Shown here one piece after another: positions 1-53,181 of a stretch of DNA of 53,181 nt. The translations under genes were made by a program, and so were the position numbers. Location: NCBI GenBank assembly GCA_902792895.1, contig CADBBK010000017.1, positions 1-53,181 on the forward strand, written 5' to 3'. The DNA comes from an uncultured Bacteroidales bacterium (GTDB taxonomy: Bacteria; Bacteroidota; Bacteroidia; Bacteroidales; Muribaculaceae). The notes under the pieces are model-generated. The model did no database searches, was not told where the DNA came from, and saw only the letters and a program-made list of their open reading frames with translations. How positions within the stretch are numbered: the stretch's first letter is position 1; every line of letters begins with the position of its first letter.

Positions 1-873
<873 letters not shown>

Positions 874-929
874 TTAGAAAAACTGATATAGTTAGTTATT
901 AGTCAATGTTCAGTTTGGTTTACAGGGTG

Positions 930-937
930 CAAAGGTA
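930..937 (-). promoter_or_regulatory. Bacteroidetes -7 box (TACCTTTG) for the pyruvate oxidoreductase
   Basis: On the minus strand the sequence reads TACCTTTGCA, matching the TAnnTTTG -7 element of the Bacteroidetes primary sigma factor. It lies 63 nt upstream of the start at 867, so the leader would be about 55 nt. Confidence 0.7.
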
Positions 938-980
938 CGCATTATTTTTTTAATAAGGTATATAAACTTGAAAAAATACT

Positions 981-1262
981 TTACATGCCCTGGCGCAGAC
1001 GGCGACCGCTGCCTTGAACGCCTACTCCAGTGCTGCTGCCATCCCTGTCGTGGGCTACATCATCGCCCGTCTCAACGAGCGATTGGACGAGCCCTTCGTC
1101 ACCGTCAACACCGTGACCGGCGACAAGGGCATAAAAACTTGTGCAAGCCGAATGCAAACGAGCTCGCTCGATTTGCTGAGGCGCCGCCAAGTTTATCCAA
1201 CCAGGCGCAGGACGAGTACCAGCGCCTCATGAACAATAAATCACCGAAATCTAAGAGAAAAT
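981..1262 (+). pseudogene. Remnant of a phage tail tape-measure-like gene, interrupted by a hairpin element
   Basis: Frame 981-1132 reads ...LAQTATAALNAYSSAAAIPVVGYIIARLNERLDEPF..., an Ala-rich stretch followed by AIPVVGYIIA. This resembles the C-terminal end of Bacteroidales prophage tape-measure proteins (recalled similarity, not searched). There is no plausible start. The frame is broken by a ~70-bp hairpin element at about 1133-1201. Past the element another frame continues with QAQDEYQRLMNNKSPKSKRK and stops at 1262. That short tail recurs at 2408-2442 and may belong to a different protein end that recombined here. The longest open frame through the area starts at a TTG and does not follow the recognisable frame. 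Pseudogene status is clear; the tape-measure identity is moderately supported. Confidence 0.5.
1133..1201 (+). repeat. ~70-bp hairpin element, copy 1 (in phage remnant)
   Basis: Conserved boxes GTGCAAGCCGAA and TGAGGCGCCGCC flank an inner hairpin (GCAAA-CGAG paired with CTCG-A-TTTGC). An outer stem pairs AAACTTG with CAAGTTT. The right end is TTTATCCAACC. The element interrupts the tape-measure-like reading frame. Related copies lie at 3261-3331, 3429-3499 and in the tandem array at 49412-49625. Confidence 0.75.
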
Positions 1263-1293
1263 GAAGTGTTTTGCTAAATATTCGCTACCTTTG
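1229..1293 (+). repeat. 65-bp direct repeat, copy A (protein tail plus promoter)
   Basis: The segment encodes the tail MNNKSPKSKRK-stop, then runs through AGTGTTTTGCTAAATATTCGC to the -7 box TACCTTTGC. Nearly the same segment recurs at 2408-2472, where the tail is MNNKSPKNKRK. Each copy stands upstream of a small AT-rich orphan gene, at a similar distance from its start. This looks like the boundary sequence of exchangeable cassettes. Confidence 0.7.
1286..1293 (+). promoter_or_regulatory. -7 box TACCTTTG for the 118-aa orphan gene
   Basis: TACCTTTG lies 28 nt before the ATG at 1322 and within copy A of the 65-bp repeat. It supports the downstream start at 1322 rather than the TTG at 1271. 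Confidence 0.65.
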
Positions 1294-1321
1294 CAGATAC
1301 TATAAAATAAAGGGTAATCGT

Positions 1322-1678
1322 ATGAAAAGTATAGTATACTGGCGAGTGTTTGTGAATTCAACCAAAGAATCAACAGTAAAAAAGCTGTTGGCTCCATTGT
1401 TGGAAGTTCTTGGCGCAACAGCAAAAGTAGAAAAACAGGAAATTTATTGGAAGGACAATGCTTTGACAGAAGTTAACATATCGCAACCGATAGAGTTTCA
1501 AAATTTTGAATCTGAATTAATGGGGGTGTTGAAAATATCTTCTATGATATCAAATAATTGGTATCTGACACTACCTACAGGCTTATCCAATACTACAGGA
1601 ATAGAAATCTCAGGAGTAGCTGATAACACAACGATGAATGGCATTACATGGGTGAGTTTTGATGTGACACATGAGTAA
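1322..1678 (+). CDS. Hypothetical protein, possible orphan immunity protein
   Basis: A 118-residue soluble protein beginning MKSIVYWRVFVNSTKESTVK. It is rich in short alternating hydrophobic strands, with no signal peptide or membrane segment. I do not recognise a named family. The ATG at 1322 is preferred over an open extension to 1271 because the -7 box at 1286-1293 lies inside that extension. The gene is markedly more AT-rich than the core genes of the window. It sits just after a protein-tail remnant (MNNKSPKSKRK) and shares its upstream repeat with the gene at 2498. Those traits recall orphan immunity genes of polymorphic-toxin or acquired interbacterial defence clusters in Bacteroidales. 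That role is inference from context only. Confidence 0.6.
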   Translation: MKSIVYWRVFVNSTKESTVKKLLAPLLEVLGATAKVEKQEIYWKDNALTEVNISQPIEFQNFESELMGVLKISSMISNNWYLTLPTGLSNTTGIEISGVADNTTMNGITWVSFDVTHE

Positions 1679-1742
1679 TGAACAACCCATCAATGCAATG
1701 ATAGAGCGAATTTACAATATTTTTTAAAACAAAAGAATCAGT

Positions 1743-1982
1743 ATGAAGAAGTCAACAAAAAGAATCAGTTCAATCATCTTGATTGTCGTCTTGGCAATAA
1801 TCGAGTGCTTGTTATGCCTTGGCATTGCCCTCGATGGGAAGTATCAAGTAGAGCTTTCCGAGGATCTCGCATCTATCGAGGCGTTTTACCGTGATGTGAC
1901 AATTCTCGAGGTATTCATGTTCATCAACCTGGGCATTGCAATTGCATCACTAATTCTACTTTGGCGGAAAAACATGGAGTAA
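1743..1982 (+). CDS. Small two-helix membrane protein
   Basis: A 79-residue protein starting MKKSTKRISSIILIVVLAII. One membrane segment spans about residues 10-30 and a second about 56-73 (FMFINLGIAIASLILLW), with a short acidic loop between them. The Lys/Arg-rich N-terminus and RKNME C-terminus would both be cytoplasmic. It follows the 118-aa gene after 64 nt and may share its promoter. No family recognised. Small membrane proteins of this kind occur among immunity genes in toxin cassettes, but nothing in the sequence proves that here. Confidence 0.55.
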   Translation: MKKSTKRISSIILIVVLAIIECLLCLGIALDGKYQVELSEDLASIEAFYRDVTILEVFMFINLGIAIASLILLWRKNME

Positions 1983-2114
1983 GCATGCACTGCCACATTA
2001 TGCGTTCATAGATGCGATTACATTAATACAGGATAAGGCTATGATAATTTATGATGCCGATGAATTTGAAAAAATAGATTTGATATAACATATCCGAAAG
2101 GGGCTGCTTTTAGC

Positions 2115-2122
2115 TATCTTTG
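2115..2122 (+). promoter_or_regulatory. -7 box TATCTTTG for the 79-aa gene at 2160
   Basis: TATCTTTG matches TAnnTTTG and lies 37 nt before the ATG at 2160, giving that gene its own promoter within the accessory patch. Confidence 0.6.
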
Positions 2123-2159
2123 CAAGAATCAATCTGTAGTTAATACTAATTTAGTTGTA

Positions 2160-2399
2160 ATGGAGTATTTGTTCCGAAATCTACTGGAATTATATCTTGG
2201 TACTTTTATTAGATTCGTATATTTGCGATATATTAGAAGGAAGGATGTGCGCTTTAAGGAACTGCTACACCCAGCACAAGAAGGAAAGATTGACAAAGAT
2301 AATGAGTTGGACATATTCACGAATGAAATGGCTAACCGAAGTTATGGTTGTATTTTTCTTATAATTATTGTTGGAATTTTGGCTTATTTCCTGACCTAA
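2160..2399 (+). CDS. Small hypothetical protein with C-terminal membrane helix
   Basis: A 79-residue protein starting MEYLFRNLLELYLGTFIRFV. A hydrophobic-aromatic N-terminal half is followed by a charged middle section. A C-terminal membrane segment (CIFLIIIVGILAYFLT, about residues 63-79) ends at the stop codon. Promoter and start agree: TATCTTTG is 37 nt upstream. Base composition is AT-rich like the neighbouring orphan genes. It ends just before copy B of the 65-bp repeat. No family recognised; part of the presumed cassette of orphan genes. Confidence 0.55.
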   Translation: MEYLFRNLLELYLGTFIRFVYLRYIRRKDVRFKELLHPAQEGKIDKDNELDIFTNEMANRSYGCIFLIIIVGILAYFLT

Positions 2400-2407
2400 T
2401 CATTTTC

Positions 2408-2472
2408 ATGAATAATAAATCACCGAAAAATAAAAGAAAATGAGTGTTTAGCGAAAAAAATCGCTATCTTTG
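2408..2472 (+). repeat. 65-bp direct repeat, copy B (protein tail plus promoter)
   Basis: The segment starts at an ATG and reads MNNKSPKNKRK-stop, then AGTGTTTAGCG and the -7 box TATCTTTG, matching copy A at 1229-1293. Copy B also has a perfect 6-bp inverted repeat (TAGCGA...TCGCTA, 2449-2466) overlapping the start of the -7 box. No longer reading frame leads into this tail, so it is a fragment. Confidence 0.7.
2465..2472 (+). promoter_or_regulatory. -7 box TATCTTTG for the 156-aa orphan gene
   Basis: TATCTTTG is located 25 nt before the ATG at 2498, inside copy B of the 65-bp repeat and overlapping the TAGCGA/TCGCTA inverted repeat. Confidence 0.65.
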
Positions 2473-2497
2473 CCTAATAAAAATTCTCTAACAGGTT

Positions 2498-2968
2498 ATG
2501 CTAGAAATAAAGAATCAAATAATAGAGCGTATTGATGAATTCACTGTTGATGGACATGACTGTGTAAGTGAAGGCATGACTCTTGAGCATTGCCATATTC
2601 ATGAACTTGATATAATGGCGGTTAGATTTTCGGGCAAAGTGACTATCTGTAATTGTATTATTGACAAATTAGGTATTCATTCAACTGTGTTTGGTGCTGG
2701 TCTGAATTTTACAGGAAATATCGTAACGTCTGATATCGATTACCAGATGGGAGGGCATAATAATGACGAAATGATCATATCGCATAATATCTTTAATGGC
2801 TTCTTCAGTTTCTTTGATTGCATCTTTGAGAAAAAATTGATAGTAAAGAATAACATATTCAAAAAAGGGACTGACTTGTTAACGAGAGAAAACAAAGGAT
2901 TTGATAACTGTTTTAATGGCGGTGTCATCTTGACTGATAACATTGGCCCTTTGAATGTTATGCCATAA
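2498..2968 (+). CDS. Hypothetical protein with beta-helix-like repeats
   Basis: A 156-residue soluble protein starting MLEIKNQIIERIDEFTVDGH. Its body is a run of short strand-turn units with periodic Cys, Phe and Asn (CNCIIDKLGIHSTVFGAGLN, FFSFFDCIFEKKLIVKNNIF), the pattern of a right-handed parallel beta-helix or degenerate pentapeptide-repeat protein. No signal peptide is present. Its promoter lies in a 65-bp repeat shared with the gene at 1322, so the two genes look like members of one exchangeable set. An immunity function is inferred from that arrangement only. Composition is AT-rich compared with the core genome. Confidence 0.6.
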   Translation: MLEIKNQIIERIDEFTVDGHDCVSEGMTLEHCHIHELDIMAVRFSGKVTICNCIIDKLGIHSTVFGAGLNFTGNIVTSDIDYQMGGHNNDEMIISHNIFNGFFSFFDCIFEKKLIVKNNIFKKGTDLLTRENKGFDNCFNGGVILTDNIGPLNVMP

Positions 2969-2990
2969 TCCCCGTCTTTTCAAGCTTTAC

Positions 2991-3023
2991 GCGGTTGATT
3001 TACCTTTGTGGCAAATCAACCGC
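2991..3023. promoter_or_regulatory. 11-bp perfect inverted repeat around a -7 box
   Basis: GCGGTTGATTT (2991-3001) and AAATCAACCGC (3013-3023) are perfect inverted repeats. They enclose an 11-bp loop that holds most of TACCTTTG (3001-3008). The ATG of the phage-type gene follows at 3032. It could be an operator, a leader hairpin, or a terminator for the gene at 2498. Confidence 0.6.
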
Positions 3024-3260
3024 TATTCTTTATGATACTCACTATAAACGGAAAGCAGGCAGCGCTGAAGAAGGGGTCTTCGATAGAATATGTATCGGAG
3101 AACCGCATCTTCACCGATGCCGATGACTACAGCATGGAGATCGAACTGCCCCTGGCAGACTGTCCGCAGAACCTGGACATCTTCGGGATGATCACCCGCA
3201 AGGACGTGGACACTGGTGACATCTTCTTCGATGCGGTGCTGCAGGACACCAACTTCTTCA

Positions 3261-3331
3261 AAAATAGAGCAAGCCGAATGCAGAGTCAAGCTTGCTTGAA
3301 CTCTGTTAAGGCGTAGCCTATTTTATCTAAC
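3261..3331 (+). repeat. ~70-bp hairpin element, copy 2
   Basis: Boxes GCAAGCCGAATG and AAGGCGTAGCC flank an inner hairpin (GCAGAGT-C-AAGC with GCTTG-A-ACTCTG). The outer stem is AAAATAG paired with CTATTTT. The right end TTTATCTAACC matches copy 1. It interrupts the phage gene after NFFK. Confidence 0.75.
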
Positions 3332-3428
3332 CGAGGTGCCGTCGTGATCACCGGCATCACGCAGGAATCAGTCAAGGTGCAGTTCCTGGAGAAGCGCAGC
3401 TACCAGAACTTCTTCCCACGCTTCGATG

Positions 3429-3499
3429 AAAATTTGTGCAAGCAGAAGACAATGCCAAGTTTACTTGAGCATTGTTAAGGCGCAGCCAACTTTATGCAG
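3429..3499 (+). repeat. ~70-bp hairpin element, copy 3
   Basis: Boxes TGCAAGCAGAAG and AAGGCGCAGCC flank an inner hairpin (ACAATGC-CAAG with CTTGA-GCATTGT). The outer ends pair only partly. It interrupts the same phage gene after FPRFDE, exactly 168 bp from copy 2, start to start. Confidence 0.75.
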
Positions 3500-3822
3500 A
3501 CCTACATCGACGAGCTCGACCTGGGCAAGTGGCCCAGCATTTACCCCGACAACTCGCCTACCGGCGGCGGGGCCCAGCCAAGACCCGGGGAAGAAGTGTC
3601 CTACGCCTCTCCGGCGCAGCTCTGGAGCAGGACGGAGGACTACACCGCCTTGCCGTGGGTTGCAGACCATATTAGTTTAGATTAGGTAACGAAACCCTAA
3701 GAATGCATTCCACCTCAATATTGGACTGTGCAAAAGGAAGGAATTGGCTATAGGCGGTTTTGTGAAACAATTAAAATTTCTTAAATATCACGATATGTTT
3801 ATTGTTTTACGATAAATTGATT

Positions 3823-3830
3823 TATCTTTG
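3823..3830 (+). promoter_or_regulatory. -7 box TATCTTTG for the DUF2975/XRE pair
   Basis: TATCTTTG lies 34 nt before the ATG at 3864. ATTGTTTTA at about 3801-3809 sits at the expected distance for a -33 element. Confidence 0.65.
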
Positions 3831-3863
3831 CAGTGGAATTAGTAATCAAAAGCATTCTACATT

Positions 3864-4346
3864 ATGAAAAAGACATCCAGCAAACTATTGACAATCTTGT
3901 GCGTGTTCGCACTCATCTGCACCCTCATGTGGGTGGCGTTTTATGCTATTCAGAGCTATTACGTCTTGACGACTGGCAGCGGTAACGGGGTGATCAACTG
4001 GGGCTCGCCGAACATGGGCGGCAAGTTGACCATGTTTGTCATCAACCGTATCCTGATTATCACGTTGGCAGGGCTGATGGCTGCGTTTGTGTTCAACATC
4101 CTCAAGCATCTGAAGGGAGGCACCATTTTTAATCGTGCCAATGTGGTGCTGTTATGGATTATGGCGATAGTACTGCCCATCCATTCGTTCATCAGTGATA
4201 ATATGGGCTTTGCCTGCTCGGCCTCTGATCACTATGAATGGTGTCTGACCGACACCCCGTTTGTCTATGCGATTGTGGCAGTACTGGTTGCCGTACTTTA
4301 CAAGTTGGCATACGACGCCGCCGAGGAACAGAAGTTAACCATCTAA
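3864..4346 (+). CDS. DUF2975 family membrane protein
   Basis: A 160-residue protein with four predicted membrane helices: roughly residues 10-32, 53-78, 92-110 and 132-150. It starts MKKTSSKLLTILCVFALICT and ends in a short cytoplasmic AAEEQKLTI tail. Length, the helix pattern, the KGGTIFNRANV loop before the third helix and the partner gene all fit DUF2975 (YoaS-like). In many bacteria DUF2975 is encoded directly before a small Cro/C1-type regulator, and here such a gene starts 15 nt downstream. Function is unknown; a role in regulator-linked membrane signalling is only a guess. A -7 box is present 34 nt upstream. Confidence 0.8.
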   Translation: MKKTSSKLLTILCVFALICTLMWVAFYAIQSYYVLTTGSGNGVINWGSPNMGGKLTMFVINRILIITLAGLMAAFVFNILKHLKGGTIFNRANVVLLWIMAIVLPIHSFISDNMGFACSASDHYEWCLTDTPFVYAIVAVLVAVLYKLAYDAAEEQKLTI

Positions 4347-4361
4347 ACCCCCTTGTGAACT

Positions 4362-4571
4362 ATGATTATCGTGAATCTTGATGTGATGATGGCCCGACGC
4401 AAGATGTCGCTCAACGAGCTGAGCGAACGCGTGGGCATCACTATAGCCAACCTCTCGATTCTGAAGACCGGCAAGGCCAAGGCCGTGCGCTTCTCCACCC
4501 TCGACGCCATCTGCCGTGCCCTCGACTGCTCTCCCGGCGACATCCTCGAGTACCGCCCCGATCCCGAGTAG
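4362..4571 (+). CDS. Cro/C1-type HTH regulator (YozG-like, HTH_26)
   Basis: A 69-residue single-domain DNA-binding protein. It starts MIIVNLDVMMARRKMSLNEL and contains the helix-turn-helix LSERVGITIANLSILKTGKA (about residues 20-39), followed by RFSTLDAICRALDCSPGDIL, the last two helices of the family. It follows the DUF2975 gene by 15 nt and is presumably co-transcribed. Its last 53 coding bases (4513-4565) recur at 5372-5424, beyond the transposase unit, with two mismatches. That suggests the transposase landed in or beside a tandem paralogue, or that the gene end was duplicated on insertion. Confidence 0.9.
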   Translation: MIIVNLDVMMARRKMSLNELSERVGITIANLSILKTGKAKAVRFSTLDAICRALDCSPGDILEYRPDPE

Positions 4572-4734
4572 GTGAGATGGTAATGCTGGCGATGGCGGGC
4601 AAGGCTGTGATCACCCGAAGGGTGTCCGTTGAGTAACCGGCGGTAATGCTGGCGACTTAGCGTAGCGAAGGAGTCAGCATCACCGCCGGAAAAGCAATCT
4701 AAAGGCCTGTCGCTGGAGGCGACCCCTTGTAACG

Positions 4735-5184
4735 TCAATCTTTCAAGAAATATTTTTCATCAATCTCGATACCATTCTCAAGTATGAATTGCCGATACTC
4801 CTCAGCGAAGGTCGTCTTATGGTGATGCTCCTTTTGATTGATGATGTATTGCTTCACTATCGGAATTTGCTCACGGGAATAAGTGAAGGCGGCATATCCT
4901 TCGCCCCAACCCGAAAACAACGGAAAGGAAGTGTTCTGTTTCAGCCAACTGCTGGATGCAAACTTTAACCCTCGCACAAACTCCGATACCGCAACTTCAG
5001 GAGGAATAGACACCAACATGTGGATATGATCAGGCATACCCCCAATGCGGTACAATTTAGCCTTATGGCGCTTGGTGTAGCCATAGATATAGGCGTAAAG
5101 CTCACGCTCATGCTGCTCATCTATCGCAGGAATGCTGCAATGGGTACGGAACACAATATGATATACGAGATTGGTATAACTCAT
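4735..5184 (-). CDS. REP-associated tyrosine transposase (IS200/Y1 HUH family)
   Basis: A 149-residue single-strand DNA transposase of the IS200/IS605 Y1 type. The HUH motif is seen as DHIHML (His53, His55), followed by VRGLKFASSSWLK. The catalytic tyrosine is most likely Tyr113 in VKQYIINQKEHH, with the QKEHH..TF..EY segment typical of REP-associated (RAYT) enzymes. An open extension to 5214 exists, but MSYTNLVYHIVF is the family start, and TATCTTTG lies only 7 nt upstream of it, so the message would be nearly leaderless. Inverted palindromes flank the gene and presumably are its substrates. The protein looks intact. The C-terminal IEIDEKYFLKD tail is usual. Confidence 0.9.
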   Translation of the reverse strand: MSYTNLVYHIVFRTHCSIPAIDEQHERELYAYIYGYTKRHKAKLYRIGGMPDHIHMLVSIPPEVAVSEFVRGLKFASSSWLKQNTSFPLFSGWGEGYAAFTYSREQIPIVKQYIINQKEHHHKTTFAEEYRQFILENGIEIDEKYFLKD

Positions 5185-5191
5185 GATGGCG

Positions 5192-5199
5192 CAAAGATA
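5192..5199 (-). promoter_or_regulatory. -7 box TATCTTTG directly before the transposase start
   Basis: Minus strand reads TATCTTTG, then 7 nt, then ATG. With a typical transcription start about 7 nt after the box, the transcript would begin at or just before the ATG. Confidence 0.55.
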
Positions 5200-5371
5200 C
5201 TCATTGTGGCACAATTATACAACTCTCGACAAGCAATGGGGTCGCCTCCAGCGACCTGGGAGATGGTATCTCTCCCCCAGTGAATCAGATGTCCGCGCTA
5301 CGCTAGCTCATCTGATTCACTGGGGGTTACTCAGAGGTCACCCTTTGGGTGAGTCGCAGTTCGGCGTCTCA

Positions 5372-5424
5372 GCCGTGCCCTCGACTGCTCTCCCGGCGAC
5401 ATCCTCGAATACCGCCCCGACCCC
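5372..5424 (+). pseudogene. Second copy of the 3' end of the XRE regulator gene
   Basis: 53 bp match the end of the regulator gene (4513-4565) at 51 positions and encode the same CRALDCSPGDILEYRP-type tail. The copy lies just outside the right palindromes of the transposase unit, in the same orientation as the intact gene. No 5' part is present. Confidence 0.8.
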
Positions 5425-5520
5425 TAATGCTCTCCGCGCTCTTGTTGTCTGTTTCCGTTTTTTCCGTATGTGCGTGCAAGTTTTACATTTCTTGTTTTTC
5501 CCTTTTAGTGTGTCAAATAA

Positions 5521-5556
5521 ATTGCCGCAGGGTACCTCCCGGTGACCTGCGGCAAT
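5521..5556 (-). terminator. Terminator hairpin after pepD
   Basis: ATTGCCGCAGG (5521-5531) pairs perfectly with CCTGCGGCAAT (5546-5556). On the minus strand the stem is followed by TTATTTGA, and it stands 24 nt beyond the pepD stop codon. Confidence 0.75.
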
Positions 5557-5579
5557 GCTTATGAAATAGAATAATCTAC

Positions 5580-7040
5580 TTATTTCTTTACGGGAGCCTC
5601 CTCGAGGGCCTTGACGAGCAGTTTCCAGAAGGGCTCGGCTGCGGGGATGTAGGCTCGCTCGATAGTGGTGTGCGGGCTGCGCAGCGTGGGACCGAAGCTC
5701 ACCACGTCCATGTGCGGATACTTGCCCAGGATGATGGAGCACTCCAGACCGGCGTGGTCAACTTGTACGATGCCCTCCTCGTTGAAGAGCTGCTTGTACA
5801 GGTCGAGCAGCATGTGCAGGGCCTCGCTGTCGGGGTTGGGATCCCAGCCGATGTAGTCACCGCCGGTCTCTACCTTGAAGTCGGCGAGGTGGAAGCAGGT
5901 CATGAGCATCTTAACGATGTAGTCCTTCATGTCCTCACGGGCCGAGCGGGCCAGGATCTTAACGGAGGCCTTGCCGTCCTCGATGTCGATGATGGCAAGG
6001 TTGCTCGAGGTCTCAACCACGTTGGGATAAGCGGGGATGAAACGTACCACGCCGTCGTGGCAAGCGTACAGGGCGCGCAGGATGGTCGTCTGGTCGTCGA
6101 GGGCCATCTTCATCTTGGGACGGTCGATAGCCTTCAAGGTTAGGTCCACGGTGTCCTCAATGAACTTGAACTCGCTCTCGAACTGGGCCTTCATCGTCTT
6201 GACGAGCTTCTTCAGACCCTTGAGGTTATCCTCGGGAACTACAACTACGGTCTCGGCCTTGAACGGAATGGCGTTGCGCATGTTGCCGCCATGCCAGCTC
6301 ACCAGGCGGGCCTTGTGGTCCACGATGGCAAGTTGCAGCAGGCGGGCCATCAGCTTGTTGGCGTTGGCGCGGCCCTCATGGATCTCGAGGCCGCTGTGGC
6401 CGCCCTTCAGGCCCTTCAAGGTGATGCGCACAGCGGTGTCGCCGGTAGCGGTCTTCACCTCGTTATACTTGCGCGTGCAGGTAACGTCGATACCACCGGC
6501 GCTACCGATGACGAATTTACCCCAGGTCTCGCTGTCGAGGTTGAACAGGATGTCGCCCTTCATCTGGCCCTTGGGCAGGTCGTTGGCGCCATACATGCCC
6601 GTCTCCTCGTCCTTGGTGATGAGACCCTCGATGGGACCATGCTTGAGGGTGTTGTCCTCCATGACTGCCATGATGGCTGCCACGCCCAGACCGTCGTCAG
6701 CACCCAGCGTGGTGCCGCGGGCCTTGATCCACTCGCCGTCGATGTAGGGCTCGATGGGATCCTTCTCGAAGTTGTGCTTCGATTCGGGCGTCTTCTGGGG
6801 CACCATGTCCATGTGGGCCTGCATGGTGATGCACTTGCGGTTCTCCATACCGAGAGTAGCGGGTTTACGCATCACGATGTTGCCGGCGGGATCCTGGAAG
6901 GCCTCCACGCCCACCTTCTTGGCGAAGTCGAGCAGGAATTGCTGGATTTTCTCAACATGTCCCGAGGGACGGGGAATCTGCGTCAGCGCATAGAAGTTGC
7001 GCCAAATGCACGTCGGTTGCAGTTTTTCAATTTCGTTCAT
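5580..7040 (-). CDS. pepD: Aminoacyl-histidine dipeptidase (cytosolic non-specific dipeptidase, M20)
   Basis: A 486-residue metallopeptidase of family M20 that hydrolyses a range of dipeptides including Xaa-His in the cytoplasm. Metal and catalytic motifs are visible in order: QAHMDMV (His76, Asp78), LGADDGLG (Asp115/116), KDEETGMYGA (Glu145/146), LFNLDSE, and near the C-terminus TLRSPHTTIERAYI with the last metal-binding His. Length equals the usual ~480 residues, and there is no signal peptide. The start MNEIEKLQPTCIW matches the family N-terminus. A -7 box TATATTTG lies about 60 nt upstream, and a strong hairpin ends the unit, so it is probably monocistronic. Confidence 0.95.
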   Translation of the reverse strand: MNEIEKLQPTCIWRNFYALTQIPRPSGHVEKIQQFLLDFAKKVGVEAFQDPAGNIVMRKPATLGMENRKCITMQAHMDMVPQKTPESKHNFEKDPIEPYIDGEWIKARGTTLGADDGLGVAAIMAVMEDNTLKHGPIEGLITKDEETGMYGANDLPKGQMKGDILFNLDSETWGKFVIGSAGGIDVTCTRKYNEVKTATGDTAVRITLKGLKGGHSGLEIHEGRANANKLMARLLQLAIVDHKARLVSWHGGNMRNAIPFKAETVVVVPEDNLKGLKKLVKTMKAQFESEFKFIEDTVDLTLKAIDRPKMKMALDDQTTILRALYACHDGVVRFIPAYPNVVETSSNLAIIDIEDGKASVKILARSAREDMKDYIVKMLMTCFHLADFKVETGGDYIGWDPNPDSEALHMLLDLYKQLFNEEGIVQVDHAGLECSIILGKYPHMDVVSFGPTLRSPHTTIERAYIPAAEPFWKLLVKALEEAPVKK

Positions 7041-7098
7041 TTTCTTGATTCTGTTAATGTCTTATTAGGTTTAAAAAGAATGTTATCTATTACGGCTG

Positions 7099-7106
7099 CA
7101 AATATA
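7099..7106 (-). promoter_or_regulatory. -7 box TATATTTG for pepD
   Basis: Minus strand TATATTTGCAG fits TAnnTTTG and lies 58 nt upstream of the pepD ATG. Confidence 0.6.
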
Positions 7107-7119
7107 ATAAAAGTTTTTA

Positions 7120-7250
7120 GTTCCTGCTCCTTAGTCCTTAGTTTTTTGCTTGATGGCGCTCATGCTTGCACTTTAGCGTTTAAGGTTCATCATTTGGTGA
7201 GAACAGAGCGCAAAACTAAAAACAAAGGACTATAAACTAGGGACTAGAAA
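7120..7250. repeat. Irregular AGT/ACT-rich short repeats between pepD and the amylase gene
   Basis: This intergenic stretch contains runs such as CCTTAGTCCTTAG and, further right, AAAACTAAAAACAAAGGACT and AAACTAGGGACTAG. These are roughly complementary low-complexity tracts. Similar tracts occur at 26526-26632, 27571-27596, 41391-41432 and 42605-42725. Confidence 0.45.
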
Positions 7251-7259
7251 CTTTTTTAC

Positions 7260-7267
7260 TACCTTTG
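7260..7267 (+). promoter_or_regulatory. -7 box TACCTTTG for the GH13 amylase
   Basis: TACCTTTG stands 27 nt before the ATG at 7295 and argues against the in-frame upstream start at 7265, which overlaps the box. Confidence 0.65.
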
Positions 7268-7294
7268 CAAGGATTAAACAAGATTTTAGTGTAT

Positions 7295-8701
7295 ATGAAA
7301 AAGATTATTTCTACCGCTCTGATTGCTGTCATCGGTATGTTGTCTTGTATGGCATCGGTTCCCGATGCCCCTCAAGGAAATGACGAGATTATTCTCCACG
7401 CCTGGTCGTGGTCGTTCAACACCATCCGTGAGCATCTGCCCGAGATCAAGGATGCAGGCTACACGATTGTGCAGACGTCGCCCATCAACGAGTGCGTCGT
7501 GGGCGAAGGCGGCGGGCGCCAACTCTTCGGCCACGGCAAGTGGTATTACCACTACCAGCCGACGGACTGGACCATCGGTAACTACCAGCTGGGAACGCGC
7601 GACGAGTTCAAGGCGATGTGTGCCGAGGCCGCACGTCTGGGACTGCGCGTCATCGTGGATGTGTTGCCCAACCACACGGTTATCGACCGCACCCAGATTA
7701 ACGCGCGCCTCGACAGCGCCGTTCATGGCCGCGAGAACCTGTTCCACGCCAACGGCCTGTGGCCCATCAAGGACTACAGCGACCGTTACCAGTGCACGAC
7801 GGGCGAGATGGGTACGCTGCCCGACGTGAACACCGAGAACCCTGATTTTCAGTACTACTACATGCAGTTTGTCAACGACGTGTTGGCCTGCGGTGCCAGT
7901 GGCTTCCGCTACGATACGGCCAAGCACATCGGCCTGCCGAACGAGATGCGTGACCCCAAGTCGCCCGAGAACGACTTCTGGGACGTGGCCATGGGCCGCA
8001 AGGCCGTCAAGGGTCTTAGACTGGCCGTGCCCCGCGAGCAGCTGTTCATCTACGGCGAGGTGCTGCAGGACCGCAATGTGCCCGAGCAGGGCTATGCCGA
8101 GTATATGGACTTGACCGCAAGTAACTACGGCTGGGTGCTGCGCAACGTGCTCAACAAGCACGATGCCCGTGCCGATAACCTGCTCACATGGCACCACTCG
8201 GTGGATCCCGCCCACCTGGTGACTTGGGTAGAGTCGCACGACACCTATTGCAACGACCACGCCTCGGCCGGCATGAGTGACGAACTCATCCGCCTGGGAT
8301 GGGTCTTCTTGACTGCACGCAAGTATGGCACCCCCCTGTTCTACTCCCGTCCTCACGGCAGCACCCGTGATAACTATTGGGGTGACAACGAGATCGGCAA
8401 GGTGGGCAACGACGAGTTCAAGCATCCCGTGGTAAAGGCCGTCAACGAGTTCCGTCACCGCAACATCAGCCAGCCTGAGAACATTATCTACAGCGAGAAC
8501 GGCAAGCAGATCATCGTCGAGCGCGGCAACCGTGCCGCCGTGGTCATCAACCTCGACGAGCAGCCCAGCCAGGTGGCCATCCCCGTCACCCTGCAGAACG
8601 GCAAGTACCGCGACGTCGTGACCAAGCAGCGTCTGCAGGTCAAGAATGGCGTCCTCAAGGCCACCCTCGCCCCCATGACCGCTTTCGTTATCTACAAATA
8701 A
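7295..8701 (+). CDS. Secreted alpha-amylase, GH13
   Basis: A 468-residue glycoside hydrolase family 13 enzyme that cleaves alpha-1,4-glucans such as starch. The N-terminus MKKIISTALIAVIGMLSCMAS is a signal peptide; Cys18 could make it a lipoprotein. The four GH13 regions are present: DVLPNHT (about 123-129), GFRYDTAKHI with the nucleophile Asp (about 205-214), IYGEVLQ with the general acid Glu (about 255), and VESHD (about 320). Both HAWSWSFNTI near the start and the C-terminal all-beta domain (VVTKQRLQVKNG) are usual for bacterial alpha-amylases. No SusC/SusD genes flank it. The stop codon touches the first hairpin of the array at 8701-9393. Confidence 0.92.
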   Translation: MKKIISTALIAVIGMLSCMASVPDAPQGNDEIILHAWSWSFNTIREHLPEIKDAGYTIVQTSPINECVVGEGGGRQLFGHGKWYYHYQPTDWTIGNYQLGTRDEFKAMCAEAARLGLRVIVDVLPNHTVIDRTQINARLDSAVHGRENLFHANGLWPIKDYSDRYQCTTGEMGTLPDVNTENPDFQYYYMQFVNDVLACGASGFRYDTAKHIGLPNEMRDPKSPENDFWDVAMGRKAVKGLRLAVPREQLFIYGEVLQDRNVPEQGYAEYMDLTASNYGWVLRNVLNKHDARADNLLTWHHSVDPAHLVTWVESHDTYCNDHASAGMSDELIRLGWVFLTARKYGTPLFYSRPHGSTRDNYWGDNEIGKVGNDEFKHPVVKAVNEFRHRNISQPENIIYSENGKQIIVERGNRAAVVINLDEQPSQVAIPVTLQNGKYRDVVTKQRLQVKNGVLKATLAPMTAFVIYK

Positions 8702-8797
8702 CGGCTAAGCCGTTGGAAACGGCATTAGCCGTGCATAATGGATAATGTTTATTGTTTAATGAAACATCTAATGCCGTTGAAAAACGGCATTAGATGT
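8701..8797. repeat. Hairpin-linker array left of the four-helix-bundle gene
   Basis: Hairpin 1 (8701-8732) has an ACGGCTAA/TTAGCCGT outer stem and starts at the last base of the amylase stop codon. A linker follows (GGATAATGTTTATTGTTTAATG), then hairpin 2. Hairpin 2 pairs ACATCTAATGCCGTT (8764-8778) perfectly with AACGGCATTAGATGT (8783-8797). Another partial linker, GGATAATAGAGAATGG, leads to the gene. Confidence 0.8.
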
Positions 8798-8822
8798 GGA
8801 TAATAGAGAATGGTTTTGAGGA

Positions 8823-9200
8823 ATGGAAGATTTTCAATTTCAATTCGAGAAACTTAATGCTTGGCAAGAAGCGCGAAAACTGGTGGTGACTGTCTATCGG
8901 CTGATGGAAAAGTTTCCAAAAACCGAGAACTATGCACTCTGCGACCAGTTGCGTCGAGCTGCGATTTCAGTACCCTCGAATATCGCCGAAGGTACAGGGC
9001 GAATGGCCGTTAAGGAACAAATCCATTTTCTTGAAATCGCATTTGGGTCGTTAATGGAGGTCTATTGCCAGTTGCAAATCGCTGTTGACCTTGGATATAT
9101 CTCTCCTGAAGACATGCAAAAAGTAAAGCGAGATATCTTCACAACCTCAAAACTCATAAGCGGTCTGCGCACAAGCAAGGTTGCACAATTAAACGGCTGA
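8823..9200 (+). CDS. Four-helix-bundle protein (S23/IVS-type)
   Basis: A 125-residue protein of the family first found in 23S rRNA intervening sequences and related to the Avd protein of diversity-generating retroelements. Family hallmarks are visible: FEKLNAWQEARKLVVTVYRL at the start, then FPKTENYALCDQLRRAAISV, PSNIAEGTGR, and FLEIAFGSLMEVYCQL. No reverse transcriptase or rRNA gene is nearby, so it is a stand-alone member whose function is unknown. The stop codon lies inside a hairpin (9194-9216). Perfect hairpins and related linkers surround the gene on both sides, suggesting that gene and array form one unit. Identity is secure, role is not. Confidence 0.9.
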   Translation: MEDFQFQFEKLNAWQEARKLVVTVYRLMEKFPKTENYALCDQLRRAAISVPSNIAEGTGRMAVKEQIHFLEIAFGSLMEVYCQLQIAVDLGYISPEDMQKVKRDIFTTSKLISGLRTSKVAQLNG

Positions 9201-9393
9201 AAGCTGTTTTCAGCCGAATGGATAAAGGAGAATGTTTAATGAGTTATCAGAACGGCTTTGTGCACTGCGATAGCCATCTTTAAACATTAAACATTCTCCT
9301 TTCTCCACAAGTAACGCCGTTTTCCAACGGCGTTACTTGTTTCATTAAACATTCTCCATTCTGCACGTCATTTAGCCGACGGCTAAATGACGT
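9194..9393. repeat. Hairpin-linker array right of the four-helix-bundle gene
   Basis: Hairpin CGGCTGAAA/TTTCAGCCG (9194-9216) contains the stop codon of the gene. The linker AATGGATAAAGGAGAATGTT follows. After an imperfect stem region the linker reappears inverted (AACATTAAACATTCTCC). Then comes hairpin CAAGTAACGCCGTT/AACGGCGTTACTTG (9308-9339), an inverted linker (TTCATTAAACATTCTCCATT), and hairpin ACGTCATTTAGCCG/CGGCTAAATGACGT (9365-9393). The last hairpin abuts the stop of the next gene and may terminate it. Confidence 0.8.
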
Positions 9394-9394
9394 T

Positions 9395-9820
9395 TTAAAA
9401 CCCTCTTACGGCTTCGCTGTGTGCTTCGTATTTGGCGTAAGCTTCCCGGGTTGCCTCATCCATTTTGGACTCTTGGTTATAGAGGCTGGAACTCAAGAAG
9501 TTGAGGCTTTTAAAGAGTTCCGTATCCTCTTCACCGAAGGGTTGGTTGCCATGGGCTACTTCCATAACGCCTTCGCGCACTTTTTCGATGCCGTATTTTT
9601 GCTCAAAGTAGGTTAGCAGGGCATCACACTGAGCCACAGCCTTGGAGAAGAATGTCTTGTCGGCAGTGTAGTCATCGTCAGAGAAAACTTGACTGCTCAG
9701 GGCCTCAATCAAGGCCTTGTCAAACCCGGGAGCCTGGGCAGCCCCTTGGGCTAGCGCGGTGTTGTTGGCTCCAGCGATGAGCACCACCGCAACAATTGCA
9801 AATATGCGTAATAGTTTCAT
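9395..9820 (-). CDS. Secreted hypothetical protein
   Basis: A 141-residue protein with a clear signal peptide (MKLLRIFAIVAVVLIAGANN, cleavage near ALAQG at residue 25). The mature part of about 116 residues is acidic and helical (FFSKAVAQCDALLTYFEQKY, ESKMDEATREAYAKYEAHSE). It is probably periplasmic. No family recognised. It is encoded in the same direction as the two genes upstream (9893-11753), 72 nt after the nearest one, and could be part of that transcription unit. A perfect hairpin of the neighbouring array lies immediately after its stop codon. Confidence 0.7.
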   Translation of the reverse strand: MKLLRIFAIVAVVLIAGANNTALAQGAAQAPGFDKALIEALSSQVFSDDDYTADKTFFSKAVAQCDALLTYFEQKYGIEKVREGVMEVAHGNQPFGEEDTELFKSLNFLSSSLYNQESKMDEATREAYAKYEAHSEAVRGF

Positions 9821-9892
9821 TTCTAGTAAAGTGGGCTATAGTTGATAAAATCTTGCAGTTAGACCTATGGATGCTGGCCTATCCCTACCACG

Positions 9893-11125
9893 TCAATGAG
9901 CGGATAGTTGCCTGAAGACTGCGTTTAGCCTATGGGCATAATCACCGCGCACGATGACGTGGTGGTTGCCGATGCTGCGCTCCAGGAAGTAGTCCAGAGG
10001 CTCGTCGAGGCGCAGGTGCAACTGGGTGCGGCACATGTTGGGGTTGGTGGTGCACTTGAGCAGTCGGGCTCGGCTGATGAAGTAACGCTCCATGCCCTTA
10101 CCGCCGCACTTGACCACAGTCATGTCCATGGGGTCGAAGATGCCCTCGACGGCGACACCGCTCAGCGACTCATAATGGTCGCGCACGATGTAGCGGTCGG
10201 TCATCGCGGGGGCAATGGTGCAGTGGGCAAATACTATCTCGTGAGCGGCATTGTCCAAAATCTTGGACGGATTGGCCATGAAGGTCATCTCGCCCGTGGC
10301 AGCCTGTACGGCGAGCATGGTGAGCAATGTCTGCTCGTCGCCCTCGCAACCGGCGGGAATCCCCTCCTGGTTGAGCAATGCCAGTGCCACACAGCCCGTC
10401 GTGCGGGTAGTGGGGATGAGGTCAAAGCAGTTCAGCGTGAAGGCATCCAGGCGGTAACGCTCCACGATGCCCTTGACCGAGCGGTACAGGCGCATGGCCT
10501 TGACCACCTCGTCACGCGACGGCTCCTTGATGCCACTGGCACGGGTGATGAACTCGTCGGTGATGGTTTGCACCTCGTCGTCGGTCACGGCCTCGTAGCC
10601 CTTGACCACCTCGTCGAGGGGCACATCCACCATTTCTACACCCCAGCGCTTATGCATGGCGGCATAATCTACATTGCTGGCGATGAGCCACCCCGATGGC
10701 TTGCCGATGACACCCACGCGCTTGCCGTGCAACGTGGCCACGGCTTCATGGGCAGCAGCGTAATCGTTGATGCCCTGCATGATGAAACCGGTGGGGCCGT
10801 GCAGCACTCGGCCAGGGCGGTCGTCCTGTCGCATCCACGACAGAATCTCAAGCGAGGCGGCAAGCGAGTTCTTCAAGCCGTCAGCGATAAGCACCACATA
10901 GGGTGGCAAGCGGTCGATGTTGGCCTTGACCATTTCCTCCACACCGCCGCTGCCCACGAGCACCATCGTGGCGCCCTCGGGCATCATGCCGTCCAGTTCC
11001 TCGGGGAAGATGTAGTGCACCTCGTACTTCTCGGCTATGGCGTCGAGCAACTCGTGATGGTCGGTGAAAATCGACTCACGACTGGCCAACGACGAGGCAA
11101 ATGTGATCAGATTCAGTTTCATCAT
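9893..11125 (-). CDS. L-fucose/L-arabinose isomerase-fold protein
   Basis: A 410-residue cytoplasmic protein resembling the isomerase superfamily that interconverts aldoses and ketoses. Visible features are TMVLVGSGGVEEMVKANIDR, HGKRVGVIGKPSGWLIASNV (a Rossmann-like strand), TLNCFDLIPTTRTTGCVALA, GIPAGCEGDEQTLLTM and the late GNHHVIVRGDYAHRL. These match the domain order of fucose-isomerase-like proteins in which sequence similarity to true FucI or AraA is low. Substrate is unknown. Two adjacent starts exist (MMKL); the first is reported. It lies 16 nt after the outer-membrane protein gene, so the two are probably co-transcribed. Confidence 0.65.
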   Translation of the reverse strand: MMKLNLITFASSLASRESIFTDHHELLDAIAEKYEVHYIFPEELDGMMPEGATMVLVGSGGVEEMVKANIDRLPPYVVLIADGLKNSLAASLEILSWMRQDDRPGRVLHGPTGFIMQGINDYAAAHEAVATLHGKRVGVIGKPSGWLIASNVDYAAMHKRWGVEMVDVPLDEVVKGYEAVTDDEVQTITDEFITRASGIKEPSRDEVVKAMRLYRSVKGIVERYRLDAFTLNCFDLIPTTRTTGCVALALLNQEGIPAGCEGDEQTLLTMLAVQAATGEMTFMANPSKILDNAAHEIVFAHCTIAPAMTDRYIVRDHYESLSGVAVEGIFDPMDMTVVKCGGKGMERYFISRARLLKCTTNPNMCRTQLHLRLDEPLDYFLERSIGNHHVIVRGDYAHRLNAVFRQLSAH

Positions 11126-11141
11126 ACTTCAACCAAAATTC

Positions 11142-11753
11142 TCAGAACTTGTAGCGTATGCCTGCGAGAGCGACACCCTGCTCACCGATACCAAACTCGG
11201 CAAAACCGCGCAAATGCTGGCCACCGGCTTCAACACCGATAAGCGATGCCTGGAAGTTGAACAGCAAGTCCTTGGCTGTTGACTTGTCACCGGTTTTCTT
11301 GCCGTTCTCATCATAGTCCTCATCGTTGAAATAGGCATAGGTGACACCCGCTGCCAACTTGGAGTACAGGCCCCAGTGACTCTTGCGCAGCCAGTTGAAC
11401 TTCACCGAAGGCATAAAACTGAAGTAACTCCTGGTGATGTGCGATGATTGTACATTCTCGTAATATGAATCCATGTCGTTGGACGCAAACACTGCCACGG
11501 CTCCGACTCCGATCAGCGAACTGGTGTGATAGTAGTATTCAAGTCCGATGGGGCCAACGTAGTTTTTGGTCTTACGGGTTTCTCCAAATATGCAGGGAAT
11601 GATATCGGTGTAGACATCAAACCATTTACTGTTGGGGATAGTACCATAACTGATGCCTATCTCGTGACGGGTTTCCATCTCGTCCTGGGCTTGTACGGGA
11701 ATACACAAAAATGTGCTGATGGCTAAGGCTGCCAATAAACTCTTAAACTTCAT
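11142..11753 (-). CDS. Outer-membrane beta-barrel protein
   Basis: A 203-residue protein with signal peptide MKFKSLLAALAISTFLCIPV (cleavage near VQAQ) and a mature part of alternating amphipathic strands. Examples are HEIGISYGTI, VGPIGLEYYYHTSS, YFSFMPSVKFNWL, WGLYSKLAAGVTYAYF and FAEFGIGEQGVALAGIRYKF. It ends in an aromatic residue (Phe), the outer-membrane insertion signal. Length suggests a barrel of about eight strands. No ligand or enzyme motif is seen. A -7 box TATCTTTG lies 43 nt upstream, and the gene leads a likely three-gene unit with the isomerase-like and secreted proteins. Confidence 0.8.
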   Translation of the reverse strand: MKFKSLLAALAISTFLCIPVQAQDEMETRHEIGISYGTIPNSKWFDVYTDIIPCIFGETRKTKNYVGPIGLEYYYHTSSLIGVGAVAVFASNDMDSYYENVQSSHITRSYFSFMPSVKFNWLRKSHWGLYSKLAAGVTYAYFNDEDYDENGKKTGDKSTAKDLLFNFQASLIGVEAGGQHLRGFAEFGIGEQGVALAGIRYKF

Positions 11754-11795
11754 AATAATATTGTTTTAATTGTAGTTAGTGTGAAATTTTGCTCG

Positions 11796-11803
11796 CAAAG
11801 ATA
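11796..11803 (-). promoter_or_regulatory. -7 box TATCTTTG for the outer-membrane protein unit
   Basis: Minus strand TATCTTTGCG, located 42 nt upstream of the ATG at 11753. The divergent gene at 12008 has its own box at 11943. Confidence 0.65.
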
Positions 11804-11942
11804 CTTCTTTTATTGAAAATATAGAGCGCTTTTGTCATGTTAAGATAATTATGACAGACAACCTGTTTGCCTTATTTGTATATTCTGTCGAAGTGATCAG
11901 TAATTTTTTGCATTATTTGTTGCGTTTTTATGAATTGTTTCT

Positions 11943-11950
11943 TAACTTTG
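11943..11950 (+). promoter_or_regulatory. -7 box TAACTTTG for the FGE-domain protein
   Basis: TAACTTTGCAG fits TAnnTTTG and lies 57 nt before the ATG at 12008. Confidence 0.6.
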
Positions 11951-12007
11951 CAGCGTGTGCTTAATTAACTTCTACTAATTATTTCTAATTATTATAAGTC
12001 TTAAACG

Positions 12008-14605
12008 ATGAAAAAGTTAATCTCCTTTATTTTTGCATTTTTATTGTGCATTGGTGCGAACGCTCAGTTAATGACAGACGTTCAATTCTCCACGAGTTTC
12101 AATCAGCGAGCCACGCAGGCCGCAGAACAAGGAACGGTGTCTCCCGATACCGTCAAGTTGAGTACCATTGTCGGCGTCCCGGTTACTGGGGTAATTACGG
12201 TTACCAATACGGGAACAGTCCCAATCTATCCTTTATCGGCTTACAGCAGTGTGACAACGTTTTTCACCTTGGATGACAACTTGGGAGAAATTCCTCCCGC
12301 TCCTGGCAACAATGTGGGTGAGATTATTGTTACTTATCTGCCCACGGCATCAGGTACACATACTGCCAATTACTCGATAAAAATCGGTGATGTCTTTAAT
12401 CGGGTGATTCTTGAAGGTGTTGCCCGTGATGTAAAGCAAGGCGATGCCGATGGCGACGACGCAGTGACAATCAACGATGTGGCAGTTCTCATCGACAACC
12501 TGTTGGGCAACAGTGATGGTTCACTCTTTCTCCCTGACGGTGCCGATGCGGACAAGGACGGCCAAATCGGTATCAATGACGTGTCGGTTATCATCGACTA
12601 TCTGCTGCATGGCACGTGGCCCGAGCCCGAGCAACCCGATGTTTCGGACAATGAAACATTTACCGTCAATGGCGTGACCTTCACCATGGTGGGTGTGCAA
12701 GGAGGTACATTCACGATGGGTGGAACTCCCGAGCAGGGTAATGACACTGATGAAGACGAGTATCCCACTCATCAGGTGACCTTGTCCGGTTTCAGCATCG
12801 GCGAGACTCCGGTCACCCAAGAGTTATGGCTTGCTGTTATGGGTAGTAATCCTAGCGAGTTTTCCAGCGCTAATGGATATACCGAGAATTTGAACAAGCC
12901 TGTCGAAAGTGTCAATTGGAATGACTGCCAGGAGTTTATCATTAGGCTGAATGAGTTAACAGGCCGGGTGTTCCGTCTGCCGACCGAGGCTGAGTGGGAG
13001 TTTGCCGCTCGTGGCGGTGTCAAGAGCAAAGGTTTCAAGTTCTCGGGCAGCAACTCATTAGGCACCGTTGGCTGGTATGCCTATAATCTGCCCTCAACAA
13101 CCATCGGCGCCGACGGGTATGGTACACAGCCTGTGCGTCAGAAACTGCCCAATGAGTTGGGTATCTATGACATGAGTGGCAATGTCAGGGAATGGTGCCA
13201 GGATTTCTATGGTTCTTACAGTGCTGAGCCTCAAGTGAACCCTTATCATGCTTCTGGTACGAATCGAAACCTGCGTGGAGGTATCTGGAGTGGTGTGGAG
13301 AGATTCAGCCGTGTAGCATATCGCAGTTCTGGTGCTCCGACTTCAGCTGGGTCGAGAATTGGTGTGCGTCTTGCTCTGGATGCACCTGATGCGGCCTCCT
13401 TGTCAATCGCTCAAAACGGCTTGACCATTGAGGTGGAAGAAGAAGGATTTGTGGACATTCTCCATGGCAGTGGCAATTACACCTACATTGTTGAGGATGG
13501 CGCCGAACATGTGTCATGCCGGTTTTTCAATAACCAATTGTATGTAACTGGCCTCAGTTGTGGATATGCAACAATCATCATCAGGGACAACGTCACAATG
13601 CAGGAAACCGGTTTTGTAGCCCAGGTGACCCTGACCTTGTCGCAGCGCAGTTTAAAAATGATGGTCGGTGAGCAAATGACCATTGACATCACCAATGGCT
13701 CCGGGAGTTATTCCATCGAAGGATGTGAGGACATCGTGCAATGCCAGATCAGCAATGACCAGATTGTCGTTCAAGGCCTCAATATCGGTGCCGGAACAGT
13801 AACTGTCAAGGACAATGTCACCCAAGTTAAGGCAACATTCAACGTAGATGTTTTTAAGGCTGTAGCAGACGAAACTTTCACTGTTAATGGGGTGTCATTC
13901 ACAATGAAAGCCGTTCCTGGTGGCTCATTTACTATGGGGAAGCCCGCTGAAGGCCAATCCTATTATGGGAGTTCAATGCCGGTCCACAAAGTTACAGTGT
14001 CAAGTTATCAGATTGGCGAGACCGAAGTTACCCAGGGCTTGTGGTTGGCTGTGATGGGAACGAATCCAAGTCGTTTCTCCAGTGCTAACGGATATACCGA
14101 GAATTTGAACAAACCTGTAGAATATGTCAATTGGGAGGACTGCCAAGAATTTATCTCCACATTGAATGCGTTAACCGGAAAGAACTTTAGGCTTCCTACC
14201 GAGGCCGAATGGGAGTTTGCGGCCCGTGGAGGCAGGTTTAGCGGGGGTTATAAGTATAGTGGAAGCAATGTGCGTGATGAGGTCGCTTGGTATAAGGGCA
14301 ATATTCCCTCCTCGACTTCCGGCACAGATGGATTCGGCACTCAGCCCGTTGGAACCAAGATGGCCAATGAATTGGGAATTTATGACATGAGCGGCAACGT
14401 TTGGGAGTGGTGTCAGGATTGGTATGGCGATTATCAAAGCCAATCTCAAATAGACCCCACTGGCCCAGAAAACGGTTCTACACGAGTGGTTAGAGGTGGA
14501 GCATGGAACTCTACAGGATCCTATGATTACTTAGTAATAATTTGTAGAGAAGGTAAAGTACCTACAGGCAGATCCAATGAACGTGGACTGCGCCTTGCTT
14601 TGTAA
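12008..14605 (+). CDS. Secreted protein with dockerin-like pair and two FGE/C-type-lectin-fold domains
   Basis: 865 residues. A signal peptide (1-20) is followed by an Ig-like region (about 45-140) and two EF-hand/dockerin-like loops, DADGDDAVTINDV (146-158) and DADKDGQIGINDV (180-192). FGE-sulfatase (SUMF1) domain 1 spans about 216-457, two Ig-like repeats lie at about 460-625, and SUMF1 domain 2 spans about 635-865. The SUMF1 domains keep FRLPTEAEWEFAARGG and LGIYDMSGNV.EWCQD. The cysteine pair of active formylglycine-generating enzymes, expected after RGGxW, is missing in both (RGGIWSGVERFS; RGGAWNSTGSYDYL). They are therefore probably binding domains. The last ~35 residues resemble variable regions of lectin-fold proteins diversified by retroelements. 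Confidence 0.88.
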   Translation: MKKLISFIFAFLLCIGANAQLMTDVQFSTSFNQRATQAAEQGTVSPDTVKLSTIVGVPVTGVITVTNTGTVPIYPLSAYSSVTTFFTLDDNLGEIPPAPGNNVGEIIVTYLPTASGTHTANYSIKIGDVFNRVILEGVARDVKQGDADGDDAVTINDVAVLIDNLLGNSDGSLFLPDGADADKDGQIGINDVSVIIDYLLHGTWPEPEQPDVSDNETFTVNGVTFTMVGVQGGTFTMGGTPEQGNDTDEDEYPTHQVTLSGFSIGETPVTQELWLAVMGSNPSEFSSANGYTENLNKPVESVNWNDCQEFIIRLNELTGRVFRLPTEAEWEFAARGGVKSKGFKFSGSNSLGTVGWYAYNLPSTTIGADGYGTQPVRQKLPNELGIYDMSGNVREWCQDFYGSYSAEPQVNPYHASGTNRNLRGGIWSGVERFSRVAYRSSGAPTSAGSRIGVRLALDAPDAASLSIAQNGLTIEVEEEGFVDILHGSGNYTYIVEDGAEHVSCRFFNNQLYVTGLSCGYATIIIRDNVTMQETGFVAQVTLTLSQRSLKMMVGEQMTIDITNGSGSYSIEGCEDIVQCQISNDQIVVQGLNIGAGTVTVKDNVTQVKATFNVDVFKAVADETFTVNGVSFTMKAVPGGSFTMGKPAEGQSYYGSSMPVHKVTVSSYQIGETEVTQGLWLAVMGTNPSRFSSANGYTENLNKPVEYVNWEDCQEFISTLNALTGKNFRLPTEAEWEFAARGGRFSGGYKYSGSNVRDEVAWYKGNIPSSTSGTDGFGTQPVGTKMANELGIYDMSGNVWEWCQDWYGDYQSQSQIDPTGPENGSTRVVRGGAWNSTGSYDYLVIICREGKVPTGRSNERGLRLAL

Positions 14606-14682
14606 GGAATCCATAGTTTAAGGATCATCAAGGATTGGTGATCAGCAAAATTATGGACCTGTGCCCAAATGTCAATAGACAA

Positions 14683-14720
14683 CGAAAAGCCGAACCGTCG
14701 ACTGGCGGTTCGGCTTTTCG
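14683..14720. terminator. Bidirectional terminator hairpin
   Basis: CGAAAAGCCGAACCG (14683-14697) pairs perfectly with CGGTTCGGCTTTTCG (14706-14720) around an 8-nt loop. It stands between the convergent genes ending at 14605 and 14724 and has a run of T inside the stem end in both directions. Confidence 0.8.
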
Positions 14721-14723
14721 CAA

Positions 14724-15797
14724 TTAGTTGAATGAATTGATCTCAATCAAGGGGAATTTAGAATCGTGTTGTTTAGCGTTGAGGAACCGGTCGTAACGGG
14801 AAAAGGCGGCAGTGGCATCACGAGCGGTTGCGACCTCAAAGAAATTGGCCTCGTGTTTCCGGGGATGCCAGTTGCCGACGACATGGCCGCCGTCGAGGAT
14901 GACGGGGTAGAAGATGCCGTTGTTGGTGTGGGCATTGGAGCGGTGTTCGTCAGCCAGGACGTGATGTCGTGACTTGTAGCCGATGAGGTACTCGTCAAAC
15001 GAGGGCAGCAGAATCATCTTGCTGCGGCAACCGCGGGTACGGCTGTCAGCATGCAGGTAATAGGTCACGCCCCGGTAGTTTTCCTCAGTCAGTTCGCTCT
15101 TGATGCTCTCGATGCCCGCACGGCAATCGCCTCGGGACATCCCAGTCCACCACACGAAGTCGTCAAGCGTAGCGGGGGCATGGCTGCGGAAATACTTGCG
15201 GGCCAACATGGCCAGCGCCTCGTCGCGGGTGACGGCGGGTTGGGCGGGGATGCGCTCGTCGAGCAGGGCATAGGTGTTCTGGTTGGGATGATACTTGCCG
15301 CTGCAGATGATGCCATCATACTCGGCAAACCGCAGGTAGACGCTCATGGTGTGGGCGTCATCGGTCAGGCCTCGCTCGGTGAGCATGGCCTTGAGTTCCT
15401 TGCCGGTGACCGAACCGCGGCCTTGCAGGACTTGGGCTATCAGGTCGTTAGCACGTTTTTCCTCATCCTCGCTGATGGCGCCACCGGTTTGTTTGAGATA
15501 GCCTCGGGCGGCGCGTCGGCTGCTGTCGGCACACAGCTGGACCATCCATCTCAGGTCCTGGGCAGTCGTCAGTTGCCACGTGCAGCGGAACAGGTGGGTG
15601 CGGATAAGTTGTCCTTGGTCATAGGCTTGCCTGTAGGCTGCCAGCGAAGGCCGGCGGGTGCGCATGGCAACAGCCCACGGTATCATGCTTTTTTCCTGGG
15701 CTTGCATGAAGCCGAACCAGTCCACAACCTCCCATGGCGTGTCGAACTGGGGGGCAGCCAGTTGCTGACTCAGTTGACGGATGTTGGGGATGTTCAT
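14724..15797 (-). CDS. Winged-helix DNA glycosylase-like protein (AlkZ/HTH_42 family)
   Basis: A 357-residue protein of the winged-helix family that includes AlkZ and YcaQ, glycosylases that remove bulky alkylated bases and unhook interstrand cross-links. The N-terminal WFGFMQAQEKSMIPWAVAMR contains the Gln-x-Gln pair (Gln32, Gln34) characteristic of the catalytic motif. The LIRTHLFRCTWQLTTAQDLR block, the LLPSFDEYLIGYKSR segment and the late VILDGGHVVGNW barrel are all typical. No signal peptide. Its ATG overlaps the TGA of the upstream dihydrouridine synthase by one base, so translation is coupled. Glycosylase activity is inferred from the motif. Confidence 0.85.
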   Translation of the reverse strand: MNIPNIRQLSQQLAAPQFDTPWEVVDWFGFMQAQEKSMIPWAVAMRTRRPSLAAYRQAYDQGQLIRTHLFRCTWQLTTAQDLRWMVQLCADSSRRAARGYLKQTGGAISEDEEKRANDLIAQVLQGRGSVTGKELKAMLTERGLTDDAHTMSVYLRFAEYDGIICSGKYHPNQNTYALLDERIPAQPAVTRDEALAMLARKYFRSHAPATLDDFVWWTGMSRGDCRAGIESIKSELTEENYRGVTYYLHADSRTRGCRSKMILLPSFDEYLIGYKSRHHVLADEHRSNAHTNNGIFYPVILDGGHVVGNWHPRKHEANFFEVATARDATAAFSRYDRFLNAKQHDSKFPLIEINSFN

Positions 15798-16765
15798 CAG
15801 ATGGTGTCGGGATTCTCTTCTTCGGGTTTGGCTGTCAAGGCGTTTTCGACATCGGCCAGGGCGGCAGCGGCGGCATTCTCGTACTGGTCGAGCGTGCGGG
15901 ACTTGCGGATGGCCTTGAACAGTTTGTGGCTGGTACCGGGCAGGAAGGTCTGCCAGATATCCTGCAGGTGGCGCACCAACTGGGCCTCACCGCCGTTGAG
16001 TTGCTCGGTGTAGCCGTCAACCAGCAGGTCGTGGAAACGGCGGTAATCATCGGGGGTAGCATCGGGCGTGAACATGCCGGGGTTGGCGGCAAGCCCGCTG
16101 CCCACCATCACGGCGGCAAGGGTGGAGTAGCGCTCGATGGTCTGCTCGATGTCCTCGACCGTGCGCAGGCTGCCGTTATACACCACGGGCCAGGGCGAGG
16201 CAGCCAGCAGGGCCTCGAACTGCTCGATGTCAAGGTCGCCCTTGTACTGCTGTCTGCCTGTGCGGGGATGGACAGCGATGTTAACGGGTTTGATGAGGTC
16301 CATCAGGGGCAGTATATCCCGCCACTGGTCGTTGCTGTCCCAGCCGATGCGCATCTTCACGCTGTATTCCGCCCCCTCGACGGTGGCAAGCGCCTTGAAC
16401 AACGCCTCGACGAGGTCGGGGTGTGCCAGCATGCCCGACCCCTTGCGGTGCATAGCGATGGGCGGGAACGGGCATCCCAGGTTGATGTCGATGCGGCTGT
16501 AGCTCATCTGGCGGAGGGCATCGACCATCATCAGGGCATGGTCGGGCTGGCAGGCGAGAATCTGGGGAATGAGCGTGATGCCCTCGTTGCGCTCGGGATC
16601 CACGTCGCGCAGGTCCTTGCGCCTGACCTCGCCATGCTCCACGCGCATGAAGGGGGCATAGTAGGCGTCGGGCCCGCCAAACACTTCGTGCTGGGCCATG
16701 CGCCACACGTTGTCGGTCACTCCTTGCAGCGGTGCTGCAAGCACTGGTATCTTGATGTTGTCCAT
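15797..16765 (-). CDS. tRNA-dihydrouridine synthase (Dus family)
   Basis: A 322-residue FMN enzyme that reduces specific uridines in tRNA. The TIM-barrel start PVLAAPLQGVTDNVWR, the IDINLGCPFPP motif with the catalytic cysteine (Cys98), SVKMRIGWDS, AVHPRTGRQQYKG (conserved His and Arg) and VVYNGSLRTVED, VMVGSGLAANPG (FMN phosphate site) are all present. Length fits the family. Which of the Dus subtypes (A, B or C) applies cannot be told by eye; PFPPIA after the cysteine recalls DusC-like proteins. It follows the sialidase stop by 5 nt and overlaps the glycosylase start, so the three form one unit. Confidence 0.92.
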   Translation of the reverse strand: MDNIKIPVLAAPLQGVTDNVWRMAQHEVFGGPDAYYAPFMRVEHGEVRRKDLRDVDPERNEGITLIPQILACQPDHALMMVDALRQMSYSRIDINLGCPFPPIAMHRKGSGMLAHPDLVEALFKALATVEGAEYSVKMRIGWDSNDQWRDILPLMDLIKPVNIAVHPRTGRQQYKGDLDIEQFEALLAASPWPVVYNGSLRTVEDIEQTIERYSTLAAVMVGSGLAANPGMFTPDATPDDYRRFHDLLVDGYTEQLNGGEAQLVRHLQDIWQTFLPGTSHKLFKAIRKSRTLDQYENAAAAALADVENALTAKPEEENPDTI

Positions 16766-16770
16766 ATTCT

Positions 16771-18129
16771 TTATTTTGTTTTGATGTATCTGCCGTCGGT
16801 AATCCGTTTGATGCTCAGGGTCTGGAAGAGCAGGTCATAGGCCGACGTGCTGTTGTTGTCGTTGCAGTCCTCGTGGAAGAAGGCGATGTCGCCGCTCGTG
16901 GTGGCAATCATCGTGGAGTAGGCCGAATAGTTGTCCGTTACCTGGTAACATTTCCAGCCCCATGAGAAATCCTGAGGCTCGTCATAGTCACTGTCGTCGA
17001 GCAGCGCCTTATAGTAAATGCTCACCCGTTGGCGTCCCTCACCGCGCGGCACCGATTGCAGGGCCAGGTGAACTTGACGTCCGTCGCTGGTGCGCTGGGC
17101 GGTTACGATGAGCAGTTCTCCGTTGCATGAGCAGTTCTCGCTGTAGGTGCCCGATTCCGCATCGTTGCTCACGGCCATTTCGCCCCACGAGTTGGTGTTG
17201 TAGTCATAGATGTTGAACAGTCTGCCGCTGGTGGCCGTCTGCTTGGAGCGGCAACTCAGCAGCACATTGCCGTTAGGCAGTTCCTCGATCTTGGCCTCAT
17301 CGCCGAATGGAACCGTCGTCGGTCTTGCTCCGGGACCTCCCAGGGCCTGCCATGTCTGCCCGAAGTCGTCGCTGTACACGACCAGGCACCCTACTTGGGC
17401 TGGACCGTCAATAGCCGAGTAGATGCGGTAGTGGCTGCCCTGCTTAATTTGGTGGCTCTGGCAGATGCGGCCGCTGGAGAAGAACAGGGCGTTGACCTCG
17501 GGGTAACCGGCAAAGATGCCGTAGATGTCGCTGGTCACGTCTGCGCCGGTCCACGTCGTGCCGTTGTCATTGCTCGTGTAGCGCCCGACGAGCAATGGGT
17601 TGGCCAGTGTCGAGGCTAGGAAACCCTGTTTGCCCGATGCACACATGATGAGCAGTTCGCCCGTCTCGCGGTCGGCTACTGCCGCCGCATCGCCGTGGCT
17701 GTTGTCGAAGCCCTCTTTCCGCATCACCCCGTTGGCAATGACAAAGGCTTCTCCCCACGACTTGCCGCCATCGTCGCTGATACGGCCCATGATGTCGATT
17801 CCCTGGTTGCTGCCGATGTCCGAGTTGCTGTTGTGCCTGTCGTCGGCAATGGCGAGCAACCTGCCGTCTTTCATCTGTACAAGCGCGGGGATGCGGTAGT
17901 AATGGTTGGCGGAAATGCTGGTATCATACACGGTTTCTACCGTTGGCTCGGGATCGTCGGGGGGAGGAGTGGGCACATGACCGCCCAGAATCACGTTGAT
18001 GACCTCGTTCACGTCGGCAACGGTGACCTCGCCATCACCGTTCACGTCACCGTAGAGGCCCTGTGCAACGGCTGCCTGCGACAGCAGCGCTGCCAGCAAT
18101 ATCGCGATTGATTGTAGTAACTTCTTCAT
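16771..18129 (-). CDS. nanH: Exo-alpha-sialidase, GH33, with N-terminal dockerin-like motif
   Basis: A 452-residue secreted sialidase that releases terminal sialic acids from mucin-type glycans. A signal peptide (about 1-22) is followed by one dockerin-like loop, GDVNGDGEVTVADVNEVINV (27-46), and a Pro-rich linker. The catalytic propeller begins at the YRIP motif (78-81, Arg79). Asp-boxes are SDDGGKSW (118-125), SNDNGTTW (186-193) and SDDFGQTW (253-260). Further catalytic candidates are Glu282/283 in AKIEELPNG, Arg294 and the nucleophile Tyr404 in YSAYSTM. The gene leads a unit with a tRNA-modification enzyme and a DNA glycosylase, an odd pairing. A -7 box TATTTTTG lies 61 nt upstream. The symbol follows common use for GH33. 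Confidence 0.92.
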   Translation of the reverse strand: MKKLLQSIAILLAALLSQAAVAQGLYGDVNGDGEVTVADVNEVINVILGGHVPTPPPDDPEPTVETVYDTSISANHYYRIPALVQMKDGRLLAIADDRHNSNSDIGSNQGIDIMGRISDDGGKSWGEAFVIANGVMRKEGFDNSHGDAAAVADRETGELLIMCASGKQGFLASTLANPLLVGRYTSNDNGTTWTGADVTSDIYGIFAGYPEVNALFFSSGRICQSHQIKQGSHYRIYSAIDGPAQVGCLVVYSDDFGQTWQALGGPGARPTTVPFGDEAKIEELPNGNVLLSCRSKQTATSGRLFNIYDYNTNSWGEMAVSNDAESGTYSENCSCNGELLIVTAQRTSDGRQVHLALQSVPRGEGRQRVSIYYKALLDDSDYDEPQDFSWGWKCYQVTDNYSAYSTMIATTSGDIAFFHEDCNDNNSTSAYDLLFQTLSIKRITDGRYIKTK

Positions 18130-18190
18130 GTGGTCAAGTCTTTTGAATCCATATCTCGGTATGATGCAGTACGGCTCATGCCGTGCCCTA

Positions 18191-18198
18191 CAAAAATA
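18191..18198 (-). promoter_or_regulatory. -7 box TATTTTTG for the sialidase unit
   Basis: Minus strand TATTTTTGTAG lies 61 nt upstream of the ATG at 18129. Confidence 0.55.
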
Positions 18199-18277
18199 GA
18201 TGTATTATTTCATTCTTACAAGTTTTGAGGCCAAAACTGCCAATTATCTTGACTTTAACCCTCATGATAGGAGGCAG

Positions 18278-18314
18278 AAAACGGCCTCAAAGAGCCCGTC
18301 CTTGAGGCCGTTTT
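18278..18314. other. Unassigned 13-bp perfect hairpin
   Basis: AAAACGGCCTCAA (18278-18290) pairs with TTGAGGCCGTTTT (18302-18314). It stands between the divergent sialidase unit and tRNA-Met, downstream of no visible gene. It resembles a bidirectional terminator without a client. Confidence 0.6.
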
Positions 18315-18369
18315 GAATGGATAAGGTAACTTTTTTCAAAAAAAATTTGGTCAGTTGGGGAATTGATTG

Positions 18370-18377
18370 TACCTTTG
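18370..18377 (+). promoter_or_regulatory. -7 box TACCTTTG for tRNA-Met
   Basis: TACCTTTGCAG lies 19 nt before the first base of the tRNA. Confidence 0.7.
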
Positions 18378-18395
18378 CAGTCGCTTTTAGCAAAT

Positions 18396-18469
18396 GGCGG
18401 GATAGCTCAGTCGGTTAGAGCGTCGGATTCATAACCCGGAGGTCCTGAGTTCAATTCTCAGTCCCGCTA
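18396..18469 (+). tRNA. tRNA-Met (anticodon CAT)
   Basis: A 74-nt cloverleaf. The acceptor stem GGCGGGA pairs with TCCCGCT (G1-T72 wobble). The D arm is GCTCAGTCGGTTAGAGC, the anticodon loop TTCATAA reads CAT, and the T arm is CTGAG-TTCAATT-CTCAG. CCA is not encoded. A promoter stands directly upstream and a strong hairpin downstream, so it is a single-gene unit. CAT could also be the lysidine-modified tRNA-Ile; this cannot be told by eye. Confidence 0.93.
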
Positions 18470-18470
18470 C

Positions 18471-18508
18471 ATTCAAGGGGTCGCACCAATTGGCGCGGCC
18501 CCTTGAAT
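18471..18508 (+). terminator. Terminator after tRNA-Met
   Basis: ATTCAAGGGG (18471-18480) pairs with CCCCTTGAAT (18499-18508), followed by TTTTCTAG. It directly follows the tRNA. Confidence 0.75.
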
Positions 18509-18564
18509 TTTCTAGTTTATCGTCATATCCGAGATCTCAGAGTTCTCCGAGATCTCCGAGTAAA

Positions 18565-20421
18565 TCACATGTACAGTTTCTGGTTCTCAAAGTCCACCTC
18601 GCGGTCGAGCAGGGTGATGAAGTCGTCGAGCACCTCGCGGTCGATGTCGCCCAGGGTGTACTCGTTCTCGGCGTCCTCACGGATGAGGGCTATCCACTCA
18701 CGGCGTGCGGTAACGTAGTCCTGGTGGATGCGCTCCACATCTGCGTCGGTCAACTCTGTGATGCCGTAGTAGTCGAGAATGATACGATAACTCCATGACC
18801 AGCGCAGTTCGTTGTAATTGGCATGGATTTCCTTGAATCGGGCGTTGACAGCGTCGATGGTGCTGAGACGTCCTGCAATGATGTCATCGATGATGCGGTC
18901 CTCGGCACTCTGCGGCATGAGCAGGCCTGCCAGGTCAATCCAGTTGCCCTCGCCGTCGGTTGTGATGGGAGGAACGGGTTTGTGGCGCTTGAGCACGGCG
19001 CCCATGTAGATGCGCAATGCCATGTCATAGTACTTGATGCCCTTGTGCAGCAATGGCGCCTTGATGACATACTCGTGGTAGTTGTAGGTGCTCACGTTGT
19101 CACCGCTGGCAGCACGCAGGTTTTCCAGGATTTTCTTGCCGCGCAGCACCTCACTGATGGTGAACGGGCTCAGCCAGTCAAAATTGACCACGCTGCGGTG
19201 TTCGCCCTTGTAGCGCTTGTCGCGCTTGGGCCACTTGCGGATGTCGCGGTACAGACCCACCGTGGCAAAGTTGCGGCCGGGCTTCAGGTACATCGTGTCG
19301 CCGTAGGCGATGAGGTAGGAGAAGGGCAGGTCACGCGTGTCGGGATGGTACATCAGTTTGCCAAACAGCACACTGAACGAGCCGATGTTGGCCGGCAGCA
19401 GCAGATAGGCACCGCTGGCGGTCTTGCAGCCGCGCTCCAGGTAGCCGTAGTGCATGGGTCCCATCTTGTAGGCATGGTTGCTGAAGTTGGTGGCCGAACC
19501 AGCGTTATAGAACGAGTACATCGCACCGATGAGCAGCGAGCTCTTGTGGTGGCTCACCGTGAACGGGCCGCAGAAGGCGGCACACGCCTCGCCGTTGGAC
19601 ATGTAACTGTTGGCAAAAAAGACGCTGCTGGCAGCGGTGAAACCGTTCTCCAGGTGGCAGGACTCGCCCACAAAGCAGTCGGTCAGCTTGACACTGCCAA
19701 ACAGGTGCGATCCGCCGCTGATGATGGTGTTTTCGCACATGACACCCGTGCGGATGATAATCGGGTTCTCGACGGTGCTCTTGATGGTGCAGTTATTCAG
19801 CCGCGACACACCGCAGACCTGGCAGCCGTCGTCGATAATGGTGTTGATGACGACGCCCGTGTTGATGATGCGCACGTGGTTGCCGATGGTGCTGCACTCG
19901 GGCCTTGAGGCGGCTACCGATTGGGCTACCATCTGTTTGATGGCATCCATCAGCGGCTTGTTGTCGCCATGCTTGACCATGAGAGCCGCAAGTTGGCTGT
20001 TGAGGTCACTGAGCAGCAGCAGGTTGCCGTCGCCCACCTCGTTCAGCACGGCGATGGTGTGTCCCTGGCCGTAGTTGGGAGTGCCCTTGGTATCGATGGT
20101 GCTCACGTTAGAGATATAGCAGCCGTCACCGATGGTCACATTGTTCAGGTAGTTGCCGATGTTCTCGATAAGACAGCCGTCACCGATGGTCACGTTGCGC
20201 AACGTGGCGTTATAGATACCGCAGTTCTTCACAAATCCGTCGGTGATCTCAACGGTGCCCTGTCCGTTACCCAGACGGGCCCAACCGTAGAACTGGACGC
20301 GGTGGCAGCGGCTGGCGTCAAAGTCAGCAGTCACCATAATTTCGTTCCAGTCTTGTGCCCAACAGTCTTTGTTCTTCAAGGACTCGATTTGTTGTTCAGT
20401 CAGATGGAGGTATTCTTTCAT
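18565..20421 (-). CDS. DUF4954 family protein with left-handed beta-helix
   Basis: A 618-residue cytoplasmic protein. From about residue 55 to 330 it shows hexapeptide-like repeats (NVTIGDGCLIENIG, NVTIGDGCYISNVS, TIIDDGCQVCGVSRLNNCTI, TIISGGSHLFGSVKLTDCFV), as in acyl- or nucleotidyl-transferases with left-handed beta-helices. The C-terminal half is helical (EHRSVVNFDWLSPFTISEVL, NYNELRWSWSYRIILDYYGI). The whole matches DUF4954, a Bacteroidetes family of about 600-700 residues. Enzyme activity is unknown; sugar-nucleotide or acyl transfer is a guess from the fold. The start MKEYLHLTEQQIESLKN is supported by a -7 box TACCTTTG 33 nt upstream. Confidence 0.85.
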   Translation of the reverse strand: MKEYLHLTEQQIESLKNKDCWAQDWNEIMVTADFDASRCHRVQFYGWARLGNGQGTVEITDGFVKNCGIYNATLRNVTIGDGCLIENIGNYLNNVTIGDGCYISNVSTIDTKGTPNYGQGHTIAVLNEVGDGNLLLLSDLNSQLAALMVKHGDNKPLMDAIKQMVAQSVAASRPECSTIGNHVRIINTGVVINTIIDDGCQVCGVSRLNNCTIKSTVENPIIIRTGVMCENTIISGGSHLFGSVKLTDCFVGESCHLENGFTAASSVFFANSYMSNGEACAAFCGPFTVSHHKSSLLIGAMYSFYNAGSATNFSNHAYKMGPMHYGYLERGCKTASGAYLLLPANIGSFSVLFGKLMYHPDTRDLPFSYLIAYGDTMYLKPGRNFATVGLYRDIRKWPKRDKRYKGEHRSVVNFDWLSPFTISEVLRGKKILENLRAASGDNVSTYNYHEYVIKAPLLHKGIKYYDMALRIYMGAVLKRHKPVPPITTDGEGNWIDLAGLLMPQSAEDRIIDDIIAGRLSTIDAVNARFKEIHANYNELRWSWSYRIILDYYGITELTDADVERIHQDYVTARREWIALIREDAENEYTLGDIDREVLDDFITLLDREVDFENQKLYM

Positions 20422-20453
20422 GTTTTAGATGTCAAATTGATTAAAAGTAGCCG

Positions 20454-20461
20454 CAAAGGTA
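20454..20461 (-). promoter_or_regulatory. -7 box TACCTTTG for the DUF4954 gene
   Basis: Minus strand TACCTTTGCGG lies 33 nt upstream of the ATG at 20421. Confidence 0.65.
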
Positions 20462-20485
20462 GTGCATTTGGCCTGCATCAAACAA

Positions 20486-20519
20486 CAATCCCCATCATTT
20501 TAATATTTGATAGGGATTG
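20486..20519 (-). terminator. Terminator hairpin after the GH125 gene
   Basis: CAATCCC-C-ATCA (20486-20497) pairs with TGAT-A-GGGATTG (20508-20519). On the minus strand it lies 23 nt beyond the stop at 20543 and is followed by TTGTTTG. Confidence 0.55.
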
Positions 20520-20542
20520 TAAATGCTTTTTTTGAAAAATGC

Positions 20543-22000
20543 TTAATCCAGGCAGTGGATGAGCAGATCGGTCTTGCCGTTCTCGACCAGGTGGATGACC
20601 AGTTCGCCGAACAGCGTGTTCTGCCAGGCGAACCAGGCGCGGGTGTAGTGCGTGGCATCATCCTTGTGGAAGGACTCGTGCATGAAGCCCGTTCCGGCGT
20701 CGGTGGTGAGCAACTGGCGCATGCACCACGCGATTTCCTCGTCGTTGTCGGCAGTGAAGGCCTTCATCATGATGCTCATGGGCCAGATGAGGTTATAGGC
20801 CGTGTGGGCGCCACCGATGCCTTCGCAGGCCTTGCCCTTGAAGAAGCAGGGATTGTCGGTGCTCCACACAAAGCGGCGTGTGTTGCGGTAGATGGGGTCG
20901 TCCATCGGCACGTCGCCCAGATAGCCCATCGCCAGTAGGCTGGGTACATTGGCGTCGTCGGCCAGCACGCGGCCTCCCCAGCCGTCCACCTCGTAGGCGT
21001 AGATTTTGCCGTACTTCGGGTGCTCGACGATGGCATACTTGTGCAGTGCGTCCTCCACCTCCTGCGCCAGGTCACGGCACTGCGTGGCCAGGGCTTGGTT
21101 GTTGTTCACCTTGTCGAGGATTTCGCCTGCCTTGCGCAGTGAGCTCACGGCCATGAAATTGCTGGGCACCAGGAACGGCAGCACGGTGGCGTCGTCACTG
21201 GGGCGGAAACATGACACAATCAGCCCCACGGGATTGACGGGAGGTCCCCAGCCATACCATGTGAGCGACGACTTAGCATCGATGTCGCGGCGCATGAACT
21301 TGTACGGGCCCTTGTCGCCGCCCTTGCGCTGCTGCTCCTTGAAGGTGCGCAGCACGGCTTGCATCGCCTCCTGCCACAGGTCGCCGAAGATGCTGTCGTC
21401 ACCCGTCACGAGCCAGTACTCATAGGCCAGGCGGATGGGGTAGCACAGCGAGTCGATTTCATACTTGCGCTCGTGCAACTCGGGCTTCATATCGGTGAGG
21501 TCGTCCTGCCACTGGCTCCCCGTCGGGCCGTCGTTGAAGGCGTTGGCATAGGGGTCCAGCACGATGCACTTGAGTTGCCGCAGGATCACGCCGCGCAGCA
21601 TGTGGCGCAGTTTCTCGTCTTGCCGGGCATACTTGACGTAGGGCCACACCTGTGCACCGCTGTCCCGCAGCCACATCGCATGAATGTCGCCCGTGTAAAC
21701 AAAGGTGTCATCCTCGCCGTTCTCGTCCAGACGGTAGTGTACGGTGCTGTCGAGCGTGTTGGGGAAGCAGTTCTCAAACATCCACGCCAGGCGCGGGTTG
21801 CACTTGATTTTCTTCAACACTTCCTTGATGCGCTTGTCGATGATGGCGCTGGTGAACAGGCGTTCCTCGACTGGCGGGCGCTTGGTGATGTAGGTCGTGG
21901 TGGCGTCGCTCACCATCGTGGTGTAGCGCTCATGCACGTCGGCCGAGGCCGACAGCGCGGTAATCGCCACGATACCCAATAACAGATGTCTCAGTTTCAT
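20543..22000 (-). CDS. Exo-alpha-1,6-mannosidase, GH125
   Basis: A 485-residue secreted glycoside hydrolase of family 125, metal-independent enzymes that remove alpha-1,6-linked mannose from N-glycans or yeast mannan. Signal peptide [20 protein letters not shown]. Family blocks are [93 protein letters not shown] and [20 protein letters not shown]. The inner ATG at 22000 is chosen because GAAAGAGAAG lies just before it and the signal peptide begins there; an in-frame ATG at 22015 lies only 11 nt past the -7 box. Length is normal. It stands alone, without a polysaccharide-utilization locus around it. Confidence 0.92.
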
Positions 22001-22025
22001 AGTCTTCTCTTTCATGTATTTGCTG

Positions 22026-22033
22026 CAAAATTA
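22026..22033 (-). promoter_or_regulatory. -7 box TAATTTTG for the GH125 gene
   Basis: Minus strand GACTAATTTTGCAG lies 25 nt upstream of the chosen ATG at 22000. Confidence 0.55.
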
Positions 22034-22140
22034 GTCAATTGTTTTCGGTTTCTGCTGCTCGGTTTTCAGTTTTTGCGTCAATGTTGGTCCAAATAGAGTG
22101 TTTTTTTAACAAAAAATGTGGAAGAATTCATTTTTTCTAG

Positions 22141-22148
22141 TAAATTTG
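22141..22148 (+). promoter_or_regulatory. -7 box TAAATTTG for the coiled-coil protein
   Basis: TAAATTTG lies 29 nt before the ATG at 22178, and inside the longer open frame that begins at 22118. It therefore supports the shorter protein. Confidence 0.55.
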
Positions 22149-22177
22149 TGACCTGCAACCAAATTCGATTTGGGCCT

Positions 22178-23446
22178 ATGAGAAGAAAATCCATCCTTTT
22201 GAGCCTGCTGGCGTGCTTCGCGTTGGCTGTTTCGTCACAGCCCACCCAGCAAGCCCAGGAGTGGGAGTGGTACCTGGATGAGGTGGTGAGCGAGACCTTT
22301 GTGGGACGCAACTACTTTGAGTACTACTATACGCCCAGCGCTTCCGACATGGAGCAGCAGCGCTCCAATGGCGAGGTGAGTTATTTCCTGAACACGCCTG
22401 CGGGACTGAACAGCAAGAAGGTGCGCGACATGATTGACCGCTTGATGGCCAGTTATGACGACATCACTCCAGTGTGCGACTGGCAGATGACGGCAACCAC
22501 CTACTGGAAGGAATTCCGCTTTGAGAAGAACAAATTCCGCTTCAGCGTCAAGCGCAAGGAACTCGACGACGGCACCTACTATGTGAGTGTGACCGAAACC
22601 GCGGGCTACTATAAGTCGTTGGGAAAAGCCAAAAAGGAAAGCACCAAGGCTTCGCCTGAACAGACGTCTAAGGCTTCGGCCGAGCCGACAGCCGATAAAC
22701 CCGTCAAACGCAAGGGACGTGGCCGACGTGCCATTACCCAGGACGATGTCGAAGCCGCCGATGGCGGCACTCCTGTTGCTGACGACAGCGTTGGCGCAGG
22801 CGACGACGAAGTGGCCGAGCCCGTCATGACTGAGCAGCAACGGCGGCGCGCCGCCCGCGAGCGGGAACAGGCGCTCAAAGATGAGGAGCGTCTGGCCAAA
22901 CGACGTGAGCAGGAGCAACGCCGAGAGGAAATCAAGGCACAAAAGGAGGCCGAGAAACTGAAAAAAGCCGAGGAAAAGAAGAAACGTGAAGAGGAACGTC
23001 GGCTCAAGAAAGAGGAAGAGCAGCGCCAGCGCGAGCAGGCCCGCCTGGAGCGTGAGCAGGCCCGAAAGCAGGCTGCTGCCCCCAAACCCGTCGAGAGCCG
23101 CTATCACTGCAGTGACGTGTCCCTGTGGCTGAGTGAGAAGTATGACTTCACACAGACCGATGGCGACGGTGCATCGACCTGCAGCATGTTCTCGACAGCC
23201 GTCAAGGATGTGGAGATGGCCAAACTCGCCATCAAGAACGCCCTCAAGGGCAGCAATGCCCGCATGGCAGTACCCTGGCGTGTCAACAGCAGCACCGGGA
23301 AGGTTGAGACGGGCTACTCCGTTGACGGCCATGTGCTGGTGTTTGCTGTCGGAAAGAACGACGAGGGCAATGTCACGCTCGACATCATTGAGGTGAGCGG
23401 CGAGCAATTTGAAGAATTCAAACAGGGCCTTGACGCCAGCCAGTGA
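22178..23446 (+). CDS. Secreted protein with long charged coiled coil
   Basis: A 422-residue protein with signal peptide MRRKSILLSLLACFALAVSS. An N-terminal globular part (about 25-145; EYYYTPSASDMEQQ, CDWQMTATTYWKEF) is followed by a low-complexity linker. A strongly charged coiled coil comes next (about 218-305; REQALKDEERLAKRREQEQR, KAEEKKKREEERRLKKEEEQ). A C-terminal globular domain (about 310-422; CSDVSLWLSEKYDFTQTDGD) closes the protein. The start is set by the signal peptide and the -7 box at 22141. The two ends may be related folds split by the coil. The family is not recognised. It lies 55 nt before the second GH13 gene and may be co-transcribed. Confidence 0.7.
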   Translation: MRRKSILLSLLACFALAVSSQPTQQAQEWEWYLDEVVSETFVGRNYFEYYYTPSASDMEQQRSNGEVSYFLNTPAGLNSKKVRDMIDRLMASYDDITPVCDWQMTATTYWKEFRFEKNKFRFSVKRKELDDGTYYVSVTETAGYYKSLGKAKKESTKASPEQTSKASAEPTADKPVKRKGRGRRAITQDDVEAADGGTPVADDSVGAGDDEVAEPVMTEQQRRRAAREREQALKDEERLAKRREQEQRREEIKAQKEAEKLKKAEEKKKREEERRLKKEEEQRQREQARLEREQARKQAAAPKPVESRYHCSDVSLWLSEKYDFTQTDGDGASTCSMFSTAVKDVEMAKLAIKNALKGSNARMAVPWRVNSSTGKVETGYSVDGHVLVFAVGKNDEGNVTLDIIEVSGEQFEEFKQGLDASQ

Positions 23447-23501
23447 TTCCCGCCCGCTAACATTCGACAAGAATAACATAACCATAATAAAATTTAATGT
23501 G

Positions 23502-24860
23502 ATGAAGACAAAACTGTTTATTACCTTAGTAGTGGCACTGCTGGTGCTGGTTGTGGCTTGCAAGCCCAACCGTGACCACCATGCTATGCCTGTGGCCGAT
23601 GAGTTTGTTCTCCCTGAGGTCTCCGACGTGGTGATGTATCAGGTCAATCCGCGCGTGTTCGCTCCGTCCAACTCGTTCAAGGCCATCACCGCCCGCATCG
23701 ACTCCATACACGACCTGGGCATTAACATGATATGGATTATGCCCATTTATCCCATCGGCGAGGAGAAGAGTAAGAACTCTCCCTATTCGGTGCGCGACTA
23801 CAAGGCTGTGGCACCGGAGTACGGCACTGTTGATGACTTGCGCAAGCTGGTTGAGACCTGCCATGAGCACGGCATCGGCGTCATCCTCGACTGGGTGGCT
23901 AACCACACTGCCTGGGACAACGTGTGGGTTCAGCAGCATCCCGACTGGTACACCCACGACTCGACGGGCAACATCATCTTCCCGCCGGGCACCGACTGGA
24001 CCGATGTCGCCGATCTCAACTATGATAACAAGGACATGCGTGCTGCCATGATTGATGCTATGCGCTATTGGGTGGACAGCGTCGGCGTGGACGGTTTCCG
24101 CTGTGACGTGGCCGACCAGGTGCCGGTGGACTTCTGGAAAGAGGCCATCACCACCCTGCGCAAGTCTGCTGAGCCCCGTCACCTCGTCATGCTGGCCGAG
24201 GGTGCCAACCCTGACAATTTCACTGCTGGCTTTGACCTGAACTATGCATGGGAGTTCATGGGAGCCATTGCACAGGTGATGAAGGACGAGGCCAAGGTAG
24301 GCAAACTCGTCGAGGTCGATAAGCACGAATACAAGGACCTGGGACCGGGCAAGTACAAACTGCGTTTCACCACCAACCATGACGAGGCCACCAAGGCTTC
24401 ACCGATTACCCTCTATGGCGGTGAACGTGCGTCGATGGCTGCGTTTGTCGCTACCACCATGTTGCACGGCGGTATGCTGGTGTACGGCTCTCAGGAGGTG
24501 GGGTATCCCGAACCCATCAACTTCTTCCACTATGTGCCCGTGAACTGGAATGCCAACCCGGCGCTGCGCAACGAGTACAAGAAACTCATCGCCATCTACA
24601 ACGAGCATCCTTCACTGCGCAGCAGCGGCAAGGTTGTCCCCTTTGACGACGACCAGAACAATGTGCTGTGCTTCGAGCGCGTGCTCAACAACGACAATGT
24701 CCTGGTGATGGTCAACGTGCGCGGCGATGCTCACAACATTGAGGTGCCTGGCATGTGGGCCGGCCGACCCGCCCGCAACCTGATGACGGGCGAAACAGTC
24801 GAGCTTGACCGCTGGATCACCCTGCAGCCCTACCAGTACCTGCTGCTGTACAACAAGTAA
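23502..24860 (+). CDS. GH13 alpha-glucan hydrolase, lipoprotein
   Basis: A 452-residue GH13 enzyme. The N-terminus MKTKLFITLVVALLVLVVAC ends in a lipobox cysteine (Cys20), so it is probably anchored to the membrane. GH13 regions: DWVANHTAW (region I), GFRCDVADQVP with the nucleophile Asp (region II), MLAEGANP with the general acid Glu (region III) and FTTNHDEATK (region IV). VSDVVMYQVNPRVFAP is a typical start of the barrel. The C-terminal beta domain ends LDRWITLQPYQYLLLYNK. The frame is open to 23409, but the signal peptide fixes the start at 23502. It is the second GH13 gene in the window and differs from the one at 7295. Exact substrate unknown. Confidence 0.92.
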   Translation: MKTKLFITLVVALLVLVVACKPNRDHHAMPVADEFVLPEVSDVVMYQVNPRVFAPSNSFKAITARIDSIHDLGINMIWIMPIYPIGEEKSKNSPYSVRDYKAVAPEYGTVDDLRKLVETCHEHGIGVILDWVANHTAWDNVWVQQHPDWYTHDSTGNIIFPPGTDWTDVADLNYDNKDMRAAMIDAMRYWVDSVGVDGFRCDVADQVPVDFWKEAITTLRKSAEPRHLVMLAEGANPDNFTAGFDLNYAWEFMGAIAQVMKDEAKVGKLVEVDKHEYKDLGPGKYKLRFTTNHDEATKASPITLYGGERASMAAFVATTMLHGGMLVYGSQEVGYPEPINFFHYVPVNWNANPALRNEYKKLIAIYNEHPSLRSSGKVVPFDDDQNNVLCFERVLNNDNVLVMVNVRGDAHNIEVPGMWAGRPARNLMTGETVELDRWITLQPYQYLLLYNK

Positions 24861-24887
24861 CGACGACAAGTCAAGTAACTACACCGG

Positions 24888-24948
24888 GGGGACGGTTCTT
24901 CGTCATGATGAAAACCATTTGTGTTTTCCGTGATGAGAAACCGTCCCC
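24888..24948 (+). terminator. Terminator hairpin after the second GH13 gene
   Basis: GGGGACGGTT (24888-24897) pairs with AACCGTCCCC (24939-24948). The ~41-nt interior also has partial pairing (TCATGATGAAAAC with GTTTTCCGTGATGA). It lies 27 nt after the stop codon. Confidence 0.65.
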
Positions 24949-25137
24949 TCGTGTTGGATCCGTGCCAAAGTGAGGGTAATGGCATCGTAAGGTGCTATAT
25001 TATAGCATCTTATCGCTACTCATGGGGCATAAAAGCCAACAAAACATACTGGTTTATATCACTAAAAAACAGTTAACAAGAGTTAAATATTTAATTTTCT
25101 TGTTCAAGAATTATGTTTTATAACATATAAAGCATTA

Positions 25138-25145
25138 CCTTTGCA
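25138..25145 (+). promoter_or_regulatory. -7 box TACCTTTG upstream of the candidate small RNA
   Basis: TACCTTTGCACTCG, 384 nt before the moxR start, would drive the transcript at about 25152-25306 or a long moxR leader. Confidence 0.55.
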
Positions 25146-25151
25146 CTCGAT

Positions 25152-25306
25152 TTTTCATCAGGACAAAAAATCGATGCCGTGAGGCATGAGGTTATTGTCT
25201 GAAACAAGGTTAAGATTTAGTTTTAAGGTTTATGTTAATGGTATTAGAGGTTAATTAGATTTTTTTTCAAAATGATCCGCGGCGAGAGTCGGGGATTTTT
25301 TTTTAT
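25152..25306 (+). ncRNA. Candidate small RNA or attenuator leader of the moxR-bat operon
   Basis: No gene of useful length is seen in 24949-25528. Within it, a transcript starting after the -7 box at 25138 would first form TCGATTTTT/AAAAATCGA, then the small hairpin ATGCC-GTGA-GGCAT. It then passes an AT-rich stretch of about 85 nt and ends at ATCC-GCGGCGAGAGTCGG-GGAT followed by nine T (about 25298-25306), which resembles an intrinsic terminator. A second -7 box at 25470 lies nearer the operon. It may be a free small RNA or a leader with attenuation. I do not recognise a known RNA family. Confidence 0.35.
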
Positions 25307-25469
25307 TTATACCCTCTCATTGGGCAATACTTGGGTGCCCAAAATTTTATTGTCTTTATCGTTTTCAACACATAGCATCTGATCGTGAGGTCTGGTGTGG
25401 GTGGCTGCCTTTTAACAATATATTTGTTAAATTAACGGAGTTTTCACGCGGGGGTGTTGGGTAATGATG

Positions 25470-25477
25470 TATTTTTG
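25470..25477 (+). promoter_or_regulatory. -7 box TATTTTTG for the moxR-bat operon
   Basis: TATTTTTGCACG lies 51 nt before the moxR ATG at 25529. Confidence 0.6.
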
Positions 25478-25528
25478 CACGTTGTTTAAAAAAGAAACGA
25501 TAGACATTATTAGAAAAACAATATTCTT

Positions 25529-26524
25529 ATGGCAGAAACAGTCAATATCCGTGAGTTAAATGACCTGATTGCAAGCAAAAGCAACTTCGTGAACTTGATT
25601 CGTCAGGGCATGGACCAGACCATCGTGGGACAGAAACACCTCGTGGACTCGTTGCTCATCGCGTTGCTCGCCAACGGGCACGTGCTGCTCGAGGGTGTGC
25701 CCGGCCTGGCTAAGACCAAGGCCATCAGCACGCTGGCATCGCTGATTGACGCGCGCTTCTCGCGCATACAATTCACTCCCGACCTGCTCCCCGCCGACGT
25801 GGTGGGTACGATGATCTACAGTATCAAGAAGGAGCAGTTCGAGGTCAAGAAAGGCCCCGTGTTTGCCAACTTTGTCCTCGCCGACGAGATTAACCGCGCT
25901 CCGGCCAAGGTGCAGAGCGCTCTGCTCGAGGCCATGCAGGAGCGTCAGGTGACCATCGGTGAACAGACGTTCAAATTGGACGATCCCTTCCTGGTGCTGG
26001 CCACCCAGAACCCCATCGAGCAGGAGGGTACCTACCCGCTGCCCGAGGCACAGGTGGACCGTTTCCTGATGAAGGTGCTCATCGGCTACCCCAGCAAGAG
26101 CGAGGAGAGTGACATCATCAGGATGAATATCGCTCCGGACCCCGTCGAGGTGCGTCCGCTGGTTACCCCTGCCGACATCGTGGACACCCGCAAGGTCGTG
26201 CAACAGATCTATATCGACGAGAAGATCCAGAAGTATATCGTGGACATTGTGTTCGCCACCCGTTTCCCCGCCGACTACGGCCTGAACGACCTCAAGAGCA
26301 TGATTTCCTTTGGTGCATCGCCCCGCGCATCAATCAACATGGCACTGGCATCGAGGGCTTATGCCTTCCTGCGCAACCGCGGCTATGTCATCCCCGAGGA
26401 CGTGCGTGCCGTGTGCCACGACGTGATGCGTCACCGACTGGGCCTGTCCTACGAGGCCGAGGCCAACAATATCACCGCCGACGAGATCATCAGCAACATT
26501 CTGGACAAGATTGCAGTTCCCTGA
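25529..26524 (+). CDS. moxR: MoxR-family AAA+ ATPase
   Basis: A 331-residue AAA+ ATPase thought to act as a chaperone for VWA-domain partner proteins. Walker A is GVPGLAKTKA (56-65; the usual GxGKT has Ala in place of the second Gly). Walker B is VLADEINRAP (116-125). The VLATQNPIEQEGTYPLPEAQ sensor region and the ALASRAYAFLRNRGYVIPED lid domain are typical. It is the first gene of the bat cluster and is followed by the DUF58, DUF4381-like and VWA genes in conserved Bacteroidales order. Start MAETVNIRELNDL has a -7 box 51 nt upstream. Confidence 0.95.
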   Translation: MAETVNIRELNDLIASKSNFVNLIRQGMDQTIVGQKHLVDSLLIALLANGHVLLEGVPGLAKTKAISTLASLIDARFSRIQFTPDLLPADVVGTMIYSIKKEQFEVKKGPVFANFVLADEINRAPAKVQSALLEAMQERQVTIGEQTFKLDDPFLVLATQNPIEQEGTYPLPEAQVDRFLMKVLIGYPSKSEESDIIRMNIAPDPVEVRPLVTPADIVDTRKVVQQIYIDEKIQKYIVDIVFATRFPADYGLNDLKSMISFGASPRASINMALASRAYAFLRNRGYVIPEDVRAVCHDVMRHRLGLSYEAEANNITADEIISNILDKIAVP

Positions 26525-26525
26525 T

Positions 26526-26632
26526 AGTGGGCTTTAGGCTTTAGGTATTAGGTTTTAGGCTTAAGGGGTGTGAGTTGATTACAGGCGATTGTAATCCTAC
26601 CTGAAACTTAAAACGAACAACTTAAAACTGGA
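26526..26632. repeat. Irregular TTAGG/CTTAAAAC short repeats between moxR and the DUF58 gene
   Basis: The left part reads GGCTTTAGGTATTAGGTTTT and similar; the right part has CTTAAAACGAACAACTTAAA directly before the ATG. No gene is present. Confidence 0.5.
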
Positions 26633-26633
26633 A

Positions 26634-27512
26634 ATGGATACCAATGAACTGTTGCGCAAGGTCCGCAAGATAGAAATCAAGACCAAGGGCCTGTCGCAGA
26701 ACATATTTGCCGGCGAGTACCACTCGGCCTTCAAGGGCAGGGGTATGACCTTCAGCGAGGTGCGCGAGTACCAGTATGGTGACGACGTGCGCGACATCGA
26801 CTGGAACGTCACGGCCCGCTACAACCGCCCCTATGTCAAGGTCTATGAGGAGGAACGCGAGCTCACGGTGATGCTGATCGTTGACGTGAGCGGCAGCAAG
26901 GACTTTGGTGCCGTGGGTGTCGCCAAGCGCGAGATGATGGCCGAGATTGGTGCCACTATCGCCTTCTCGGCAATCCAGAACAATGATAAAGTGGGGGTCA
27001 TCTTCTTCAGCGACAAGGTGGAGAAGTTTATCCCTCCCAAGAAGGGCCGCAAGCACATCCTGCTCGTTATCCGTGAGTTGCTCGACTTCCAGCCCGAAAA
27101 CACCGGTACCGACATCAACATGGTGCTGGAGTACATGACTGGAGCGTTGAAGAAGCGCTGCACCACCTTCCTGGTGAGTGACTTCATCGATGAGCATGAC
27201 TACAGCAAGTCGCTTTCCATCGCCAACCACAAGCACGACGTGATTGCCGTGCAGGTCTATGACAAGCGCGAGTCGCAGCTGCCCGACGTGGGGCTCATGC
27301 GCGTGCGTGATGCCGAGCGCGGCACCCTCAAGTGGGTGAACACCAGCAGCAAGCGCGTGCGCGATGCCTACAGCCGCTGGTGGTACAACCAGCAGCAGGC
27401 CCTCAACGGCACGTTGCAGCGCTGCAACGTGGACGTGGCCAGCGTGGCGACCGACGAGGACTATGTCACCGCCCTGATGGGCCTGTTCAAGAACCGCGGT
27501 GTAGCGAGATAG
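26634..27512 (+). CDS. DUF58 protein of the bat operon
   Basis: A 292-residue soluble protein with a von Willebrand A-like fold. It opens with MDTNELLRKVRKIEIKTKGL, followed by the DUF58 signature GMTFSEVREYQYGDDVRDID and WNVTARYNRPYVKVYEEERE. The strand LTVMLIVDVSGSKDFG carries a DxSxS-type metal site. It ends with a helical part (WWYNQQQALNGTLQRCN) and LFKNRGVAR. DUF58 proteins are regular partners of MoxR ATPases, and here the gene follows moxR by 109 nt filled with low-complexity repeats. Role in the Bat system is inferred from conserved synteny. Confidence 0.93.
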   Translation: MDTNELLRKVRKIEIKTKGLSQNIFAGEYHSAFKGRGMTFSEVREYQYGDDVRDIDWNVTARYNRPYVKVYEEERELTVMLIVDVSGSKDFGAVGVAKREMMAEIGATIAFSAIQNNDKVGVIFFSDKVEKFIPPKKGRKHILLVIRELLDFQPENTGTDINMVLEYMTGALKKRCTTFLVSDFIDEHDYSKSLSIANHKHDVIAVQVYDKRESQLPDVGLMRVRDAERGTLKWVNTSSKRVRDAYSRWWYNQQQALNGTLQRCNVDVASVATDEDYVTALMGLFKNRGVAR

Positions 27513-27597
27513 AGAATAGTTGATTGAGCCCCTCTAGGGGTTAACCTGTGCCGCGACATGTCGCGGCCAACCGAAAAACTAAAAACTAGACACTGAA

Positions 27598-28554
27598 ATG
27601 TCACAGAACGTGAGACATATCGTGATGACAGCCGTCCTGATGCTGGCTACAGCAGCCATGGCATGGGGCGGTAACGTCACCTTCAAGGCACGGCTCGACA
27701 GCGCCACTCTGCTCATGGGCAAGACCACGGCGCTGCACCTGGAAATCACCCAGGACAAGGGTGCACGCGGCTTTTTCCCGGGCGAACAGGCCGACACGCT
27801 CAGTGCCATGGTCGAGATTGCCGACCGGCCTGCCGCCGACACGACCGACTTGGGCAACAACCGCATCCAGATCAACCGTGACCTGATTATCCAGAGCTTT
27901 GACTCGGGCATGTGGATCATCAAGCCCATCCCCTATGTGGTAAACGGTGACACCGCCTACTGCAACCAGCTTACCCTCAAGGTGCTGCCTGTTGACGTGA
28001 GCAAGATGAAGGACATCCACGACATCAAGCCCGTCGAGGATGTTCCCTTTAATCTGCTGGACTGGCTGCCTGATTACTGGTGGGCCTGGCTATTGGGCCT
28101 GCTGCTCATTGCTGGCGGCATCTGGGCTTACCGCAAGTACTACAAGAAGGGCATCAACCCGTTGAGGCCTGGCAAGAAGCGTCTGCCGCCCTACGAGGAG
28201 GCGATGATCAACCTGCAGAACCTCAAGGCCGCTCAACTGTGGCAGCAGGGCAAGGAGAAGGAGTACTTTACGGGCCTGACCGATATCCTGCGCGTGTACA
28301 TCGACCGCCGCTTCCACATCAATGCGGTGGAGATGACCTCGTCACAGATTATCGAGACGCTCAAGCGCAACGACGAGACCCGTGCCGTGAACGAGCAGTT
28401 GGAGATGATCCTGGAGGTAGCCGATATCGTGAAGTTTGCCAATGCCCGCCCGCTGGCCGACGACAACGAGGTCGCCTATCGCCGCGCTGTCAACTTCGTT
28501 GAGGAGACGCGTCCCGTAGAACAACCCGAAACTAAGGAGGAGGTGAAGAAATGA
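27598..28554 (+). CDS. Bat-operon membrane protein (DUF4381/BatD-like)
   Basis: A 318-residue protein between the DUF58 gene and batA. A signal sequence (MSQNVRHIVMTAVLMLATAA) precedes a beta-rich periplasmic domain (about 25-140) that resembles one Ig-like unit of BatD. One membrane helix lies at about 160-180 (WWAWLLGLLLIAGGIWAYRK), and the rest is a cytoplasmic helical domain (GINPLRPGKKRLPPYEEAMI, LTDILRVYIDRRFHINAVEM). The position and topology are conserved in Bacteroidales bat clusters. Its last codon overlaps the batA start (ATGA), showing translational coupling. The exact function is unknown. Confidence 0.85.
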   Translation: MSQNVRHIVMTAVLMLATAAMAWGGNVTFKARLDSATLLMGKTTALHLEITQDKGARGFFPGEQADTLSAMVEIADRPAADTTDLGNNRIQINRDLIIQSFDSGMWIIKPIPYVVNGDTAYCNQLTLKVLPVDVSKMKDIHDIKPVEDVPFNLLDWLPDYWWAWLLGLLLIAGGIWAYRKYYKKGINPLRPGKKRLPPYEEAMINLQNLKAAQLWQQGKEKEYFTGLTDILRVYIDRRFHINAVEMTSSQIIETLKRNDETRAVNEQLEMILEVADIVKFANARPLADDNEVAYRRAVNFVEETRPVEQPETKEEVKK

Positions 28555-29546
28555 TGAATCTTGCTCACCCCGGATGGCTATGGCTCTTGCCCGTGCTGAT
28601 GATTCCGCTCATCGCATGGTACATCTACAGCCAGGACAAGAATGAACCCGAAATGAACGTGTCGTCAACGCGTGCGTTCGACGGCATAGGCACGAGTTGG
28701 AAAGTATGGCTCAAGCACCTGTCGTTTGCCCTCAAGATGGGCGCGCTGGTGTGCCTGGTCATCATCTTGTGTCGCCCCCAGACCAAGGACAGCTGGTCGA
28801 CCAGCGATGTCGAGGGTACCGACATCGTTATCGCGATGGACGTATCCACCAGTATGCTCGCCAAGGACTTCTCTCCCAACCGTTTCGAGAGTGCCAAGCG
28901 CGTGGCCACCCAGTTTGTCAGTGGCCGCAACAACGATAACATCGGCCTGGTGCTGTTTGCCGGCGAGAGTTTCACCCAGGTTCCCATGACCATGGATAAC
29001 GCCACACTGGTCAACGCCATCGGGCAGACTGAAATCGGTGCGCTCGAGGATGGTACAGCCATCGGCGATGGCATCGCCACTGCCATCAACCGCATCCGTG
29101 ACGGCAAGGCCAAGAGCAAGAGCATCATCCTGCTCACCGACGGCTCCAACAACACCGGTGTCGTAGCACCCATCACAGCGGCCGACATAGCCCGCAAGTT
29201 TGGCATCAAGATTTATACCATCGGCGTGGGCAGCAACGGCACTGCCGACTATCCCGTTGCCATCGACTATGCAGGCAACATCCAGTACCAGCGCATGCCC
29301 GTGGTCATCGACGAGGCCACGTTGAAGAAAATCGCCTCCACCACGGGCGGTAAGTATTTCCGTGCTACTTCGGGCGGCGTATTGAGCAATGTCTTCAAGG
29401 AGATTGACCAACTGGAGAAGACGCACATGGACGTGCAGCGCTTCACCCACACCGAGGACCACTACGAGCCTTGGGCGCTGTTGCTGCTGGGCCTGCTGCT
29501 GTTGAGTCTGCTGATGGATTACACGATATTGAGGCACATTCCTTGA
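28551..29546 (+). CDS. batA: BatA, VWA-domain membrane protein
   Basis: A 331-residue inner-membrane protein. Two N-terminal helices (about 6-24 and 56-76) are followed by a von Willebrand A domain with the MIDAS motif VIAMDVSTSM (DxSxS), the conserved Thr in the VPMTMDN region and the second Asp in LLTDGSNNTG. A C-terminal membrane segment follows (EPWALLLLGLLLLSLLMDYT). BatA is the first of the five proteins named for Bacteroides aerotolerance. Its ATG overlaps the preceding stop. The order batA-batB-batC-batD-batE follows without a gap larger than 46 nt. Confidence 0.93.
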   Translation: MMNLAHPGWLWLLPVLMIPLIAWYIYSQDKNEPEMNVSSTRAFDGIGTSWKVWLKHLSFALKMGALVCLVIILCRPQTKDSWSTSDVEGTDIVIAMDVSTSMLAKDFSPNRFESAKRVATQFVSGRNNDNIGLVLFAGESFTQVPMTMDNATLVNAIGQTEIGALEDGTAIGDGIATAINRIRDGKAKSKSIILLTDGSNNTGVVAPITAADIARKFGIKIYTIGVGSNGTADYPVAIDYAGNIQYQRMPVVIDEATLKKIASTTGGKYFRATSGGVLSNVFKEIDQLEKTHMDVQRFTHTEDHYEPWALLLLGLLLLSLLMDYTILRHIP

Positions 29547-29592
29547 TGTGCTGCGCACAGTTTAGAGTTTAAAGTATAGAGAATTAAGAGCT

Positions 29593-30687
29593 ATGATTAA
29601 TTTCGCTCATCCGCAATATTTCTATCTGCTGCTGTTGCTGCCGGCATTGGTACTGCTGTTCCTGTGGAACCGCCGTGACCGCCGCCAGCGCCTGCAGCGA
29701 TACGGCCGACGCGACTCCATCGAGCCGTTGATGCCCGAGGTGTCGCGTTACAAGCCGTGGATTAGGCTCACGCTCGAATTGCTGTTGCTCACGATGGTCA
29801 TCGTGGTTCTGGCACGTCCCCGTGCAGGCTCTAGCAAGACGACAACGCGCGTGCATGGCATCGAGGTGATGGTCGCTGTGGACGTGTCCAACTCGATGAA
29901 TGCCTCCAGCACCGACAATCCCCAGGACGTGAGCCGCCTGCAGCGTTCCAAGATGATTCTGCAGAAACTCGTTGACCGCCTCGAGAACAACAAGGTGGGA
30001 CTTATCGTGTTTGCCGGCAATGCCTATATGCAGATGCCCATGACCAGCGACGCTGCATCGGCAAAACTGTTCCTGAACGGCATCAACACCAATATGGCCC
30101 CCACCCAGGGCACGGCCATCGGAGCAGCCATCAATTTGGCGCTCAACGGCTTCTCACAGAGCAAGAAAGCCCAAAAAGCGATCATCATCATTACCGATGG
30201 TGAGAACTTTGAGGACGATGCGGTCGATGCAGCCAAGCAGGCCGCCAAGATGGGCGTCCAGGTCGATGTCATCGGCGTGGGCTCCACTAAAGGTGCTCCC
30301 ATTCCCATGGATGGCGGATACCTCACCGACGACAGCGGCAATCCTGTGACCACCTACCTCAACGAGAAGATGGCCCAGGAGATTGCCCAGACCGGCAAGG
30401 GCGTTTACATCTCGGGTACTGCATCCGATGCTGTCTCGACCCTGCAGGAGACACTTGACAAACTTGCCAAGAGCGACCTGGCTGCCGTGAGCTACACGCA
30501 GCATGACGAGCAATTCCCCGTGTTTGCCACCATCGCCCTGCTGCTGTTGCTGGGCCTCTTGCTGCTGCTTGAGCGCAAGAATCCGTGGCTCAAGAAGTAT
30601 AATTTCTTTACTAAGGACAAGAAGGAGAATACGACAAGCAATGAAACTGCCAACAATCAAGATAAGGAACAACAGGAACGGCAATAA
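29593..30687 (+). CDS. batB: BatB, VWA-domain membrane protein
   Basis: A 364-residue paralogue of BatA. N-terminal helices (FYLLLLLPALVLLFLW; TLELLLLTMVIVVLARP) precede a VWA domain with the MIDAS motif VMVAVDVSNSMNAS and a second Asp in IIITDGENFEDD. A C-terminal membrane segment follows (FATIALLLLLGLLLLLERKN) and then an Asn/Gln/Lys-rich tail. The last 47 nt overlap the start of batC in another frame. It is thought to act with BatA and MoxR in the cell envelope; the mechanism of aerotolerance is not settled. Confidence 0.93.
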   Translation: MINFAHPQYFYLLLLLPALVLLFLWNRRDRRQRLQRYGRRDSIEPLMPEVSRYKPWIRLTLELLLLTMVIVVLARPRAGSSKTTTRVHGIEVMVAVDVSNSMNASSTDNPQDVSRLQRSKMILQKLVDRLENNKVGLIVFAGNAYMQMPMTSDAASAKLFLNGINTNMAPTQGTAIGAAINLALNGFSQSKKAQKAIIIITDGENFEDDAVDAAKQAAKMGVQVDVIGVGSTKGAPIPMDGGYLTDDSGNPVTTYLNEKMAQEIAQTGKGVYISGTASDAVSTLQETLDKLAKSDLAAVSYTQHDEQFPVFATIALLLLLGLLLLLERKNPWLKKYNFFTKDKKENTTSNETANNQDKEQQERQ

Positions 30688-31525
30688 CCTGCTCATCGCT
30701 GTGATGGTCGCAGTGATGGTGACAGTGGCTGCCATGCCTGCCTCGGCCGGTGATAAAGGTCCCAAGATGACCAAGCAGGAACGTGTGTGCCTGCGCAACG
30801 GCAACAAATTGTATGAGAAAAAACGCTATGCCGAGGCCGAGGTCGAGTACCGCAAGGCTTTGCAGGCCAATCCTGCTAGCGAGAAGGCTCAGTTCAACCT
30901 TGCCACGGCACTCATGCGCCAGGGCAGTGTCACCGCACAGCAGGACGATGAGAAGAACCCGATGAAGCAAGCCGAGGGCATTCTTACCAATCTGGCCAAG
31001 GGCGCACAGGACAAGCAGCTGCGCGGCAAGTCGTGCTATGACCTGGGCAACATTGCCTATGGCCGTCAGGATTATGGTAAGGCCATCGAGTTCTACAAGC
31101 ATGCCCTGCGCTGCAATCCCGACGACGACCAGGCGCGCCACAACCTGCGTCTGGCCCAGCTCAAGAAGCAGGAGCAGGACAAGAACCAGGATAAGAATCA
31201 AGACAAAAACAAAGATCAGAATAAGGACAAGAATCAGGATCAAGACAAGGACAAGAATCAGGACCAGAACAAGGACAAGCAAGACCAAAACAAGGACAAG
31301 CAGGACCAAGATAAACAGAATCAAGACAAGCAGAATCAAGACAAGCAGAATCAGAATCAGCAGGACCAGCAACAACAGCAACAGCAGGGCGGCATGAGCC
31401 AGCAGAATGCCGAGCAGGTGCTCAAGGCAATGCAGGACCGTGAGCGTGCCACCCAGCAGCGCATCAATGCACAGCAGGCCCAGCAGCAGCGCCATGAGCG
31501 CCAGCGCACCAACCGCAAGTGGTAA
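30641..31525 (+). CDS. batC: BatC, TPR protein with extended DKNQ-repeat tail
   Basis: A 294-residue protein. A signal-anchor N-terminus (about 17-35, LLIAVMVAVMVTVAAMPASA) is followed by TPR units, ACLRNGNKLYEKKRY-like and SCYDLGNIAYGRQDYGKAIE, up to about residue 175. The tail from about 180 to 250 is a low-complexity run of Asp, Lys, Asn and Gln, beginning KNQDKNQDKNKDQ, then a Gln-rich end. The frame is open upstream to 30503 inside batB, but ATG 30641 gives the proper signal sequence; the genes overlap by 47 nt. The DNA of the tail is an irregular repeat prone to length change. Confidence 0.9.
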   Translation: MKLPTIKIRNNRNGNNLLIAVMVAVMVTVAAMPASAGDKGPKMTKQERVCLRNGNKLYEKKRYAEAEVEYRKALQANPASEKAQFNLATALMRQGSVTAQQDDEKNPMKQAEGILTNLAKGAQDKQLRGKSCYDLGNIAYGRQDYGKAIEFYKHALRCNPDDDQARHNLRLAQLKKQEQDKNQDKNQDKNKDQNKDKNQDQDKDKNQDQNKDKQDQNKDKQDQDKQNQDKQNQDKQNQNQQDQQQQQQQGGMSQQNAEQVLKAMQDRERATQQRINAQQAQQQRHERQRTNRKW

Positions 31526-31551
31526 TCCTGATTCATCCTCGATCATCAACG

Positions 31552-33387
31552 ATGTCAATGAAGCGAATCATCAACATAGCAATACTGCTCTTGACCGCTG
31601 TGATGGCGGCCCAGGCGGCCTCGTTTACTGTCGAGGCACCGCGCCAGGTGGTCGAGGGCAACAAGTTCAACGTCACGTTTGTGCTCAACAACGGCGAGGG
31701 TAGCAGTTTCACGCCTCCCGAGGTAACGGGAGCCAAACTCATCTACGGACCCAGCGTGTCGCATAGTTACAGTTCATCGTGGGTCAACGGCAAGTCGAGC
31801 AGCAGCTCGAGCGAGGAGTACACCATGATCTATAAGGCGACCGCTACGGGCAAGTGCCACATCGGGGCCGCATCGATTGTGGTGGGTGGCAAGCGCATGG
31901 CAACCAAGGCCTTCACCATCGAGGTATTGCCATCGGGCAGCCATGCCAACACCCAGCCGCAGCACCAGACCACACCTGGCGCCCCCACGCCTTACAGCGA
32001 TCCGATGACGCAGAGCGCCGACAAGACGGTAACGGGCAAGGACTTGTTTGTGCGCATCGAGATGTCCAAGCCGCGTGTCTATGAACAGCAGGCGGTCGTG
32101 TGCACCATCAAGTTGTACACCAAGTACCAGATTTCGCAGTTCATGCCCACCATCCAGCCCTCGTTTGATGGCTTCTTGATTGAGGAGATTCCCGTTCAGC
32201 CGGCATTGAACAAGGTCGAGACCTTGAATGGGGAACGCTACATGACGGCCATCCTCAAGCAGTGCATCCTGTATCCGCAGCAGAGTGGCAACCTCACTAT
32301 CACATCGGGCAACTATGACGTGAGTGTAATTCAGTTCGACACGTTCCGCAGCATCTTCGGCTCCATCTCCAAACCCGTCGAGAAGGATCTCAAGGTGACC
32401 AGCAACAAGGCCACTGTCCACATCCTGCCGTTGCCTGAACCCAAACCCGCCTCGTTCACGGGTGCTGTAGGCAAGTTCAATGTCACTACCGAAGTCAAGC
32501 CTGCCACAGGCCTCAAGACCTATAGCGCTGCCACCTACCGCTACACCATCAGCGGCAGGGGCAACATCAAGTACATCAAGGCGCCTGAGGTCAAATTCCC
32601 CGACCAGTTCGACGTCTATGATCCCAAGACCGATGCCCAGGTCAATGACGGTTCCGGCGACATGAGCGGTAGGGTAGTGATTGACTACACCTTTATCCCG
32701 CAGTTTGCGGGCGAGTTTGACATTCCCGCAGGGGAGTTCTCCTACTTTGACCCTGAGGCCGGCAAGTATGTGACGGTCCCCGTCCCGGCCAGGCATCTCT
32801 CGGTCGCCAAGGGTGAAGGAGAGCCCAGCAACCACTACCGCATGAAGAACATGGACATCCGTCCCATCAAGGGCGGTGACCTGGGCTTGAAGAAGTCTCA
32901 CGGCTACATCGTGGACAATTGGGCCTACTGGCTGTGGTTCCTCTTGCCGCTGCTGGCCTTGGTGGCTCTGCTGCTGTATAACCGCAAGCAGTTGAAGGAG
33001 CGGGCCGACGTGCGCCGCATGCGCTCCAAGCGCGCCAGCAAGGTGGCTCAGCGCCGCCTCAAGGCTGCCCGTGGCTTTGCCTCGCGTGGCGACAGGAGCG
33101 GTTTCTATGCCGAGATGCTGAACGCCCTCTGGGGCTACATGAGCGACAAGCTGTCCATCCCCGTGAGCGAGTTGAGCAAGGACAACATCAATGCCGAACT
33201 GGAGCAGTATGGCATCGATGAACAGTTGCGCCAGGAGTCTATAGCACTCATCGATAAGTGCGAGTTTGCCCAGTACGCGCCTGAATTAGCCTCTGGCGAC
33301 ATGCATGCCGTTCTCGACGAGGCAGCGGGTGTCATCGACCGTCTGGAGAGTGTGAAACGCAAGAAAACAACCACTGTACAGTCATGA
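31552..33387 (+). CDS. batD: BatD, oxygen-tolerance family protein
   Basis: A 611-residue protein with signal peptide (MSMKRIINIAILLLTAVMAA). A long beta-sandwich-rich periplasmic part (FTVEAPRQVVEGNKFNVTFV near the start; KDLFVRIEMSKPRVYEQQAV in the middle) matches the BatD family. A membrane helix lies at about 465-485 (YWLWFLLPLLALVALLLYNR). A cytoplasmic helical domain follows (LKAARGFASRGDRSGFYAEM, WGYMSDKLSIPVSELSKDNI). Two starts are possible six bases apart (31552, 31558); the first is reported. Its end overlaps batE by four bases (ATGA). Confidence 0.92.
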   Translation: MSMKRIINIAILLLTAVMAAQAASFTVEAPRQVVEGNKFNVTFVLNNGEGSSFTPPEVTGAKLIYGPSVSHSYSSSWVNGKSSSSSSEEYTMIYKATATGKCHIGAASIVVGGKRMATKAFTIEVLPSGSHANTQPQHQTTPGAPTPYSDPMTQSADKTVTGKDLFVRIEMSKPRVYEQQAVVCTIKLYTKYQISQFMPTIQPSFDGFLIEEIPVQPALNKVETLNGERYMTAILKQCILYPQQSGNLTITSGNYDVSVIQFDTFRSIFGSISKPVEKDLKVTSNKATVHILPLPEPKPASFTGAVGKFNVTTEVKPATGLKTYSAATYRYTISGRGNIKYIKAPEVKFPDQFDVYDPKTDAQVNDGSGDMSGRVVIDYTFIPQFAGEFDIPAGEFSYFDPEAGKYVTVPVPARHLSVAKGEGEPSNHYRMKNMDIRPIKGGDLGLKKSHGYIVDNWAYWLWFLLPLLALVALLLYNRKQLKERADVRRMRSKRASKVAQRRLKAARGFASRGDRSGFYAEMLNALWGYMSDKLSIPVSELSKDNINAELEQYGIDEQLRQESIALIDKCEFAQYAPELASGDMHAVLDEAAGVIDRLESVKRKKTTTVQS

Positions 33388-34154
33388 AACAGTTCATCAT
33401 CACCATACTATTAGCCGTGTTGGCGTTGCCACTGGTGGCCGATAATGCCAACATCGACCGTGCCAACAAGGCCTATAAGCAGGAACTCTATAACGAGGCA
33501 TTGAACCTCTACCTGCAGGAGGCCGAGAAGAAGGGTGTATCGTCGGCGCTGTACTGCAACATCGGCGACACCTACTATCGCCTCAAGGACAACGTCCACG
33601 CTGTCCTCTACTATGAGCGTGCCCTGCTGCTCGACCCGTCGAACAGTGACGCGCGATTCAACCTGGAGTTTGTGCGCGGCAAGATGCAGTTGCCCGACGA
33701 TGCTGGCGACTCGTGGTTCAGCAACTGGGTGGACCAGACGGTGAGCCGCTTGTCGAGCAATGCCTGGGCCATCATTGCCATCGTCACCTTCCTGCTGTTC
33801 CTGGCTGGTGTAGCGATTTATATGTTTATGGACAATGTGCTGATGCGCAAGATAGGATTCTTTGGGGGTGCGGTGCTGGTTGTTGCCAGCATCCTGGCTA
33901 ATCTGGCCGCCTTCCATGTCTATCACAAGGCTACGGGCGGTAATGGTGCCATCATCATGCCCGAGAGTGTCACCCTGAGCACGGCTCCGCGTGAGCCTCG
34001 TGACAAGGAGGAAGAGGCCTTTGAGCTACAGCAAGGCACCCGTGTCGAGATTGTCGATTCCATCGCCGACAAGACACACGGCAAGTGGTTGCAGGTGTCC
34101 ACCGCAGGAGGTCACAAGGCATGGCTCAAAGCCAAGGACATCGAGGTGATTTAA
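33384..34154 (+). CDS. batE: BatE, TPR and SH3-like membrane protein
   Basis: A 256-residue protein with signal sequence MKQFIITILLAVLALPLVAD. TPR units (ANKAYKQELYNEALNLYLQE; LYCNIGDTYYRLKDNVHAVL) reach to about residue 95. Two membrane helices lie at about 128-150 and 155-178. The C-terminal SH3-like domain (EAFELQQGTRVEIVDSIADK to WLKAKDIEVI) is about 60 residues long. This is the usual BatE layout and the last gene of the operon. Translation is coupled to batD through ATGA. The next gene begins 31 nt later and may be read through. Confidence 0.92.
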   Translation: MKQFIITILLAVLALPLVADNANIDRANKAYKQELYNEALNLYLQEAEKKGVSSALYCNIGDTYYRLKDNVHAVLYYERALLLDPSNSDARFNLEFVRGKMQLPDDAGDSWFSNWVDQTVSRLSSNAWAIIAIVTFLLFLAGVAIYMFMDNVLMRKIGFFGGAVLVVASILANLAAFHVYHKATGGNGAIIMPESVTLSTAPREPRDKEEEAFELQQGTRVEIVDSIADKTHGKWLQVSTAGGHKAWLKAKDIEVI

Positions 34155-34185
34155 TGAGTGACTAATGACAAGCGACTGAAGCAGA

Positions 34186-34848
34186 ATGCTCGATTTCTTG
34201 ATTGACATAGACACCGAGGCTTTGCTGGCCGTGAACGGTTTCCACGACGCGTTCCAGGACGCATTGTGGTGGATGGTCACCGCCAAGTGGTCATCGCTCC
34301 TGCTCATGTTATCCATCGCTTGGGTCTTGATGCGTCAGAACCGTCGCCATGCATTGCTCCTGTTGGCCATGCTTGCGCTGGCGGTGCTCCTTGCCGATCA
34401 GGTGGCTTCGGGACTCATCAAGCAGCTTGTGGAGCGCTTGCGCCCCACCCACGACCCGTCGCTGGAGTCGGCAATCCACGTCATCAATGGTTATCGTGGA
34501 GGCATGTATGGCTTCGTCTCGAGCCATGCTTCCAATTTTGTGGCGGCCTCTACGCTTATAGCCCTTGTGATGAGGCATCGCGCTGTAGTCGTCAGCATGT
34601 TCACATGGACGCTGCTGCAATGCTACAGTCGTGTGTATTTAGGCGTCCATTATCCCGGCGACATCTTGGGGGGCATCATCATTGGGCTTTTATCGGGATG
34701 GCTCGTGTGGCTTTTCATGCGATGGATTCAGCGCCGTTACCGCCTCTCGGAAGGGTGCTATACCCGCACCGACGCTGCCGTGATAGCCTCGGCTATTGGC
34801 CTCACTATCATTGTCCTGCTCATCGCTGCACTGTATCAGTGCTTGTGA
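34186..34848 (+). CDS. PAP2-family membrane phosphatase
   Basis: A 220-residue integral membrane phosphatase of the PAP2 type, acting on lipid phosphates such as undecaprenyl pyrophosphate or lipid A. The three motifs are present: KQLVERLRP (Lys79, Arg86-Pro87), GFVSSHASN (Ser113, His114) and SRVYLGVHYPGD (Arg149, His155). Membrane helices flank each motif. The start MLDFLIDIDTEALLAVNGFH is the classic N-terminus of this subfamily in Bacteroidales. It follows batE by 31 nt and may be transcribed with it. Substrate is not determinable from sequence. Confidence 0.93.
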   Translation: MLDFLIDIDTEALLAVNGFHDAFQDALWWMVTAKWSSLLLMLSIAWVLMRQNRRHALLLLAMLALAVLLADQVASGLIKQLVERLRPTHDPSLESAIHVINGYRGGMYGFVSSHASNFVAASTLIALVMRHRAVVVSMFTWTLLQCYSRVYLGVHYPGDILGGIIIGLLSGWLVWLFMRWIQRRYRLSEGCYTRTDAAVIASAIGLTIIVLLIAALYQCL

Positions 34849-34924
34849 CATTTGCATTTTGCATTTTTTGCCGCGATTAGCCTTTTTTCTTGAAGATTTA
34901 TTTTGTGAATTGGGTAAAACATCG

Positions 34925-34932
34925 TATTTTTG
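34925..34932 (+). promoter_or_regulatory. -7 box TATTTTTG for the small DNA-binding protein and Usp unit
   Basis: TATTTTTGTGG lies about 120 nt before the ATG at 35054. TTGGG at about 34910 is well placed as a -33 element. The intervening leader holds no obvious structure. Confidence 0.55.
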
Positions 34933-35053
34933 TGGAGAAACTTGTGCGCATCTGAATCCGTGACCCCTGCATCGGTGTGGAGGTGCTGCCAAGTTGATGG
35001 AATGAATTAGAACTGAATCTATAACACAAAAGAACTATAATCAAGTATCGCCT

Positions 35054-35302
35054 ATGTCGAGGACAATCACTTTCAACGAACTGAGACGCATCAAGAATCG
35101 TCTGCCCGAAGGCTCCATCCACACGATCGCCGACAAACTCAACCTGCCGGTTCAGTCGGTGCGCAACTATTTTGGCGGGTCTAATTATGAGTTGGGAACC
35201 AATATGGGTTTCCATCTGGAGCCGGGTCCCGACGGTGGACTTGTCGTGCTCGATGATCCCCAGATCCTGGACATGGCACTCGAGATTCTAGAGAATTCCT
35301 AA
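35054..35302 (+). CDS. Small DNA-binding protein conserved next to Usp
   Basis: An 82-residue protein, MSRTITFNELRRIKNRLPEG. It has a helix-turn-helix-like segment (SIHTIADKLNLPVQSVRNYF, about residues 21-40) and a short acidic C-terminal part (DDPQILDMALEILENS). Small proteins of this type occur directly before universal-stress genes in other Bacteroidales (recalled synteny). The next gene begins 21 nt downstream. DNA binding is inferred from the helix-turn-helix pattern; targets are unknown. Confidence 0.75.
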   Translation: MSRTITFNELRRIKNRLPEGSIHTIADKLNLPVQSVRNYFGGSNYELGTNMGFHLEPGPDGGLVVLDDPQILDMALEILENS

Positions 35303-35323
35303 CCCCCTAACCCGTAGCATCTC

Positions 35324-36427
35324 ATGGACAGCAAGAACAATAACGACCCCAACAGGCTCATTACCGTCGCCATCCACACGTTTGACCGCGCGGTGGAGCT
35401 CAAAAACACGCTCGAGGAAGAAGGCATCGAGGTGAAACTGCACAACGTCAACCTCGACGAGAAAGTCCTCAGCTCGGGAGTGAGGGTACGCATCCGTGAG
35501 CGTGACCTGCCGCAGGCGCTGCAGATCATCGAGTCGCCCGAAACCACGACGAGCGACAAGTGCTGTGTGTTGCTGCCCGTGGATTTTGGCAAGTACTCGC
35601 TCAAGTCGGTCAAGCTGGGCATGGAATATGCCCGTCGCAGCCGTGGCCGCGTGCTGTTGCTCCATAGCTACATCAATGAGCGTCACACGATGTCGTTGCC
35701 CTTCGGCAGCGACCGTTATGACAGCCCTGAGGACGAAATCAAGGGCATCAAGAAGAATGCGCGTGAGCGCATGGAAGAGTTTACCAAGATGCTCAATGAA
35801 AAAATCGCTGCAGGAGAGTTGCCCAAGGTGAAAATCGACACCAGGGTGACCGAGGGAATCCCCGAGGAGCAGATTCTGCACTATGCCCAAAAGAATGACG
35901 TTTCCCTCATTGTCATGGGCACCAGCGGCACCAACCGCCGCCGTCAGAATCTCATCGGCAGCGTTGCCGGCGAGGTGATGGACGCCTGCAAATTTCCCAT
36001 TTTCACCGTGCCCATCGGCATGCCCGACATCGGCTTGACCGATATCACCCATGTGGCGTTTTTCTCTAACCTCATTCAGCAGGATATCATCTCGTTTGAC
36101 CGTTTCGCACGCTTGTTCAACATGCGCGGCGTCGAGGTGACCATCATCCCCGTGGTTGATAAGAAGGAACGTCGACTGGTGGATCAGTCCCTCCAGCAGC
36201 TGGCACAGTACTGCCGCGAGCATTACCCCGAGTGCACGTTCAAGACCAAGCGCATCGCCACCAAGTCGTTTATCGATAACGTAGCCCAGTTCATCAAGGA
36301 CGAGGGCATCCAGCTCATCGCGGTCCCCAACAAGAAGTCGAGCATCTTCTCACGCCTGTTCAATCCCAGCCTGGCTCACCGTGTCCTCTTCCAGACCGAC
36401 ACGCCCATGCTCGTCGTTCCCGTGTGA
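35324..36427 (+). CDS. Tandem universal stress protein with DUF2007-like N-terminus
   Basis: A 367-residue cytoplasmic protein. Residues 1-75 (ITVAIHTFDRAVELKNTLEE, VRVRIRERDLPQALQIIE) look like a DUF2007-type ferredoxin-like domain. Two Usp domains follow, at about 80-230 and 240-367. The first retains an ATP-type loop in VSLIVMGTSGTNRRRQNLIG with GSVAGEVM (pattern GxxG-x9-GS). The second ends LFNPSLAHRVLFQTDTPMLV and lacks a clear copy of the loop. The fusion of three domains is longer than the usual single (about 145) or double (about 280) Usp. It is probably co-transcribed with the small DNA-binding protein. Confidence 0.88.
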   Translation: MDSKNNNDPNRLITVAIHTFDRAVELKNTLEEEGIEVKLHNVNLDEKVLSSGVRVRIRERDLPQALQIIESPETTTSDKCCVLLPVDFGKYSLKSVKLGMEYARRSRGRVLLLHSYINERHTMSLPFGSDRYDSPEDEIKGIKKNARERMEEFTKMLNEKIAAGELPKVKIDTRVTEGIPEEQILHYAQKNDVSLIVMGTSGTNRRRQNLIGSVAGEVMDACKFPIFTVPIGMPDIGLTDITHVAFFSNLIQQDIISFDRFARLFNMRGVEVTIIPVVDKKERRLVDQSLQQLAQYCREHYPECTFKTKRIATKSFIDNVAQFIKDEGIQLIAVPNKKSSIFSRLFNPSLAHRVLFQTDTPMLVVPV

Positions 36428-36443
36428 CCGACGTCATCGTTTT

Positions 36444-37598
36444 ATGCAGTTTTTTCAACCTAAACCCCGCTATGATATCCTAGACGGGCTGCGCGGTGTT
36501 GCGGCCTTGATGGTGATATTGTATCATGTGTTTGAGTGCTTTGACTGGACGCCTGTCCCGCACGGTTATCTTGCCGTGGATTTCTTCTTTGTCCTTTCTG
36601 GTTTTGTCATCGGTTATGCCTATGACAGCCGTTGGCAACAGGGACTCACAATAGGAAATTTTTTCAAGCGTCGCCTCATCCGCCTGCATCCGATGGTTGT
36701 TGCAGGTGCCCTCATCGGTGCCGTGAGTTACTTGCTGCAGGGAAGTGTGGCCTGGGATGGTACCCATGTGTCAACGGGGTGGGTGATGCTGGCCATGCTA
36801 CTGGGCATGCTGATGCTGCCGCTCTATCCGGGTGCTGCAGCCGATGTGCGCGGAAATGGTGAACTGTTCCCGTTGAATGGTCCCTCATGGTCCTTGTTTT
36901 TTGAGTACATCGGCAATATCCTCTACGCCTTGTTGCTGCGTCGCCTGCCCACTCGGTGGCTGGCAGTGCTTGCATGCCTGTCGGGTTGCGTGCTTGCCCA
37001 TATCGCTGTGAGCGACGGTTATTTGGGAGTAGGATGGACCATGGCCGAGGGCGGCTTGTGGACAGGGCTGGTGCGCATGCTGTTTCCCTATACGATGGGC
37101 ATGCTCATGGCGAGGGTATTCAGCCCACTGAACAAGGCAACGGGTGCCTTCTGGATTTGTGGCACCATCATTTTGCTGGTAGGTTGTCTTCCGCTTATGT
37201 TCGGCGACTTGTTGCCGTGGCAGAACGGCCTGTACGATGCCCTGTGTGTCATCGTGGTGTTCCCGAGCCTGGTGTGGCTGGCCGCTTCCCATCTGACACC
37301 GGGTGCGATGACCCGGCGCCTGAGCCGTTTCTTGGGCGACTTGAGTTATCCCCTATATGCAGTACACTACCCGCTGATGTATCTCTTCTATGCCCACATC
37401 GGTTTTGATGGCAATCTTGATCCCATCTCCACGATGAATGATGTCTGGCCCGTTGCGGTGGCTCTGCCGGTGGCCTGCATCCTGCTGGCGTGGCTCTGCT
37501 GGCGCTTCTACGATCGTCCTGTACGCCGTTATTTCATAAAGGCCAACAAGATGACCCAGCACAGGGCGAGCAAGGCAAACAGCGACGAGAACATGTAG
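36444..37598 (+). CDS. Acyltransferase 3 family membrane protein
   Basis: A 384-residue integral membrane O-acyltransferase of the type that acetylates or succinylates surface glycans. The first block, RYDILDGLRGVAALMVILYH, carries the Arg and the catalytic-type His. Next come GYLAVDFFFVLSGFVIGYAY, RRLIRLHPM and GPSWSLFFEYIGNIL, with about ten membrane helices in all. The ATG at 36444 gives the family N-terminus; an upstream extension to 36381 overlaps the Usp gene and is rejected. The last 70 bp overlap the convergent DUF1232 gene. No glycan-biosynthesis genes flank it, so the target is unknown. Confidence 0.92.
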   Translation: MQFFQPKPRYDILDGLRGVAALMVILYHVFECFDWTPVPHGYLAVDFFFVLSGFVIGYAYDSRWQQGLTIGNFFKRRLIRLHPMVVAGALIGAVSYLLQGSVAWDGTHVSTGWVMLAMLLGMLMLPLYPGAAADVRGNGELFPLNGPSWSLFFEYIGNILYALLLRRLPTRWLAVLACLSGCVLAHIAVSDGYLGVGWTMAEGGLWTGLVRMLFPYTMGMLMARVFSPLNKATGAFWICGTIILLVGCLPLMFGDLLPWQNGLYDALCVIVVFPSLVWLAASHLTPGAMTRRLSRFLGDLSYPLYAVHYPLMYLFYAHIGFDGNLDPISTMNDVWPVAVALPVACILLAWLCWRFYDRPVRRYFIKANKMTQHRASKANSDENM

Positions 37599-37828
37599 AA
37601 CTGGCGGCGGATGTAGCGTCGTTCAGGGCGCATGAAACTGCCGCGCATAAACATATAGGCTGCCATGAAGACAAAGCAGTCGTCTAAATAACCGACGATT
37701 CCCTTGCTGTCAAAGTCTCCGGGCCACACAATGTAGCCGACGGCAGCAATAACGAGCAGAATCCCAATCACACGGCACAACTTCATCCCCGTGCTAATTT
37801 CCTGCGTTTCTTTCTCTTTCATCTCCAT
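37529..37828 (-). CDS. DUF1232 (YkvA-like) membrane protein
   Basis: A 99-residue protein with two membrane helices: about 18-36 (VIGILLVIAAVGYIVWPGDF) and 77-97 (YMFSSLFALLALCWVILLAF). The DUF1232 core IVWPGDFDSKGIVGYLDDCFVFM (about 33-55) corresponds to the usual P.DLIPD...GYLDD motif. A start at the third codon (MKEKE) is also possible. Its last 70 bp overlap the 3' end of the convergent acyltransferase gene, so both C-termini share DNA. Function unknown. Confidence 0.8.
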   Translation of the reverse strand: MEMKEKETQEISTGMKLCRVIGILLVIAAVGYIVWPGDFDSKGIVGYLDDCFVFMAAYMFMRGSFMRPERRYIRRQFYMFSSLFALLALCWVILLAFMK

Positions 37829-37877
37829 ATATTTAATCTGTATGTCTATTGGTTAGAATGATTAATGTTGTTGACTA

Positions 37878-39032
37878 TTATCTGTTGTAGATTTTGCCTT
37901 GCCATAACTGTTGAAGGAAGTAGTTGGCTGGCATTACCTCCACATCGTGGAACGTGCGGGGGAGCACATCCATCGAAACGATGATCAAACGTGCTGCGTG
38001 GTGTTCTTCCTTGAATGCTTTAAGACCGCGCAGGTGTTTGGATTTCACTTCTTGGCATGACTTGAATTCGATAGCAACTTGAGCATCACCTAGTACAGCA
38101 TCAACTTCATACCCCGTATAGGTGTGCCAGTAGGAAAGAGTGTCTTCAAGGTCATGATAACCCAGATAGGCAATGATTTCTTGCATGAGCAAATGCTCAA
38201 AAGCGTGGCCGAAATCCTCGCTGCCTGGCAATAGATTGCTGCGGTGCAGTAAGTAATTGGGCAATCCCACGTCAAAGTAGTAAAAACGTGGAGCTTTATT
38301 GACTTTTCGTTTCACGGTTTGGCTAAAAGCCGGCACGATGTAACCGATGAGTGTCTGTTCTAAGATATTGAAATACTCCTTGACTGTTTTGGCGTCGATA
38401 CCGCAGTCTTGTGCCACGTTTCTGTAATTCACGATCTCACCATTGGTAAGCGCAGCAATTTCCATAAATCGAGTGAAAGATGGTAATCGGCGTACCAATG
38501 CCTCTGCCGCAATTTCTTCTTTTAGATAAACCGAGACATAGGCCTGTAGTCGTTTATGGAGTTGATGGTCGTCAGGTGCTAGATAATGTGTTGGCAACAT
38601 ACCGCGATTTACGGCTTTCACCAAGTCGAAATCTGGGACCTCATCGCTGACAAGAGGATAGAGCACATTTCTCACGGCACGTCCACCGAGCGTATTTACG
38701 CCTTTGCGCTTCAACTTGCGTGCACTTGACCCACTAAGGATAAAATGAATATCCTTTCGGCTGATTAGCCAATGAACTTCATTGAGCAATTCAGGAATCA
38801 GTTGAATTTCATCGATGATGACTACTTCGCCTGGCTCGCAATCCTGCAACTCCTGCCTAAGCAATGAGGGGTTGCGTCGTAACCGCTCGTAAGTGTCGTA
38901 CTCAAGCATATCATAAAAATGGCTGCCAGGAAAAAGCGACAGCAACAATGTCGTTTTCCCGGTTTGGCGCGCCCCAAACAGGAACACACTGCCATATTTT
39001 ACATCTTCAATCTTTAAAAAACGTTGTATCAT
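37878..39032 (-). CDS. AAA ATPase with DUF4143 domain
   Basis: A 384-residue protein. MIQRFLKIEDVKYGSVFLFG leads to the Walker A GARQTGKTT (20-28). Walker B is EVVIIDEIQLIPELL, and a sensor segment is FILSGSSARKLKRKGVNTLG. The C-terminal DUF4143 domain (from about 190) contains TVKEYFNILEQTLIGYIVPA and a PD-(D/E)xK-like end, YEVDAVLGDAQVAIEFKSCQ. The open frame extends to 39050, but the ATG at 39032 begins the family N-terminus. Such proteins are widespread and poorly understood. Two 13-bp palindromes lie within 27-71 nt upstream of the chosen start and may control it. Somewhat more AT-rich than its neighbours. Confidence 0.9.
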   Translation of the reverse strand: MIQRFLKIEDVKYGSVFLFGARQTGKTTLLLSLFPGSHFYDMLEYDTYERLRRNPSLLRQELQDCEPGEVVIIDEIQLIPELLNEVHWLISRKDIHFILSGSSARKLKRKGVNTLGGRAVRNVLYPLVSDEVPDFDLVKAVNRGMLPTHYLAPDDHQLHKRLQAYVSVYLKEEIAAEALVRRLPSFTRFMEIAALTNGEIVNYRNVAQDCGIDAKTVKEYFNILEQTLIGYIVPAFSQTVKRKVNKAPRFYYFDVGLPNYLLHRSNLLPGSEDFGHAFEHLLMQEIIAYLGYHDLEDTLSYWHTYTGYEVDAVLGDAQVAIEFKSCQEVKSKHLRGLKAFKEEHHAARLIIVSMDVLPRTFHDVEVMPANYFLQQLWQGKIYNR

Positions 39033-39058
39033 AATCTTTATAAAAATCATGAAAAACT

Positions 39059-39103
39059 GGAATACAACTCCGTATTTTTCTATAAAATCGGGAGTATGAC
39101 TCC
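39059..39103 (-). promoter_or_regulatory. Twin 13-bp palindromes, likely operators
   Basis: GGAATACAACTCC (39059-39071) and GGAGTATGACTCC (39091-39103) share the palindromic form GGARTnnnACTCC. They lie 32 bp apart centre to centre, about three helical turns, and each is followed by a CRTATTTT stretch. They sit directly upstream of the ATPase gene. Confidence 0.6.
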
Positions 39104-39219
39104 ATATTTTAATGCAAAATTAGATACAAATTTTCAAATCTCCAAACAACGAGCAAATTATTGTCGTTCGATAAACTCAATGAAAATAAGAAATGTTCCT
39201 ATTACAGTTGGTGGAATAA

Positions 39220-41361
39220 CTATGATTTGGGTTGCTCTATGCCTTTCATCGAGAGGGCGATGCGGCCGCGTTCCATGTCGATGCCGCTGACGACGACGCG
39301 CACGTGCTGGTGGACATGAACCTGCTTGGCGGGAGGCAGGCCGCGCTTGGGCATCTGGGAAACGTGCACGAGGCCATCCTTGTGGATGCCCAGGTCAACG
39401 AAGGCGCCAAACTGCGTCACGTTGGTAACGATGCCGTTCAATTCCATGCCTTCACGCAGGTCCTTGATATCGTTGACGCTGTCGTCAAATTCCCACACCT
39501 GTACCGTCGAGCGCGGGTCGCGGCCGGGTTTCTCCAGTTCGCTCATGATGTCGCGCAGGGTGGGCTCGCCCACGTCCTGCGAGAGGTAGCGTTGCAGGTC
39601 AATCTTGTCACGCTGTGCCTTGTCCTTGATGAGGTCGGCAATGTTGCACCCGCAGTCACGTGCCATCTGCTGCACCAGGGCATAGCGCTCGGGGTGCACG
39701 GCACTGTTGTCCAGCGGATTGTCGCTCTCGGGTACTCGCAGGAATCCAGCTGCTTGCTCAAAGGTCTTAGGTCCCAGCTTGGGCACCTTGAGCAGCTGTT
39801 GGCGCGAGGTGAAATGACCGTTGGCGGCACGGTAGTCCACGATGTTTTGGGCGAGGGTGGGGCCCAGGCCGGCGATGTAGGTGAGCAGTTCCTTGGAGGC
39901 AGTATTGACGTTTACGCCCACGCTGTTGACACAGCTCTGCACGGTAAAGTCCAGCGCTTCCTTGAGCCTCGTCTGGTCTACGTCATGCTGGTATTGTCCC
40001 ACGCCGATGGACTTGGGGTCTATCTTGACCAGTTCGGCCAGCGGGTCGAGCAGACGGCGGCCGATGGAAACGGCACCGCGCACGGTCACGTCCTCGTCGG
40101 GAAACTCGTCGCGGGCAATTTTGCTGGCACTGTAAATCGATGCACCGTTCTCGCTCACGACAAACACGTCGATGGGGCGGCGGTAGCGGATGCGCTTCAG
40201 GAATCGCTCGGTCTCACGGCTGGCAGTGCCGTTGCCCAAGGCGATGGCGTCGATCTTGTAAGCCTCGGTGAGCGAGTGGATTTTTTTAGTTGCGCCCTCG
40301 ATGTCGTTGTGGGGAGCGGTGGGGTAGATGACGTCGTTGTGCAGCAGGTTGCCCTGTTCATCAAGGCACACGACCTTGCAGCCCGTGCGGAATCCCGGGT
40401 CAACGGCCAACACACGCTTGCGACCCAGCGGTGGAGCAAACAGCAATTGGCGCACGTTTTGGGCGAAGGTTTCGATGGCTTCATCGTCGGCTTTCTCTTT
40501 GGCGGCAGAGGCAAACTCAGTCTCGATAGATGGCTTGATGAGTCGCTTGAAGCTGTCCTCGGCGGCTTCCTCGACCAACTGAGAGGCTTCGCCGTTACCC
40601 TTAACGACGATGCGTGCGATGTTGTCGAGCGTGCGGTCATCATTGATCTCGATGCCCACCTTCAGGAACCCTTCTTTCTCACCGCGGCGGATAGCCAACA
40701 GCTGGTGCGATGAAACGCGTTTGAGTGGCATCGAGTATTCATAGTAGTTCTCGTAGTTGCGGCCCTCGATTTCCTTACCCTTGACAAAATGGGACACGAG
40801 CCGCGCGTCATACTTGAAGCCGCGCCTGACGGCGTTACGCACTGCCTCGTTCTCGCTCACCCACTCGGCAATGATGTCCTGGGCGCCGGTGATGGCGGCA
40901 TCGGTATCGGGCACATTGTCACCGTCAACAAACTGTCGTGCACGCTGCTCGATGTTGTCACCACGCTGCGACATGATGATTTTGGCCAGCGGTTCCAGAC
41001 CCAGTTGGCGTGCAGCCTCGGCGCGCGTCTTGCGTTTGGGTTTGTATGGCAGGTAGATGTCCTCGAGTGTCGTGGCATCCCAGCAGTTGTTGATGCGGTC
41101 GGCAAGTTCGGGCGTGAGCTTGTCCTGTGCCTCGATGGTTTTGAGAATCGTGGCACGGCGCTTCTCCAGCTCGCGGTAGTAGCGCAACCGCTGGTCGATG
41201 GACTGGATGGAAAAGTCATCGAGGTTGCCGGTGACTTCCTTGCGGTAGCGGCTGATGAACGGGATAGTAGCACCGTCGTCAAGCAGATGGACGGTGCCGG
41301 CCACTTGGTTGATGGGGATGTTGAGCTCTTGGGAGATGAGGGTTGAGAGTTTGTCTGCCAT
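39220..41361 (-). CDS. tex: Tex family RNA-binding transcription accessory protein
   Basis: A 713-residue cytoplasmic nucleic-acid-binding protein. Visible in order: the helical N-terminus (HLLDDGATIPFISRYRKEVT), the YqgF/RNase H-like domain (RVLAVDPGFRTGCKVVCLDE), and the GVGQYQHDVDQTRLKEALDF block. Helix-hairpin-helix repeats follow (ELLTYIAGLGPTLAQNIVDY; QLLKVPKLGPKTFEQAAGFL). The C-terminal S1 domain is GIVTNVTQFGAFVDLGIHKD with VSGIDMERGRIALSMK. Length is slightly under the usual 730-780. Tex/YhgF is a conserved factor that acts on transcription complexes. A low-complexity CTAATAG tract lies just upstream of its promoter region. Confidence 0.97.
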   Translation of the reverse strand: MADKLSTLISQELNIPINQVAGTVHLLDDGATIPFISRYRKEVTGNLDDFSIQSIDQRLRYYRELEKRRATILKTIEAQDKLTPELADRINNCWDATTLEDIYLPYKPKRKTRAEAARQLGLEPLAKIIMSQRGDNIEQRARQFVDGDNVPDTDAAITGAQDIIAEWVSENEAVRNAVRRGFKYDARLVSHFVKGKEIEGRNYENYYEYSMPLKRVSSHQLLAIRRGEKEGFLKVGIEINDDRTLDNIARIVVKGNGEASQLVEEAAEDSFKRLIKPSIETEFASAAKEKADDEAIETFAQNVRQLLFAPPLGRKRVLAVDPGFRTGCKVVCLDEQGNLLHNDVIYPTAPHNDIEGATKKIHSLTEAYKIDAIALGNGTASRETERFLKRIRYRRPIDVFVVSENGASIYSASKIARDEFPDEDVTVRGAVSIGRRLLDPLAELVKIDPKSIGVGQYQHDVDQTRLKEALDFTVQSCVNSVGVNVNTASKELLTYIAGLGPTLAQNIVDYRAANGHFTSRQQLLKVPKLGPKTFEQAAGFLRVPESDNPLDNSAVHPERYALVQQMARDCGCNIADLIKDKAQRDKIDLQRYLSQDVGEPTLRDIMSELEKPGRDPRSTVQVWEFDDSVNDIKDLREGMELNGIVTNVTQFGAFVDLGIHKDGLVHVSQMPKRGLPPAKQVHVHQHVRVVVSGIDMERGRIALSMKGIEQPKS

Positions 41362-41390
41362 ATTTCGTGGTTGTTTGTTTTTAAAAAATG

Positions 41391-41432
41391 AAGCTAACAG
41401 CTAATAGCTAATAGCTAACGTCTAACAGCTAC
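41391..41432. repeat. CTAACAGCTAATAG short repeats between tex and the phosphoesterase gene
   Basis: Irregular repeats of the form AGCTAACAGCTAATAGCTAA occupy the gap and reach the last codons of the phosphoesterase gene. They resemble the tracts at 26526-26632 and 42605-42725. Confidence 0.5.
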
Positions 41433-42604
41433 TGCTTCTTTTTCAACGTGATGACGGTAATTTCTGGTGTGGCGCCGATGCGCATGGGCGGTCCCACCAT
41501 GCCCGTGCCGATGTTGACATAGAGCCAGCGCCCGCCCTCGTTGTAGGCTCCGCCCCACTCTGGATAGCGGAAACTTGCCGGCGACCAGCGCCAGTTGCCC
41601 AATGTGAGCATCATCTGGAAGGCGTGGGTGTGGCCCGCCAGCATCAGGTCGATATTGCTGTTGGTAAGGGTATTGGCCCGCCAGGCATAGGGGTTGTGTT
41701 GCAACAGTATTTTGAAGTTGGCATCCCGAAGGCCGCTGTAGGCGCGCACAAGGTTGCCACGCTTCTCGCCGGGACGGTCACCGAAGTTCTCAGTCCCGAT
41801 GAGCACAATCTGCTCATTACCGCGCTTGATGAGGGCGTAATCGTCGTTGAGCAGCCTCCAGCCCGCCTGCTGCTGCAGGTCGCACAGGGCCTTGCGGTCG
41901 GCCAGCTTGGCCTGTTCGTCCTCCCAGGTCACATAATTGTCGTAGTCATGGTTACCCAACACCGAGAACACTCCGTCAGGGGCATGTAGCCTGGATAGCA
42001 GGTCGCGGTAGGGTAGGGCCTCACAGGTTTCGCGGCTCACCAGGTCGCCCGTGAAGCAGATCATGTCGGGATGCAATGCATTGATGGCGTTGACTTGTTT
42101 CTCGACGATGGCGGTGTGCCCGTCATAGGTGCCCAAGTGGGCATCGCTCCACTGCACGATGCGGTAGCCGTCAAATGCCTCGGGCAACCGTTCAAATTCC
42201 AGTGTCACCTCACGCACCTCGATTTTGCCGGGAGTGACGATGGCGCCCCACCACATCATGCCGAACACCAGTGCCGCAACAACTCCGGAGCATGCTGCCG
42301 CCCACCTCGCCTTGAGCCAGCGCCCGATGCCATACACAACCATTCCCAGCGCCTTGGGCACCAGGATGGCAAAGAAGGTGTATAGCATGTACTGACAGGT
42401 GACAAAGGTGCTGTTAGGCATCGTGGCACTCGACATGGGCAACACGCCGATGGCAATGACCAGTCCCGCCGCCAGCAACGCCAGCAGGGCATTGAAGCCC
42501 ATCACCCAGCGGTAGCCGTTGCGTCGCAGCCGTCGACAGATGTATGCATCCATGGCGATGCACAGCACCACCATGACGATGAGTCCTAACCAGTGAACCT
42601 TCAT
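41429..42604 (-). CDS. Membrane-anchored metallophosphoesterase
   Basis: A 391-residue protein. Four N-terminal membrane helices (about 5-22, 35-55, 68-92 and 106-124) are followed by a calcineurin-like phosphoesterase domain facing the periplasm. Metal-binding motifs in order: WSDAHLGTY (DxH), CFTGDLVS (GD), VLGNHDYDN (GNHD), LLQHNP (H) and LAGHTHAFQ (GHxH). The domain layout matches YkuE/LpxH-like membrane phosphoesterases, with substrates such as UDP-diacylglucosamine only a possibility. The family is usually 370-400 residues long. It is read in the same direction as tex, 67 nt upstream of it. Confidence 0.9.
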   Translation of the reverse strand: MKVHWLGLIVMVVLCIAMDAYICRRLRRNGYRWVMGFNALLALLAAGLVIAIGVLPMSSATMPNSTFVTCQYMLYTFFAILVPKALGMVVYGIGRWLKARWAAACSGVVAALVFGMMWWGAIVTPGKIEVREVTLEFERLPEAFDGYRIVQWSDAHLGTYDGHTAIVEKQVNAINALHPDMICFTGDLVSRETCEALPYRDLLSRLHAPDGVFSVLGNHDYDNYVTWEDEQAKLADRKALCDLQQQAGWRLLNDDYALIKRGNEQIVLIGTENFGDRPGEKRGNLVRAYSGLRDANFKILLQHNPYAWRANTLTNSNIDLMLAGHTHAFQMMLTLGNWRWSPASFRYPEWGGAYNEGGRWLYVNIGTGMVGPPMRIGATPEITVITLKKKQ

Positions 42605-42725
42605 CTTTTTTAGGCGTTAGGTTTTAGATGTTAGGCATTAGGAATCAGGCTTTAGGTGTTAGGTGTTAAGGGCTCAAGCGCGGATGCGGATGCCCCTTAA
42701 AGCCTAATACCTAAAGCCTAATGCC
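42605..42725. repeat. TTAGG/CCTAA short repeats between two minus-strand genes
   Basis: The left part consists of TTAGGCGTTAGGTTTTAGAT and similar; the right part of CCTAATACCTAAAGCCTAAT, its approximate complement. Together they could fold into a long imperfect hairpin around the AGCGCGGATGCGG centre. There is no gene in the stretch. Confidence 0.55.
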
Positions 42726-42731
42726 TATGTG

Positions 42732-43913
42732 CTACTTCGTGGCCTCCAGGTAGTTGGTAAGCGGGTTGCTGTACATCTGCAACATCTTGTTGTACATGTA
42801 GAAGCGGTCGGCCTCGCTCAGTTTCATGCCCTCGGTCTTGTCAATCTGGCTTGACAGGTACTGTTCAAACTCCTCACGCTCCTCCTGCGTGTAATGGTCG
42901 GCGAAGTGCTTGTCGTCAAACAGGATGTCGTGGGCGATGTAGTTGTTCTTGTAGATCTTGTAGTTCTGATGGATAGCGTGGTCGATGATGGCGCACACGC
43001 GGTCCACCTCTAGGAATTTGTCCAGACCTTCAGGAATCTTGTCCAGCTCCTCGTTGATGCAGGGCGTGAAGGCATAGTGCACCTCGCCCTTGTGGCCGAT
43101 GATGCCAGTCTTCATGCTGATGAGGTCGTCCTCGGGAGCCTTGCGCCAGTTGGGGTTCTTGCTCTTGCACAGGAACTCCTTGGCCTTCAGGTAGTCGTTG
43201 GGATCATACTCATAGCTGATCGAGATGGGGGCAATGTTCAGTTCCTTGAGGCTCTCGATGAAGGACTTGTCGCGGTTGCCATAGGCCAGCATCTTGATCA
43301 GGCTCTCCTGCGTGCGGTCGTTGCTGTCCTTGCAGCGGCCCTCACGCTGGGCAATCCACAGCGAGGAATGTTTCTGCTGCACGGCAAAGTGCATGTAACC
43401 CGACAACTGCACGGCGGCGGTCAGCGTCTGGATGCGGCCCAGGTTGCGCTTGACGATGAAACTCTTGTTCATCCGCACCAGCTTGGTAATCCAGTCATAG
43501 ATGAGCAGGTTGTTGCCGATGGCAATCTCACATGCGTCGCGTCCGCCCTTGATGAGCAGATAGCTCAGTTGGGCCGAGTCCAGCACGATGTCGCGGTGGT
43601 TGGTGACAAAGGTGTAAGGCACTTCCTTGTCCAGGTTCTCGGCGCCGCTTGTGGTCAGCGTCGTGGCGGTTTTGGCCATCAAACCTTCAATAAAGGGCTT
43701 CATCACCTTCACTTGGAACTCGTGCTTGCCTTGGATGTTCAGCAGCACTTTCTTCAGGTCGGTGTACTTGTAGTTGGGCAATGCCATGGCCACGATCTGT
43801 TGGAAACCAGGCTCCTGCACCAGAATCGTCATCGCCGTCTGGAAATCCTTGTCAGGCAACGGACAGATGTCCTGATACTCCACTGGAATGGGTATGTTTT
43901 CGTTCTCTATCAT
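42732..43913 (-). CDS. 1-acyl-glycerol-3-phosphate acyltransferase-like protein
   Basis: A 393-residue acyltransferase of the PlsC superfamily, probably in phospholipid or ornithine-lipid synthesis. The acceptor block YTFVTNHRDIVLDSAQLSYL contains His106 and Asp112, an H-x5-D spacing one longer than the canonical H-x4-D. The second block SLWIAQREGRCKDSNDRTQE corresponds to the EGxR motif. No N-terminal membrane helix is seen; the protein is longer than PlsC (about 240). A C-terminal helical extension (DDKHFADHYTQEEREEFEQY) is present. A -7 box TATCTTTG lies 65 nt upstream. Family firm, substrate unknown. Confidence 0.85.
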   Translation of the reverse strand: MIENENIPIPVEYQDICPLPDKDFQTAMTILVQEPGFQQIVAMALPNYKYTDLKKVLLNIQGKHEFQVKVMKPFIEGLMAKTATTLTTSGAENLDKEVPYTFVTNHRDIVLDSAQLSYLLIKGGRDACEIAIGNNLLIYDWITKLVRMNKSFIVKRNLGRIQTLTAAVQLSGYMHFAVQQKHSSLWIAQREGRCKDSNDRTQESLIKMLAYGNRDKSFIESLKELNIAPISISYEYDPNDYLKAKEFLCKSKNPNWRKAPEDDLISMKTGIIGHKGEVHYAFTPCINEELDKIPEGLDKFLEVDRVCAIIDHAIHQNYKIYKNNYIAHDILFDDKHFADHYTQEEREEFEQYLSSQIDKTEGMKLSEADRFYMYNKMLQMYSNPLTNYLEATK

Positions 43914-43977
43914 AGTGGTTTGTATTAGGGAGTAGCCATGCGGCCCTCACGGTTTTTGTTCATTCTTTCTCAACCCA

Positions 43978-43985
43978 CAAAGATA
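43978..43985 (-). promoter_or_regulatory. -7 box TATCTTTG for the acyltransferase gene
   Basis: Minus strand TTTATCTTTGTGGG lies 65 nt upstream of the ATG at 43913. Confidence 0.6.
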
Positions 43986-44074
43986 AATATTTTCTGTGAA
44001 AAACGCTATATCCTCATTGTTTTTTTTCAAAAACGCCTTCTCCACCTGTGACATTGCAAGTTATGAGCAAAATG

Positions 44075-44108
44075 AAAGGTCAGATTCCAAGAATGAAACC
44101 TGACCTTT
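44075..44108 (-). terminator. Terminator hairpin after the tricorn-like gene
   Basis: AAAGGTCAG (44075-44083) pairs with CTGACCTTT (44100-44108), 33 nt beyond the stop codon at 44142; on the minus strand CATTTTGC follows. Confidence 0.6.
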
Positions 44109-44141
44109 GTGGTATTGTTGTTAGACTCGGTGTTTATGGAG

Positions 44142-47100
44142 TTACTTCAACATTTCCTGGACGGCGCGCTCGAGTTGGCGGTCGTGGCCCGTGAGGTAGT
44201 CCTCGGGGGTATTATAGACTTCGATGTCGGGCACCAGCGGTGTATTCTCGCAGTAATTGCCGCGCATGTCACGGCAACCCACTTGCGGAATGCCGAATAT
44301 GAGCGAACTGTCGATCAGCGTCTCCCACCACACGGCGGTCATCGTGCCGGCCACCGGCGTGCCGATGAGTTTGCCGATACCCAATTCTCGATATACCCAC
44401 GGGAAGCCGTGGCCGTTGCTGTAGTCGTCCTCACACACCAGTACACACGAGGGTTTGGTCCACTTGTTGAACGGGTCGGCGCCGACCACCTTTCCGTGGG
44501 GCACAAATTCCTGGTACTGCTTGCCGTCGAGCAGGGTGCACAGGTCGTCGTGCAGCCAGCCTCCGCCGTTATGGCGCTCATCGACGATGACGGCCTTGCG
44601 ATTGCGGTTGCGGTCGCTCAGCAGCTCGCGGTAGACGGTACGGAAGCTCTCGCTGTCCATCGACTTGACGTGGACATAGGCCAACTGCCCTCCTGACAGG
44701 CTGTCGACCAGCGCACGGTTGCGGTCCACCCAGCGCTTGTAGAGCAGTTCCTGTTGCTCGCCCTTGCTGATGGCCTTGACGTTGACATCAAAGCGCTTGC
44801 CGCTCTTGGGATTGAAGATAGAGACGCGGATAGGCTTTCCGGCCTTTCCGTCGAGCATCCAGTTGTAGTCCTCGCCAGCGAGAATGTCGTGGCCGTCAAT
44901 CTTCTCGATGATGCATCCGGCTGTGACGCCCGTTTTCTTTACGTCAAACGGTCCGCGCTTGATGACCTCATCAACCTTCAAGCCGTTGCCTTGGTAACTG
45001 TCGTCGAGGAATAGGCCCAGGGCAGCAGTCTTGAGGCTGGGGCCTGCGGGGTTGTAACGAGCGCCCGTGTGGGACCCGTTCAGCTCGCCCAGCATCTCGC
45101 TCAGCATGTCACGGAAGTCGTAGTTGTTGTTGATATAGGGCAGGAAACGCTTGTAGTTCTCGCGATAGCCTTCCCAGTCCACGCCGTGGATGTCCTCGAC
45201 ATAGAACTTGTCCTTGACCTGCTGCCAGATGTGGTTGAAGATATATTCCCTCTCTTGGTAAGGACGGTAATTAAACGAAGCCTCGAAGTTGACGGCCTCG
45301 GGTTTGCCCTTGGCCAGGTCAATCTTCTTGATGCCTTTAGAGGTCAGGACAAACAGGTTCTTCATGCCCTTGTCGCCTTTCATGGGCCCATGTCCCACGC
45401 CTTTCATGACAATTTCGGTCTTGTTCTCCCGCAGGTCATGCATCCACAGATCCATGTCGCCCTCAAATGCGGCCTGATAGTATAGGGTGTCGCCGCCATT
45501 GCTGAGCACGGCGTCGCCCAGGCGCGACGAGTTTACCGTCAGGCGCACGATGCGGTCGCGGCAGTTCTCCAGGTCAAATTGCAGAGGGGCAACGGCAGGC
45601 TTTTCGTCATCAGCGCCTTTTTTCTTGCTGTTTTTCTTATTGCCTTTCTTGTCTTTGCTGGCCGTTTGCTCCTTGTCCTGCTCTTTCTTCTTTTCTTTCT
45701 CGGCCTCCTCGAGCAGCACCTTCTCCTCCTTGTTCATGGTGAAGTGTTCATAGGCGTCCAGATCAAAGAACATGATATAGATGTCACCCTCTGCACCCCA
45801 GCTGCCATGGCTGCGGTAACCGGCACGGTCGCTCTCAAAGGTCATTGCCTTGCCGCCGAGGACCCACTTGCCGTTGCTCTCGTTGTAGCCGCTCTCGGTC
45901 AGATTGTGTACCTCGCCGTTTCCCGAGGCGTTGACCAGTGCCACATCCTGGCTGTTCCAACCGCCGGTGCCGATGTAGCTGGACAAGAGCCAGCGGCTGT
46001 CGGGGCTCCATTCAAACCACACGTCACCGTCGCTGTAAGAGTAGATGTACTTGCCGTCCATCAGGGTGCGCACGGCCTTGGTCTTTACATCTACGGCACG
46101 CAGGGTCGCACGGTCCTCGAGAAAGGCGACACTCTTGCCGTCGGGACTGTATTGGGGCTGGATGGAGGTGTGCCCCGTGTTGGTGAGTTGTTCCTCGACC
46201 AGATCGGTGGCGTAGGTAAACGCTTTCTCGTCCTTGTTCTTGATGCTCGTCTGGTAAATCTGCCACATCCCGTTGCGTTCACTGTCATAGACGATGCTTC
46301 GGCCGTCGGGCGAGAAGTCGATGGTGCGCTCCTGCTCGGGAGTGTTGGTAATCTGCTTGGTGGTGTTGTATTCCACCGAGGTGACATACACGTCGCCGTG
46401 CATCACAAACGCGATTTCCTTGCCGCTGGGTGAGACGCTGATGGCCGTTGCTCCGTCGCGCTTAATCTGGCGAATCAGTTCCTTCTCACTGCGGTCGGCA
46501 TGGATGGTGATGTCAACCTTCTGGGGCTGGCTGCCCTCACGCAGGGTATAAATCTCGCCATTATAGCCGTAGCACAGCATGCCGTTGTCGGCTACCGTCA
46601 GAAACCTCACGGGGTGGTTCGTGTGGCGGGTGAGCTGAGTGGGTTGTCCGCCGATACTGTTTTTATAGACATTGAACGTTCCGTCCTGCTCGCTCAAGTA
46701 GTAATAGGTTGAGCCGTCGGGTGCCCAACGAGGCGTGCGGTCCTCGCCGTTGAACGTGGTCATCTTGGTAAACTTGCCGTTTTGATTCAGCCAGATGTCA
46801 CGGGTGATGGAACTGGTGTGATGCTTGCGGTAGGGATCCTCATAGCCCTTAATATCATGGTAGAGGATGTCACCATTCCCGTTGATGTCGAGGTCTTGCA
46901 TCGGCAGTTCCGAGAATAGGCGCGCCCGGCCACCCTCGGTGCTCACTTGATAAACCTGTGGGAATGAGCGGCTGGCAAACAGAATGGACTTGGCCGTGGG
47001 GATATTGGTGGCCTCAAAGAGCACTGTACCGTTGTCAAGGAAGCACAGCGGCGTCTCGTTGCCGCTGTCGGTGGTGAGGCGTTTAGGTGCCCCTCCGTCC

Positions 47101-47390
47101 TTGTCGATGAGATACACATCGAGGCTTCCTTCTCTTGCCGAGGCAAAAGCGACACGCTGGCCGTCAGGACTCCACACGGGGTAGGCGTCATATTCGGCAT
47201 TGGAAGTCAGTTGACGGGCTGTACCGCCCTGAACCGGCACCGTGAACAGGTCGCCCTTATAAGAAAATGCAATGGTGCTGCCGTCGGGGGAGATGGCGCA
47301 GAAGCGCATCCACAATGGATCGGTCTGTGCTGTGCCGACAATAGCCACCAGCAGTGCGGCCATCACGGCCAGTTTCCTTGAAATGTTCAT
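44142..47390 (-). CDS. Tricorn-like S41 peptidase
   Basis: A 1082-residue secreted protease with signal peptide (about 1-21, ending VGTAQ). A long series of TolB/tricorn propeller blades carries repeated SPDG motifs (ISPDGSTIAF, WSPDGQRVAF, FSPDGRSIVY, YSPDGKSVAF). A lysine-rich insert follows (about 560-590). The catalytic half has a C1 helical domain (FNHIWQQVKDKFYVEDIHGV), the conserved His in LGELNGSHTGARY and a PDZ domain (SYQGNGLKVDEVIKRGPFDV). The C2 domain has the probable nucleophile Ser in VCEDDYSNGHGFPWVYRE, where tricorn has its active-site serine. Length is typical. It probably degrades peptides in the periplasm. No clear -7 box is seen. Confidence 0.93.
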   Translation of the reverse strand: MNISRKLAVMAALLVAIVGTAQTDPLWMRFCAISPDGSTIAFSYKGDLFTVPVQGGTARQLTSNAEYDAYPVWSPDGQRVAFASAREGSLDVYLIDKDGGAPKRLTTDSGNETPLCFLDNGTVLFEATNIPTAKSILFASRSFPQVYQVSTEGGRARLFSELPMQDLDINGNGDILYHDIKGYEDPYRKHHTSSITRDIWLNQNGKFTKMTTFNGEDRTPRWAPDGSTYYYLSEQDGTFNVYKNSIGGQPTQLTRHTNHPVRFLTVADNGMLCYGYNGEIYTLREGSQPQKVDITIHADRSEKELIRQIKRDGATAISVSPSGKEIAFVMHGDVYVTSVEYNTTKQITNTPEQERTIDFSPDGRSIVYDSERNGMWQIYQTSIKNKDEKAFTYATDLVEEQLTNTGHTSIQPQYSPDGKSVAFLEDRATLRAVDVKTKAVRTLMDGKYIYSYSDGDVWFEWSPDSRWLLSSYIGTGGWNSQDVALVNASGNGEVHNLTESGYNESNGKWVLGGKAMTFESDRAGYRSHGSWGAEGDIYIMFFDLDAYEHFTMNKEEKVLLEEAEKEKKKEQDKEQTASKDKKGNKKNSKKKGADDEKPAVAPLQFDLENCRDRIVRLTVNSSRLGDAVLSNGGDTLYYQAAFEGDMDLWMHDLRENKTEIVMKGVGHGPMKGDKGMKNLFVLTSKGIKKIDLAKGKPEAVNFEASFNYRPYQEREYIFNHIWQQVKDKFYVEDIHGVDWEGYRENYKRFLPYINNNYDFRDMLSEMLGELNGSHTGARYNPAGPSLKTAALGLFLDDSYQGNGLKVDEVIKRGPFDVKKTGVTAGCIIEKIDGHDILAGEDYNWMLDGKAGKPIRVSIFNPKSGKRFDVNVKAISKGEQQELLYKRWVDRNRALVDSLSGGQLAYVHVKSMDSESFRTVYRELLSDRNRNRKAVIVDERHNGGGWLHDDLCTLLDGKQYQEFVPHGKVVGADPFNKWTKPSCVLVCEDDYSNGHGFPWVYRELGIGKLIGTPVAGTMTAVWWETLIDSSLIFGIPQVGCRDMRGNYCENTPLVPDIEVYNTPEDYLTGHDRQLERAVQEMLK

Positions 47391-47469
47391 GCTAGAAATG
47401 TATTTTAGTTAGTATTTCTCTCAAATGTGATAGATGACTTTCCTGAAACGAGGAAAGAGTCGTTAAGGG

Positions 47470-48570
47470 TTATTTCGAGGCGAGGTTGCGGGCATAGTCT
47501 TCCCACTTGGTGATGAGGGCGGCCATGTCGGCGGGGAGGTCGCTGTCAAAGTCCATCTGCTCACCCGTCTCAGGGTGTACGAAACCCAGCGTCTTGGCGT
47601 GCAGGGCCTGGCGAGGGCATAACTCGAAGCAATTGTGGATAAATTGGGCGTAGCTCGACGAGCGGTTGCCGCGCAGAATCTGGTCGCCGCCGTAACGGGC
47701 ATCGTTGAACAGCGGATGCCCGATGTGCTTCATGTGGACGCGTATCTGGTGGGTACGGCCTGTCTCGAGTTGGCATTGCACAACGGCCACATGGGCCAGA
47801 TTCTCAAGGGTGTGCCAGTGGGTAACGGCATGTTTGCCCTGGTCGCCGTCGGGGAACACCTTCATCAGCACGCGGTCGCGTGGATCACGCCCGATGTTGC
47901 CCGTCACGGTTCCGTCCAGCTCTTTCATTTCACCCCACACCACGGCGATATACTGCCGCTTGGTGGTCTTCTTGAAGAACTGGGCACCCAGCGAGGTCTT
48001 GGCATTGGGAGTCTTGGCGATGACGAGCAGACCGCTGGTGTCCTTGTCGATGCGGTGCACAAGTCCCAGGCGCGGATCGGTCACGTCATAGTCAGGGTTG
48101 TCCTTAAAGTGCCAGGCCAGCGCGTTGACTAGCGTGCCGTCAAAGTTGCCGTGGCCCGGATGCACCACCATGCCGGCGGGTTTGTTGACCACCATCAGGC
48201 TCGCGTCCTCATAGACGATGTTCAACGGGATGTCCTGGGCAACGATTTCGCACTCATAGCGGGGGCGGTCCATCACCACGCTGATGACGTCGCCAGGATG
48301 CACGCGGTAGTTGCTCTTGACAGGGCGGCCGTTTACGCGGATACACTGCGCCTCGGCAGCGTTCTGCACGCGGTTGCGGCTGGTGCCCTTGATGCGCTCA
48401 ACCAGATATTTGTCGATGCGCAGCAACACCTGCCCTGGCTCCACCACATAGTGGTAGTGCTCCCAATAGTCACGCCCGTCCTCGGTAAAGTCGGGCTCGC
48501 TATAGTCATATTGGATCTCGTGTCCGCCTGTTTCCAGACCTTCGTCAAGGAGTTCGTCGTCCATTGCCAT
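47470..48570 (-). CDS. rluD: RluD-type 23S rRNA pseudouridine synthase
   Basis: A 366-residue RNA-modifying enzyme of the RluA/RluD family. An acidic N-terminal extension (about 1-45) is followed by an S4 domain (VLLRIDKYLVERIKGTSRNR, residues 49-68 onward). The catalytic domain has NKPAGMVVHPGHGN and LGLVHRIDKDTSGLLV, with the catalytic Asp175. Later blocks are ETGRTHQIRVHMKHIGHPLF and ALHAKTLGFVHP. Length is about 40 residues above E. coli RluD because of the extension. It starts 6 nt after the PASTA gene, a pairing seen in other Bacteroidales, and shares its promoter. RluD rather than RluA/C is a likely, not proven, subtype. Confidence 0.92.
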   Translation of the reverse strand: MAMDDELLDEGLETGGHEIQYDYSEPDFTEDGRDYWEHYHYVVEPGQVLLRIDKYLVERIKGTSRNRVQNAAEAQCIRVNGRPVKSNYRVHPGDVISVVMDRPRYECEIVAQDIPLNIVYEDASLMVVNKPAGMVVHPGHGNFDGTLVNALAWHFKDNPDYDVTDPRLGLVHRIDKDTSGLLVIAKTPNAKTSLGAQFFKKTTKRQYIAVVWGEMKELDGTVTGNIGRDPRDRVLMKVFPDGDQGKHAVTHWHTLENLAHVAVVQCQLETGRTHQIRVHMKHIGHPLFNDARYGGDQILRGNRSSSYAQFIHNCFELCPRQALHAKTLGFVHPETGEQMDFDSDLPADMAALITKWEDYARNLASK

Positions 48571-48576
48571 GGCACA

Positions 48577-49383
48577 TCAGTTCTTCTTCTTGTCCTTGTC
48601 CGACTTCTTGTCTTGGTCTTTCTTCTTGTCCGACTTCTTCTCTTGCTCTTTCTTCTCCTCGGCGGCTTGTTGTTTGCGCTCCTGCTCGGCGCGCTCCTGA
48701 GCAGCCTTCAGCTCTTGCTCATAGGTTTCCTGAGCATCCTTATAGTTGGCCTCATCGATGGAGTCCATCAGAGCGGGGTCAAGCACTTGTTCGGGGTTGA
48801 TGTCCACAATCGAACCGTCGCCCACCGAGATCTTGATCTGGCTGTTTACGCTCACGGGCGTGCTCGGTGCCACATTGTGGCCATTGACGGTCACTTGCAG
48901 AATCAGGCCGTCCATCTCGCTGGGAATGCTGTCCAGCGTCACGTGCTTGAAGCCCATGGCCTTGAGCATGGCAACACCTTGTCGTCCAGGTAGGTCAACC
49001 AGCTTAGGCAACGGGATAATGGGCGCATGGCTTGCATTCACGTTCAGATAGATGATACGGATTTTCTTGATATAGGATTTTGCCTTGGGGTCCTGGTCGA
49101 TAACGGTCCCCGGCTTGTAGTTCTCGTAGAAGGTGGTCGAGTCGCTGATTTCCCAACGCAGACCGGCATCATCGAGGATTTCGATAGCCTTCTCCAGCGG
49201 CAGGTTGCGCACGTCAGGCACCTGCACCTGCTGGCCATGGGAGGTAAACACGTCGATAAACAGCAGGGCGATGTAGCCCAGCGCCACCAGTGCCAACGCC
49301 ATCAGGACGGAATTCACCAGGATGGGGTGGCGGTCACGAAAGCGGTCAAACCCGCCCGTATTGTTGTCGTTATTATTGCTCAC
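48577..49383 (-). CDS. PASTA-domain membrane protein
   Basis: A 268-residue bitopic protein. A short cytoplasmic N-terminus and one membrane helix (about 22-45, LVNSVLMALALVALGYIALL) are followed by two PASTA domains at about 53-116 (VQVPDVRNLPLEKAIEILDD, ending PGTVIDQDPKAKS) and 120-188 (LVDLPGRQGVAMLKAMGFKH). The Lys/Glu/Asp-rich tail (KKEQEKKSDKKKDQDKKSDK) ends the protein. PASTA domains bind peptidoglycan or its precursors. There is no kinase or transpeptidase domain, so the protein is a stand-alone PASTA form. The promoter -7 box falls at the edge of the 84-bp tandem repeats. Confidence 0.9.
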   Translation of the reverse strand: MSNNNDNNTGGFDRFRDRHPILVNSVLMALALVALGYIALLFIDVFTSHGQQVQVPDVRNLPLEKAIEILDDAGLRWEISDSTTFYENYKPGTVIDQDPKAKSYIKKIRIIYLNVNASHAPIIPLPKLVDLPGRQGVAMLKAMGFKHVTLDSIPSEMDGLILQVTVNGHNVAPSTPVSVNSQIKISVGDGSIVDINPEQVLDPALMDSIDEANYKDAQETYEQELKAAQERAEQERKQQAAEEKKEQEKKSDKKKDQDKKSDKDKKKN

Positions 49384-49411
49384 GGTAATTCTATAGTTTA
49401 GTTACAATCTG

Positions 49412-49419
49412 CAAAATTA
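49412..49419 (-). promoter_or_regulatory. -7 box TAATTTTG for the PASTA-rluD unit
   Basis: Minus strand ACTAATTTTGCAG lies 28 nt upstream of the ATG at 49383. The box coincides with the outer stem of the first hairpin element in the tandem array, so the -33 region is formed by repeat DNA. Confidence 0.5.
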
Positions 49420-49625
49420 GTGCAAGTCGAACACAAAAGCAAATTTTTAATTTGATTTTGTTGAGACGCAGCCTAATTTCGACAGCGCCAGCTGTCAACA
49501 GCAGTGCAAGTCGAACACAAAAGCAAATTTTTAATTTGATTTTGTTGAGACGCAGCCTAATTTCGACAGCGTCAGCTGTCAACAGCAGTGCAAGTCGAAC
49601 ACAAAAGCAAATTTTTAATTTGATT
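49412..49625. repeat. 84-bp tandem repeat (about 2.5 units) of the hairpin-element family
   Basis: The unit begins TGCAAGTCGAACACAAAAGC at 49421, 49505 and 49589, exactly 84 bp apart. Each full unit holds an inner hairpin (CAAAAGCAAAT..., with ATTTGATTTTG), TGAGACGCAGCC and the outer stem partner CTAATTT, followed by GACAGC-GCCA-GCTGTC and AACAGCAG. The third unit breaks off after TTTGATTTGG. The boxes TGCAAGyCGAA and TGAGrCGCmGCC match the ~70-bp elements at 1133, 3261 and 3429. Confidence 0.85.
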
Positions 49626-49926
49626 TGGGAACGATGTAGCAGTTAGCCCTGAGCATTTTTTAAACTCAGTGAATCCAATTACACGAAGTGTATTCGTAGT
49701 ATATTAGATAAATTAGTGAAATTCGCATTAGCCCCGCAGGGTTTGGGACAACTGCTATATCATTGCCAATTATTAATTCGATTTTGTGAAAATGTAGATT
49801 CGCTAATCGGATATTTCAAGAGCTTGAGATATTAGCCTGCAAGTTTACACACGGTGATTTAGATTTAATCTCGTCATCACTAACTTGTTGATTTACAATG
49901 CATTTGTTTATGTCATTTTTTTGTGC
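49626..49926. other. Gap without a gene, between the repeats and the next promoter
   Basis: AT-rich, no long reading frame. Palindromic bits such as ACACGAAGTGT and scattered fragments are present. I see no RNA gene or further copy of the repeat. Confidence 0.5.
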
Positions 49927-49934
49927 TATATTTG
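49927..49934 (+). promoter_or_regulatory. -7 box TATATTTG for the membrane protein at 49965
   Basis: TATATTTGTAG lies 30 nt before the ATG at 49965, with a TTTG at about 49903 as possible -33 element. Confidence 0.6.
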
Positions 49935-49964
49935 TAGACAAATTTTCAACTTTTTCCGTCATTT

Positions 49965-50369
49965 ATGAACATTATCTTTGCTGCCTTGTGTGCCTGCCTC
50001 AACCTGGTGGGCAAGCCTTTTGGCTGGGACTATCAGAAGACCAGCGTATATGTCTGCATCCACTTATGGCCACTGCTCTGTGTCGCCATGTCCCTGGTGA
50101 TGCTTGCTTGTGCAGTCACAACCACCAATCCGTTGTGGATCACAGTCTGCGCAATTTATGCAGCGCTCAATGCTTTCGGCTACTGGATTGTGGTGCGCCA
50201 CTACTACCCCGGCACCATCAATGAAATCTTTGAACTCTGCATGGCCGAACTCATTGTTCTTGCCAAACAGTGGCACACCACCTATCCCGTGGTCAACCTG
50301 GTCATCTACATACTCCTGTTTGCCGCTATTATGGCCTTCGACGTCTGTTTAATCCTGTTAATGCTGTAA
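49965..50369 (+). CDS. Hypothetical membrane protein
   Basis: A 134-residue protein with about four membrane helices: 1-17, 28-50 (YVCIHLWPLLCVAMSLVMLA), 55-75 and 108-132 (VVNLVIYILLFAAIMAFDVC). The loops contain NLVGKPFGWDYQKTS and VVRHYYPGTINEIFELCMAE. The last helix is followed at once by the stop. No family recognised. The -7 box 30 nt upstream supports the start. Two short open frames follow immediately and could be in the same transcript. Confidence 0.7.
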   Translation: MNIIFAALCACLNLVGKPFGWDYQKTSVYVCIHLWPLLCVAMSLVMLACAVTTTNPLWITVCAIYAALNAFGYWIVVRHYYPGTINEIFELCMAELIVLAKQWHTTYPVVNLVIYILLFAAIMAFDVCLILLML

Positions 50370-50372
50370 ATT

Positions 50373-50567
50373 ATGCCAAAGATTGAGCAAACCCTTTTAG
50401 CTGTAATTGAAGCAAACACTAGCGGCGAGCCCCCAGACCTAGACCAGGCCGCCAGGGAACAGCATGACGGAACCCTGTACAGCCCTGTTCCCGACAATGA
50501 GCGAAGGGTTCTTCAGGCTCCCGGAATCATAACCAGGAACCAGGCCGAAAATGCCCCCGAAACATAA
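50373..50567 (+). CDS. Possible small hypothetical protein
   Basis: 64 codons starting 3 nt after the membrane-protein stop: MPKIEQTLLAVIEANTSGEP, then a Pro/Asn-rich part ending RNQAENAPET. No domain, signal peptide or membrane helix. Its close spacing to the gene upstream favours real translation; composition and content give little support. It could be a decayed fragment. Confidence 0.35.
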   Translation: MPKIEQTLLAVIEANTSGEPPDLDQAAREQHDGTLYSPVPDNERRVLQAPGIITRNQAENAPET

Positions 50568-50589
50568 CATTAGAAAAAAAAGAAAAGAG

Positions 50590-50736
50590 ATGAATAAAGA
50601 AAACAAAGAATCGACACAGCCCCGTTCTTCAGCACTCTCGATAATGAAGAAGACCGAAGAACTCTTTACGAAGAATGGATACAAAGTAGTAGAGGACAAG
50701 ACCCCGTTCTTGATAACCTCGTTCAAGAAGCATTAA
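50590..50736 (+). CDS. Possible small basic hypothetical protein
   Basis: 48 codons from the ATG at 50590, MNKENKESTQPRSSALSIMK, ending VVEDKTPFLITSFKKH. The frame is open upstream to 50551 (MPPKHNIRKKRKE), overlapping the previous frame. AAAAGAG precedes the chosen ATG. The protein is basic and helical (KKTEELFTKNGYKVVEDKTP). The stretch to 50867 that follows has a short frame, EQDEKYKQLGCYPKRRPK, preceded by an in-frame stop. Real status uncertain. Confidence 0.4.
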   Translation: MNKENKESTQPRSSALSIMKKTEELFTKNGYKVVEDKTPFLITSFKKH

Positions 50737-50867
50737 ATGCTCTCCCCTGCATAGTAGCTCAGCAACCTGACTGGCTAGGAACAGGACGAGAAGTACAAGC
50801 AACTGGGCTGCTATCCCAAAAGAAGACCCAAAACTTAGATCGGGTCTGATAATTTGAAAAAATTTGC

Positions 50868-50875
50868 TAACTTTG
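50868..50875 (+). promoter_or_regulatory. -7 box TAACTTTG immediately before the gene at 50883
   Basis: TAACTTTGCGGGTGA leads straight to the ATG at 50883, leaving 7 nt between box and start, which implies a leaderless or near-leaderless message. Confidence 0.6.
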
Positions 50876-50882
50876 CGGGTGA

Positions 50883-51332
50883 ATGGAAAAAGACTTTGAC
50901 AAAATAGCGGAACGGCTTTTGGAGGCCCCTTATTGGGTGATTGACATGCTGCCGATGCAGGTGCCGCAGGGTAGTGCGGGACAGTTCTTTACAGTGGAGC
51001 GGTACTACCTTGAAGCCCCGCAGCACGAGCGCATGTGTTGCCGATTTGCCGACGTGTTGCTGAAATTGAACTGCTACCATGACCTGATGGTCAGCCATGA
51101 TGATGCGTGGTTCAGTAACCCCGGGCCTGCGATGTTGGTCGAGTGGCTGACAGTTGCCCTGCGGCGTGGCCACCTGTGTGCGCTGATTGACGATGGCGCG
51201 TCACTGATTACCGCCAGCAGTGGCAATATCTGCATGACGCTTTACAATCCCTCTCCCGATCTGCTGCAACTTGTCCGGCAACTTGCCGCCGCCGCAGGCC
51301 TTTTCCTCTGGCAACCAAAAGGGAAATCATAA
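50883..51332 (+). CDS. Conserved hypothetical protein
   Basis: A 149-residue soluble protein, MEKDFDKIAERLLEAPYWVI. It shows DMLPMQVPQGSAGQFFTVER, YLEAPQHERMCCRFADVLLK, CALIDDGASLITASSGNICM and a final helix (LLQLVRQLAAAAGLFLWQPK). From memory similar proteins are found in many Bacteroidales, usually as single genes; no function is known. The start directly follows a TAACTTTG box and would be near-leaderless. Base composition is like the core genome, which together with length favours a real gene. Confidence 0.75.
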   Translation: MEKDFDKIAERLLEAPYWVIDMLPMQVPQGSAGQFFTVERYYLEAPQHERMCCRFADVLLKLNCYHDLMVSHDDAWFSNPGPAMLVEWLTVALRRGHLCALIDDGASLITASSGNICMTLYNPSPDLLQLVRQLAAAAGLFLWQPKGKS

Positions 51333-51494
51333 CTCTCTACTCAGCCCCAACAAGTATCGCCTTAGCGTGATATCAGTTCGGGCGATTGGGAAATGCATCA
51401 CAATGAATTCGTTTACTTCTCGATAAATTACTATAAATCAATTAATTACCAATTACAAAAGGTTTCGCATAGCATCTAAATACTAACCGATATC

Positions 51495-52598
51495 ATGGAT
51501 CGTTCTTCACAGATTATCAGGACCAGTTGGATTGGCATTATCGCCAATGTGTTGTTAGCCGCATTCAAGGCCGTTGTCGGCCTGTTGGCAAGTTCGGTAG
51601 CCATCGTCATGGATGCCGTGAACAACTTGAGCGACGCGCTTTCGAGCGTCATCACCATCGTGGGCACCAAGCTCTCGCAGCGGCCCGCTGACAGGAAACA
51701 CCCCTTCGGGTTCGGGCGCATCGAGTACTTCAGCGCCATCATCATCGCGGTGATTGTGCTCACGGCCGGCGTGACCTCGCTTATCGAATCCATCAAAAAG
51801 ATCATTGAGCCGACAACACCCACTTATACCACTGTCACGCTCATCATCATCATCGTGGCCATCGTGGTGAAACTGGTGCTCGGCCGATATGTCAAGTCAC
51901 AGGGCGAGAAACTCAAGAGTGACGCACTTATAGCCTCGGGTTCAGATGCCTTGTTTGATGCCATTATCACGCTGGCGACGCTCATCTCGGCAGGTGTGAT
52001 GCTGCTGTGGCATTTTTCGCTCGACGGCATCCTGGGTGCCCTCATCTCGCTGGTTATCATCAAGGCCGGTATCGAGATGCTCGCTTCGCCCATCAACGAA
52101 CTGCTCGGTGCCAAGATTTCGCCCGAATTGCTCTCGCAAATCAAGAAAGAGGTCAACGATTTCGACGGTGTACATGGCGTGTTTGATATCATCGTTCACA
52201 ACTACGGTCCCGACGTGCAAATCGGTTCCCTGCACATCAATGTCATGGACACGATGAATGCCCATCAGATTCACGGCCTCACACGCCGCATCAGCGAGGA
52301 GATGTTTGACCGGCACGGCATTATCATGACAGTCGGGGTATATGCCGTCGCTACAGGCGATAACAAGCGCACCGAGTTGCAGCATACCCTTATGCAGGCC
52401 GCTGCCGCCCATGAGCACGTCGAGCAGGTCCATGGCTTCTACTACTTCGAGGATGAGCATCGCGTTTCCATCGATGTGGTGCCCGACATTACCATCCATG
52501 ACGATGCCGCTTTCATCCAGGAATTGAAGTCCGAACTCCAGCCCCTCGTCCCCGACGACCGCCTCACCATCGTCATTGACCACAACTACAGCGAATGA
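51495..52598 (+). CDS. Cation diffusion facilitator family transporter
   Basis: A 367-residue metal/proton antiporter of the CDF family, exporting Zn, Fe, Mn or similar ions. Six membrane helices lie within residues 10-205. The first metal site is in IVMDAVNNLSDALSSVITIV (Asp40, Asn44, Asp47), followed by KHPFGFGRIEYFSA. The second site region LKSDALIASGSDALFDAIIT carries Asp151 but has Ala where most zinc transporters have the paired His, so the ion cannot be guessed. The C-terminal cytoplasmic domain (HGVFDIIVHNYGPDVQIGSL, then a further 110 residues with VHGFYYFEDEHRVSIDVVPD) is longer than usual, nearly a doubled domain. Confidence 0.92.
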   Translation: MDRSSQIIRTSWIGIIANVLLAAFKAVVGLLASSVAIVMDAVNNLSDALSSVITIVGTKLSQRPADRKHPFGFGRIEYFSAIIIAVIVLTAGVTSLIESIKKIIEPTTPTYTTVTLIIIIVAIVVKLVLGRYVKSQGEKLKSDALIASGSDALFDAIITLATLISAGVMLLWHFSLDGILGALISLVIIKAGIEMLASPINELLGAKISPELLSQIKKEVNDFDGVHGVFDIIVHNYGPDVQIGSLHINVMDTMNAHQIHGLTRRISEEMFDRHGIIMTVGVYAVATGDNKRTELQHTLMQAAAAHEHVEQVHGFYYFEDEHRVSIDVVPDITIHDDAAFIQELKSELQPLVPDDRLTIVIDHNYSE

Positions 52599-52945
52599 TG
52601 GAAATGAGGGAGTGCCATAATTCTGTATCTGGCTTTGAATCGGCCTGATGGCCGAGAAATTAAGCAAAAAAGTTCAAGTCTGCCACAACAGCACATAAAA
52701 AGTGTTTTTGCTGATGACACCCTCACTATCAATTGCTATAACCGAAGAATCTGAAAGAATGGTTTGAATGGAATAAAATCTGCGGGTTTTTCATCAACTT
52801 TTTTTAGTTACCCGTTTCACATTGATGGCCTCGACCCTATTCTTATTATGGAAGATAGGACTCTATACCCGTAAAACTGCCTGATCTGACACCTGACCTA
52901 ACATTTTTCCCTTGGATTTTGTCAAATATCTCATGAATGAGCAAC
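52599..52945. other. Gap without a gene between the CDF transporter and the last gene
   Basis: 347 bases without a convincing frame. A small stem TCGGCC-TGAT-GGCCGA (52640-52655) and AAAAAGTGTTTTT could end the CDF transcript. No clear promoter box is seen. Confidence 0.5.
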
Positions 52946-53181
52946 TCAGTTAGAGGCTCTCTTGGAGGGGATGAAGTAAGCGCAGGTTAGGGCAATTATG
53001 AGGCAGGCGAGGGACGAGAGGATGTCTGTCCAGCGGCGATGTTGCCAGTAGTGGTCGATTACGGTCTTGAAAGGGGCAGTCCCAAGATTGCAGCCCTGCC
53101 GCAGTTGAGCCAAGGTCTCGTATTGGGATAGTGCTCCCGTAACGGGTTGAAACAGGAAGTATTGTGATGCTGTTACCCCAA
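52946..53181 (-). CDS. 3' end of an unidentified gene (membrane-anchored C-terminus)
   Basis: The minus strand is open from the right edge to TGA at 52946-52948, giving 78 residues: QYFLFQPVTGALSQYETLAQ, then a C-terminal membrane helix (ILSSLACLIIALTCAYFIPS) and KRASN. The gene continues past the window, so its start and family cannot be determined. A competing frame of similar length exists, but the membrane helix ending just before the stop makes this one more likely. Confidence 0.5.
   Translation of the reverse strand, partial: GVTASQYFLFQPVTGALSQYETLAQLRQGCNLGTAPFKTVIDHYWQHRRWTDILSSLACLIIALTCAYFIPSKRASN

Follow-up and report, generated by a model that had tools for sequence, protein, structure and literature searches.

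The window analysed here, the 53,181 nucleotides of contig CADBBK010000017.1 from an uncultured Bacteroidales bacterium of the Muribaculaceae (assembly GCA_902792895.1), contains three copies of a short hairpin element, W1 to W3, in coding sequence of phage-like appearance, a tandem array of the same family, and a gene for a Y1 transposase (Table 1). The boxes, stems and positions of the three copies are as the sequence-only reading of this DNA had written them, and its assignment of all three to one family holds; covariance model R1, built from 55 copies, matches W1 and W2 and adds the tandem pair at 49412-49565.

Table 1. Features of the window discussed in the text.
Feature	Position	Strand	Remarks
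Hairpin copy W1	1134..1198	+	lies in a fragment of a phage-like gene; 46-nt core; adds a net 65 bp and so breaks the phase; matched by covariance models R1 and R2
Hairpin copy W2	3260..3328, right tail to ~3331	+	50-nt core; adds a net 69 bp; contains an in-frame TAG; matched by R1
Hairpin copy W3	3429..3497	+	50-nt core with degenerate pairing; adds a net 69 bp; contains an in-frame TAA
Tandem array, unit 1 of the hairpin family	49412..49481	+	left arm CAAAATTAG
Tandem array, unit 2	49496..49565	+	followed by a partial unit 3 at ~49580-49632
Truncated gene that hosts W2 and W3, longer in relatives	3032..3685	+	read against relatives' loci; fourth site at ~3095 empty here
Y1 (IS200/REP-type) transposase gene, 159 aa, open	4735..5214	-	no copy of the hairpin family within 1 kb

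In relatives, the gene that hosts W2 and W3 runs for 653 aa to a stop (L430, L432) or shows no stop within the sequence retrieved (L423, L429, L431); its protein matches no Pfam or PHROG family, and "phage-like" is therefore the readers' judgement and not a match. The 653-aa gene is also cut short or rearranged in other members of the genus (L417, L420, L422, L424, L426). W2 and W3 are separated by 168-169 bp, in line with the 168 bp first read. It had also been claimed that the two interruptions of this gene measure 69 bp and keep the reading phase, which stands for W2 and W3, each with a net gain of 69 bp, but does not extend to W1 (+65, a frameshift), to L426, which occupies the W1 site in a relative (+67), or to a fourth site, where +65 forms occur as well. 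The significance attached to phase does not survive: insertions of 65 or 67 bp put the frame out, and in-frame stops lie inside W2 (TAG) and W3 (TAA). One copy elsewhere (L253) is open in frame through the element, inside a small coding gene; it lies near the gene start (L253 1440-1600), and the peptide motif FNSVE is found on either side of it in different codons.

Anatomy of the hairpin and compensatory change

The copies examined measure ~64-82 nt and each forms one imperfect hairpin. From the outside inward, a variable outer stem of ~6-8 bp is followed by a mostly unpaired T and a GC/GC step. Then come a first conserved internal loop, AA x GNA, the GCC/GGC step, a second conserved internal loop, GA(A/G)N x (T/C)GA, and a variable inner stem with its loop. 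Two alignments, whose rows were chosen with the structure in view, describe the family: A3, with 55 rows out of 63 unique structure-passing copies (the 8 omitted are mostly tandem or duplicate copies), and A4, with 33 A3 rows and 22 others, including copies from other families. Loop bases are near-invariant in A4 (A14, G18, A19 and A56 in 55/55 rows, A13 and G60 in 54/55; A62 is less constant, in 43/55), figures to be read with 33 of the 55 rows having come through a box pattern that requires these very bases. In the copies of G325, a genome of another family, the pairs beside the fixed loops are flipped, with GC/GC becoming GA/TC and GCC/GGC becoming GGC/GCC.

A strict two-box pattern occurs at 7 places in the own 3.2-Mb genome, versus 0 for the reversed-pattern control, while R1 finds at least 69 matches there at E<=1 (150 of 1220 candidates scored), 63 of the 69 at E<0.001. 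A search with the Rfam 15 covariance models, strict over the whole window and permissive over 1050-3700, returned nothing relevant, and no account of the family appeared among the papers listed; those consulted in passages were PMC3733652, PMC6006769, PMC4596501, PMC10969869, PMC8040213 and PMC8266576. The hairpin repeat is real, widespread and, as far as these listings and Rfam 15 go, apparently undescribed.

That the stems differ between copies and yet remain complementary is confirmed for W1 and W2, for which strong RNA folds are predicted, whereas W3 has mismatches (AAATTTG/CAACTTT; GCA for GCC), and energy folding gave it a hairpin of the expected kind in one run and not in two others. 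Across the family, 93.9% of A3 cells pair, against 74.8% after shuffling. The sequence-only reading had proposed a statistical test of the covariation; on A3 the observed value, 0.489 compared with 0.137 for shuffled alignments, lies above all 500 shuffles, none of which equals it, and structures slid along the alignment reach at most 0.119. In A4, double changes occur in 15 of the 17 pairs and covariation is 0.524 against 0.145, with slid structures at 0.121 or below.

As the A3 rows had passed a pairing filter, the test was rerun with sequence boxes only. Among the matches listed, the 6 outer positions form a mean of 5.02 Watson-Crick pairs in the 47 copies (42 loci) from Bacteroidales, with at least 5 in 38 of these copies, and exchanging arms between copies lowers the average to 2.84; among the 77 listed matches from other taxa, the average is 1.77 and two have at least 5 pairs, one of these being L023. 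The nine Bacteroidales copies that fail include second units of arrays (L093, L105, L108). L023 (CADCAA010000041.1) belongs to a rumen MAG labelled as a proteobacterium; it is a good copy that passes the structural filter, and its contig or label may be misassigned.

Pairs of the G-T type outnumber those of the A-C type, 21 versus 7 in A4 (p=0.013) and 22 versus 4 in A3 (p=0.0005), which makes it probable that folding takes place on the GCAAGCC strand. Compensatory changes maintain the hairpin; the earlier view that co-varying stems reflect selection on one folded strand is upheld by the double changes, the boxes-only test and the G-T/A-C asymmetry alike.

Occupied and empty sites, range and genomic context

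When 61 genomes were searched with window positions 900-3700, relatives were found to carry the same sequence with gaps at the elements, from which the net insertions (+65 bp at W1, +69 bp at W2 and at W3) are read. The W1 site is empty in G007, G033, G009, G036, RUG379 and others, and occupied by related copies in G023, G019 and G025. The sequence-only reading had named a result that would speak against it, namely that the blocks are ancestral parts of the gene, and the comparison did not bear this out: the W2 site is empty in eight genomes by exact anchors (G036, G033, G017, G035, G009, G021, G024, G002) and the W3 site in seven (G036, G033, G017, G035, G012, G002, G009). The own genome and G032 share W2 as one insertion; RUG379 (L110) agrees with them at the left junction and over most of the hairpin but has lost the right end. 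W3 is present in the own genome, G032, G021 and, by one comparison, G024, in forms that have diverged between carriers, and RUG379 retains its right junction. The fourth site (W4, window ~3095) holds antisense copies in G002 and G018 (+65) and in G021 and G025 (+69); the two forms differ in their inner stem. Orientation to the host gene is free, W2 and W3 being sense and the fourth-site copies antisense. At a further site upstream of a gene (L270), 19 relatives' loci are empty and five have diverged copies, while the copies of L110 and L130 sit at apparent deletion joints.

At W1-W3 and in the four fourth-site carriers, L426 excepted, the net length exceeds the core, measured from box to box (46 or 50 nt), by 19, and the recurrent 69 is thus due to a shared core length. 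No target duplication is seen at W1-W4, the four best-resolved sites. The join adjoins an A, with a placement ambiguous by 1-3 nt: next to the right end of W1 and of W2, the closest empty site departs from the occupied one at a single base, and relatives with an A at that base (L423, L429; L323) permit an exact reading with the ends placed elsewhere. This ambiguity makes any target rule provisional; whichever placement is adopted, W1-W4 share no target tetranucleotide. A left arm always copied from the target is ruled out at W1-W4, both arms being missing from the empty sites.

Presence and absence at identical sites, together with near-identical dispersed copies in G325, bear out the non-autonomous mobility first suggested, and the element is mobile on an evolutionary time scale. 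The covariance model and genome scan that had been proposed at the outset extend its range: 36 of the 41 genomes of the genus, the own one included, carry the family (0-86 copies each), as do 8 of 148 other genomes of the order, with none in two same-family genomes outside the genus and no carrier among 197 other genomes sampled from the phylum, all under stricter filters that can miss weak copies. G325 has 22 copies, many near-identical and often paired ~73-76 bp apart. Among the structure-passing loci are records that carry the labels Prevotella, Hoylesella, Muribaculaceae, Bacteroidaceae, Porphyromonadaceae, Paludibacteraceae, Marinifilaceae and Tannerella. A phage search with W2 as the query gave two weak records (E 0.06 and 0.2), and a plasmid search with the L097 array gave one Prevotella record.

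Copies come in two styles. Those of the window end in TTTAT plus two bases. Promoter-type copies, which often form arrays, have the left arm CAAAGnTAG, which matches the reverse of the Bacteroidetes -7 box TAnnTTTG, and a right tail made of CTTCG and a small palindrome. Of 120 copies placed by crude ORF calls, 66 fall between genes and 28 at ORF edges, and for 30 of 38 intergenic promoter-type copies (8/12 in the own genome, 22/26 elsewhere) the gene on the left-arm side points away, counts that use a loose promoter-type definition and include at least one locus twice (L105/L297). At the L249 locus an element-free relative has an identical TACCTTTG, and at the L263 site the empty relative already reads GCAAAGATA, so that part of the promoter-type left arm may be host sequence. 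Since such arms partly match the host (L263, L249/L374), the statement that the arms travel with the element holds for W1-W4 only. Exact 8-nt direct repeats border 4 of 51 mostly promoter-type loci, versus 1 of 51 in a reversed control, and repeats matching at least 7 of 8 nt border 18 of those loci versus 9 in the control.

Adjacent copies in six genomes, among the matches listed, lie on the same strand in 40 pairs and on different strands in 36; in those matches there is therefore no sign of a replication-strand bias. A non-systematic look revealed no larger, gene-bearing unit around the copies, although L246, L252 and L260 share some flank. Several copies of the own genome (L274, L275, L277, L290, L295) are nested in or adjacent to a different palindromic repeat, GTAGAGACGC...GCGTCTCTAC, with which they have seemingly been multiplied.

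Relation to known repeats and the question of a mover

Several known systems recall the family in part. Integron attC sites have RYYYAAC/GTTRRRY cores in their outer arms and come with an integrase; the W1 and W2 tails do read ATCYAAC, but the left arm is without the pairing GTT core, and an attC origin was rejected. IS200/IS605 elements have a subterminal hairpin at either end and use a fixed tetranucleotide as their 5' target. The present family resembles them and their derived non-autonomous copies in its lack of target duplication at W1-W4 and in its single-strand hairpin logic (PMC6006769), but has one hairpin and no tetranucleotide common to the W1-W4 targets, and derivation from such an element was discarded. 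Rickettsia palindromic elements likewise occur within genes and outside them, but according to PMC10969869 are ~150 bp, about twice the size of the present hairpins, which are not in frame as a rule; a translated in-frame insertion of that type was set aside, with W1-W3 bringing stops or frameshifts and L253 as the single open case. BrickBuilt of Porphyromonas gingivalis is also a small non-autonomous repeat of Bacteroidales; it differs in being a MITE that consists of a 23-nt minisatellite framework and has terminal inverted repeats (PMC4596501), and the string AAGCC is absent from the main text of that paper. A DDE-type MITE was ruled out more generally, as the arms differ between copies, leaving no conserved terminal inverted repeats, and there is no duplication at W1-W4.

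The closest likeness is to the REP/BIME repeats associated with TnpA_REP, such as the y-REP of E. coli, which are also short, dispersed, imperfect hairpins found in arrays (PMC3733652, PMC6006769, PMC8266576). A conserved AA x GC mismatch adjoins the GGC/GCC step of E. coli REPs (PMC8266576), as also seen in a computed fold, and a mismatch of this type is present here as the AA x GNA loop. The family differs in its greater length, two conserved internal loops, absence of a GTAG tag and absence of a Y1 gene that tracks it; in the 55-row alignments no GT[AG]G or CGTC tag is fixed at the hairpin foot, where the positions flanking the core change along with the outer stem. Homology to the E. coli REP was rejected, R2 scoring 7.8 bits at best and not at a REP. 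The element is REP-like in anatomy and, by the features tested, not a REP.

The reading that we favour, and hold to be somewhat probable, is a family of non-autonomous, REP-like mobile elements handled as a folded single strand. The element would move as folded single-stranded DNA, its enzyme would recognise it through the two conserved internal loops, and it would be joined beside an A in the target, by analogy with the recognition of REP and IS200/IS605 hairpins. Several points stand against it: no enzyme was found; adjacent copies among the matches listed show no strand coherence; L426, with its 67 bp, breaks the rule of core plus 19; the junctions can be placed in more than one way; the fourth site has two forms with unlike inner stems; part of the left arm of promoter-type copies matches the host; and the rows of A3 and A4 were picked by structure, a bias that the boxes-only test avoids while resting on the matches listed. 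A REP/BIME family proper, mobilised by TnpA_REP (Y1 HUH) and possibly by the product of the 4735-5214 gene, would fit the size and the imperfect, ssDNA-type hairpin, the mismatch shared with E. coli REPs (PMC8266576), the tandem arrays, which recall BIMEs, and the abundance in Bacteroidetes of subclass 2.4 TnpA_REP genes reported in PMC6006769; moreover, the Y1 gene of the window, one of two in the own genome, lies 1.24 kb from W3, and some Y1 match exists in 38 of the 41 genus genomes and in G439, a genus-mate of G325. We nonetheless regard it as unlikely. Besides the missing fixed GT[AG]G foot and the lack of an R2 score at the E. coli REP, the numbers of Y1 genes and of elements are uncorrelated over the 41 genomes (Spearman -0.07, p=0.68), a Y1 match is absent from 6 of the 8 carriers in other families, G325 and its 22 copies included, G013 (83% complete, 23 copies) and G029 (78% complete, 42 copies) have no Y1, and five zero-copy genomes have 1-9 each. 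The REPtron arrangement, a Y1 gene flanked by copies, was not found at either of the own genome's two Y1 genes, and the one in the window is bordered by different, longer palindromes (4566-4735 and 5214-5340) that look like its own REP-like repeats. A Y1 transposase was accordingly dismissed as the partner for want of copy-number correlation and for its absence from most other-family carriers; the data speak against a Pfam-recognisable Y1 transposase as the mover, and of the hairpin-recognising enzyme first imagined none was found, the Y1/REP transposases not tracking the element.

The folded strand could also be RNA, the family being a processing site, an sRNA or a protein-binding RNA that spread as a repeat or via RNA. 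The purine-rich internal loops could form tandem sheared G-A pairs, W1 and W2 have strong predicted RNA folds, and the G-T/A-C asymmetry fits RNA equally well; against this, Rfam offers no match, both orientations occur within one host gene and, by crude ORFs, the left-arm-side gene of 30 of the 38 intergenic promoter-type copies points away, so that its promoter would not transcribe them, which leaves an RNA element distinctly unlikely. Passive spread by template switching or microhomology joining, with no dedicated enzyme and with copies kept for a regulatory effect at promoters, is not a likely account either: the short, A-rich junction microhomology, the base that differs between W1 or W2 and their nearest empty sites, the tandem arrays, the -7-like boxes at left arms and the deletion-joint copies of L110 and L130 are in its favour, whereas near-uniform ends and net length at independent sites and the retention of two specific internal loops across families are not. 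Highly improbable is the idea that in-phase inserts are tolerated by the product, as peptides like those of Rickettsia palindromic elements, by bypass or in an intron-like manner; W2, W3 and two fourth-site carriers add 69 bp and L253 is open in frame, but the +65 and +67 copies, the stops in W2 and W3 and the shortness of the host gene here contradict it for these copies, and the intergenic and ORF-edge placements counted above by crude ORFs weigh against it too.

Returning to non-autonomous elements handled as a folded single strand, it may tentatively be proposed that a single-hairpin lineage spanning several Bacteroidales families, read via two purine-rich loops and moved by an enzyme other than a Y1 HUH transposase, represents an undescribed mobilisation system, a possibility about which some doubt is in order. 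The dispersed hairpins understood best are those that a Y1 transposase accounts for; with clean empty sites, strong covariation, a strand preference and no tracking Y1 gene, this family opens the matter of their mover to testing. As it often lies at promoter-like boxes and forms arrays, the family may also shift gene expression. It is common in gut and rumen Bacteroidales, and hairpin insertions can split gene calls. The window contains, in addition, the same short coding end, MNNKSPKxKRK, at 1228-1264 and 2408-2443, and relatives repeat such pieces between small cargo genes.
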